This document shows positions 1-36,782 of a DNA stretch of 36,782 nt, one piece after another (the stretch's first letter is position 1; each line of letters begins with the position of its first letter). Source of the DNA: Cyanobacteria bacterium M_surface_10_m1_298 (GTDB lineage Bacteria > Cyanobacteriota > Cyanobacteriia > PCC-6307 > Cyanobiaceae); assembly GCA_016882485.1 (NCBI GenBank), contig VGPT01000013.1, positions 1 through 36,782 on the forward strand, written 5' to 3'. A program made the position numbers and the translations under genes. The notes under the pieces were generated by a model. That model saw only the letters and a program-made list of their open reading frames with translations. It was not told where the DNA came from and did not search any database.

Positions 1-239
1 AACCCAAGGGAGGCGCCAATCGATGGCTGATACCCCACCTGAGCAGAAGTAGAAGCACGCTGATCACTGGCCCCTGCTCCAACAGTCTTCACCGATGCGT
101 TGGGCACGTCGTCAGTTCGGACACTGAATAGGGACGTCTGAACCGTCGACACTCCACTTGCACCGCCTCAGGTGCCCTCAGGAGACCCGAGCCCAACACC
201 TGGAATGATTGGCCCCAGGCGCCATACCGGCAGCTTCGA
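1..239. repeat. 239-bp direct repeat, copy A (may extend left of the window)
   Basis: These bases recur at 1338-1576 with a single mismatch (A at 128, C at 1465). Similarity stops abruptly after base 239, while the left end is cut by the window edge, so the true unit may be longer. I see no convincing protein in it: the plus-strand reading frames are short and stopped. It has RNA-folding potential (a CCTGG/CCAGG hairpin near 200-222 and a distant GGTGCC/GGCGCC pairing). Each copy is followed within about 50 bases by a plus-strand terminator, so a rightward transcript such as a small RNA is possible. It carries no transposase or inverted ends, so it is not an obvious insertion sequence. Confidence 0.9.
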
Positions 240-274
240 CCAACGATTGCCATTGGAATGTTGATTCACCCTTG

Positions 275-301
275 ACCCTCGGGCTCTGCTCGAGGGTTTT
301 T
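275..301 (+). terminator. Rho-independent terminator after repeat copy A
   Basis: A 7-bp stem ACCCTCG (275-281) pairs with CGAGGGT (291-297) across a 9-base loop and runs into five T residues on the plus strand. No plus-strand protein-coding gene precedes it in the window, so it would end a transcript passing through repeat copy A. From here to the toxin gene at 526 I see no gene, only a weak AGCACTC/GAGTGCT hairpin at 389-404. Confidence 0.65.
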
Positions 302-525
302 GGTGTCTGCGCCTGGTGGAGCTCAGCCCTTTTGCTCTCCCGGCTCGGGGTTCACCAGCGCCAGGCGGCAGCCGGGATCAAGCCCTTGAGCACTCCCGAG
401 TGCTTCTTCCTTGCTGTTCGCTTGCCGCAAAAAGCCCCCGACCAGGTCTTGGCTCTTGCTGGCCCCTTTGGCTGTGGGTTCTGGTCGAGATGCGCCAAGC
501 ACGATGACCGATCGCATCAAAGCAC

Positions 526-879
526 TCAAGTGCCTGAGTCTGGCTTCAGCAGCAGAAAGCCAGACTCAGGATGTTCATAGAAGTAATGGATCTTCGAGAC
601 CCTCGAGAGGATCAACTGTGCAGTTGTCGCATTCGACGCGTTTCCAATCGCCAGACAGATCACCTTGGGCGGCCAGCCCAGGCTCATGCTCATCGAAAGG
701 AAGTCATCGTCCTTGGTGAGCAGCACCAATCCACTGGAGCGAGCCTCATCCCAGACGGCTTGATCATCAACCCCCGCGAGGCCAAGAAGGCGAAGATGAG
801 TGGAGCCTGGGAAGGCCTCATTGAGCAATGGAAGGAGTCGCTCGGAAAGGTTTTCGTCCAGGAGCAGCTTGATGCTCAA
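526..879 (-). CDS. DUF5615 PIN-like protein, putative toxin RNase
   Basis: This 117-residue protein matches the DUF5615 family of small PIN-like (Mut7-C related) proteins, usually encoded after a DUF433 gene and regarded as toxins. The N-terminal LLLDENLS (Asp8, Glu9) and the LLTKDDDF segment (Asp57-59) supply the acidic residues expected of a metal-dependent RNase site. Its start codon overlaps the stop of the upstream DUF433 gene by 4 bases, indicating coupled translation. The last dozen codons are a perfect 14-bp inverted repeat (533-570), so the tail PESGFLLLKPDSG may be a hairpin captured into the frame. RNase activity and toxicity are inferred from the family and are not visible directly. 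Confidence 0.85.
   Translation of the reverse strand: MSIKLLLDENLSERLLPLLNEAFPGSTHLRLLGLAGVDDQAVWDEARSSGLVLLTKDDDFLSMSMSLGWPPKVICLAIGNASNATTAQLILSRVSKIHYFYEHPESGFLLLKPDSGT
533..570. repeat. Perfect 14-bp inverted repeat at the end of the DUF5615 gene
   Basis: CCTGAGTCTGGCTT (533-546) and AAGCCAGACTCAGG (557-570) are exact reverse complements around a 10-base loop. The structure lies wholly inside the last codons of the toxin gene, read on the minus strand. No T tract follows on either side, so it is not a classical terminator. It could protect the 3' end of the mRNA or be a palindromic mobile repeat unit. Confidence 0.85.
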
Positions 880-1106
880 TTCGCTCCTGTGGAGACCATC
901 AATGTGCGTTCACGTTCAGCCGCAAAGGCCATGCAAGCGAGCACATCCTCGTGGGTGAGCTGCGGGAAATCCTCGAGCAGCTCGGCTTCGCTGCAACCTG
1001 CAGCAAGGGTGCCGAGAACATCGCCAACGGTGAGCCGCGTTCCGCGCACGCACGGCTTGCCAAAGCGGATAGCCGGGTTGACTGTGATGCGATCGAGCAG
1101 ATCCAT
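876..1106 (-). CDS. DUF433 protein, putative antitoxin
   Basis: This 76-residue protein has the DUF433 signature: RITVNPAIRFGKPCVRGTRLTV at residues 6-27, then LGTLAAGCSEAELLEDFPQLTHEDV. The family has a winged-helix DNA-binding fold and typically acts as the antitoxin partner of DUF5615, binding the toxin and its own promoter. The start is the ATG at 1104-1106. The gene overlaps the downstream DUF5615 gene by ATGA, the usual two-gene operon arrangement. The promoter should lie in 1107-1337, but I see no strong -35/-10 pair. Family identity is clear; partner neutralisation is inferred. Confidence 0.88.
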   Translation of the reverse strand: MDLLDRITVNPAIRFGKPCVRGTRLTVGDVLGTLAAGCSEAELLEDFPQLTHEDVLACMAFAAERERTLMVSTGAN

Positions 1107-1337
1107 CTCATCAGGTTAAAGCTGATTGAGAGGATTCGATCTGTAGCCCACCTCGCCCTGATCTGGAGCTTGCTGCAAGCCGTTGCGGGGATGTTGGCAA
1201 CGTCTACGGGCTTCTCGGTGATCCATGCGCCAGAGCAGAGCCCCAAACCAACCAAGCTGATCGAAAAGGGAGAGCAAGGCAATGCGTGTAAAGGCTGATT
1301 GCCCCGCTGTTGAGGCGGGGTGATGCTGAGTCCATCG
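1107..1337. other. Intergenic stretch upstream of the DUF433/DUF5615 operon
   Basis: I see no supported gene here; the frames that cross it are antisense to DUF433. It should contain the toxin-antitoxin promoter on the minus strand. A GC hairpin CCCCGC/GCGGGG lies at about 1302-1320 without a T tract. With the following repeat copy and terminator, the gene-free span runs from 1107 to 1676. Confidence 0.5.
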
Positions 1338-1576
1338 AACCCAAGGGAGGCGCCAATCGATGGCTGATACCCCACCTGAGCAGAAGTAGAAGCACGCTGA
1401 TCACTGGCCCCTGCTCCAACAGTCTTCACCGATGCGTTGGGCACGTCGTCAGTTCGGACACTGACTAGGGACGTCTGAACCGTCGACACTCCACTTGCAC
1501 CGCCTCAGGTGCCCTCAGGAGACCCGAGCCCAACACCTGGAATGATTGGCCCCAGGCGCCATACCGGCAGCTTCGA
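1338..1576. repeat. 239-bp direct repeat, copy B
   Basis: This copy matches 1-239 at an offset of exactly 1337 bases, with one difference (C at 1465 against A at 128). The right boundary is sharp: both copies share the sequence up to CAGCTTCGA and then diverge completely. Together the copies bracket the DUF433/DUF5615 operon. Near-identity in non-coding DNA implies recent duplication, gene conversion between the copies, or selection on a structured RNA. Confidence 0.92.
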
Positions 1577-1590
1577 AAGATGACAGCTTC

Positions 1591-1622
1591 AAAACCCCTG
1601 GGCCCCTCGGCTCGGGGGTTTT
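1591..1622 (+). terminator. Terminator after repeat copy B (possibly bidirectional)
   Basis: AAAACCCC (1591-1598) pairs with GGGGTTTT (1615-1622), and extra GC pairing is possible inside the loop. The plus strand ends in TTTTG and the minus strand also ends in T residues, so it could work in both directions. It sits 15 bases after repeat copy B, as the unrelated terminator at 275-301 sits shortly after copy A. Confidence 0.65.
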
Positions 1623-1676
1623 GTTTTGGGCGGTGGGGCCTGCGGACCTTGATCACGATGGGAGCTTCTGAATCAG

Positions 1677-1907
1677 GTGAATGGCGAGGGCTCTGTGCGG
1701 TCGTTTTCAGCGGTGATTGAGCGTTGTTCGGAGACGGACCTGCTTGTTGGTTGTGTGCCGGGATTTCCTGGCGCCCATAGCCAGGCCGAGAGCCTGGATG
1801 AATTGCAGGTCAATCTCCAGGAGGTGATCGCCATGCTGCTGGAGGATGGCGAACCGCAACTGGACACTGATTTCGTTGGGCTTCAGCAGATCTGCGTCTC
1901 TGCCTGA
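1677..1907 (+). CDS. hicB: HicB family antitoxin
   Basis: This 76-residue protein has the HicB partial RNase-H-like fold pattern: the strand FSAVIERCSETDLLVGCVPGFPGAHSQAES, then the helix LDELQVNLQEVIAMLLEDGEP. HicB proteins neutralise HicA mRNA interferases and repress their own operon. The annotated start is GTG 1677; another GTG at 1695, directly before RSFSAVIE, is equally possible. There is no added C-terminal DNA-binding domain, so this is the short form. A hicA-like gene follows after 46 bases but is truncated, so HicB may be an orphan antitoxin. Confidence 0.85.
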   Translation: MNGEGSVRSFSAVIERCSETDLLVGCVPGFPGAHSQAESLDELQVNLQEVIAMLLEDGEPQLDTDFVGLQQICVSA

Positions 1908-1953
1908 TCGTGGGATCCACGCCTGTCCTTAAGTCAGAAGACTTGGATTCGAG

Positions 1954-2112
1954 ATGGTTCGTCAGCGCGGCTCTCACCAACAGTTCAAAGACCCCACCGG
2001 ACGGTTCACAACGGTTCCCTTCCACAAAGGTCGAGACATTTATCCGCCGTTGTTGCGTCAGATCGCCAAAGACATCGGCATGACAGCGGACGAGTTCATC
2101 AGCTACCGCTGA
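1954..2112 (+). CDS. hicA: HicA-like toxin, 5'-truncated (probable remnant)
   Basis: From ATG 1954 this encodes 52 residues beginning MVRQRGSHQQFKDPTG, the core of HicA with the conserved GSH histidine, followed by TVPFHKGRDIYPPLLRQIAKDIG. Full HicA proteins carry about 15 more N-terminal residues forming the first helix. Here the in-frame codons upstream give only VRRLGFE before a TAA at 1930. The preceding bases in another frame read LKSEDL, which resembles a HicA N-terminus. This fits a small internal deletion plus frameshift. The catalytic His remains, so activity cannot be ruled out, but a disabled toxin is more likely. Confidence 0.7.
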   Translation: MVRQRGSHQQFKDPTGRFTTVPFHKGRDIYPPLLRQIAKDIGMTADEFISYR

Positions 2113-2184
2113 GCGCACCCCCGGGCCTTGCAGGCGCCTAGATTCTGGAGAAAATCTAAAGCGTTCTGTGACTCTCTCTGTTTG

Positions 2185-3327
2185 GTGCGGTCTTTGACGG
2201 CCTCCCTGCTGCGGCCTAGTCGCCGCTTCGAGACCGTATCGCTGGAGCGCTACCCCACCAAGGCGGAGCTGCTCAGCTGCCTTCCTGCAGAGCTCACACG
2301 CTTTGATCCCCTCAAGGCCTGGGGAAGCCTGGGGATGTCCCTGGGTCTGTCCGTGCTGGCCTACGCCGTGGGGACACAGATCCCCCTGCACTGGGCCGCT
2401 TTGCCGCTCTGGATCCTCTACGGGGTCATCACCGGCACGGTGGCGATGGGCTGCTGGGTGATTGCCCATGAATGCGGTCACAACGCCTTCCATCCCAATC
2501 GGCGCATCGAGGGTTGCGTGGGCTTTGTGCTGCACAGCCTTCTGCTGGTTCCCTACTACTGCTGGGCCCGCAGTCACGCGGTGCACCATGCCCATTGCAA
2601 CCACCTGGAGGGAGGCGAAACCCATGTGCCCCCGCGGATCTCGTCGCACACAGGGCAGATCACCGAAGATCTGAAGCGGAAGCTCGGCACCCGGCTTTTC
2701 GGGGTGGTCTCCCTGTTCAACCACCTGGTGCTGGGCTGGCCTCTGTATCTCTTCCTCGGGGCCACCGGCGGGGAGGACTACGGCAGGCCCAACTCCCATT
2801 TCTGGATGCAGGGCAACGTTCCCGCGCGCAAGCGTCCGCTGTTTCCCGAGTCGTTTCGGGGCCTGATGGTTCGCTCCAACCTCGGCCTGGTGGTGGTGCT
2901 GATCGCCCTGGGTTGCGCAGCCCTGCAGTTCTCCCTGCTGCGGGTTCTCTGCGTCTACGGCCTCCCCTATCTGATGGTGAATGCCTGGCTGATCATCTAC
3001 ACCTGGCTCCAGCACACCGACCTCAACATCCCCCACTACAGCTCTGAACACTGGTCGTGGGCGAAGGGAGCGCTGCAAACGGTGGATCGCCCCTACGGAC
3101 CGCTGCTCAACCTGTTGCACCACGGCATCGGTTCCACCCACGTGTGCCATCACGTGAATTCCGCCATTCCCCACTACAACGCCTGGCGGGGCAACGCTCT
3201 GCTGCGACAGCGCTACCCCGAGCTGGTGCGCTTTGATCCCACGCCGATTCACAAGGCCCTCTGGCGCATCGCGACCCGTTGTGGTGCTGTGCGCCAGAAC
3301 CCGAGCGATGGAGCCTTCTATTACTGA
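2185..3327 (+). CDS. Methyl-end acyl-lipid fatty acid desaturase (delta-12/omega-3 class)
   Basis: This membrane di-iron desaturase inserts double bases into acyl chains of membrane glycerolipids, using ferredoxin in cyanobacteria. Counting from GTG 2185 (380 aa), the three histidine boxes are HECGH at 95-99, HAVHH within 131-140 and HVCHH at 319-323, followed by a PHYNAW motif. Two hydrophobic pairs flank the boxes. The boxes resemble plant FAD2/FAD6/FAD3 and cyanobacterial DesA/DesB more than delta-9 DesC; I cannot tell delta-12 from omega-3. The start is uncertain: TTG 2128 would add 19 residues and TTG 2194 would remove three. No clear ribosome-binding site settles it. Confidence 0.85.
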   Translation: MRSLTASLLRPSRRFETVSLERYPTKAELLSCLPAELTRFDPLKAWGSLGMSLGLSVLAYAVGTQIPLHWAALPLWILYGVITGTVAMGCWVIAHECGHNAFHPNRRIEGCVGFVLHSLLLVPYYCWARSHAVHHAHCNHLEGGETHVPPRISSHTGQITEDLKRKLGTRLFGVVSLFNHLVLGWPLYLFLGATGGEDYGRPNSHFWMQGNVPARKRPLFPESFRGLMVRSNLGLVVVLIALGCAALQFSLLRVLCVYGLPYLMVNAWLIIYTWLQHTDLNIPHYSSEHWSWAKGALQTVDRPYGPLLNLLHHGIGSTHVCHHVNSAIPHYNAWRGNALLRQRYPELVRFDPTPIHKALWRIATRCGAVRQNPSDGAFYY

Positions 3328-3378
3328 GCCCCGCGCAGAGGGAAGCGTTGTTCTCCTGACGCCCTGACGTCGCTACCT

Positions 3379-3394
3379 CTGAGGTGAACCTCAG
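3379..3394. promoter_or_regulatory. Palindrome just upstream of the alcohol dehydrogenase gene
   Basis: CTGAGGT (3379-3385) and ACCTCAG (3388-3394) form a perfect 7-bp inverted repeat with a 2-base centre. It ends 14 bases before the ATG at 3409, so it overlaps the likely ribosome-binding or leader region. It could be an operator or a small leader hairpin; nothing identifies a regulator. Confidence 0.35.
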
Positions 3395-3408
3395 GGATCG
3401 TTCAGGCG

Positions 3409-4410
3409 ATGCAGGTCACGGTTTGGCAGGCCCCGGGGCCCAAGGCGGCCCTGCAGCGGGCCTCGGCGCAGTTGCCCGAGCCCGGCCTCGATGAAGTGGT
3501 GATCGAGGTCGAGCACTGCGGCCTCTGCCACAGCGATCTCTCGATGATCGACAACGCCTGGGGGATGAGTCGTTACCCGTTGGTGCCCGGCCACGAAGCG
3601 GTGGGTCGGGTGGTGGCGGTTGGCTCTGATGTCGATTCGGCCTTGATCGGTCAGCGCAGGGGGGTGGGCTGGATCAGCGGGAGTTGCCGCCACTGCCCGC
3701 TGTGCCTGGGGGGCACAGGCAACCTCTGCGCGTCTCTGGAGGCCACGATCGTCGGCCGTCGGGGCGGGTTCGCCAGCCACGTGCTGGCCCATCAGGATTG
3801 GGCGATTCCCCTGCCGCAGGGGCTGGATCCCGCCGCCGCGGGGCCGTTGTTCTGCGGGGGGATCACGGTGTTTTCCCCATTGATCGATGAGGGGATTTCG
3901 CCCACCGCCCGGGTTGCAGTGGTGGGCATCGGTGGCCTGGGGCATCTGGCCCTGCAGTTCTGCCGCGCCTGGGGCTGCGAGGTCACCGCCATCACCACCA
4001 ACCTCTCGAAGGCGGAAGAGGCCCGTGGTTTCGGGGCCCATGCGGTGCTTGGGCTCGATCAACTCGCTCAGCACTCCGGCCACTTCGACTTGATCATCAA
4101 CACGGTCAATCACAGCCTCGACTGGCCCGTGGTGCTGGGGGCGTTGGCTCCCTTGGGCCGCCTGCATCAGTTGGGTGCGGTGTTGGAGCCCCTCAGCATC
4201 CCGGCGTTTGCCTTGATCGCAACGCGCCGCTCCGTCACGGGTAGCCCCACCTCATCGCCCGCCAGCCTGCTGAAGATGGTGGAGCTCTGCAGCCGCCACC
4301 AGATCGTTCCGCAGGTGGAGCATCTGCCGATGGATCGCATCAATGAGGCGATCGATCGCCTACGGCGCGGAGATGTGCGCTATCGCTTTGTTCTGGATGC
4401 ACCGGCATGA
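3409..4410 (+). CDS. Zinc-dependent NAD(P) alcohol dehydrogenase (CAD/YahK-like)
   Basis: This 333-residue medium-chain dehydrogenase should interconvert alcohols and aldehydes. The GLCHSD motif with Cys40, the GHE motif with His62-Glu63 and the Cys in GPLFCGG form the catalytic zinc site. Cys93, 96, 99 and 107 form the structural zinc site. The Rossmann motif is GIGGLGHLAL. The protein most resembles cinnamyl-alcohol-dehydrogenase-like, NADPH-using aldehyde reductases. The substrate cannot be read from sequence; aldehyde detoxification is a common role. It follows the desaturase by 81 bases on the same strand, and the two may share a transcript. Confidence 0.88.
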   Translation: MQVTVWQAPGPKAALQRASAQLPEPGLDEVVIEVEHCGLCHSDLSMIDNAWGMSRYPLVPGHEAVGRVVAVGSDVDSALIGQRRGVGWISGSCRHCPLCLGGTGNLCASLEATIVGRRGGFASHVLAHQDWAIPLPQGLDPAAAGPLFCGGITVFSPLIDEGISPTARVAVVGIGGLGHLALQFCRAWGCEVTAITTNLSKAEEARGFGAHAVLGLDQLAQHSGHFDLIINTVNHSLDWPVVLGALAPLGRLHQLGAVLEPLSIPAFALIATRRSVTGSPTSSPASLLKMVELCSRHQIVPQVEHLPMDRINEAIDRLRRGDVRYRFVLDAPA

Positions 4411-4435
4411 ACGATGGGTAGCACTGCGAAGGGCG

Positions 4436-4732
4436 CTAAGCCCCCGTCGGGAGATCCTCCTCCCAGAGGCCCATCCGGATCAGCCAATCGTTCGACTGAT
4501 CGCGCTCCCAGCCGTGATCGCGCTCGAGCACATCGGCGATCGACACCATCAGATCGAACAGCTCTCCTTCAAAGCCGTCGCCGGCAGTGGCCAGGCGTTG
4601 GATGTCATGGGCGAGTTGCAGGAGCTCCAGTTCCGCCATCCAGTCGCCCTGCTCGAAGGCGGTTCGGCTGGAGACGTGGTGCACGACTGGGATCAGCCCA
4701 GACAGCAGGCGGGTGAGATCTTGGAATCGCAA
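4436..4732 (-). CDS. Conserved-looking hypothetical protein (about 98 aa)
   Basis: I do not recognise a named family. From TTG 4732 the protein is soluble, acidic and largely helical (RFQDLTRLLSG, then WMAELELLQLAHDIQRLA, then ELFDLMVSIADVLERDHGWERD). The frame stays open farther upstream to 4957, but that part is antisense-like, low-complexity and inside the sigma gene, so I reject it. The start is 10 bases after the stop of the upstream sigma-like gene, suggesting a shared operon and possibly a partner of that sigma factor; this is inference only. Confidence 0.55.
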   Translation of the reverse strand: MRFQDLTRLLSGLIPVVHHVSSRTAFEQGDWMAELELLQLAHDIQRLATAGDGFEGELFDLMVSIADVLERDHGWERDQSNDWLIRMGLWEEDLPTGA

Positions 4733-4742
4733 GGGTCTTGGA

Positions 4743-5180
4743 TCAAAGGCCCCATAGGGTTCCGAGGGAGAGGGGCCTCTGTCCGCAGGCCTGCCGGCAA
4801 TCGAGCCATTCCTCCACGTTGATGCCGAGGCGCATGGCGATCTCCTCATCGCTGAGATCGAGCTCCAGCCAACGCCTCGCCTTGATCCAGAGCTCCCGGT
4901 AGCGGTGGCTGATGCGCAGGGCAAAACCCGTGTCGCGCAGGTGATGCAGCAGCTCACCCTTCACCTTGCTCACCAGGTAGCTGGAGGGCCGGAAACCTTT
5001 GGAGGGATCGAACTGGGCCGCTCCCTTGCACAGGCCTTCGTAGGCGGGGCCGAGCAGATCCTCGATGGGCATCGACCAGCGGCGGGCGTAGCGGTGGGCC
5101 TGCTGCCGTGCCAGGCCGAGATGCTCGGCGGCGAAGCGGCGTTGTTCGGGGCTGAGGCGTTGGGGCGCTTTGGTGGACAT
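4743..5180 (-). CDS. Short sigma-70 family protein without region 4 (A)
   Basis: From ATG 5180 this gives 145 residues. IEDLLGPAYEGLCKGAAQFDPSKGFRPSSYLVSKVKGELLHHLRD corresponds to sigma region 2, which binds core polymerase and melts the -10 element. RYRELWIKARRWLELDLSDEEIAMRLGINVEEW looks like region 3. The protein ends there, with no region 4 helix-turn-helix for the -35 element. Full group 3 sigma factors are usually well over 200 residues. The frame is open up to 5312, but residues before MSTKAPQ show no sigma similarity. It may direct extended -10 promoters, need a partner for -35 contact, or act as a modulator. Confidence 0.78.
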   Translation of the reverse strand: MSTKAPQRLSPEQRRFAAEHLGLARQQAHRYARRWSMPIEDLLGPAYEGLCKGAAQFDPSKGFRPSSYLVSKVKGELLHHLRDTGFALRISHRYRELWIKARRWLELDLSDEEIAMRLGINVEEWLDCRQACGQRPLSLGTLWGL

Positions 5181-5286
5181 CGAACGGTCACAGGTGCGGG
5201 AGGCTACCGGGGGCGCCCTTTCCTTCAGAAAGGCCAAAGAACGGAGCCCCCGCAGGGCATCACAGCGCTGGGAAACGGGCTCTGCT

Positions 5287-5321
5287 CCCACAGCTGTGCG
5301 GATCTGGGCCACAGCTGTGGG
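5287..5321. promoter_or_regulatory. Two identical palindromes 21 bp apart, putative operator
   Basis: The perfect 10-bp palindrome CACAGCTGTG occurs at 5289-5298 and again at 5310-5319. Outer CCC and GGG bases make the whole block CCCACAGCTGTG / CACAGCTGTGGG symmetric. Centre-to-centre distance is 21 bp, two helical turns, so two dimers could bind on the same DNA face. The block lies between the sigma-like gene (starting leftward at 5180) and the unknown gene starting rightward at 5360, and could control both. Confidence 0.6.
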
Positions 5322-5359
5322 CGGTGCCTGTCGCGTTGCCCCAGGCAGAACTAACGCAG

Positions 5360-5842
5360 ATGCTCAGTGCAGTCATGCCCACCCAAGTTCTGCTCACCTC
5401 CCACCACCCACAGGCGATGGAGAACGCCTGTGATCGCGGCTTCTGGATGCCTGTGCCGATCCCGATGGAGCGGTTGCAGACCCTGCTTTATCTGGTGTCG
5501 ATCAGCGAAAACGACACGGCGATTCGTGCCCTGGCGGAGATCACCAGCTTTGAGCCCTGGCGCAGTCAGGCAGGCCAGGAGCTCTGGCTGCCCTTCCTGG
5601 GCCGTTTGTTGCCGTTGCCGCGTCCAGTGCCCCTGGGCGATCGCCATCGGCTGGCGGAATGGCTCCCCCAACGGAGTGAACAAACGCTTCTTCTCGATCT
5701 GCTCCCTGTACTGGAGGCCGAGCAGCTCAGTGATCTCGCATGCGGCAGGCCAGGTCGCGGGAGCGCACGAGGCCCTGGGCGAGGCCCCAGGCGATCAGGC
5801 CGCGCTGTCCGCGCACACCAACCTTGCGGTAGAGCTCACTGA
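5360..5842 (+). CDS. Hypothetical protein with a C-terminal overlap onto the LuxR gene
   Basis: This predicted soluble protein of 160 residues belongs to no family I recognise. Residues up to about 120 look like a real globular protein (TQVLLTSHHPQAMENACDRGF, MERLQTLLYLVSISENDTAIRALAEI, EQTLLLDLLPVLEAEQLSDLA). The remaining tail is Arg/Gly-rich and reads antisense through the end of the convergent LuxR gene for 116 bases. Such a tail suggests the native stop near 5735 was lost by mutation or frameshift. ATG 5360 or ATG 5375 could be the start; the paired palindromes lie about 40 bases upstream. Confidence 0.6.
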   Translation: MLSAVMPTQVLLTSHHPQAMENACDRGFWMPVPIPMERLQTLLYLVSISENDTAIRALAEITSFEPWRSQAGQELWLPFLGRLLPLPRPVPLGDRHRLAEWLPQRSEQTLLLDLLPVLEAEQLSDLACGRPGRGSARGPGRGPRRSGRAVRAHQPCGRAH

Positions 5843-6422
5843 GCTGACGCCGAATCGTGTCGCTGCGGCGCTGCTCCAACGCCGCAATCTCACGGCTGTT
5901 GAAGCCCCTGGCGAGCAGCTCCAGCAGGCGCTGTTCGCTGACCTGCAGCCCCGGGGCTCTGACCGGTTGCTGGCGCAGCCGCTCCCCCAACAGCGGGTCG
6001 ATCGATTGCAGACCCCTCAGCAGCATCAACACCGCCTGCAGCAGGCGCCCGCCTCCGCAGTTCTGACGGCAGCAGAGGCCATCAGCCCCGCTGCTCCAGA
6101 GCTGCTTGAGGCGCTCCTGGGGGATCGAGGCATCGAGGCACACCAGCACCTTGGCCGGTTGCAGGCGGCTGATCAGCTCAAGGGCTCCTCCGTCGGGGAG
6201 TTCGTCATCGCAGATCACCAGCAAATGCTCCGCCTTCGGTAGTGGAAGGGCCAGCAACTCCGCCAGGGAGCGAGCGGCGAAATGACATCCCTCCAACAGC
6301 ACTGAGGCGGAGGCAATCAGGCGCTCATCGCCGGAGCACACTGCAATGCTCCAATCCCTCTGCAGATCCGAGATGGCTTTCTGCAGAGCCTTGACCTGGC
6401 TGCGGATCTCAGTGGGATGCAC
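5727..6422 (-). CDS. LuxR-family response regulator with a degenerate receiver domain
   Basis: This 231-residue regulator has an N-terminal receiver-like domain in which Asp72 of VICDDELPDG occupies the phospho-acceptor position. The conserved lysine after GADG appears replaced (GADGLCCRQ), so phosphorylation may be weak or absent. The C-terminal LuxR/GerE helix-turn-helix is clear: EQRLLELLARGFNSREIA followed by DTIRRQLSELYRKVGVRGQRGLIAW. Translation starts at GTG 6422, preceded by AGGG. It sits between two short sigma-like genes on the same strand, 78 bases after the second. The target genes are unknown; the adjacent paired palindromes are an obvious candidate. Confidence 0.85.
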   Translation of the reverse strand: MHPTEIRSQVKALQKAISDLQRDWSIAVCSGDERLIASASVLLEGCHFAARSLAELLALPLPKAEHLLVICDDELPDGGALELISRLQPAKVLVCLDASIPQERLKQLWSSGADGLCCRQNCGGGRLLQAVLMLLRGLQSIDPLLGERLRQQPVRAPGLQVSEQRLLELLARGFNSREIAALEQRRSDTIRRQLSELYRKVGVRGQRGLIAWGLAQGLVRSRDLACRMRDH

Positions 6423-6500
6423 GGCCCTGATCTTGCCGTCACTGCTGTAGCTCGATTCGCCACAAACCCACCCGTTGTTTTGTTTTCAATCGGAAAGGGT

Positions 6501-7097
6501 TCAGATCAGAGCGCAGGTCATCGTGCTGTTCCACTGCATGAGCAGTCTCTGCAATCCTTCAGCGCTCAAGGGAAGGCGTGGGCTGCTGAGTTGCCGGGCT
6601 AACCACTGCATGGAGGGCGTGGATCCTTGCTCCTGCCTGCAGGTCTCCCAGAGTTTCTGTGCCCTGAGCACGAGCTCCGCCTTGTCTGCTGGGAAGTGAA
6701 TCGTGCGCCGGCAGCGCTGCTCAAACTGATGCAATCCGCGCCGGATCCAGAAGCTGGCGTAGGTGGAGAAGCGGTATCCCTTGGCTGGATCGAATTTCTC
6801 TGCCGCTCGCACCAGATTGAGGGCTCCCTCTTGCAGGGCGTCAGCGGTGCTGCTCTCCTCGGCGCTCAGATTGGGGTGATAGGTCCGCCAGATGTAGCCC
6901 ACCAGAGACAGGTTGTGCCGCACCAGGCGATCGCGGGCCCGCAGACCGCGGCGGCGTAGAGCCTTGGGTGCTTGATCCGGTCCCTGGGGGTGACGCTGCC
7001 AGCTCTGAATCACCCGGGCCAGCTCGAGCACGGTGCGCTCCGCCAGGGGGGTATGCAGGCGGCTCGCCTGCAGCCATTGGCCCACCGCTCGATCCAT
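6501..7097 (-). CDS. Short sigma-70 family protein without region 4 (B)
   Basis: From ATG 7097, preceded by GGAG at a good distance, this encodes 198 residues. MDRAVGQWLQASRLHTPLAERTVLELARVIQSWQ resembles region 1.2. RDRLVRHNLSLVGYIW and DALQEGALNLVRAAEKFDPAKGYRFSTYASFWIRRGL are a strong region 2 match, close to group 1/2 RpoD-type factors. A region 3-like part follows (TIHFPADKAELVLRAQKLWE). The protein ends at about the start of region 4, whereas group 2 factors are usually 300 residues or more. It lies 37 bases downstream of the GH57 gene. With sigma-like protein A it forms a cluster of two region-4-less factors. Confidence 0.82.
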   Translation of the reverse strand: MDRAVGQWLQASRLHTPLAERTVLELARVIQSWQRHPQGPDQAPKALRRRGLRARDRLVRHNLSLVGYIWRTYHPNLSAEESSTADALQEGALNLVRAAEKFDPAKGYRFSTYASFWIRRGLHQFEQRCRRTIHFPADKAELVLRAQKLWETCRQEQGSTPSMQWLARQLSSPRLPLSAEGLQRLLMQWNSTMTCALI

Positions 7098-7134
7098 CGA
7101 GGCTCCAATCCGCTGCCTGGAGTGTTCCCCGGTT

Positions 7135-8556
7135 TCAGGCCAGGCAGCCCATGCCGCGGCGGTGAATCTCACGGGCGTAGTCGGTCCAGGTGCCCTGCCC
7201 CCAGTAGCGAAAGCAGCTGGTTTCCAGCAACAACAGATGCAGCAACGCCTCCTGGTAATTGGGGTCGCTGGTCGGGGCTGTGGGGTAGCGCTGGTGGAAA
7301 GCGGCGCTGAGCTCCTGCATCGGCTCCAGAACGCTCTCGTAGCCGTTCACCCAGCTCAGGTCGTTGGTCCAGGAGGCCCCATCGATCGAGAAGCCTGGAT
7401 CCGAGACCTTCAGGGCTGCAATCGCCTGCTCCAGTTGTTCTGTCGACCAGCGCTCTCCCAGCTGAGCGCTGAGCCGGTGCTGCCCCACGGCCTGAAGAGC
7501 GGGGAACTGCTCTGCACTGATTCCTTGGGTCTCCAGAAGCTCGAGGAACTCGCTGCCATTGATGGCGGCGGTGCCGTGATCGCCGGCGCAGCGCTGGTGG
7601 GCCTGAATGAAGGCCTGGGGGAATTCATTCATCATCACGCCCCCGTTTTCGCCATCGGCGATCTGGGAGACCAACGACGGCAGCGTGATGTCTCCCAGGG
7701 GGAGCCGATCGCGGCTGATCGCCTCGTAATAGGGCTGCATCTGACCCACCAGCTTGGTGTCAGAGCCCTGGGTCTTGATCAGGGCGGTGATCGCTCGGGT
7801 CTCGCCCTGGCCATTGCGGGCGATCAGGCGATTGGGCAGATACTTCTGCGCCTCTGAGAGGGGTTCGCCGCTCAGTGTTTCCACGCTGTGCTCCTGCAGC
7901 AGCACCCAGCGGTAGCCCGCCTGCTGCAGGGCATCGATCAGGGCGAAGAGGGTCTCGGGGTGGTTCGGCAGAGCCATCTCCGGCAGGGAGAACCCCCGCA
8001 CCCGCTGCAGGGCCTCGATCCCGAAGGCATCAGCGAACTGGTGCTGCCAGGCCTCGATCTGCAGCCTCAGATCGGGGATTGGAGTGGAAGGGGCCACCGC
8101 ATGGCTCCAAAAGGTGCCCAGCCACTCCACGTGCTGCTGCATCTGCGGATCACGGGCCAGATGGCGCCAGGCTTCGGTGATGTCGGAGCGCCCCATCTGC
8201 TCGGCTCCCCAGAGCAGGTTGCCCGAGACATCGAGCATGATCCGCGGGCTGCAGCCCTGCTCGATCAACTGGGGGATCAGATCGCTCAGGCGCCGGTAGC
8301 ACTGGGCGAAGGGTTCGGCGTTGTGGTTGTCTCCTTCCCCCTGGTGCTCAAACATGTATTGGAGGTGGGAGATCAGTTCGCCGCCTGGGCCCGCCGGGAT
8401 CGTGGGTTGGTGCATGTGCAACGCACAGGCGAAGGCGGAGCGCAGCTGATCGAGCTTCAGGGGGGAGTGCTCGAGCCAGTAGCGGCCCCCTTCCGCCATT
8501 GCCGCCTGGATGTCAGCTTCGCGACCGCTGATGACAGCTGCGCTGGTGTCGGCCAT
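7135..8556 (-). CDS. Glycoside hydrolase family 57 protein
   Basis: This 473-residue protein has the GH57 N-terminal motif ALHMHQP (His47, His49), and GFSLPEMAL carries a Glu at the position of the family's catalytic nucleophile. GH57 enzymes act on alpha-glucans as amylases, amylopullulanases, branching enzymes or 4-alpha-glucanotransferases, so glycogen metabolism is plausible. The conserved sequence begins near residue 40. The start ATG at 8556 gives MADTSAAV. Exact specificity cannot be read. The gene precedes sigma-like protein B by 37 bases and may be co-transcribed with it, which would link the regulator to carbohydrate state. Confidence 0.85.
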   Translation of the reverse strand: MADTSAAVISGREADIQAAMAEGGRYWLEHSPLKLDQLRSAFACALHMHQPTIPAGPGGELISHLQYMFEHQGEGDNHNAEPFAQCYRRLSDLIPQLIEQGCSPRIMLDVSGNLLWGAEQMGRSDITEAWRHLARDPQMQQHVEWLGTFWSHAVAPSTPIPDLRLQIEAWQHQFADAFGIEALQRVRGFSLPEMALPNHPETLFALIDALQQAGYRWVLLQEHSVETLSGEPLSEAQKYLPNRLIARNGQGETRAITALIKTQGSDTKLVGQMQPYYEAISRDRLPLGDITLPSLVSQIADGENGGVMMNEFPQAFIQAHQRCAGDHGTAAINGSEFLELLETQGISAEQFPALQAVGQHRLSAQLGERWSTEQLEQAIAALKVSDPGFSIDGASWTNDLSWVNGYESVLEPMQELSAAFHQRYPTAPTSDPNYQEALLHLLLLETSCFRYWGQGTWTDYAREIHRRGMGCLA

Positions 8557-8757
8557 GGGGGGATGCGCTCCACCGGTGTTTGCGTTCAGTTCGTGAGGCA
8601 GAGCCGCAGGATCACTCCCAATCCCATCGGCGAGGCAGTGGATCTCTCCATCCTGGGCCCGATAGCCTCAACGCGCTTGCGATGTTCCGTTGCTGGCCCC
8701 GAGGGGGCTGACGACAGCGCGGCCTGGATTCAGCATGGAAACAGGAGTTGCTGGGCT

Positions 8758-9060
8758 ATGGACGACGCACTGCAGGCACTGGTGGCGGATCTCGGTAGCG
8801 GCAATGTGCTCGATGCCGAGATGCTGGAGGGCTGCACGGTGGAGCCCCACGAACTCGACGAGATGGATGAACACCAGGCCGCGATCGTGGCCGCCCATGT
8901 GTTCGAGCAGCTGTTTGATCACGAGGTCTCCCAGCAGTTCGGGGAGAGTGCGGATCCCGACGAGGGCAGCTGGAGCGGCACGGTGGATGGCTTCCTGTTT
9001 GTGATCGAGCGCGACGCCTCTGGGGATCTGGTGCTCGACTTCAGCCCCGCCGGGCAATAA
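8758..9060 (+). CDS. Hypothetical acidic protein (100 aa)
   Basis: ATG 8758 is preceded by ACAGGAG at a 10-base spacing, which supports this start over the much longer open frame. The protein is strongly acidic (MDDALQALVADLGSGNVLDAEMLEG, then DELDEMDEHQAAIVAAHVFEQLFDHEV) with no membrane segment and no family I can name. A strong terminator follows its stop immediately. It is divergent from the GH57 gene; the 201 bases between them hold no other gene and should contain both promoters. Confidence 0.75.
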   Translation: MDDALQALVADLGSGNVLDAEMLEGCTVEPHELDEMDEHQAAIVAAHVFEQLFDHEVSQQFGESADPDEGSWSGTVDGFLFVIERDASGDLVLDFSPAGQ

Positions 9061-9063
9061 AAA

Positions 9064-9087
9064 ACCCGCCGTGGCTTCTCGGCGGGT
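9064..9087 (+). terminator. Terminator after the acidic hypothetical gene
   Basis: ACCCGCCG (9064-9071) pairs perfectly with CGGCGGGT (9080-9087) across an 8-base loop. An A run at 9059-9064 overlaps the stop codon of the gene before it. Only two T residues are close on the plus strand (after CGG), so termination may be better in the leftward sense. Confidence 0.6.
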
Positions 9088-9180
9088 CGGTTGGTTGATG
9101 CCTCAAGACAACCGGGCCGCGATCGACGTTGCAATCAGCATCTCTACTCACGACGCACTGCTTCCCCTACCCCTCGGCTC

Positions 9181-9444
9181 ATGAGCGATTCACCTCAGAC
9201 AGAACCCACCTGGACGGAGGTGTGTCCTCACTTCGGTGGTCCCCATTGCAATCCAGCCTGTGCCGCCCGGCTGCGGGCCGCCTGGGCCAGCTACGACAGG
9301 AGCATTCCGGATGTGGATGTGTTCTGTCCGGTGCATGCGGAGCTGATCTGCGCGGCGCCCGAGCCCCCGAGGGATCGCTACGAGGTGATGCACAGCGAGC
9401 CCGATCAGGGCAGTCACATCTCGTCAGATCCTGATCAGAGCTGA
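9181..9444 (+). CDS. Small cysteine-containing hypothetical protein (87 aa)
   Basis: ATG 9181 starts MSDSPQTEPTWTEV. Six Cys residues occur, four of them in CPHFGGPHCNPACAARLRAAW and in the FCPVHAELIC segment, a spacing that could bind zinc or form disulfides. No membrane segment or signal peptide is visible and I recognise no family. The gene stands 94 bases after the terminator and about 94 bases before an exported protein, so it is probably transcribed on its own. Confidence 0.7.
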   Translation: MSDSPQTEPTWTEVCPHFGGPHCNPACAARLRAAWASYDRSIPDVDVFCPVHAELICAAPEPPRDRYEVMHSEPDQGSHISSDPDQS

Positions 9445-9538
9445 GTCATCCTTTTGCAGCAGGGCTGAATTTGGCTGAAGACAGGCCCGGAAGCGAAGCG
9501 ATCCGCTCTCCGGCCTCTTCACACCGCCCTGAATCCTC

Positions 9539-9952
9539 ATGGCATTTCATCCCTCCCGCGGTCGCCGGCTGACCCTTGCCGCCCTTGCTGCAACCGCCGC
9601 GTTGATGCCCCAACTGGCCTCTGCGCATCCTCGCGAGTTCCTTCAGACCAACAGCTGGGATTCTGTGGTTCAGGACTACCCGGCCCCTCCGATCAGGCAA
9701 CCCCGGCGTTGGAGAGCCAACCGCGACTACGCCTATGGCAGCGATCAGGTCTATCGCGAGGCACCTCTCACGGCCGAGCAGGTGGCTCAGCGCTGCAACA
9801 TCGGTCGCCTGCTCGGGGGCCTGGGCGGTGGCGCTGCGGCCTATGCGATGTCCCGCGATGACGGACGGGCCTGGGCGATTCCCCTCGGCGCGCTACTGGG
9901 TTCACAGATGGGCTGCAGCACTGCCTCGGGTCGCGGTCCCCTGCCATGGTGA
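9539..9952 (+). CDS. Exported hypothetical protein with a glycine-zipper-like segment
   Basis: The 137-residue protein starts with a classical signal peptide: RGRR, then LTLAALAATAALMPQLASA, with probable cleavage after ASA near residue 29. The mature part is Tyr/Arg-rich. Near the end RLLGGLGGGAAAYAMS and WAIPLGALLGSQMGC form a glycine-zipper-like pair, as seen in small outer-membrane-associated proteins. It is likely periplasmic or envelope-associated. I cannot assign a function. Confidence 0.75.
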   Translation: MAFHPSRGRRLTLAALAATAALMPQLASAHPREFLQTNSWDSVVQDYPAPPIRQPRRWRANRDYAYGSDQVYREAPLTAEQVAQRCNIGRLLGGLGGGAAAYAMSRDDGRAWAIPLGALLGSQMGCSTASGRGPLPW

Positions 9953-9977
9953 ACAGCTGATCCTTCCCTGACGTCTG

Positions 9978-10379
9978 ATGGGGCGACTTCGCCATGGGGT
10001 GCGCCGGCTGGTGCTGGGCGGGGCGTCCCTGTTGCGGGAAGCCCGAGCCGGGGTGGGGGATGCGGTGAGCGAACTCTCCAGCACTGGCTCGATCGAGAGG
10101 GATCTGCAGGAGGCGCGTCGCCATGGGCGCTGGCTCACGGAGGAGGAGCAGGCCCAGGCCCTCCTGCTGCGGCGTCGCCAGCGCAAGAGGCGCATGCTGC
10201 TGCGGCTGCTTCTGGTGATCTCTGTGCTGCTGCCACCGTTGTGGCTCAGCCTGCCGATCTGGATCGGCCTGCTCTGGTTCCCGAAGACCACTCGGCGTTT
10301 GCTGATCGCTGGCCTGGTGGTGGCGGTGGCTGGAGCTGGGGTTGGCCTGCTGATCCTGCTTTGGCTGCTGATCCGTTGA
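9978..10379 (+). CDS. Hypothetical membrane protein with a basic N-terminal half
   Basis: ATG 9978 gives 133 residues. The first 75 are charged and contain an Arg/Lys-rich run (RRRQRKRRM). Two hydrophobic segments follow: LLRLLLVISVLLPPLWLSLPIWIGLLWF and LLIAGLVVAVAGAGVGLLILLWLL. That suggests an inner-membrane hairpin with a cytoplasmic basic domain. It begins 25 bases after the exported-protein gene and may share its transcript. No family recognised. Confidence 0.75.
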   Translation: MGRLRHGVRRLVLGGASLLREARAGVGDAVSELSSTGSIERDLQEARRHGRWLTEEEQAQALLLRRRQRKRRMLLRLLLVISVLLPPLWLSLPIWIGLLWFPKTTRRLLIAGLVVAVAGAGVGLLILLWLLIR

Positions 10380-10392
10380 GGCCTTCAGATTT

Positions 10393-10872
10393 TCAGCGCT
10401 CCGCTGGTTGCATCGAGGCGGTGTGGGCGCAGGCCTTGCTCATCTCCTGCAGGTAGTCGTTCACGCTCAGGCGGGCGATCACCCGGGCTTCCGCTTCACG
10501 GTGCCAGCGCTCGGGTTGCGAGAGCTGGCGCAGTTCCAAGCGCTCTTCCCGGCTGAGGCGGCGCTGAACCACCGCAGGCTCGAGCCATTGGCGATCCCTC
10601 AGGCAGAGGCTCTGCACGAGATGCCAGCCCTCATGCCGCAGGGTGTTGCTGCGATCGCCGCGATCACAGACCACAACCCGTTTGCTCCCCCGCACATAGA
10701 GGCCGTAGAGATCGCGCTCCCGGCAGCGGGGATGATCCCCGCTGACCGCGACCCCCCGCTGGCTGAAGGCGGCCACCAGTTCATTCCAGGCCCCCTGATT
10801 CGTGTGCTCCAGCACTGGCCGGAAGAAAGGAATCGGGATCACGAAGGCCAGGGTCAGAACGGTTGGCAACAT
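10393..10872 (-). CDS. Membrane-anchored HExxH protein, putative metalloprotease-like
   Basis: From ATG 10872 (GTG 10875 is also possible) the protein has 159 residues. An N-terminal hydrophobic stretch (MLPTVLTLAFVIPIPFF) is a signal or membrane anchor. TLRHEGWHLVQ contains a zincin-type HExxH motif (His-Glu-Gly-Trp-His), followed by charged helices with possible extra ligands (RWHREAEARV). Four Cys residues (CRERD, VCDRG, LCLRD, KACAH) could form disulfides, consistent with export. A peptidase role is inferred from the motif alone. The gene converges with the membrane protein ending at 10379. Confidence 0.7.
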   Translation of the reverse strand: MLPTVLTLAFVIPIPFFRPVLEHTNQGAWNELVAAFSQRGVAVSGDHPRCRERDLYGLYVRGSKRVVVCDRGDRSNTLRHEGWHLVQSLCLRDRQWLEPAVVQRRLSREERLELRQLSQPERWHREAEARVIARLSVNDYLQEMSKACAHTASMQPAER

Positions 10873-10893
10873 CACGTCCAGCGAGGCTTCTGA

Positions 10894-11133
10894 TCAGGCT
10901 TTCTTCAGAACCCGGATCACCACAAGAAGGATCACGGCTCCGAGGGTGGCCACCAGGATCGATCCCAGCAGACCGCCGCCCAGCAGGCCTCCCCCAAAGA
11001 TCAATCCACCGACCAACGCGCCGAGGATCCCGACCACCAGGTCACCGATCAGGCCAAAACCGCCTCCTTTCACGAGCACTCCCGCGAGCCAGCCGGCCAC
11101 GACGCCGACCACCAGAAACCAGATCACGCCCAT
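10894..11133 (-). CDS. GlsB/YeaQ/YmgE family membrane protein
   Basis: From ATG 11133 (79 aa) the sequence is typical of this stress-associated (formerly transglycosylase-associated) family. MGVIWFLVVGVVAGWLAGVLVKGGGFGLIGDLVVGILGALVGG has the conserved WlaG and GdlvvGilGAlvGG motifs, and three hydrophobic segments end in VIRVLKK. Family members are small inner-membrane proteins induced by stress; the molecular role is not established. The frame is open upstream to 11418, but that part is antisense to the lipoprotein gene. It lies 21 bases before the HExxH protein gene, so the two may be one operon. Confidence 0.9.
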   Translation of the reverse strand: MGVIWFLVVGVVAGWLAGVLVKGGGFGLIGDLVVGILGALVGGLIFGGGLLGGGLLGSILVATLGAVILLVVIRVLKKA

Positions 11134-11242
11134 GGAATCGTTGCCTTCTGAACGAACATTAGAAATGGCGTTTTTAACTGTCAGCCAACGGCAGTGTTTT
11201 TCGGAATGCTCGCCAACATGGAGGCGCCCGTGATCGTTTCTG

Positions 11243-11899
11243 ATGCGCCCTCCGGCCTCCCTGTTTCTGTTGGGGTTTGCACTGCTGCTGACGGGCTGCG
11301 GCGGTAGCAAGACCACCACCAAGCCGGCCTCCGCTCTCTCCGGTCCGATCCGGATTGCGCTCGATCTAACGGATCCGGCCAGGAGCCGGGCCGTGCTTCC
11401 TCTGGGCAAGGAGGCCAAGGCGTTCCAGGTCGGCTACGGACGTTATGGCGTCACCTGCCCCGGATCCCGCTTTGAGGAGGGCTACACCCCGCTGGGCCGC
11501 TTCCGGGTGAACGCGATTCTCAGCAAGGATCAGTTTGTGATGGATCCGAAGCTGATCGCTCTATCGGGCAAGAGTCAGGCGGAGCTCAAGACCTCTCTGT
11601 TCCAGTCGATGAATGCGATCGACTTCAGCGGTGATGGAGAAGTCGGGGAATACGGCATCGGCTACATCAGCCTGGCTCCGATGGACAGTGTCAAACAGCC
11701 GTTTACCTTCAACACCTACGACGGCAAATTTCGCTGGTACAGCTTCGCGATCCACGGGAGCAACAACGACAAACGGATCGGGCAAAAGGTCACCGGCGGT
11801 TGCGTGAACGTGGCTGAACCTGCCCTGAAGACCCTGCTGAGCAACGTGAAACTCGGCGATGAAGTGGTGATCACCGCCAACGGACCCTGCACCCCCTAA
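11243..11899 (+). CDS. Lipoprotein with a YkuD/L,D-transpeptidase-like domain
   Basis: Residues 1-19 are a lipoprotein signal peptide ending in the lipobox LLTGC (lipidated Cys19). The C-terminal half resembles L,D-transpeptidases, which cross-link peptidoglycan through a catalytic Cys. The expected HG (His171-Gly172) and the final GC followed by VNV (Cys187) are present, but the usual SHGC motif reads TGGC (184-187), so its His is missing. A full-length protein of 218 residues fits the family. It may be an active variant, a hydrolase or an inactive binder. It is divergent from the GlsB-like gene, with about 110 bases between. Confidence 0.75.
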   Translation: MRPPASLFLLGFALLLTGCGGSKTTTKPASALSGPIRIALDLTDPARSRAVLPLGKEAKAFQVGYGRYGVTCPGSRFEEGYTPLGRFRVNAILSKDQFVMDPKLIALSGKSQAELKTSLFQSMNAIDFSGDGEVGEYGIGYISLAPMDSVKQPFTFNTYDGKFRWYSFAIHGSNNDKRIGQKVTGGCVNVAEPALKTLLSNVKLGDEVVITANGPCTP

Positions 11900-11919
11900 G
11901 GCTCAGCTTGTGCAGGTTT

Positions 11920-12279
11920 TCAGTTTTTGAGAAGGTCTTGAATTGCTGCAATGACATCTGGGAGAGACTGCTCACAGATCACGAGCACTTGCTCAATGTC
12001 TAAATCAAAATATTGATGAGCGATGACATCCCTAAAGCCCATGGCGCCCTTCCAGTCAACGTGGGGGTACCGATCTTCAAGGAGGCCTGGATAGAGACGT
12101 TCTAAGCGTTTAAGAGATTCTCCGGCAGCGAGGAACTGCATACAGATCACATCAACTGCATCCTGCCCCTCTTCTTCATCCAGTAGCTCGGGATTGGCAA
12201 TAAGCGGTATAGATTTACGACGCGCGCGCTGCAGTGCTCCCAGGAGACTGAGTAGGGCGTCTCTCGGCACAGTGGTCAC
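11920..12279 (-). CDS. hepT: HepT-like toxin (HEPN RNase)
   Basis: This 119-residue HEPN-domain protein carries the exact Rx4HxY motif: Arg83, His88 and Tyr90 in FRDVIAHQYF. In the described MntA/HepT system, Arg and His form the RNase site and the Tyr is AMPylated by MntA to silence the toxin. The start is GTG 12279, overlapping the stop of the upstream nucleotidyltransferase gene by 4 bases (GTGA). The local base composition is more AT-rich than the neighbours (AATATTGATGAG, AAATCAAAATA), which fits horizontal acquisition. HepT has also been called DUF86. Confidence 0.9.
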   Translation of the reverse strand: MTTVPRDALLSLLGALQRARRKSIPLIANPELLDEEEGQDAVDVICMQFLAAGESLKRLERLYPGLLEDRYPHVDWKGAMGFRDVIAHQYFDLDIEQVLVICEQSLPDVIAAIQDLLKN

Positions 12280-12593
12280 GCTCTAAGACCTTCCTGTTCG
12301 ATGCGCTGGCGCAATGCTGGTGACATGCGCTCCCGGACGCGGACTAGGTCAACCGGACGCTGCAGCAGGTCCTCGAGCTCCTTCTTGAGGTGGACTAGCG
12401 CGTAGGGAGTGAGCGGATCGATCTGAACCCACACATCAAGATCGCTATCGGCCCGACCATGGCCTCGAGCAACGGAACCGAACAGGCCAAGTTCGATGAC
12501 GTGGAAGCGGCGACTCCAGTCAGGCTTGTGCAGCCTGAGTTGGTTGAGTACCGCGGTTGCTTGCGGTGGGGAGTTGGATTCAGAAACCGCCAT
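12276..12593 (-). CDS. mntA: MntA-type minimal nucleotidyltransferase antitoxin
   Basis: This 105-residue protein has the MNT signature GSx10DxD: Gly39-Ser40, then Asp51 and Asp53 in FGSVARGHGRADSDLDVWV. These are the nucleotide- and metal-binding residues used to AMPylate the HepT toxin. A C-terminal RPVDLVRVRERMSPALRQRIEQEG completes the family pattern. ATG 12593 is 12 bases past the stop of the TrpF-like gene on the same strand, so read-through from that gene may add to its expression. It is translationally coupled to hepT. Confidence 0.92.
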   Translation of the reverse strand: MAVSESNSPPQATAVLNQLRLHKPDWSRRFHVIELGLFGSVARGHGRADSDLDVWVQIDPLTPYALVHLKKELEDLLQRPVDLVRVRERMSPALRQRIEQEGLRA

Positions 12594-12605
12594 TCCCCCA
12601 TTCTG

Positions 12606-13283
12606 TTACCAGTTTTGGAGCTTCGCTGTCTTTGCTGTCTGCAGGAAGGCCTGAAGACGCTCCCGGTCCTTAAACCCATCAGCCCCCTTCACTCCGCTAT
12701 TCACATCGACGCCAAAGGGCTGAACCCGCGCAATCGCCTTGCTCACATTGCCGGCCGTGAGGCCACCCGCCAGCCAGAGCGGGTGTGACGTGGCCTTCAC
12801 CAGTTGCGCCGAGTCGCTCCAATCGTGGGTGAGACCTGTTCCACCCACCTGCCCCGTGGCGGGATTGCAGCTGTCGCAGACAAAGCCATCCACCAGATCT
12901 TCGTAGGCCTGGAGGGTCTCCATCGCGTTGCCATTGCTGCCATGCACAGCCTTGTGCAGCAGCAGGTCCGGGCAGGCCTGTCGGATCTGCTGCACGGCTG
13001 AGATCGCCATGGGGCTGTGAATCTGCAGGGCCCTGGGCTGCACCTGATCGATCAGCTCCAGCAGGGCGCCGGGATCCTCCAGATGGCTCACGAGCACACC
13101 GCACACCGAATCCGGCAGGGCTTCGACAATCTCTCTGGCGAGATCGGCATCAATGAAGTCTCCGCTCGGGTGCCGTTGACCCACCAGAACACCGATGGCA
13201 TCGGCGCCCAGCTCTGCGGCCAGCTCAGCATCCTCCAGTCTGCGCACTCCGCAGATCTTCACGCGCACAGCCCGATCACCCAT
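12606..13283 (-). CDS. Phosphoribosylanthranilate isomerase (TrpF)-like protein
   Basis: The 225-residue (beta/alpha)8 protein has VKICGVRRLEDAELAAELGADAIGVLVG, with the KICG cysteine used as general base in TrpF, and LWLAGGLTAGNVSKAI plus GVDVNSGVKGADGFKD, the phosphate-binding and C-terminal TrpF motifs. TrpF catalyses the Amadori rearrangement of phosphoribosylanthranilate in tryptophan synthesis. The middle (GQRHPSGDF, FVCDSCNPATGQVGGTG) departs from the TrpF sequences I remember from cyanobacteria, so it may be a paralog with another substrate. It is divergent from the tautomerase gene with 32 bases between them, which suggests shared control. Confidence 0.75.
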   Translation of the reverse strand: MGDRAVRVKICGVRRLEDAELAAELGADAIGVLVGQRHPSGDFIDADLAREIVEALPDSVCGVLVSHLEDPGALLELIDQVQPRALQIHSPMAISAVQQIRQACPDLLLHKAVHGSNGNAMETLQAYEDLVDGFVCDSCNPATGQVGGTGLTHDWSDSAQLVKATSHPLWLAGGLTAGNVSKAIARVQPFGVDVNSGVKGADGFKDRERLQAFLQTAKTAKLQNW

Positions 13284-13315
13284 GGCACGATGCGGTTCTC
13301 TGCTCCAGTTTCACT

Positions 13316-13654
13316 GTGCCTCTGATCAACGTGCGCACCTCGTTGAAGTCGGTGGAGAACGCCGAGGCTCTGCTCAAGGAGCTGTCTGCAGCCCTCGCCC
13401 AACAAACCGGGAAGCCGGAGGCCTACGTGATGACCCTGCTGGAGAGCGGGGTCCCCATGACTTTCGCAGGCAGCAGTGATCCCTGCGCCTACGTGGAGAT
13501 CAAATCGATTGGAGCCCTCAAACCTCCGGCAATGACGGAGGCCTTCTGCGAACTGATCACGGCGCGCACCGGGATCCCCTCCAATCGCATCTATGTGGCC
13601 TTTGAGGATGTGAAGGCCAGTAGCTGGGGCTGGAATGGACGCACCTTCGGCTGA
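13316..13654 (+). CDS. MIF/phenylpyruvate tautomerase family protein
   Basis: This 112-residue protein starts at GTG with Pro2 (MPLINVRTSLK), the catalytic N-terminal proline of the tautomerase superfamily. The sequence follows macrophage migration inhibitory factor: EALLKELSAALAQQTGKPEAYVMTLLESGVPMTFAGSSDPCAYVEIKSIG, then IPSNRIYVAFEDVKASSWGWNGRTFG. MIF homologues tautomerise phenylpyruvate, and one from Prochlorococcus has been characterised. The physiological substrate in picocyanobacteria is unknown. It overlaps the next gene by 20 bases, implying co-translation with the ferredoxin-MBL protein. Confidence 0.9.
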   Translation: MPLINVRTSLKSVENAEALLKELSAALAQQTGKPEAYVMTLLESGVPMTFAGSSDPCAYVEIKSIGALKPPAMTEAFCELITARTGIPSNRIYVAFEDVKASSWGWNGRTFG

Positions 13655-14495
13655 CGGCCCCTTTCAGATCAACGGGCGCTGCATCGACTGCGGCACCTGC
13701 TGGCAGTTCGATCCGCAGCACTTCGCTCCGGGCCCCTCAAGGGCCCTTGTGCAGCATCAGCCCTGTGGACGGCTTGAAACCGAGCGCGCCCTCCTGGCTA
13801 TGCAGGCCTGCCCTGTGGCGGCGATTGAAGCTACGCCTGATTTGCGGCAGCTCACGCCTGTGGATGGCTTCCCCGATCTGGTGTGCGAGCACCCCGCCGC
13901 TCAGGTGCTCTATTGCGGCTGGGCCTCCAAACGCAGCTTCGGGGCCTGCAGCTGGTTAGTGGTGCGCCCGGATGGCAACGTGCTCATCGACGTTCCGCGC
14001 TGGAGTGCCCCGCTGGCACGTCGCATCAAGGCGCTGGGTGGTCTTGCGGCGATTGTTCTCACCCACCGCGATGACGTGTCCGATCACGCCAAATGGGCCC
14101 AGGCCTTTGGCTGTGAGCGTTGGATTCACTCTGCCGACGCTGATGCTGCACCGGAGGCGGAACGGCTCATCGACGGAGACGATGCCATGCGGATCGGCTC
14201 CGATCTCACGCTGATCCCCACTCCGGGTCACACGGCGGGATCTCTGTGCGTTCAGCTCGGTCAGAGCCGCTCAGTGCTCTTCAGTGGGGATCACCTCTGG
14301 TGGAACAGCGAACAGCAGGTGGTCGTGGCGTCACGCACCTATTGCTGGTGGAACTTCCCGGAGCAGATCCGCTCGGTGCGCAAACTTCTGGATCTCGATG
14401 TGGCCTGGTTGCTTCCAGGCCATGGGCATCGCCACCACTTTGAGCCAGGGGAGTGGCGCAGGGCCATCGATCAGACCCTGGCCTGGATCAGCTGA
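13635..14495 (+). CDS. Ferredoxin-like domain fused to a metallo-beta-lactamase-fold hydrolase
   Basis: The 286-residue protein has two parts. Residues 10-65 resemble a single-cluster 4Fe-4S ferredoxin (GRCIDCGTCWQFDP, later MQACPVAAI). The rest is an MBL-fold domain: PTPGHTAGSLC, FSGDHLWW and LPGHGHRH are the usual His/Asp positions. The first motif, normally HxHxDH, reads THRDDVSDH here, so one zinc-binding His is absent and the metal site may be mono-nuclear or iron-bearing. An electron-carrier domain next to an MBL domain suggests a redox reaction, as in flavodiiron or persulfide dioxygenase relatives, but no substrate is indicated. Confidence 0.85.
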   Translation: MDAPSADGPFQINGRCIDCGTCWQFDPQHFAPGPSRALVQHQPCGRLETERALLAMQACPVAAIEATPDLRQLTPVDGFPDLVCEHPAAQVLYCGWASKRSFGACSWLVVRPDGNVLIDVPRWSAPLARRIKALGGLAAIVLTHRDDVSDHAKWAQAFGCERWIHSADADAAPEAERLIDGDDAMRIGSDLTLIPTPGHTAGSLCVQLGQSRSVLFSGDHLWWNSEQQVVVASRTYCWWNFPEQIRSVRKLLDLDVAWLLPGHGHRHHFEPGEWRRAIDQTLAWIS

Positions 14496-14500
14496 TCCGA

Positions 14501-14746
14501 TCAGCCCCTTGGTTTATTGGGTAGGCCCCCATTGCAGAAGTTGGTGGCGAGAGCGGGTCGCTCAGCCTCTGGAATGCTGGGGCTGTTGCGCTTCAGCCAG
14601 GCCATCCCGGCGTTGTAGCACTTGTTCCAGCGGGACGACTCCCCGGCGATCGGGCCGAGGGATAACGCGATCGACACGGAGCTGGCGGTGGCAATCAGCC
14701 CAAGCACCGGAAAGAGGTGCGCATTGATCATGTCCCTGGCTTTCAT
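14501..14746 (-). CDS. Small hypothetical protein with an N-terminal membrane segment (81 aa)
   Basis: From ATG 14746, MKARDMINAHLFPVLGLIATASSVSIALSLGPIAG gives one hydrophobic segment, either a signal anchor or a signal peptide. The remaining part is soluble and has two Cys (NKCYNAG, NFCNGG). Spacing and composition suggest an exported or membrane-tethered protein with a possible disulfide. No family recognised. It converges with the ferredoxin-MBL gene with a 5-base gap. Confidence 0.65.
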   Translation of the reverse strand: MKARDMINAHLFPVLGLIATASSVSIALSLGPIAGESSRWNKCYNAGMAWLKRNSPSIPEAERPALATNFCNGGLPNKPRG

Positions 14747-14814
14747 CGTCGTCTCGGGGCTGACGGAGCGATCGCATCCTGCTGGATTCGCGCTCTGCGG
14801 TCATCCCCCGGCGC

Positions 14815-15111
14815 TCAGTTCAGGCCCTCGCGCACCTTCTTTACCGCTAGCCCGGCTTCAGCGGCCGTCACGCCAGCAAGGGCCAGCAATCCGATCAACC
14901 CCACCAGCTGGTTCTGGGCTTCCGCTGCAGCATCGGCCTTCTGAGCGAGCACTGCTCCCGCCACAAACCAGGAGGTGGCCAGCAGGGAGGTGATCCAATA
15001 GGCCTTCCAGCGGCGTTGGTAGAGGTACCCCGCCCCCAGGCCTGGCACCACGTTCAAGAGCACCGCCACCCAGCCGGCGGAGGCGGCCAGGATCTGTTCG
15101 CGGGTTGGCAT
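14815..15111 (-). CDS. Small membrane protein, TM2-like
   Basis: This 98-residue protein has three hydrophobic segments: ILAASAGWVAVLLNVVPGLGAGYLY, YWITSLLATSWFVAGAVLA and LVGLIGLLALAGVTAAEAGLA. The motif NVVPGLGAGYLYQRRWKAYW resembles the small membrane proteins with TM2 domains often found in cyanobacteria. Function unknown. ATG 15111 lies 34 bases downstream of the yjbQ stop on the same strand, so they may be co-transcribed. Confidence 0.7.
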   Translation of the reverse strand: MPTREQILAASAGWVAVLLNVVPGLGAGYLYQRRWKAYWITSLLATSWFVAGAVLAQKADAAAEAQNQLVGLIGLLALAGVTAAEAGLAVKKVREGLN

Positions 15112-15145
15112 CGGCTTGGGAGCAGCGGCCGTGACCCTAGGCAGT

Positions 15146-15580
15146 TCAGCCCGGTAACCATTGCAGGGCGACCTTGCGCTGACGCGGCCCGTCGAGTTCC
15201 ACCACGATCACGTCTTGGTATTGCCCAAGAACCAGGGCCCCTGCCTGGACGGCCACCGTCACTTGGTTTCCCAGTAACAGCGCCTGCAGGTGGGCATGGG
15301 CGTTCCGCGGTTCATCGGCGGGGATGTTGGGGCGGAGGTCGAGGTCGTTGTGTTTCCACGCTCGATCGGCAGGGGCGACCTCTGAGAGCCATGCCTCGAG
15401 ATCCCGAATCAAGCGCGTCTCCATCTCGTTGATGATCACGGCTGTGGTGGTGTGCTGCCCACTGATCAGAACCGCCCCGTTTTGCCCGCCCCGCTCCGCG
15501 ATGAAGGTCTGCACTGTCTCAGTGATCGGGATGCACTGAAAGGGATGTTGTGTGGTGAGCTCCACTCGTTCAAACGACAT
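15146..15580 (-). CDS. yjbQ: YjbQ family protein (UPF0047)
   Basis: At 144 residues this has full family length. The conserved motifs are GQHTTTAVIINE, NAHAHLQALLLGNQVTV and LGQYQDVIVVELDGPRQRKV. YjbQ proteins are trimers with a His-lined site; a secondary thiamine-phosphate synthase activity has been reported for the family, but the physiological role is not settled. The start is ATG 15580, and the gene is divergent from the next gene (ATG 15592) with only 11 bases between, so the promoters must overlap the coding ends. Confidence 0.9.
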   Translation of the reverse strand: MSFERVELTTQHPFQCIPITETVQTFIAERGGQNGAVLISGQHTTTAVIINEMETRLIRDLEAWLSEVAPADRAWKHNDLDLRPNIPADEPRNAHAHLQALLLGNQVTVAVQAGALVLGQYQDVIVVELDGPRQRKVALQWLPG

Positions 15581-15591
15581 GGCCAGGGCCG

Positions 15592-16143
15592 ATGGCTACG
15601 GTCAGCATGAGTCCTGCAGGAGCCATGGAGCGTTGGCGGTCATGCCCGGCCCTGGCGGAGAAAGAGGACGGCTTCCTCTCTGTTGTTGCCGACTACCTGG
15701 TTGATCTTGAGGCCCTCGATCCTCAGCAGCGCCAGTGTTTGGCTCTGTTCAAGGCGGCCGAGTTGATCAATGCCTTGATCCAGCTGCGGGAGCGCCGGGA
15801 GGCGGAAGATCGCGTAGGCCCGGAGCTGGCCCAGCGTTCTTTTCAGTTGGTGCGGGCCGTGATCCGCAACCGCACACTCCCCTATGCCGGAAGCCAGAGC
15901 CACTGCCTGAGGGATCCGCAACTGACGGCCTTGATCGATGAAGGTTGTCGCCTGTTCCATCTCGGCAAATCCGACAAAGACCTCTACCAACGCGCCCTGG
16001 CACTCTCTGCCGCCCAGTGCATTGCCTTGCAGGATGAACTGGGTCCTGCACTGGACCAGTACCTCCAGGGCTGTCGGTTGGCGCTGCCTGCGTCACTGCT
16101 GGCCTCGGTGCGCAGCAGCTTCATCGACGCCTACCGCGTCTAG
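15592..16143 (+). CDS. Hypothetical helical protein (183 aa)
   Basis: From ATG 15592 the protein is predicted to be all helical and soluble: LVDLEALDPQQRQCLALFKAAELINALIQLRERREAED, then QLVRAVIRNRTLPYAG, DPQLTALIDEGCRLFHLG and CIALQDELGPALDQYLQGC. I know of no named family. Its stop (TAG at 16141-16143) and that of the convergent C39-like peptidase gene share the same CTAG. No terminator fits between them. Confidence 0.7.
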   Translation: MATVSMSPAGAMERWRSCPALAEKEDGFLSVVADYLVDLEALDPQQRQCLALFKAAELINALIQLRERREAEDRVGPELAQRSFQLVRAVIRNRTLPYAGSQSHCLRDPQLTALIDEGCRLFHLGKSDKDLYQRALALSAAQCIALQDELGPALDQYLQGCRLALPASLLASVRSSFIDAYRV

Positions 16144-16688
16144 AGCCGTATCCACCAGCCGCTTCCCGGGCCATCCACCAGCCAACGGGGCAGGAAGTTC
16201 TGAGCGGAGTAGCGCAGCCCCGCACCCTGGCTTCGGTTGAGGTAGCCCCCTCCCACCAGATTCGCTTCTCCGTTGGGGTCATGCATCAGCAGCGCCCTCG
16301 AGCTGGAATCCCAGCCGATCAACAGGCTCCAGTGGCCTCCTCCAGCTGGGGCGGAAACGGGGCCGTGATGCAACCAGCCCACCGGGCAGGGAATTCCGCT
16401 CTCCAACTGATCGATCAGATCGTTGAGGCTGCCATCGGTTTGAAAGCGGGCCTCGATGCCGAGGCTGCGCAGCGCAGACACCTGGGCGGCGGGATCTGTG
16501 GTGTCGCCATAGCGCTGCACCACGGCGAGATAGCGATCGTCGATCTGCCCGGATCCGCGCAGCGCATCCGGTTTGAGGTAGGCCGCGGCCATGGCGCAGC
16601 TGGAGCTGAAACACATCCGAGTGCCCTGGCCCGTGGCGCTGTCGTTCTGGCTCAGGTAAGGAACAGCAAGCTGAGTAAGCATCGGCAT
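16140..16688 (-). CDS. C39-like papain-fold cysteine peptidase
   Basis: This 182-residue protein follows the peptidase C39-like pattern. VPYLSQNDSATGQGTRMCFSSSCAMAAAYL places the candidate catalytic Cys26, GGGHWSLLIGWD gives His119, and LLMHDPNG supplies Asp137. No signal peptide or ABC transporter domain is attached, so it is a stand-alone cytoplasmic or leaderless enzyme, unlike bacteriocin-processing C39 transporters. Substrate unknown. ATG 16688 or ATG 16682 could be the start. Confidence 0.8.
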   Translation of the reverse strand: MPMLTQLAVPYLSQNDSATGQGTRMCFSSSCAMAAAYLKPDALRGSGQIDDRYLAVVQRYGDTTDPAAQVSALRSLGIEARFQTDGSLNDLIDQLESGIPCPVGWLHHGPVSAPAGGGHWSLLIGWDSSSRALLMHDPNGEANLVGGGYLNRSQGAGLRYSAQNFLPRWLVDGPGSGWWIRL

Positions 16689-16778
16689 CCGTTCGCGCTA
16701 ACCCTGGAGGGTTCCGGGAGGCGGTGCTGATCGATTCAGTTCCGGATCCTGTTCCCTGGTTGACTCCGCGTTTTGGCC

Positions 16779-16970
16779 ATGAGCCCGATCTTTCCGTGCA
16801 AGGGCTGCGGAACGTTCATTGAGCGCTCGACCCAGCACTACCGGCGGGTGAAGGGCCAGGTGCTCTGCTCCACCTGCTCGGATGCCAGACGGGAGGCTGA
16901 GGCCCGCACCCTGCGGCGCAGGCACCCGCTTCGGCGCCTTCTGTTCCGGATCCGGAGCTTCTGGTCTTAA
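16779..16970 (+). CDS. Small zinc-ribbon-like basic protein (63 aa)
   Basis: From ATG 16779, MSPIFPCKGCGTFIERSTQHYRRVKGQVLCSTCSDARREAEA contains two CxxC pairs (CKGC and CSTC) 23 residues apart, a typical zinc-ribbon arrangement. The tail is Arg-rich (TLRRRHPLRRLLFRIRSFW), suggesting nucleic acid binding. A TTG two codons upstream is a less likely start. It begins about 90 bases from the divergent peptidase gene. Confidence 0.7.
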   Translation: MSPIFPCKGCGTFIERSTQHYRRVKGQVLCSTCSDARREAEARTLRRRHPLRRLLFRIRSFWS

Positions 16971-17031
16971 GTGCTGTTGTGGCTTTGCCGTGCCGGCTCG
17001 GAACCCTGAGGCGTTGTCTGTGTTCAACGCG

Positions 17032-17292
17032 ATGGACTCTCGCCGTCTGGTGGTCTGGATCTCAACCGGGATCCTGGCCTTTCAAGGCCTCACCCTCTCC
17101 TTTGATCTGCTGAACTGCACCGCCTTCAGCTGGATTCATCTGCAGCAGGAGGGCCCCCATTCCAGCCATGACCCCAGCTTCTGCATCCGCCCCCAGGGCC
17201 GCATTGATGAGGCGGTCAATCAGGGCCTGAGCATCCTGGCCGGCCTGGCTCTGGGCAGGTCGGTGATTGGAGGGGAGCACCCGGAGCCCTGA
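17032..17292 (+). CDS. Hypothetical protein with an N-terminal hydrophobic segment (86 aa)
   Basis: From ATG 17032 the protein starts MDSRRLVVWISTGILAFQGLTLSFDLLNC, one membrane or signal segment, then a soluble part with two Cys and a second moderately hydrophobic stretch (NQGLSILAGLALGRSVIGG). GTG 17020 is an alternative start. No family recognised. It lies 61 bases after the zinc-ribbon-like gene. Confidence 0.6.
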   Translation: MDSRRLVVWISTGILAFQGLTLSFDLLNCTAFSWIHLQQEGPHSSHDPSFCIRPQGRIDEAVNQGLSILAGLALGRSVIGGEHPEP

Positions 17293-17343
17293 CTGTGCTC
17301 TGGCTCACCCGCCCGGGTTGTTCAGGACGCACACCCAACCGGT

Positions 17344-17361
17344 GTTACGAGGCTTTACAAT
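17344..17361 (+). promoter_or_regulatory. HLR1-like site (putative RpaB binding) upstream of hli
   Basis: GTTACGAG-GC-TTTACAAT at 17344-17361 fits the HLR1 element: two 8-base direct repeats of (G/T)TTACA(T/A)(T/A) separated by two bases. The right half matches at all eight positions and the left at six. HLR1 is bound by the response regulator RpaB and controls light-responsive genes including hli genes in cyanobacteria. The right half also contains TACAAT, which could serve as a -10 hexamer, an arrangement suited to repression in low light. The start codon is 30 bases downstream. Confidence 0.6.
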
Positions 17362-17391
17362 CAGTTCACGTTTCTTCAAGAACGCAGATCC

Positions 17392-17535
17392 ATGGCTGAC
17401 TCCAACTCCCGCTTCGGCTTCGTCAACTTCGCTGAAACCTGGAATGGCCGCCTGGCCATGATGGGCTTCGTGATCGGTCTGGCCACCGAGCTGCTGACCG
17501 GACAGGGCATCCTCGGCCAAATCGGTCTGGGCTGA
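17392..17535 (+). CDS. hli: High-light-inducible protein (one-helix LHC-like)
   Basis: This 47-residue protein has the complete chlorophyll-binding helix of Hli/SCP proteins: FAETWNGRLAMMGFVIGLATELLTGQGILGQIG, with the ExWNGRxAMMG motif. Such proteins sit in the thylakoid membrane, bind chlorophyll and carotenoid as dimers, associate with photosystem II and chlorophyll synthase, and protect against excess light. ATG 17392 is unambiguous. A probable HLR1 site lies upstream and a strong terminator downstream, so this is a stand-alone, light-regulated gene. Confidence 0.95.
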   Translation: MADSNSRFGFVNFAETWNGRLAMMGFVIGLATELLTGQGILGQIGLG

Positions 17536-17562
17536 ACCCTCAGCTGATCGGCCTCGCCGATC

Positions 17563-17597
17563 AAAAGCCCCCCGGAGCACTGCTCCGGGGGGCTTTT
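17563..17597. terminator. Strong bidirectional terminator after hli
   Basis: AAAAGCCCCCCGGAGCA (17563-17579) pairs perfectly with TGCTCCGGGGGGCTTTT (17581-17597), a 17-bp arm with a minimal loop. T runs flank it on both strands, so it can end hli on the plus strand and the hypothetical gene 17619-18326 on the minus strand. Confidence 0.9.
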
Positions 17598-17618
17598 TGC
17601 TGCCCACCGCTGCTGCGA

Positions 17619-18326
17619 TCAGCTCGCGGGCTGCCAATCGGTGGCCGGGGGTTCTTTCTCGCTGTCTTTGAGGGAGGGGAACAGATCCCGGATTGCACTG
17701 CAGAGGCGGCTGCGGGCTTCCAGCCGGAAGGCTTCGGCCGCATCCGCTGAGAGCACGGCATAGCCGTTGTCGCTGTTGCCTTCGCCCCGCAGGGGCTTCC
17801 AGCTGGTTTTCTCGTTGCGCTTCAGCTCTTCAAGCACACCAACGAAGTCAAAGCTGGCCAGGCGTCCGCCGCTGGCCGCTTGGGCCGCCAGTTCCTCCCG
17901 GATCGCCAGCAGTTCCTTGGCCTTGAGGGTGTCGGGCAGGCCCAGCACCGGCTGGTAATAATCGATGGCCCGCAGTTCCTCGCTGATCAGGATCGGCCAG
18001 GCACCCTGCTCCCCGCCGGAGAGGCCCTGCTCGGCGGCACTGCTTTGCATCGCATCGCGATAGAAGCTGAGCCAGCGGTAGTACGACTTGTCCTGAAGGC
18101 GCTTCTTCTCGGCCTTCCCGCTCACGATCTTCGGCAGGGCGGCTTCGGCCTTGCGCAGAAAGACCCGATCTTCCCGCTCCAGGTTGATCGCACCCCAGCG
18201 GTGCCGGTATTCCCAGAGCTCCTCGTATTTGCGGACGTCTTCGGCGCTCCAGCCCAGAACTTTCAGTTCTTCAGCCCGATTGTTCTCGCTCGCTTGCACG
18301 CTTCGATGCTTGGGTTCAAAAGGCAC
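17619..18326 (-). CDS. Hypothetical protein (235 aa), charged and helical
   Basis: The start is GTG 18326 (MPFEPKHRSVQASE). The protein is soluble, rich in charged helices (AEDVRKYEELWEYRHRWGAINLEREDRVFLRKAEAALPKIV) and contains Trp/Tyr-rich parts (DKSYYRWLSFYRDAMQ, AIDYYQPVLGLPDTL). I recognise no domain. Gene length, codon use and the matching terminator at 17563-17597 support a real gene. It is divergent from the cbiX gene with about 65 bases between. Confidence 0.7.
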   Translation of the reverse strand: MPFEPKHRSVQASENNRAEELKVLGWSAEDVRKYEELWEYRHRWGAINLEREDRVFLRKAEAALPKIVSGKAEKKRLQDKSYYRWLSFYRDAMQSSAAEQGLSGGEQGAWPILISEELRAIDYYQPVLGLPDTLKAKELLAIREELAAQAASGGRLASFDFVGVLEELKRNEKTSWKPLRGEGNSDNGYAVLSADAAEAFRLEARSRLCSAIRDLFPSLKDSEKEPPATDWQPAS

Positions 18327-18390
18327 CCTAGGTCTTGACTTCCAGAGCGCAGGGGTTGGACCGATAGGGTCAATTCAGGCAGGCCTTTGT

Positions 18391-19530
18391 ATGAGCGACC
18401 CTTCGATGCAGCTCGACCTTCAATCCGTGGAGGGCGGCCCCATCGGCGTGATGATCTGCGGCCATGGCAGCCGAAACCGCCAGGCGGTCTCCGAGTTCGC
18501 CCAGCTGGCGGAAGGTTTGCGGCGTCAGCTGCCGTCGGTGCCGGTGGAATACGGCTACCTGGAATTTGCTCGCCCGATCCTTCGCGACGGGCTCGACAGC
18601 CTGAGCGCCCAGGGGGTGAAGCGGGTGCTGGCGGTGCCCGGCATGCTCTTCGCCGCGGGGCATGCCAAGAACGACATCCCCTCGGTGCTCAACAGCTACG
18701 CCGCTGAGACCGGCCTGCGCATCGATTACGGCCGAGAGCTGGGGGTGGATCTCAAGATGATCCAGGCCGCAGGCGCCCGGATCCGAGAGGCCCTCGATCA
18801 GGCCAATGCACGATCGGCCGTGCCCCTGGCGGAAACCCTGCTGGTGGTGGTGGGCCGCGGCTCCTCCGATCCCGATGCCAACTCCAATGTCTCGAAGGTG
18901 ACCCGGATGCTGGTGGAGGGCTTTGGCTTCGGCTGGGGCGAAACCGTGTATTCCGGAGTGACCTTCCCCTTGGTGGAGCCCGGCTTGCGCCATGTGGTGC
19001 GCCTGGGCTTCCGCCGGGTGATCGTCTTCCCCTATTTCCTCTTCTCCGGGGTTCTGGTCAGTCGCATCCGCATGCACACCGAGCTGGTGTCGGCTGACCA
19101 TCCAGAGGTGGACTTCGTTGATGCCAGCTACCTCGGGGATCACCCCCTGGTGATCGACACCTTTCGGGAGCGGGTGGAGGAGGTGGTGCGCGGTGAGACC
19201 CAGATGAATTGCTCCCTCTGCAAATACCGCGCCCAGGTGCTCGGTTTTGAAACGGAGGTGGGAGCTCCCCAGCAGAGCCACCACCATCACGTGGAGGGTC
19301 TGATCGAAGGCTGCACCCTCTGCGAGCTCGAGTGCACCGGTGCCTGCCAGCCCGATGGCATCCCGATCCCCCTGGGTCATCACCATCACGACCACAGCCA
19401 CCACCACGACCACGACCACGACCATGCGCACGGGCACACCCATGCGCCTTATCCCCACGCTGAGCACCCCCTCGGACCGAAGACCCTTTACAAACCGCGG
19501 TCCAAATCGGAAGAGAACCCAGGGGAATGA
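18391..19530 (+). CDS. cbiX: Long CbiX-type sirohydrochlorin chelatase with MxCxxC and His-rich tail
   Basis: This 379-residue protein has two CbiX-like halves: MICGHGSRNRQAVSEFAQLA with His25 and LFAAGHAKNDIP with His91, then a second half with VVVGRGSSDPDAN. Chelatases of this kind insert cobalt (or iron) into sirohydrochlorin in B12 or siroheme synthesis. After the catalytic part come MNCSLC (272-277), identical to the MxCxxC Fe-S motif of the long CbiX of Bacillus megaterium, then a HHHH run (297-300), a CxxCxxxCxxxC cluster (308-319) and a His/Asp-rich tail (330-351). The tail should hold metal ions. ATG 18391 is the start. Confidence 0.88.
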   Translation: MSDPSMQLDLQSVEGGPIGVMICGHGSRNRQAVSEFAQLAEGLRRQLPSVPVEYGYLEFARPILRDGLDSLSAQGVKRVLAVPGMLFAAGHAKNDIPSVLNSYAAETGLRIDYGRELGVDLKMIQAAGARIREALDQANARSAVPLAETLLVVVGRGSSDPDANSNVSKVTRMLVEGFGFGWGETVYSGVTFPLVEPGLRHVVRLGFRRVIVFPYFLFSGVLVSRIRMHTELVSADHPEVDFVDASYLGDHPLVIDTFRERVEEVVRGETQMNCSLCKYRAQVLGFETEVGAPQQSHHHHVEGLIEGCTLCELECTGACQPDGIPIPLGHHHHDHSHHHDHDHDHAHGHTHAPYPHAEHPLGPKTLYKPRSKSEENPGE

Positions 19531-19914
19531 GCCCGCTCAGGCGTCTCGGATCCCCCCGAGTCCCGTGAGACTTCTGGCCATCAGGCCTGCTTATCGAAAT
19601 TCGCTTTCCCCAGAGCGACCCTGTTTTCCTCAGCCGACGACCATCTTTTCCACAGCTTGCATGTGCTGCATGCATGCGGTAAGGCGATTTCTGGGGATTG
19701 CGTGGTTTGGCTCAACGCTGACTTGACAGCCGGTTCCGCCTCGCTAGAGGGCGACTTGCGCTCCCTGGTTCCAGGATTGAGATCCCAGTTCCAATAAGGG
19801 GTCTCACCTGATTCTCGGCGGTTGTGACCCTGTTTCAGACCGCTTTGACGGCGGTGGTCGTTTTGTGGCTTGCTGGCCAACGTTGCAGGTGCAAATTTGT
19901 TGGAGCCGGTTCGC
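19531..19914. other. Gene-free region between cbiX and the DUF2811 gene
   Basis: I see no convincing gene in about 380 bases. A TTGACA at 19723-19728 followed 16 bases later by TAGAGG is a weak sigma-70 promoter candidate for the DUF2811 gene, giving a 5' leader of more than 150 bases. The leader contains a small hairpin CCTGG-TT-CCAGG at 19764-19775. A TGCATGCA palindrome lies at 19667-19674. No terminator is apparent after cbiX. Confidence 0.4.
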
Positions 19915-20262
19915 GTGGATGAGTGTGGTGTGGAACAGCAGGTCGTCTCTGAGAGCGCCTCTGTTGCCCCTGAGCAGCTCAGGGATCACCTCAGCCGCTG
20001 CCTCCAGCAGACCGAGCCCCCCTCTGCCCCTGAGACCGTGATCCAGGGCGCGGCGCGCATCAGTCTTGAGGCGGAAGTGCCCGAGGCCTTGTTTGACGGC
20101 ATGAAGCTGTTTCTGCAGAGCCGTCCCGAGTGGGATCAATACCGGGTGATCACCTCTGCGCTGGCCGGCTTCCTGTTCCAGAACGGCTGCAACGACCATT
20201 CCGTGACCCAGCACTACCTCAACGGTCTGTTCATGCAGCCCGGCGAGAGAACCGGGGCCTGA
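19915..20262 (+). CDS. DUF2811 family protein
   Basis: Residues ISLEAEVPEALFDGMKLFLQSRPEWDQYRVITSALAGFLFQNG, then VTQHYLNGLF, match DUF2811, a small cyanobacterial family of unknown function. Typical members are about 70 residues, so the N-terminal 40 residues are extra or the start is farther downstream. I chose GTG 19915; GTG 19930 or a start before ISLEAEV are possible, as no ATG occurs upstream. The helix pattern somewhat resembles ribbon-helix-helix regulators, but this is weak. Confidence 0.75.
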   Translation: MDECGVEQQVVSESASVAPEQLRDHLSRCLQQTEPPSAPETVIQGAARISLEAEVPEALFDGMKLFLQSRPEWDQYRVITSALAGFLFQNGCNDHSVTQHYLNGLFMQPGERTGA

Positions 20263-20277
20263 GCTGAGCCCCCTGCT

Positions 20278-21894
20278 TCAGAGCTCTCCCCGGCGCAACG
20301 CTTCGGCGGCGTGATCGCAGGCCCGCCAGGTGATCGCCATCTCCGTGAGCGTGGGGCTCTGCCAGCCGGCGCTGGGCCAGCAACTGCCGTCGGTGACCAG
20401 CAGGTTGGGGGTGCGCCAGAGCTGATTCCAGCGGTTGAGAACCCCCTCGCTCTCCCGTTCCGCCATGGCGGCACCGCCCAGCTCATGGATGTAATAGCCC
20501 GGGGGCGGAGCCCCATCTGAGAGCGCCAGGCTGCCCTGCACCAGGGGCTCCACCAGGGGCATCACAAACAGATCGCTCAGGGGCTGGATGCTGCCGCCGG
20601 CGCTGCGCACCACCGCCTCCATCCGGGCCCGCATGTGCTGCACCATCGCCGCTTCGTTGTCGCCCCAGCGGCAGTCGATGTGGGCGATGGGGATGCCGTA
20701 GGCATCGGTGCGCTCGGGGTGAAGGCTGACGCGGTTGCTCTCCCGGCTGAGCACCTCCCCATGCCCGATCAGGAACCCCACCGCCGCCTCCCGGTTGCGT
20801 TTGAGCAGTTTCGGGGGATCAAAGCGCTGGATCCCGCACCAGAGCCCATAGCCCCGCAGGAAGCCATGGCTGCTGTTGGCCTCGAGGTTCACGGTGTTGG
20901 GAATGAAGCAGCTGCCCGCCCCGGAGAGCTCCGTGCTGCCGGGCTCCGCCTGCGGGGGCAGCGCAAAGAAGCAGCTGCTGGAGATGTGATCCATCAGCCC
21001 GATGCCCAGGCGCCCGCTCACGTCCTCCAGGTGCCCGTCGCGTTGGGAGTTCAGCAACAGGCGCACACTCTCAATCGTTGAGGCGCAGAGCACCACCAGA
21101 TCCGCCATCACCTGGAACGGCTCTCCGCTCCGCGCATCCACCGCCTCGGCCCCTTCTGCGCGGCCTGTGGCTGGGTTGATCAGCACCTGGCTCACCACCG
21201 CATGACTGCGCAGCTCCACGCGCCCCGTGGCCAACGCCGCGGCCAGGGCTCCCCCCTGGGAGCAGGAGCGGGGCCAGTGCGACCCGCTGCGCAGCTCAAA
21301 GCCGCGGGAGTGGATCAGAGGCAGATCGTGATCCCGTTGGATGCAGCGCTGCAGGTGTTCTTCTGCTGGGGTGAAGGGCAGGGGGCTCTGAAACTGGCCA
21401 TCGGGTAGTTGGGGCAGTCCGTCGCACTGCCCCTTCACCGCCAGCAGGCTCTCGAGGCGTTCGTACCAGGGCGCGAGTTCGGCGTGGCTGATCGGCCAGT
21501 TGAGACCATGGCCATCGCGCTCCGCCGCCTTGAATTCGTAGTCCGACAGGCGCAGGGTGATGCCTCCCCAGGTGAGGCTTTTGCCCCCCACTTGTCGACC
21601 CCGGGTCCAGAGGAAGGGGCGATCGCCGGGGGTGGAGTAGGGGTTGCGCTGTTCATCGACGAACAGCTCGGGATTGGCCTTCCAGTAGCCGGGATGGTTG
21701 GCGGCAATCCTCTGCTTTCCGCTGCTGATGTTCGCGAGCCGTTTCAGGCTGTTGAGGGGTTCACTGCCGAAGGCCTGCTTGATCTGCAGATCGGGTCCGG
21801 CCTCGAGCACCGTGACCCGTAGGCCGGCCTGGGCCAGAGCCATGGCGGCCACCCCACCGGTGGCCCCGGATCCCACCACCAGCGCGTTCGCCAT
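20278..21894 (-). CDS. GMC family FAD-dependent oxidoreductase
   Basis: This protein of 538 residues has an N-terminal dinucleotide fold (NALVVGSGATGGVAAMALAQAGLRVTVLEAG), the GMC pattern LWTRGRQVGGKSLTWGGITLRLSDYEF, and the C-terminal substrate domain ending with HELGGAAMAERE, NLLVTDGSCWPSAG and SPTLTEMAI. GMC enzymes oxidise alcohols such as glucose, choline or gluconate; the close fit to gluconate-dehydrogenase-like members suggests sugar acids, though WQSPTLT replaces the more usual QNPTLT. ATG 21894 starts directly at the FAD motif. It lies downstream of the tRNA terminator on the same strand. Confidence 0.88.
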   Translation of the reverse strand: MANALVVGSGATGGVAAMALAQAGLRVTVLEAGPDLQIKQAFGSEPLNSLKRLANISSGKQRIAANHPGYWKANPELFVDEQRNPYSTPGDRPFLWTRGRQVGGKSLTWGGITLRLSDYEFKAAERDGHGLNWPISHAELAPWYERLESLLAVKGQCDGLPQLPDGQFQSPLPFTPAEEHLQRCIQRDHDLPLIHSRGFELRSGSHWPRSCSQGGALAAALATGRVELRSHAVVSQVLINPATGRAEGAEAVDARSGEPFQVMADLVVLCASTIESVRLLLNSQRDGHLEDVSGRLGIGLMDHISSSCFFALPPQAEPGSTELSGAGSCFIPNTVNLEANSSHGFLRGYGLWCGIQRFDPPKLLKRNREAAVGFLIGHGEVLSRESNRVSLHPERTDAYGIPIAHIDCRWGDNEAAMVQHMRARMEAVVRSAGGSIQPLSDLFVMPLVEPLVQGSLALSDGAPPPGYYIHELGGAAMAERESEGVLNRWNQLWRTPNLLVTDGSCWPSAGWQSPTLTEMAITWRACDHAAEALRRGEL

Positions 21895-21961
21895 CAGGAG
21901 GGGGTGCTGGCGGGAGCGGAGGGGGTTCTGCTGGAAGGCATAACGACCAGAGGGAGGCAAC

Positions 21962-21996
21962 AAAAAACCCCGGCGCTTCAAAGAAGGCCGGGGTTT
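21962..21996 (-). terminator. Terminator of the initiator tRNA gene
   Basis: On the minus strand AAACCCCGGC (21996-21987) pairs with GCCGGGGTTT (21974-21965) across a 12-base loop and runs into TTTTTT (21967-21962). It follows the tRNA 3' end by 7 bases, so it ends the tRNA transcript before the GMC oxidoreductase gene. Confidence 0.9.
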
Positions 21997-22003
21997 CTGG
22001 AGT

Positions 22004-22080
<77 letters not shown>

Positions 22081-22153
22081 TCGACCTCAGAACCATACAG
22101 CACGGCCTTTCCCAGGGGCAACGCAGGCAGGATGGGTGGATCAGATCGGCTCC

Positions 22154-22807
22154 ATGGCCCTGCGCTTGCTGCTGGATTCGGCGGATCCCCTCGCCTGGGA
22201 TCAGTGGCTTCCCCTGAACCTGTTTCGTGGGGTCACCACCAACCCCACCCTGCTGCGCCGCGCCGAGCAGCCCTGCAGCATCGACAACCTCAAGGAGCTG
22301 ACCCAGCGCGCCTTGGCTCATGGGGTGCAGGAACTGCATCTGCAGGCCTGGGGCACTGATCTGCTCACCTGCGGGCGCGTGCTGGCGGATCTCGCCCCGG
22401 ATCGGGTCTGGGTGAAGCTGCCGATCACCCGCGCTGGCATCGAGGCGGCTCAACAGCTGCAGAACGACGGCCTCCGCATCACCTTCACCGCCTGCTACGA
22501 GCCCCAGCAGGTGCTCACCGCCGCTGCCCTGGGTGCTGATTACATCGCTCCCTACCTGGGTCGCATCAGCGATCAGGGCCGCGACGGGCACCAGGAGATC
22601 ATCACCATGCAGCGCTGCCTTGAGCGCCTCGGATCCACCACCCGCCTGCTGGTGGCCAGCCTGCGCAGTGCCTCCGATCTGCCCCGGCTCGCGGCCGAGG
22701 GGGTCGACACCTTCACGATCAGCCCTGCTATTGCCCTGGATCTGCTGCAGGTGGAGGCCACCGAAGCGGCAGCCCTGCAGTTCGAACTCGATGCCGCCGG
22801 CGCTTAG
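22154..22807 (+). CDS. Transaldolase-like / fructose-6-phosphate aldolase family protein
   Basis: The 217-residue protein is a short (beta/alpha)8 aldolase. Asp8 (LLLDSAD), GVTTNPTLL at 27-34, Lys88 in RVWVKLPIT (Schiff-base lysine), FTACYEPQQVLTAAALGADYIAPYLGRI and DTFTISPAI are the family motifs. Length and motifs fit the TalC/FSA-like subgroup rather than full transaldolase (about 330 residues). It either transfers dihydroxyacetone units in the pentose phosphate network or cleaves fructose 6-phosphate. ATG 22154 is chosen. It overlaps the convergent asparaginase gene by 4 bases. Confidence 0.88.
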   Translation: MALRLLLDSADPLAWDQWLPLNLFRGVTTNPTLLRRAEQPCSIDNLKELTQRALAHGVQELHLQAWGTDLLTCGRVLADLAPDRVWVKLPITRAGIEAAQQLQNDGLRITFTACYEPQQVLTAAALGADYIAPYLGRISDQGRDGHQEIITMQRCLERLGSTTRLLVASLRSASDLPRLAAEGVDTFTISPAIALDLLQVEATEAAALQFELDAAGA

Positions 22808-23784
22808 CGCCCGTTGTCGAAACGCAGCTCTCCGCTCACCTCCAGTTTCACCCCGGGGTTGGGGGCCAGGAACTGGCTGCCCAGTTCGTCAAGGGTGAGG
22901 GGTGTGAGCCATTCGAGTTGCTGCATCAGATGGAGGGCCACGGCGTGTTTGGCCCGGCTGGCTCCGTCTTCCACCTTGATCGCCAGACCCAGGCCCTCTC
23001 CGACCCGACTAAGGCACTGGATGCCTTCGGCACCTCCCTTGCTCAGCACCTGCCCGTGACTGCTGCGCATCACGGCCGTATCGAAGCGGCCCTCCCCGGC
23101 TACCAGATCCGGGTGGGCCAGCATCGAGCGGCTGAGGCGCTCCAGTTCAGGGTCCTGTCCGCCTCCGAGGTGGGCAAACAACAGGGCCATCTGGGCCAGC
23201 TGAAGCTGCAGGGTGGGGGCTCCGCAGTCATCCCGAGCGGTGACTAGCTCCGCGCCGGGCATGCCCAGGAGTTCGCCCACCCGCTTCAGCACCTGCTGCT
23301 GCAGGGGATGATCGGTCTGCAGATAGGTCTCCAGGGGCCACTGCATGCGCCGGCAGGTGGCCAGGAAGGCGGCGTGTTTGCCGGAGCAGTTGTGCTCCAG
23401 TGGGCTCTGCCGGCCGCTGGGGGTCGGGCACTGCAGTTGCTCGCTCTCAAGATCCGCCTTCCAGAGGATCTTGAAGGCCTCGCGGGCCTGGGCTGCCTCT
23501 CCGGCATGGGAAGCGCAGGCGATGGCCAGGGCCCGTTCGTCATGGTTGCCCTGGTCGGCGGCACCACTGCTGACGAACACCTGGGCTTGGAAAGGCTTGA
23601 GGGCCGATCGGATGAAGCTCAGCTGCTGGGGGTCTCCAGCGCGCATCAGCACCCGGCCGCGCTGATCGCAGACCACCGCATGCACCCGATGCAGCGACTC
23701 CCCGATTCCATTGCGGGTCAGGCGCACCTCCAGGGGCGGGACCCCCGGGCGGTTGCTGGATCCGAAGCTGCTGGAGAAGGTCAT
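22804..23784 (-). CDS. Type II-like asparaginase (Asparaginase_II family)
   Basis: This 326-residue protein belongs to the Rhizobium-type asparaginase family. Motifs are FIRSALKPFQA (57-67), LEHNCSGKHAAFLATC (129-143), RDDCGAPTLQLQL and MRSSHGQVLSKGGAEG. The family hydrolyses asparagine to aspartate and ammonia and is unrelated in sequence to the E. coli AnsA/AnsB enzymes. No signal peptide is visible, so it is cytoplasmic and would serve nitrogen recycling. Its start is adjacent to the stop of the CGLD27 gene, only 1 base away, implying one operon with CGLD27 and rsfS. Confidence 0.88.
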   Translation of the reverse strand: MTFSSSFGSSNRPGVPPLEVRLTRNGIGESLHRVHAVVCDQRGRVLMRAGDPQQLSFIRSALKPFQAQVFVSSGAADQGNHDERALAIACASHAGEAAQAREAFKILWKADLESEQLQCPTPSGRQSPLEHNCSGKHAAFLATCRRMQWPLETYLQTDHPLQQQVLKRVGELLGMPGAELVTARDDCGAPTLQLQLAQMALLFAHLGGGQDPELERLSRSMLAHPDLVAGEGRFDTAVMRSSHGQVLSKGGAEGIQCLSRVGEGLGLAIKVEDGASRAKHAVALHLMQQLEWLTPLTLDELGSQFLAPNPGVKLEVSGELRFDNGR

Positions 23785-23785
23785 G

Positions 23786-24304
23786 TCAGAGAGCCTGGCA
23801 GAGCCCGGTCGAGAGCAGCAGCAGGCCGATGGTGATCAGCAAGGCCCGCTTCAGGCGCTCCAGGATCGGCTTCACCTCGTGGGTCGCCACCAGCAGATCC
23901 TGCTGCCTCCAGGCCAGGGGTTTCTCCCAGACCTGTCCGTCGTACCAGCCCGATTCCTCGTATTCCACCGCGGTGGACATCAGGCGTCGCAGCAGGGTGC
24001 TCCAGCCGAGCCACTGCCGCACCAAGATCAGCAACGGCACCAGAAAGGCCCCGGCAGCCCCGGCGCAGGTGAGGGCCGGCAGGTCGTGCCGAAGGGTCCA
24101 GCTGCCGGTCGCCACCACCAGGCTGATGGGCATCGCGATCAGCCAACAGCGCAGCAGGGGCACCGCCAGACCCCGATCCCCGTTGCTGGGCCAGGCGAAG
24201 AACAGAGAGTTCTGCAGCTCCCGGAACTGCTCCAGGGGGCGCTGCTCCGGCGGCACCGGACAGGGCGTGTCGCTCAGCTCCGGTGCGGGATCGCTGCCAG
24301 CCAT
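23786..24304 (-). CDS. CGLD27 family membrane protein (DUF1230)
   Basis: This 172-residue protein contains NSLFFAWPSN, conserved in CGLD27/DUF1230 of cyanobacteria and plastids, then two hydrophobic segments (LLRCWLIAMPISLVVATGSW and AGAAGAFLVPLLILV), the motif STAVEYEESGWYDGQVWEKP and a final membrane segment (ALLITIGLLLLSTGL). In plants the family is needed in iron-limited or photosynthetic settings; the molecular function is unknown. ATG 24304 lies 22 bases after rsfS on the same strand. Confidence 0.85.
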   Translation of the reverse strand: MAGSDPAPELSDTPCPVPPEQRPLEQFRELQNSLFFAWPSNGDRGLAVPLLRCWLIAMPISLVVATGSWTLRHDLPALTCAGAAGAFLVPLLILVRQWLGWSTLLRRLMSTAVEYEESGWYDGQVWEKPLAWRQQDLLVATHEVKPILERLKRALLITIGLLLLSTGLCQAL

Positions 24305-24326
24305 CGGATGCCTCGGAACTGCGGCC

Positions 24327-24758
24327 TCAGGCCGAAGGAGCGTCGATCGAGCCTACGAAGCTCTCCTTCTCACCGTGGCCCCAGAAGGATTCCAGGTCGT
24401 AGTAGCTGCGCTCATCGGGGGTGAGGGCATGCACGATCACCTCGCCGTAATCCAGCAGGATCCAGCGCCCTTCCTTCTGTCCTTCCTTGCGCAGGGGCAG
24501 GCGTCCGCCGCTCTCCTCCTCGATCTTGTCTTCCACGGATCGGGCGATGGCGCGCACCTGCACATCGGAGAAGCCAGTGGCGATCACGAACCAGTCGGCG
24601 ATCGAAGAGATCTCCTCCACCCGCAGCAGCACGATGTCTGCAGCTTTGCGGTCGTCGCAGGCTTCGGCCGCCAGCAGGGCCAGTTGCTTGCTGTCGTCGA
24701 GATTGAGCCGGGGGCGGCTGGGGTCGGGACTGGGCTTGGTGGTCGGGGCCTCAGCCAT
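24327..24758 (-). CDS. rsfS: Ribosome silencing factor RsfS
   Basis: The 143-residue protein shows the RsfS/Iojap core: KQLALLAAEACDDRKAADIVLLRVEEISSIADWFVIATGFSDVQVRAIARSVEDKIEE, then EGRWILLDYGEVIVHALTPDERSYYDLESFWG. RsfS binds ribosomal protein uL14 on the large subunit and blocks subunit joining when nutrients are short. The first 20 residues are a proline-rich extension. ATG 24758 overlaps the DUF3318 gene by 8 bases, so the two are translationally coupled. Confidence 0.95.
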   Translation of the reverse strand: MAEAPTTKPSPDPSRPRLNLDDSKQLALLAAEACDDRKAADIVLLRVEEISSIADWFVIATGFSDVQVRAIARSVEDKIEEESGGRLPLRKEGQKEGRWILLDYGEVIVHALTPDERSYYDLESFWGHGEKESFVGSIDAPSA

Positions 24759-25386
24759 AGACGTTCTCGCTGCTCACGGAGTGACGGGATCCCTGCTGCT
24801 GTGCCATTTCAGCCCGGGCTTTGCCTGCACTCTTGCGCAGTGCCTCGAGGCGGTCTTCGTAGAAACCGCGCTTCTTCTTCTTGCGGGTCTGTTCCACCAG
24901 CTCCTTGAGGGCGCCGCCCAGGCTCTTGTAAGCGTTGGGGAGCGTGTACCCGAAGCGGGTGGCCAGGTCGATCGCCCGTTCATCGGCGGCGATGGCGTCC
25001 TGGAGGCGCTTCTCGGAATTGTTCTTGAGATAGAGCCGGTAGCCGGCGAAGCCCGACAGACCGAGGGCCATCAGCAGCAGCAGGCCGTCCTGCACCCACA
25101 GCTCTCCGATCGCTCCCCCCAGGCCGATGGCCAGAGCCGCCATCTCCCAACCATCCCGGGGCACCGAGTCGTTCTGGATGCGACCCACCTCGTGCCAGAA
25201 CAGCAGGTTGCGGTGGTCAATCGCCAGGGCATCCCACTTCTGAAGATCCAGCTGGATCTCCACCTCGTCGCGTCCGATCTCCTCGATCGTGATCAGCGGA
25301 GGATCGGCCGAGGCCGCGGCTTCCACAAACACCCAGCTCTGCATCTCGGGAGGCAGCAACCCCTTCAGGCGCTGGAGTTCGCTCAT
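24751..25386 (-). CDS. DUF3318 domain membrane protein
   Basis: This 211-residue cyanobacterial protein has the DUF3318 pattern: MSELQRLKGLLPPEMQSWVFVEAA, DLQKWDALAIDHRNLLFWHEVGRIQND and hydrophobic segments around MAALAIGLGGAIGELWVQDGLLLLMALGLSGFAGY. The tail is charged (EQTRKKKKRGFYEDRLEALRKS). Function unknown; the HNLLFWHEV stretch recalls zincin-like proteases only faintly. ATG 25386 starts the operon DUF3318-rsfS-CGLD27-asparaginase. Its promoter must share the short region with carB. Confidence 0.88.
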   Translation of the reverse strand: MSELQRLKGLLPPEMQSWVFVEAAASADPPLITIEEIGRDEVEIQLDLQKWDALAIDHRNLLFWHEVGRIQNDSVPRDGWEMAALAIGLGGAIGELWVQDGLLLLMALGLSGFAGYRLYLKNNSEKRLQDAIAADERAIDLATRFGYTLPNAYKSLGGALKELVEQTRKKKKRGFYEDRLEALRKSAGKARAEMAQQQGSRHSVSSENVYG

Positions 25387-25463
25387 CTGGAAGCATCAGG
25401 CGTGTTGCAGACAACACTAGCTACGCCTGGAAAGCAGGGCTGGTCTGCCCTTAACAGCGTTGG

Positions 25464-25490
25464 CCCGCCTCGCGTGAGAGGCTAGGCGGG
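25464..25490 (+). promoter_or_regulatory. Overlapping hairpins in the carB leader, possible attenuator
   Basis: CCCGCCT (25464-25470) pairs with AGGCGGG (25484-25490). A second hairpin GCCTC/GAGGC (25467-25471 with 25478-25482) uses some of the same bases, so the two exclude each other. Three T residues follow the longer one, 23 bases before the carB start. This is a plausible attenuation or stability element, but no leader peptide is apparent. An unrelated inverted repeat, CAGGCGT/ACGCCTG, lies at 25397-25429. Confidence 0.35.
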
Positions 25491-25512
25491 TTTGGCTGCT
25501 GGACGTCCACCT

Positions 25513-28500
25513 ATGCCCCGTCGCACGGATCTGCGTCGCATCCTGCTGCTGGGCTCAGGTCCGATCGTGATCGGCCAGGCGTGTGAATTCGACTATTCCG
25601 GCACCCAGGCCTGCAAAGCCCTGCGGGCCGAGGGCTTTGAGGTGGTGCTGGTCAACAGCAATCCCGCCTCGATCATGACCGATCCGGACATGGCGGATCG
25701 CACCTACATCGAGCCGCTCACCCCCGATGTCGTGCGTCGGGTGATCGAAAAGGAGCGTCCTGACGCCCTCCTGCCCACCATGGGCGGCCAGACCGCCCTC
25801 AACCTGGCGGTGGCCCTCGCCAAAGACGGCACCCTCGAGCGTTACGGCGTTGAGCTCATCGGCGCCAACCTCCAGGCGATTGAGAAGGCGGAAGACCGCG
25901 ACCTGTTCAAACGGGCCATGGAGCGCATCGGGGTGGCCGTGTGCCCCTCCGGCATCGCCACCACCCTGGAGGAAGCCGAGGCGGTTGGCGATCAGATCGG
26001 CAGCTACCCGCGCATCATTCGCCCGGCCTTCACCCTCGGCGGCAGCGGCGGCGGCATTGCCTACAACCCCGAGGAGTTCCGGGCGATCTGCATGAGCGGC
26101 CTCGATGCCAGCCCCGTGAGCCAGATCCTGATCGAGCAATCGCTGCTCGGTTGGAAGGAGTTCGAGCTGGAGGTGATGCGCGACACCGCCGACAACGTGG
26201 TGATCGTCTGCTCGATCGAAAACCTCGATCCAATGGGGGTCCACACCGGTGACTCGATCACCGTGGCCCCCGCCCAGACCCTCACTGACCGCGAATACCA
26301 GAGGCTGCGGGACCAGTCGATCGCGATCATCCGCGAGATCGGCGTGGATACCGGCGGCAGCAACATCCAGTTCGCGATCAACCCCGCCAATGGCGACGTG
26401 ATCGTGATTGAGATGAATCCGCGCGTGTCGCGCAGTTCGGCCCTGGCTTCCAAAGCAACGGGCTTCCCGATCGCCAAGATCGCCGCCCGTCTCGCCGTGG
26501 GGTACACCCTCGACGAGATCCTCAACGACATCACCGGCAAGACCCCGGCCTGCTTCGAGCCCACCATTGACTACGTGGTCACGAAAGTGCCCCGCTTCGC
26601 CTTCGAGAAGTTCCGGGGCAGCCCCGCAGTGCTCACCACGGCGATGAAGTCGGTGGGTGAGGCGATGGCGATCGGGCGCAACTTTGAGGAGTCGTTCCAG
26701 AAGGCGATCCGCTCTCTTGAAACCGGACATGCCGGCTGGGGTTGCGACCGCCCTGATCGCACCCCGGAGCGCTCCGAGCTCGACCGCGAGCTGCGCACAC
26801 CCTCCCCCGATCGCATCTTTTCGGTGCGCACGGCGATGGTCAACGGCTACTCCGACGCCGACATTCACCGCATTTCGGCGATTGATCCCTGGTTCCTGGC
26901 CAAGCTGCGCCGGATCATCGAGGCGGAACAGCGTTGGCTGAAGGGCTCGCGTCTGGAGGATCTCGATGCGGAGGTCTTCCTCGCCCTCAAGCAGCTGGGC
27001 TTCTCCGACCGTCAGATCGCCTGGGCCACTGGAGCCCAGGAGCTCGCGGTGCGTAACCGCCGCCAGAGCCTCGGGGTCAACGCGGTGTTCAAAACCGTCG
27101 ACACCTGCGCCGCTGAATTTGCCTCCACCACGCCGTATCACTACGCCACCTATGAGCGCCCACTGGAGCGTCTGCGTGACGACGGCACGCTTGAGCTGAT
27201 TCCACCGGAAACGGAGGTGCAGCCTGAAACCCGCCGCAAGGTGATGATCCTTGGCGGCGGCCCCAACCGCATCGGACAGGGCATCGAGTTCGACTATTGC
27301 TGCGTGCATGCCTCCTTCGCCCTGCAGGCGGAAGGCTTCGCCACGGTGATGGTGAACTCCAACCCCGAAACGGTGTCGACCGATTACGACACCTCGGATC
27401 GCCTCTACTTCGAGCCGCTCACCTTCGAAGACGTGCTCAACGTGATCGAAGCGGAGAAGCCTGAAGGGGTGATCGTGCAGTTCGGCGGCCAGACGCCCCT
27501 GAAGCTCGCGATCCCCCTGCTGCGCTGGCTCGAGTCCCCCGCGGGCCAGGCCACCGGCACCCGCATCTGGGGCACGTCTCCTGAGTCGATCGACAGCGCA
27601 GAAGATCGCGAACAGTTCGAAGCGATCCTGCGCAAGCTCGACATCCGCCAGCCCCGCAATGGCCTCGCCCGCAGCGAAGCGGAAGCGCGCGCTGTGGCCG
27701 AGCGGGTGGGCTACCCGGTGGTGGTGCGCCCCAGTTATGTGCTCGGCGGCCGCGCCATGGAGGTGGTCTACGGCGAGGAAGAGCTCAACCGCTACATGGT
27801 GGAAGCGGTGAATGTTGAACCCGATCACCCGGTGCTGATCGACCAATACCTCGAGAACGCCACCGAGGTGGATGTGGATGCGCTCTGCGATGCCACTGGC
27901 CGCGTGGTGATCGGCGGCCTGATGGAGCACATCGAACCCGCCGGTGTGCACTCCGGCGATTCCGCCTGCGCGCTGCCGTCGGTGAGCCTCGAGCAGGAGG
28001 CCCTGGCCACGATCCGTCAGTGGAGTGAGGCTCTGGCCCTGGCCCTGCAGGTGAACGGTCTGATCAACCTGCAGTTCGCCATTAAAGATGGGCTCGTCTA
28101 CATCATCGAGGCCAATCCGCGCGCGTCACGCACGGTGCCCTTCGTGGCCAAAGCCACCGGGGCTCCGTTGGCCAAGATCGCCAGCCGGATCATGTCTGGT
28201 CAAACCCTCGAGCAGATCGGTCTCACCGCGGAACCCAAGCCCCCTCTGCAGGCGGTGAAGGAAGCGGTTCTGCCCTTCAAGCGCTTCCCCGGTGCGGATT
28301 CGATCCTGGGGCCGGAGATGCGCAGCACCGGTGAGGTGATGGGCACTGCCTCCAGCTTTGGCCTCGCCTATGCCAAGGCCGAGCTCGGGGCCAGCGAAGC
28401 GTTGCCCACCAGCGGCACCGTGTTTCTCTCCACCCACGACCGCGACAAGCAGGCCCTGCTGCCGGTGGCCCAGCGCCTGGCGCAGCTCGGATTCCGTTTG

Positions 28501-28809
28501 GTGGCCACTGAGGGCACTGCCTCCAGCCTGCGCGAAGCCGGGCTCACAGTGGAGACCGTTCTGAAGGTGCACGAGGGCCGCCCGAACATCGAAGATTCGA
28601 TCCGATCCGGAGAGATCCAGCTGGTGATCAACACCCCGGTGGGTCGTCAGGCCGCCCACGACGACAAATATCTCCGCCGCGCCGCCATCGACTACGCGGT
28701 CACCACCGTGACCACCCTCGCCGGTGCCCGCGCCGCCGTGGAAGCGATCGCCGCGCTTCAGGGCCAGCAGCAGCTCGAAGTCACTGCCCTGCAGGACATC
28801 CACGCCTGA
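25513..28809 (+). CDS. carB: Carbamoyl-phosphate synthase large subunit
   Basis: At 1098 residues this is full-length CarB. Two homologous synthetase halves begin with [30 protein letters not shown] and [29 protein letters not shown], each with its ATP-grasp motifs ([46 protein letters not shown]). The C-terminal MGS-like allosteric domain ([41 protein letters not shown]) follows. It makes carbamoyl phosphate for pyrimidines and arginine, using ammonia from the CarA glutaminase, which is not in this window. ATG 25513 matches the family start. Confidence 0.98.
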
Positions 28810-28862
28810 GGGCGGTGGCTTCGCTCAACCCCCTACGCTGAAAAACCCGCGCCGAACCTGCC

Positions 28863-29540
28863 GTGACCGTTGCCCCCAGCCCCGCCGTGATCGCCGCCGG
28901 CAGCGATTGCACGTCTGCCTTCCGCGCCGCCTATGAGAACCGTTACACCTGGGAACCGGGTTTTGCGGGGTACAGCGGCCGTTGCATCTGGGAGCAGGAC
29001 GATCAGCGGGTGGAGGGCACCTTCACGGTGGGTGCTGATCTGAAGGCCCAAGTGGAGGGCATCGACAACGAAGAGATTCACAAGGCCATTGCCTCGCAGC
29101 TGTGGGAGGTGTGTATCCATCGGGTGCGCCGCAGCTTTGAGCAGACCCACGGCGACAACACCTTTACCGCCGGTGACACCGATGCGGTGGGCACCGAGGT
29201 GATCGTGGGCGGCAAGAACGCCGGGGATCGCTACCGCATTAAGGGCGACGTGGTGACGATGGTGCACCGCCACATCCACGGCACCGTGGTGACGATCTTC
29301 ACCGAGAGCACCACCGACACCGGCAGCGGCTATCTGAGCCACACCTACTCCAGCCAATACGCCGACCCCGCCAGCGGTGCGGCCCGCGGCGGCAAGAGCA
29401 GCTTCAGCGACACCTTCGTGCCCCTCGCTGGGGAAGGCCCCTGGGTGCTGAGCGAGCGGGTGGTGGCCACCGAAGCCTTTGGCGAGACCCCGGCGGGTCG
29501 TCAGGTGTTCCGTTTCGAAGACCTCAAGGCCAATAGCTGA
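28863..29540 (+). CDS. DUF3386 family protein
   Basis: This 225-residue soluble protein starts at GTG 28863 (MTVAPSPAVIAAGSDCTSAFRAAYENRYTWEPGFAGYSGRCIWEQDD). It is rich in beta structure with a run of TxxTDTGSGYLSHTYSSQY, fitting DUF3386, a cyanobacterial and plant-plastid family of unknown function. No signal peptide or membrane segment. It stands 53 bases after carB and 49 bases before the AGCS transporter, so all three could share a transcript. Confidence 0.85.
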   Translation: MTVAPSPAVIAAGSDCTSAFRAAYENRYTWEPGFAGYSGRCIWEQDDQRVEGTFTVGADLKAQVEGIDNEEIHKAIASQLWEVCIHRVRRSFEQTHGDNTFTAGDTDAVGTEVIVGGKNAGDRYRIKGDVVTMVHRHIHGTVVTIFTESTTDTGSGYLSHTYSSQYADPASGAARGGKSSFSDTFVPLAGEGPWVLSERVVATEAFGETPAGRQVFRFEDLKANS

Positions 29541-29589
29541 TCCAAAGCAGATGTGACACGATCCCGCCAGGTCTTGCCTGCGGGGTTGC

Positions 29590-30936
29590 GTGCAGCAATT
29601 GCTCAATCAGATCAATGGAGTGGTGTGGGGCCCGATCACCCTCTGGTTGATCGGACTCACCGGTCTGTATCTGATGGTGGGGCTGCGCTTCATGCCCCTG
29701 CGCCGCATCGGTTTTGCGGTGCGGCAGACCCTCGGCTCGATGCGTCATTCCTCGGGGGAAGGGGATGTCAGCGCCTTCGCCTCGTTGATGACGGCCCTGG
29801 CTGCCACCATCGGCACGGGCAATGTGGCGGGTGTCGCCGGAGCGATCGGGGTCGGTGGGCCCGGTGCCGTGTTCTGGATGTGGCTGATTGCCCTGGTGGG
29901 CATGGCCACGAAATACGCCGAGTCGCTGTTGGCGGTGCATCACCGGGAGGTCGATGAGCTCGGGGAGCATGTCGGCGGGCCGATGTATGTGATCCGCAAC
30001 GGCCTGGGCAAGGGCTGGGGCTGGCTGGCGGTGCTGTTTGCCCTGTTTGGCACCCTCGCCGGATTCGGCATCGGCAATGGGGTGCAGGCCCATGAGCTGG
30101 CGAAGGCCATCAACCTGGCTTTCGGGATCCCCCCTCTCGCCACAGGCATCGTGGTGGCGGCGCTCACCTTCGCTGTGATCATCGGCGGGATCGAGCGGAT
30201 CGGCCGTGTCGCCTCCGCCGTGGTGCCGTTCATGGCGATCGTCTACGTGGGGGGATCACTCACGATCCTTTTGGCGCACGTTGGGGAGATTCCAGCGGCC
30301 CTGGCGTTGATCGTGCGCGATGCCTTCACCGCGCAGGCTCTGGCGGGCGGGGCCATCGGCGTGATGATCCAGAAGGGCATTGCCCGAGGCGTGTTCTCCA
30401 ATGAGGCTGGCTTGGGCACCGCGCCCATTGCTCAGGCCGCGGCAAAGCCGGGCGATCCGGTGCTGCAAGGCTCGGTGGCGATGCTTGGCACCTTCATCGA
30501 CACGATCATCGTCTGCACGATGACCGCTCTGGTGATCGTGATCAGCGGCGCGTGGTTGCCTCTGGAGGGCGCCGACGCGCCCACGGGCGTGGCCCTGACC
30601 ATGGCGGCCTTTGACTGGGGTCTGCCCGGAGGGGCTTGGTTGGTGACCTTCGGCACCGTGTTTTTCACGGCCACCACGATCCTGGGCTGGGGTTACTACA
30701 GCGAGCGCTGCCTGGAGTTTCTGGTGGGCGTGAAGGGCATCAAGCCATTCCGTTTGGTCTGGGTGGCGGTGGTGGTGCTGGGTTCGGTGGCCAGTTTTGA
30801 TCTGATCTGGACGATCGCCGACATCCTCAACGGTCTGATGGCGATCCCCAACCTGATCAGCCTGCTGCTGCTCAGTGGCACCGTGTTCCAGCTCACGCGC
30901 AGCTACGACTTCAAGGCCCGCAGCAGCTCCCGTTGA
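29590..30936 (+). CDS. Sodium:alanine/glycine symporter (AGCS family)
   Basis: The 448-residue protein has about ten hydrophobic segments and AGCS signatures: SAFASLMTALAATIGTGNVAGVAGAI, GGPGAVFWMWLIALVGMATKYAESLLAVHHR, GVFSNEAGLGTAPIAQAAA and FTATTILGWGYYSERCLEFLVG. The family takes up alanine or glycine with sodium, in line with a marine or brackish lifestyle. Start GTG 29590 gives MQQLLNQINGVVWGPITLWLIG, right for this family. Confidence 0.93.
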   Translation: MQQLLNQINGVVWGPITLWLIGLTGLYLMVGLRFMPLRRIGFAVRQTLGSMRHSSGEGDVSAFASLMTALAATIGTGNVAGVAGAIGVGGPGAVFWMWLIALVGMATKYAESLLAVHHREVDELGEHVGGPMYVIRNGLGKGWGWLAVLFALFGTLAGFGIGNGVQAHELAKAINLAFGIPPLATGIVVAALTFAVIIGGIERIGRVASAVVPFMAIVYVGGSLTILLAHVGEIPAALALIVRDAFTAQALAGGAIGVMIQKGIARGVFSNEAGLGTAPIAQAAAKPGDPVLQGSVAMLGTFIDTIIVCTMTALVIVISGAWLPLEGADAPTGVALTMAAFDWGLPGGAWLVTFGTVFFTATTILGWGYYSERCLEFLVGVKGIKPFRLVWVAVVVLGSVASFDLIWTIADILNGLMAIPNLISLLLLSGTVFQLTRSYDFKARSSSR

Positions 30937-30987
30937 CCGTTCCCTCGGCCTTAGCTAGGCCCGGAGGAGATCGTCCATCTGCCGGCG

Positions 30988-31965
30988 TTGGTGGCTTCCC
31001 TCAACGATCCAGCGCTGCGGCTTGATCCGGCCACGGCCCGTTCTGCTTTGGCGGCACTGCTAGGGGTGGCGCAGTTCTGTGCGGGCGGGCCTGAGATTGA
31101 TCCCGCTGAACGCCTCACGATCGAGGCGATCCGAGATCACCTGGCCCATCAGCCCGATCTCGATCTCGATGGCCTCAGCCCCCTGACCCCGGAGGCCCTG
31201 GCGGAGCAGGTCAGTGACCCGATCTGGCGGGAGCGCATCCTCCGCGGCATGACCGTGGTGGCCTTGATGGACGGTCAGCTCAGTGAGGAGCGCCTGAGCT
31301 ACCTGCGTCGCGCTGCACGCTCGCTCGGGGTCGGCGAGGTGGTGGTCAACACCTACGCCAACCTGGTGCATGAGCGCATGGCCCTGGTGCGGCTCGACAT
31401 GGCCCGCCGTGGTTTTCTGGTCGGGGCCGTTCGCGACTTCCTGGGCCGCGGCCGCCTCGAGGCGGCGATGCAGCTGGCCCGCTATGTGCTGAAGCAAAGC
31501 GATCCGGCTCTGGCAGCCCGTTATCGCGCCCTCGGCGACTTGCCGGAGGGAACGCTCGGGCACGCCTACATCCAGTTCATTGAAAGCAATGGGTTTTCGG
31601 TGCCGGGTGAACCGGGAGGGCCCCCTCCTCCGATCGCTCGGCATGACTGCATGCATGTGCTGGGTGGTTATGGCACCAGCCCTGCCGAAGAAGGTGGCGT
31701 GGCAGGCCTGCAGGCCGGGATGAGCCGTAGCAGTGATCCCTTCTTCTCGATCCTGTTGGTGCTCGCCGAATTCCAGCTGGGACGCTCGGTCGTGCCGATT
31801 GAGACCGGTCAGCACCAGCACGATCTTGACCCCGCTGTGCTGTTTCAGGGGCTTGAGCGGGGTCTGCAGATGAACCGCAACCTCATCGGCGACTGGGATC
31901 TGTTCGCCGATGCGGCGGTCCCGCTGGAGGAGCTGCGGCTCCGCTATGGCATTCCACCGCGGTAG
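30988..31965 (+). CDS. TerB-like domain fused to a COQ4-like domain
   Basis: Residues about 20-115 form an all-helical TerB/DUF533-like module (AALLGVAQFCAGGPEIDPAERLTIEAI, then VVALMDGQLSEERLSYLRRAARSLG). The C-terminal part matches COQ4: PEGTLGHAYIQFIESNGF, then HDxxHx11E with His219, Asp220, His223 and Glu235. COQ4 binds zinc and supports ubiquinone synthesis in mitochondria and bacteria, whereas cyanobacteria make plastoquinone and phylloquinone. The start may be TTG 30988 or GTG 30991; a GGAGGAG lies about 20 bases upstream. A quinone or lipid-related role is inference. Confidence 0.82.
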   Translation: MVASLNDPALRLDPATARSALAALLGVAQFCAGGPEIDPAERLTIEAIRDHLAHQPDLDLDGLSPLTPEALAEQVSDPIWRERILRGMTVVALMDGQLSEERLSYLRRAARSLGVGEVVVNTYANLVHERMALVRLDMARRGFLVGAVRDFLGRGRLEAAMQLARYVLKQSDPALAARYRALGDLPEGTLGHAYIQFIESNGFSVPGEPGGPPPPIARHDCMHVLGGYGTSPAEEGGVAGLQAGMSRSSDPFFSILLVLAEFQLGRSVVPIETGQHQHDLDPAVLFQGLERGLQMNRNLIGDWDLFADAAVPLEELRLRYGIPPR

Positions 31966-32007
31966 GGCCTGCGGCCTATCCCGTTTCTCTTTCTGCGATC
32001 AGATCCC

Positions 32008-32490
32008 ATGAACGACCGCTTCCATCCCGAGTCGGCCCTTGGCCGGGCCATCTTCTGGCTCTGTCTGGTGGCCTATGGCCTGCACGTGATCGAGGAATAC
32101 GACCTGGGTTGGCAGCCCTGGGCTGTTCAGGTGCTCGGTTTGCCCGTGACCTGGGGCGACTTCTACATCACGAACGGCTTCGGGGTGATTCCCCTGGGAT
32201 TGCTCGCCGGCAGTGTGGGCTGGCAGGTGCCGGCCGCAGCCCTGTTATTGCCGGGGGTGATGTTGGTGAACGCCGTGGGCTTCCACGTGCTTCCGTTTGT
32301 ACGCACCGGTCAGTTCTCTCCGGGGCTGATCACGGCTCTGCTGTTGTTCTTCCCGCTGGCGGGCTGGTGTGTGATCACCGCCTTTCGCCATCACCGCAAG
32401 GCCCTGCTGCTGGCGATGCCTCTGTCGGTATTGATCATGGCCTTCCCCGTGGTGATCCTGTTGCTCAAGCCGGTGCTGGGCTACAGCTGA
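32008..32490 (+). CDS. HXXEE-domain membrane protein
   Basis: The 160-residue protein has HVIEEYDLGW at residues 27-36, the signature of the HXXEE family, and four or five hydrophobic segments (IPLGLLAGSVGW, AAALLLPGVMLVNAVGFHVL, ITALLLFFPLAGWCVITAF, LLLAMPLSVLIMAFPVVILLL). The family is a group of integral membrane proteins of unknown function. ATG 32008 starts 42 bases after the TerB-COQ4 fusion on the same strand. It converges with the SDR gene. Confidence 0.85.
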   Translation: MNDRFHPESALGRAIFWLCLVAYGLHVIEEYDLGWQPWAVQVLGLPVTWGDFYITNGFGVIPLGLLAGSVGWQVPAAALLLPGVMLVNAVGFHVLPFVRTGQFSPGLITALLLFFPLAGWCVITAFRHHRKALLLAMPLSVLIMAFPVVILLLKPVLGYS

Positions 32491-32502
32491 GCAACGGGGG
32501 CT

Positions 32503-33201
32503 TCAGGCCTCGAGGTTGCAGCTCACCGCCAGCTCGAAGGGCACGCAGCTGTTGGGCAGCTCCAGCAGCTGGGCGCTGAGGGAGGCGATGTCGCCGGGTT
32601 GGCTCATCGATTCCTTCGGCATCGCCTTCACAGCGGCGGCCATCTCGGTGTTGACCCAGCTGGGGCAGATCGCAGTGACGCGGATGCCCTGTTCCCAGCC
32701 TTCGTTGCGCATGGTCTGGCAGAGGCCCATCAAGGCGAACTTGCTGGCGGTGTAGCCGGCCAGGCGACCCTTCGAGCGTTTGCCGCTCATCGACACCAGC
32801 ACCACAATCCGCCCGGAGCCATGGGAAGCAAGCTGGGGCCAGGCGGATCGGGTGAGGGTCCAGGGACCCATCACGTTCACATCCCAGAGCTGCTGGATCT
32901 CGGATTCCTGTGTGTCTTCAAACAGCAGAGGCACCCGGGAGAACACACCGGCGCAGTGGATCACGCTGTCGAACTGGCCGAAGTGATCCAAGCTGGCCTG
33001 CACCCAGGCGGTCGCTGATGCGGGATCGCTGGCTTCGTAGGGCTGCAGCAGCACCCGATCGCTCTTTGCCAGGGCGGTTCCGAGTAGGGATTCGGGCTGG
33101 CGCACTCCCAGACTGAGGCGATGCCCATCGGTCAGCAACCGTTCGGCGATGGCGCGGCCGATGCCTCGGCTGGCCCCACTGATCAGAACCGTGCGCGTCA
33201 T
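32503..33201 (-). CDS. Short-chain dehydrogenase/reductase (SDR)
   Basis: The 232-residue classical SDR has the cofactor motif GASRGIG (9-15), the NVMG motif, Ser137/Ser139 and the catalytic pair Tyr150/Lys154 in AGYTASKFAL. The Arg after GAS in the cofactor motif favours NADPH. The substrate cannot be told. Its ATG (33199-33201) follows the stop codon of gor directly with no bases between, so the two are translationally coupled; a redox link to glutathione is suggested by position only. Confidence 0.9.
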   Translation of the reverse strand: MTRTVLISGASRGIGRAIAERLLTDGHRLSLGVRQPESLLGTALAKSDRVLLQPYEASDPASATAWVQASLDHFGQFDSVIHCAGVFSRVPLLFEDTQESEIQQLWDVNVMGPWTLTRSAWPQLASHGSGRIVVLVSMSGKRSKGRLAGYTASKFALMGLCQTMRNEGWEQGIRVTAICPSWVNTEMAAAVKAMPKESMSQPGDIASLSAQLLELPNSCVPFELAVSCNLEA

Positions 33202-34563
33202 CTAATTCGGCATGGTGACGAACTCCTCGGCCACCGTGGGATGCAGAGCCATGGTGCGATCGAAGTCGGCCTTGGTGGCTCCCATGCCAATGGCGATCGC
33301 CGCCATTTGCACGATCTCGGCGGCGTGCTCTCCCACCATGTGGCAACCCACCACCTTGCCGCTCGCCAGCTCGACCACCAGCTTGAGCAGCACCTTGGGA
33401 TCACGGGCCGGCAGGGCCTGGCTCATGGGCCGGAAGCGAGCCCGGTGCACCCGCACCCCATCGGCCCCGAAGCGCTCGATCGCCTGCTCCTCAGTGAGCC
33501 CCACCCCGGATAGCTCGGGCTGGGAGAACACGGCGCTGGCCACCAGGTTGTGATCCACCTGGCGCGGCTTGTTTCCCCAGATCGTGTCTGCCAGAGCCCT
33601 GCCTTCATCAATGGCAACCGGGGTGAGATTGATGCGGTCGGTGACGTCTCCCACGGCGTAGATGTGGGGCACGTTGGTGACTTGGCCTGCATCCACCGGG
33701 ATGCGGTGCCCCTCCCGGGCGACGCCGGCGGCCTCCAGGTTGAGGCCTTCAAGGAAGGGTTGACGGCCGGTGGCCAGCAGCACGCCGTTGCAGGGCAGGT
33801 GTTCACCGCTCTGGCTGATCACGCTGAGATTCCCCGGTGTGCCCTCAATCGCCGAGGGGCTGTGAGTCAAGCGGATCTCGATGCCCTCGGCCTCCATCGC
33901 CTCCTGCACCGCCCGGCTGGACTCGCGATCAAAGCCCCGCAGCAGGTGATCGCCGCGCACCAGCTGGGTGACCTGCACGCCGAGGCCATTGAGAATGCCG
34001 GCGAATTCACAGGCGATGAAGCCGGCGCCTACGACCACCACCCGTTCGGGGAAGCGCTCGAGGTTGAACAGGTCATCGCTGACCCAGCCCAGCTCGGCAC
34101 CGGGGATGTTGGGCCGGTGGGGGCGTCCGCCCACGGCGATCAGGATGCGATCGGCCTGCAACCGGCGCAGCTCCTCGCCCTGGGGGCTCTGCACGCTGAT
34201 CGTCCGGTCATCGGCGAAACGCCCCCAGCCCCGCACCAGTTCCACGCCCGCTTTCTCGAGGAAGCCGATGTGCAGCTGGTTGAGCCGATCCACCTCAGCG
34301 CGCACCCGGCGCAGCAGCTCGCTGCTGTCGTGGCGCACCTCGCCCACGCTCCAGCCGTAACTGGATGCATCGCTGAGCTGATGGCGGATGGCTGATCCGT
34401 AGACCATCAATTTTTTGGGAACGCAGCCGCGGATCACGCAGGTGCCTCCCACCCGATCCCCCTCGACGATCGCCACCCGGGCGCCATAGCTGGCGGCTCG
34501 TTTCGCGGCTGCCAGCCCGCCAGAGCCTGCCCCGATCACCACCAGGTCGAAGTGCTCGCTCAT
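33202..34563 (-). CDS. gor: Glutathione-disulfide reductase
   Basis: This 453-residue flavoprotein reduces oxidised glutathione with NADPH. FDLVVIGAGSGGLAAAKRAA is the FAD motif, GGTCVIRGCVPKKLMVYGS carries the redox-active Cys42/Cys47 (the CVIRGC version of plant and cyanobacterial enzymes), VVVVGAGFIACEFAG is the NADPH motif and ALHPTVAEEF has the C-terminal HPTxxEE signature. ATG 34563 fits the family length. It is divergent from the DUF302 gene with a palindrome-rich gap of 109 bases and is followed directly by the SDR gene. Confidence 0.97.
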   Translation of the reverse strand: MSEHFDLVVIGAGSGGLAAAKRAASYGARVAIVEGDRVGGTCVIRGCVPKKLMVYGSAIRHQLSDASSYGWSVGEVRHDSSELLRRVRAEVDRLNQLHIGFLEKAGVELVRGWGRFADDRTISVQSPQGEELRRLQADRILIAVGGRPHRPNIPGAELGWVSDDLFNLERFPERVVVVGAGFIACEFAGILNGLGVQVTQLVRGDHLLRGFDRESSRAVQEAMEAEGIEIRLTHSPSAIEGTPGNLSVISQSGEHLPCNGVLLATGRQPFLEGLNLEAAGVAREGHRIPVDAGQVTNVPHIYAVGDVTDRINLTPVAIDEGRALADTIWGNKPRQVDHNLVASAVFSQPELSGVGLTEEQAIERFGADGVRVHRARFRPMSQALPARDPKVLLKLVVELASGKVVGCHMVGEHAAEIVQMAAIAIGMGATKADFDRTMALHPTVAEEFVTMPN

Positions 34564-34617
34564 GACGAAGGGAGGCGGATGGCCGACGACTACCCCTTAA
34601 GCCTAAGGCTATGCTGG

Positions 34618-34630
34618 TATGCGCATATGC
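34618..34630. promoter_or_regulatory. Overlapping palindromes between gor and the DUF302 gene
   Basis: TATGCGCATA (34618-34627) and GCATATGC (34623-34630) overlap by five bases, with another TATGC a few bases upstream. The 109-base region between the two divergent genes must contain both promoters, and this AT-containing block is the most operator-like part. No regulator can be assigned. An imperfect CCTTA/TAAGG repeat lies at about 34595-34608. Confidence 0.35.
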
Positions 34631-34672
34631 AGCTACAGCGTTTCTTCTGGTTGTTCTTCGCTCCCTTGACCT

Positions 34673-35062
34673 GTGATCCATCTCCAAAGCAGCGCCCGCT
34701 CCTTCTCGGAGGTCTGCGAGCGCATGGCCCCCGCCTGTCAGAGCCAGGGCTGTGGCGTTCTCGCCCAGCACAACGTCGGTGACACCCTGCGCAGCAAGGG
34801 CATCGACTACTCCGGGCAGTGCATTGTGTTCGAGATCTGCCAGCCCTCCCATGCGGCGGCGATCCTGCAGGCCGATCCGCATCTCGCTTCCGGCTTGCCC
34901 TGCCGCATCGCCGTCTCCCAGCAGGGAAGCGAGCCGGTCAGCGTGAGCATGTTTTCACCAGAGCAGCTGCTGCGCGAGGCCAGCTCCGATGCGGTGATTC
35001 AGCGGGTTGCCTCTCAGGTGGAGCAGGAGACGCTGCGGATCATGGAGCTGGTGGCTCACTGA
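34673..35062 (+). CDS. DUF302 domain protein
   Basis: This 129-residue protein begins at GTG 34673 and follows the DUF302 pattern of GVLAQHNVGDTLRSKGIDYSGQCIVFEICQPSHAAAILQADPHLASGLPCRIAVSQQG. DUF302 proteins are small, widespread and of unknown function; some are heat- or metal-responsive. Two Cys (EICQPS, LPCRI) are family-typical. It is divergent from gor. The start may be correct, as no better start lies upstream. Confidence 0.82.
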   Translation: MIHLQSSARSFSEVCERMAPACQSQGCGVLAQHNVGDTLRSKGIDYSGQCIVFEICQPSHAAAILQADPHLASGLPCRIAVSQQGSEPVSVSMFSPEQLLREASSDAVIQRVASQVEQETLRIMELVAH

Positions 35063-35121
35063 GCAGGCCCCGTTGCTGGGATGGCTCCCCTTAGAACAGG
35101 GGAGCTTTTGACCCTGGGTGG

Positions 35122-36381
35122 ATGTCTGCCGCGATCGCTGATCCCCTCGGTTGGGACGATCTGCAGGAGCTGCTGCCTCCCCAGAGCGAGCTTCAGTTGA
35201 TGCAGGCGCGGATCGAAGGCCCCACCAACGCCCAGGCCCGCTTGCGTCTGTTCGGGCGCCCGGAGTCGGAGGTGAGGGTCACCCTGTACCGCGATCACCA
35301 CGCCTGGTGCCCCTACTGCCAGAAGGTGTGGCTCTGGCTGGAGGAGAAGCGAATCCCTTACCGGATCCGCAAGGTGACGATGTTCTGCTACGGCGAGAAG
35401 GAGCGCTGGTACAAGCAGATCGTGCCCTCGGGGATGCTGCCTGCCCTGGAGCTCGATGGGCAGCTCTACACCGAAAGCGATCTGATCCTGCAGGCCCTCG
35501 AGCAGACCTTCGGGCCCCTGGAGGCCGGCCTCAGCGACCCGGATGTGTTCCCGCTGCGGCAGTTGGAGCGCCGTTTGTTCCGGGCCTGGTGTCAATGGCT
35601 CTGCTACTGCGAGGGTGCGGGCCCCCACAGCGCGCCGGCGGAGCAGCATTTCGCCCGCATGGCGGGTTTGGTGGAGGAGGCCCTTGAGGCGACAGAGGGT
35701 CCGTTCTTCCTGCCGCGCTTCAGCACTGCCGATGTGATTTTCATCCCCTACCTCGAGCGGATGAATGCCTCGCTGGCTTATTACAAAGGCTACGGCCTGC
35801 GCACGGAGCACCCGGCGATCGATCGCTGGTTCACAGCCCTTGAGCAGCGCTCCACCTATCTCGGCACCCAGAGCGATATCCACACCCACGCCCATGATCT
35901 GCCCCCGCAGATGGGCTGCTGCCTGGCCAGTGGCAGCGCGGAGCAGCGCCATGTGGCTCGGCTGATCGATCAGGGCCCCTGGCCGGTGCAGCATCCAGCC
36001 GTGATCGAGACCCGGCACCCCTCTCCGCCCGGTGCAGCCTTGGAAGCTCTGGCTCGGATTCTGCGCCACCGCGATCGTTTGCTGGCGGTGAATCCCTTTG
36101 GATCCTCCTCGGATCTGGATGCCGCGCTGCGCTGCGCCCTCACCACCCTGGTGCGCCCGCAATTCGGTGTGGTGCGCCCCCCAGCGGGTACGGCAGCGGG
36201 TCTGCGCTATCTGCGCGATCGCATCAGTGTGCCCCGCGACATGTCACTGCATGCAGCCCGCATGCTGCGCGGCGCTCTCGAGACCTGTGCCGCGCAGGTG
36301 GGAGAGGAGCAGGGCCCTGGCCTGCCGGTGCAGCATCGCCGCGATCAGAACCCGGAGCCCTTCCTAGTGGCCGCCGCTTGA
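35122..36381 (+). CDS. Glutathione S-transferase-like protein with a long C-terminal extension
   Basis: The protein has 419 residues. The N-terminal 50 residues are family-atypical. Residues 51-130 form a thioredoxin-fold domain with WCPYCQKVWLWLEEKRIPYRI (Cys63/Cys66), a glutaredoxin-like CPYC site, and PSGMLPALELDGQLYTESD (cis-Pro and Glu-Ser motifs). Residues 145-255 fit the helical GST domain (LPRFSTADVIFIPYLERM). Some 160 extra residues then follow, without a domain I recognise. GSTs are 200-250 residues; such long forms occur in plants and cyanobacteria. The CPYC site suggests thiol transfer and makes gor a sensible neighbour. Confidence 0.85.
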   Translation: MSAAIADPLGWDDLQELLPPQSELQLMQARIEGPTNAQARLRLFGRPESEVRVTLYRDHHAWCPYCQKVWLWLEEKRIPYRIRKVTMFCYGEKERWYKQIVPSGMLPALELDGQLYTESDLILQALEQTFGPLEAGLSDPDVFPLRQLERRLFRAWCQWLCYCEGAGPHSAPAEQHFARMAGLVEEALEATEGPFFLPRFSTADVIFIPYLERMNASLAYYKGYGLRTEHPAIDRWFTALEQRSTYLGTQSDIHTHAHDLPPQMGCCLASGSAEQRHVARLIDQGPWPVQHPAVIETRHPSPPGAALEALARILRHRDRLLAVNPFGSSSDLDAALRCALTTLVRPQFGVVRPPAGTAAGLRYLRDRISVPRDMSLHAARMLRGALETCAAQVGEEQGPGLPVQHRRDQNPEPFLVAAA

Positions 36382-36570
36382 TCAGCGGCCGTTGATGCTC
36401 GATTTCTTCTGCATCAGGTAGGTCACCAGTTCCTGTTGAAGAGAGATCAGCTCGCGGGTGCAGCCACGGAACGCGGCGCGGTGACGGATCTCTTCGTGTC
36501 GCGTATTCAGATCGCGCAACATCAGGTCGATCGCATCGAGTTGCGCCCGGTTCATCGACTCAATCTGCAC
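36382..36570 (-). CDS. Small helical hypothetical protein (62 aa)
   Basis: MNRAQLDAIDLMLRDLNTRHEEIRHRAAFRGCTRELISLQQELVTYLMQKKSS is predicted to be a helical hairpin with a coiled-coil look. The start is GTG 36570 or ATG 36555. The gene directly follows the end of the GST-like gene (stop codons on opposite strands one base apart). I recognise no family. Confidence 0.6.
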   Translation of the reverse strand: MQIESMNRAQLDAIDLMLRDLNTRHEEIRHRAAFRGCTRELISLQQELVTYLMQKKSSINGR

Positions 36571-36636
36571 TCATCCGACCCTATCAACCACTGGTTTGGA
36601 AGCTCGCTAGCGTCCGGCTATCGAAACCTCCGGGCG

Positions 36637-36782
36637 ATGACGAGCGCTTCCCGCTTCTCCGGGCTTTTGGCGGTGATGGGGCTCCTGGCCTCTCCCCTTC
36701 CCGCTCTGCTGGCTCCACCGGAGGCCTCCGCTCTCGAGCTCAACGGGCAGACCTATTTCACCCAGCCGCCCTGGAAGGTCGA
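36637..36782 (+). CDS. Exported protein, N-terminal fragment (DUF2808-like, cut by window edge)
   Basis: From ATG 36637 the readable part gives MTSASRFSGLLAVMGLLASPLPALLAPPEASALELNGQTYFTQPPWKV. This is a signal peptide with an Ala-x-Ala site near residue 32, then ELNGQTYFTQPPWKV, which resembles the start of the cyanobacterial DUF2808 exported family. Only 48 codons are inside the window, so the assignment is tentative. Confidence 0.55.
   Translation, partial: MTSASRFSGLLAVMGLLASPLPALLAPPEASALELNGQTYFTQPPWKV

Follow-up and report, generated by a model that had tools for sequence, protein, structure and literature searches.

A conserved picocyanobacterial cassette with two sigma factors that lack region 4: a candidate phage-derived transcription switch

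Outside the T4-like phages, few sigma factors are known to act independently of region 4. Late promoters of phage T4, which are read by gp55, contain a -10-like element, and a -35 element is not conserved in them (PMC7892883). The cyanosiphovirus P-SS2 encodes sigma factors of groups 2 and 3, and P-SS2-like relics have been described in Synechococcus RS9917 (PMC2784084). A literature search found no published description of a chromosomal pair of such sigma genes, of its loss of region 4 or of its candidate promoter site. We analysed a locus in which two sigma-like genes flank a LuxR-type regulator gene, and we propose that it may represent a phage-derived transcription switch retained by the host, in which sigma A would read -10-only promoters in the manner of T4 gp55. 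We put the probability of this reading at about one half.

The window comprises 36,782 nucleotides of Cyanobacteria bacterium M_surface_10_m1_298 (assembly GCA_016882485.1, contig VGPT01000013.1), and the features discussed here are collected in Table 1. Sigma70_r2 (PF04542) is the sole Pfam domain in both sigma A (E = 2.8e-10) and sigma B (E = 2.4e-12), above cut-off in each case, and no region 4 is found by Pfam in either protein. The nearest NCBIfam profile is SigF (PRK07408, 4.9e-20) for sigma A and cyanobacterial RpoD/SigA (2.2e-25) for sigma B. The predicted structure of sigma A consists of a sigma2 domain and a short sigma3 helical bundle, after which the protein ends, and the model matches the corresponding part of solved sigma factors. 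Sigma B matches solved SigA/RpoD chains over regions 2-3. The first-pass annotation, made from the letters of the window, had described both proteins as keeping region 2 and part of region 3 without region 4 and had placed sigma A with group 3 and sigma B with group 1/2; the Pfam and model results bear out the former and the NCBIfam profiles the latter. The same ends of sigma A and sigma B occur in the complete single-contig genomes G009, G092 and G115, as well as at loci L081 and L082, and sequencing error is thereby excluded as their cause. The window's genome, a 1.99-Mb draft in 145 contigs, encodes ten proteins with a PF04542 region 2, two of them at this locus.

Table 1. Features of the sigma cassette and its neighborhood, in window coordinates
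Feature	Position	Strand	Remarks
Small gene, no known family	4436..4732	-	After sigma A; conserved
Sigma A	4743..5180	-	145 aa from the likely start, ATG 5180; SigF-like; regions 2 and 3.0-3.1 only, without region 4
Conserved 16-nt site TAGCCTCCCGCACCTG	5191..5206	-	Candidate -10-only promoter (or operator), lying just before sigma A
Small gene, no known family	5375..5806 (homologous stretch)	+	Lies within ORF 5324-5842, between luxR and sigma A; conserved
LuxR/NarL-type regulator	5727..6422	-	Receiver degenerate: Asp retained, but neither the acidic pair nor Lys
Sigma B	6501..7097	-	198 aa from the likely start, ATG 7097; RpoD-like; keeps regions 1.2 and 2 and some of region 3; has lost the region 4 that the sister clade retains
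Conserved block GGGGAACACTCC, GGGGAA(C/T)(A/G)CTCC	7119..7130	-	Upstream of sigma B
Gene labelled GH57 in the first-pass annotation	7135..8556	-	Core host gene, neighbor only, outside the system

Homologues were searched for in 151 genomes of the family and then in all 25 genomes of the genus. The order sigB, luxR, opposite-strand gene, sigA, strands included, recurs in many Vulcanococcus, Synechococcus and Cyanobium genomes, which fall into two clades. Within the genus, sigA (at least 64% identity) and luxR, the genes covered by the 25-genome count, are found in an identical set of 16 genomes. The suggestion that two sigma factors without region 4 and a LuxR-type protein could make up an unusual transcription switch thus gains support from a conserved arrangement common to two clades. 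The cassette lies between host genes in the window's clade (G000, G165, G009, G092, G115 and G160). In the sister clade (G064, G134, G150, G156, G161, G162, G163, L078 and L089) one flank carries genes for a DnaG-like primase and a DnaB-like helicase plus one more conserved gene, and the other flank a phosphoesterase gene. Genomes of the window's clade have neither the DnaB-like nor the phosphoesterase gene, the one exception being a piece of the latter in G009. This fragment (C1:279742-280908; L408 14742-15908) combines the 3' part of the phosphoesterase gene with a 120-aa gene and gene C9, about 400 kb from the cassette, and is a probable scar of a lost copy of the element, the G009 cassette itself being devoid of those genes. 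G134 contains the module in two copies about 49 kb apart (C1:2205351-2215789 and 2250326-2266913; L093-L096), and sigA in the second copy is broken into two frames with a TGA. Upstream of the primase gene in G162 (L362 1030-2653) are genes for Rad52-family and Siphovirus Gp157/Mu Gam-like proteins, which also occur in G064 and G134 and probably belong to the element.

The gene labelled GH57 had been taken as a link to glycan metabolism. This label is unsupported by Pfam and NCBIfam at E <= 0.1, and the gene adjoins the cassette in the window's clade only; it is a core gene that is located elsewhere in G064, G134 and G150, so the proposed link falls away. A clean empty site at this gene was not demonstrable because gene order differs.

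Pairwise dN/dS values (YN00 where computable) are 0.03-0.11 for sigma A, 0.12-0.28 for sigma B and 0.08-0.29 for luxR, next to 0.07-0.10 (YN00) for the adjacent core gene. The three cassette genes are under purifying selection. These values bear on the view that the sigma genes are pseudogenes left by a dead prophage, a view to which the missing replication genes of the window's clade, the broken sigA in one of the two G134 copies and the phosphoesterase-C9 scar elsewhere in G009 would lend themselves. Given that dN/dS is far below 1 in luxR and in the two truncated genes, and that the frames are intact in no fewer than five species-level genomes, simple decay is set aside on the strength of the low values for the truncated genes, and we regard it as very improbable.

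Kinship with phages is evident for both sigma factors. The phage sigma profile phrog_36098 matches residues 8-139 of sigma A (E = 2.6e-32), and each of the cyanosiphoviruses P-SS2, S-CBS2 and S-CRES1 carries an A-type sigma gene beside terL and a B-type sigma gene near its replication genes. In S-CRES1 the order is helicase, replication gene (opposite strand), sigB, then sigA, primase and phosphoesterase, which parallels the sister-clade cassette. A scan of a public virus collection with a single sigma A sequence as query found nothing; with an alignment as query it returned 75 contigs carrying A, among which terL lies in the same stretch in 74, B in 46 and luxR in none. Complete phage A proteins are mostly 204-267 aa long, and region 4 was undetected in their extra tail (hhalign probability 0.3%; no Pfam match). 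By sequence comparison, then, the lack of region 4 in sigma A is a trait of its whole phage family, region 4 being absent in every relative, phage included. The first-pass view of two independent truncations of ordinary sigma factors has to be revised on this point, since the lack in A is shared with the phage family and only that in B is lineage-specific.

The cassette is not an intact prophage, as no terminase, portal or capsid gene was found by homology near any copy. S-CBS2-type TerL was likewise not found in G000, G009, G115, G092, G134, G064 or G150. Separate S-CBS2-like prophages, equipped with terL, portal and capsid genes and an A-type sigma gene of their own, occur in some cassette-bearing congeners, from which we conclude that the cassette is distinct from intact prophages. 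In G156, for example, two S-CBS2-like prophage regions that are nearly identical lie about 56 kb from each other (C18, ~109-125 kb and 165-181 kb; L338-L342), and each has terL, portal and capsid genes and an A-type sigma gene of its own. A prophage in the window was considered and rejected because phage structural genes were not seen among the window's other genes. One window ORF (16140-16592, minus strand; endolysin-like match at 16143-16694) matches the C-terminal part only of the S-CBS2 endolysin (49%); fuller endolysin relatives lie near the element in G134 and G162.

The history of sigma B differs from that of sigma A. The first-pass annotation had proposed that gene order and sigma lengths be compared in other picocyanobacteria; the order is kept in both clades, and SigB has about 200 aa in the window's clade, where read, versus about 310-340 aa in the sister clade. 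The extra part of the sister-clade protein is a divergent region 4 (hhalign profile comparison, 95.9%, E = 5e-9). Region 4 loss in sigma B is, as far as these profiles tell, a lineage-specific and clean loss in the window's clade. Close relatives with region 4, which had been named beforehand as a mark of simple decay, were thus found for B and not for A, and decay does not follow for B, purifying selection excluding it. In a tree of B proteins both host clades join (95/94), apart from cellular and phage sigma factors; the truncated proteins form two well-supported subgroups with weak joint support (78/65), and region 4 may have been lost in one event or more. Upstream of sigB, the GGGGAACACTCC block differs from the site before sigA and looks like a putative regulator site. 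Directly before sigB at L072 (6476-6507) there is a perfect inverted repeat, GGGAACACTCCA...TGGAGTGTTCCC, to which this block belongs and of which one half only is kept in other genomes.

The LuxR-type protein has a predicted NarL/FixJ fold with a receiver and a LuxR helix-turn-helix (HTH), and its PDB matches are LiaR, RcsB and VraR. Receiver residues were judged from an alignment together with the strands of the predicted model. The phosphoacceptor Asp of the motif VICD is kept, Lys is replaced by Arg and the acidic pair by Cys-Ser, so that Asp alone is kept of the NarL/FixJ phosphorylation set (acidic pair, Asp, Thr/Ser, Lys). The abnormal receiver noticed in the first pass is thereby confirmed, with the gene's coordinates corrected to 5727-6422, and input to the protein is probably of a kind other than classical phosphorylation. 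Since no phage relative was found (0 of the 75 viral contigs carrying A), the protein probably comes from the host. The opposite-strand gene overlaps the 3' end of luxR, and homologues of the small gene after sigma A occur near the sister-clade cassette too. These two genes, the site before sigma A and the phage connection were absent from the first-pass annotation. Elsewhere in the window (526-879, minus strand), a short ORF (LSIKLLLDENLSERLLP...) resembles a putative DUF5615-type toxin and has a very close counterpart in G134, where the ORF lies between luxR and sigA.

The site TAGCCTCCCGCACCTG lies about 10 nt before the sigma A start codon in the window and is common to both clades. It has one exact copy in the window's genome. 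Copies with zero or one mismatch in ten whole genomes all lie inside cassettes, with one each in the window's genome, G009, G115, G092 and G163, two each in G064, G156 and G151, and four in G134; two-mismatch copies occur mostly near the level of a reversed control pattern. In the sister clade the site is also found before the phosphoesterase gene, and a weaker form precedes the head gene of the replication operon. Across 24 sites, which are related copies and not independent, T, A, G, C and the last T of TAGCCT are invariant, the ten bases that follow are strongly conserved, and positions -13 to -1 upstream are moderately conserved. No -35 box was found upstream of TAGCCT at these sites, where the best match to TTGACA scored 2.5 versus 2.54 in random sequence. 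We consider TAGCCTCCCGCACCTG a candidate promoter with a -10-like core and no -35 element, as in T4 late promoters; alternatively, it may serve as a leader element or as an operator to which a repressor or the LuxR-type protein binds. The 16-mer is absent from the phages, including the stretch before phage sigA genes, where a TARAMT hexamer occurs at a similar place and in many cases overlaps the terL stop codon. The T4-like sequence TATAAATA was not enriched in the phages.

The suggestion of a split sigma system at this locus implies that the LuxR-type HTH, or another protein, would supply the upstream DNA contact that region 4 normally makes, for A, B or both. Three observations are in keeping with this: luxR occurs in exactly the same 16 genomes as sigA, its HTH weakly matches the phage sigma profile phrog_3282 (E = 0.0073), and the bases just upstream of TAGCCT show the moderate conservation described above. 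Yet luxR persists in genomes whose sigma B includes a region 4, it is missing from all the phages that use A, a conserved box at -35 distance was not found, and a genome census revealed no new region-4-only gene by which the window's clade is set apart. As both carry region 2, sigma A and sigma B cannot complete each other. We judge a split sigma factor to be quite unlikely.

Under the preferred reading, the locus would be a host-kept remnant of a chromosomal element with a P-SS2/S-CBS2-type transcription and replication module. Sigma A belongs to a phage sigma family that would read promoters by region 2 (and 3) only; its region 2 would bind the clamp of core RNA polymerase and start transcription at TAGCCTCCCGCACCTG without a -35 element. 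In the complete element, TAGCCTCCCGCACCTG would drive sigma A itself (autoregulation) and the phosphoesterase operon, and its weaker form the replication operon. Sigma B and the LuxR-type protein, at the head of the cassette, would act earlier in the cascade and probably set the timing of sigma A production. In the window's clade, where the replication genes are gone and sigma B lacks region 4, the switch is still under selection, which suggests that it was taken over for a host purpose, perhaps the control of, or response to, related phages. A more specific version, which we hold tentatively as somewhat doubtful in its full detail, is a phage late-transcription switch domesticated by freshwater picocyanobacteria, with a host sigma factor without region 4 on a dedicated -10-only promoter, a second sigma factor whose region 4 was lost after domestication, and a phosphorylation-independent LuxR-type controller.

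The same anatomy could also suit a decoy or inhibitor. Truncated sigma factors would then bind core polymerase by region 2, be unable to start transcription and compete with phage or host sigma factors, in an anti-phage or copy-control role. A kept region 2 with a missing region 4 has a dominant-negative shape; in some genomes the cassette coexists with separate S-CBS2-like prophages that encode an A sigma themselves; and the window's clade, in which sigma B lost region 4, is the one that lacks the replication module. However, the phage homologs of A, which also lack region 4, belong to replicating phages, so that inactivity is not implied; the region 3 helices are conserved too, and a dedicated -10-only site suits a working sigma factor. 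We consider this explanation, under which the site before sigA would be read by a resident sigma factor or serve as an operator, unlikely.

Should the more specific, domesticated version of the preferred reading be true, cells would possess an equivalent of T4 gp55 that has a promoter class to itself. A sigma family that occurs both in cyanosiphoviruses and in their hosts, and whose candidate promoter is sharply defined, makes promoter specificity based on regions 2 and 3 only directly testable in cells, and it offers a way into late transcription of a poorly understood phage group. The sigma B proteins, with a divergent region 4 in the sister clade and none in the window's clade, illustrate stepwise loss of region 4 under continued selection.

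Among described systems, T4 late transcription (gp55/gp33/gp45) resembles the cassette in its sigma-like protein, which contains a region 2 domain but lacks region 4, in its -10-like promoters without a -35 element and in the possible use of a separate helper protein, for which the LuxR-type protein is a candidate only. Unlike gp55, sigma A is a recognizable SigF-type protein with region 3, and its site contains TAGCCT in place of the T4 sequence TATAAATA. The analysis, unsystematic on this point, turned up neither a clamp-binding tail in sigma A nor a partner of the gp33 or gp45 kind. The SigO-RsoA split sigma factor of Bacillus subtilis likewise divides sigma functions between separate genes; there, one partner carries region 2/3 and the other region 4, whereas both sigma factors here carry region 2 and the cassette yielded no gene for a separate region 4. 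In sequence, the cassette proteins resemble the group 2 and group 3 sigma factors of P-SS2, S-CBS2 and S-CRES1 (phrog_36098 for A); these phages have A and B in one genome, and their A proteins match sigma A over nearly its whole length at 39-42% identity and lack region 4, being themselves putative sigma factors. The primase, helicase and phosphoesterase genes and the gene order of the cyanosiphoviruses are also similar to those of the sister-clade cassette. In contrast to these phages, the genes here are chromosomal, a LuxR-type gene lies between the sigma genes, terminase and capsid genes are not nearby, sigma A ends 60-100 residues earlier, and sigma B also lacks region 4. Relic prophages of RS9917 likewise have P-SS2-like sigma genes left in a picocyanobacterial chromosome (PMC2784084); those islands contain terminase, integrase and structural genes and have a degraded look, whereas the cassette described here is compact, conserved and under selection.
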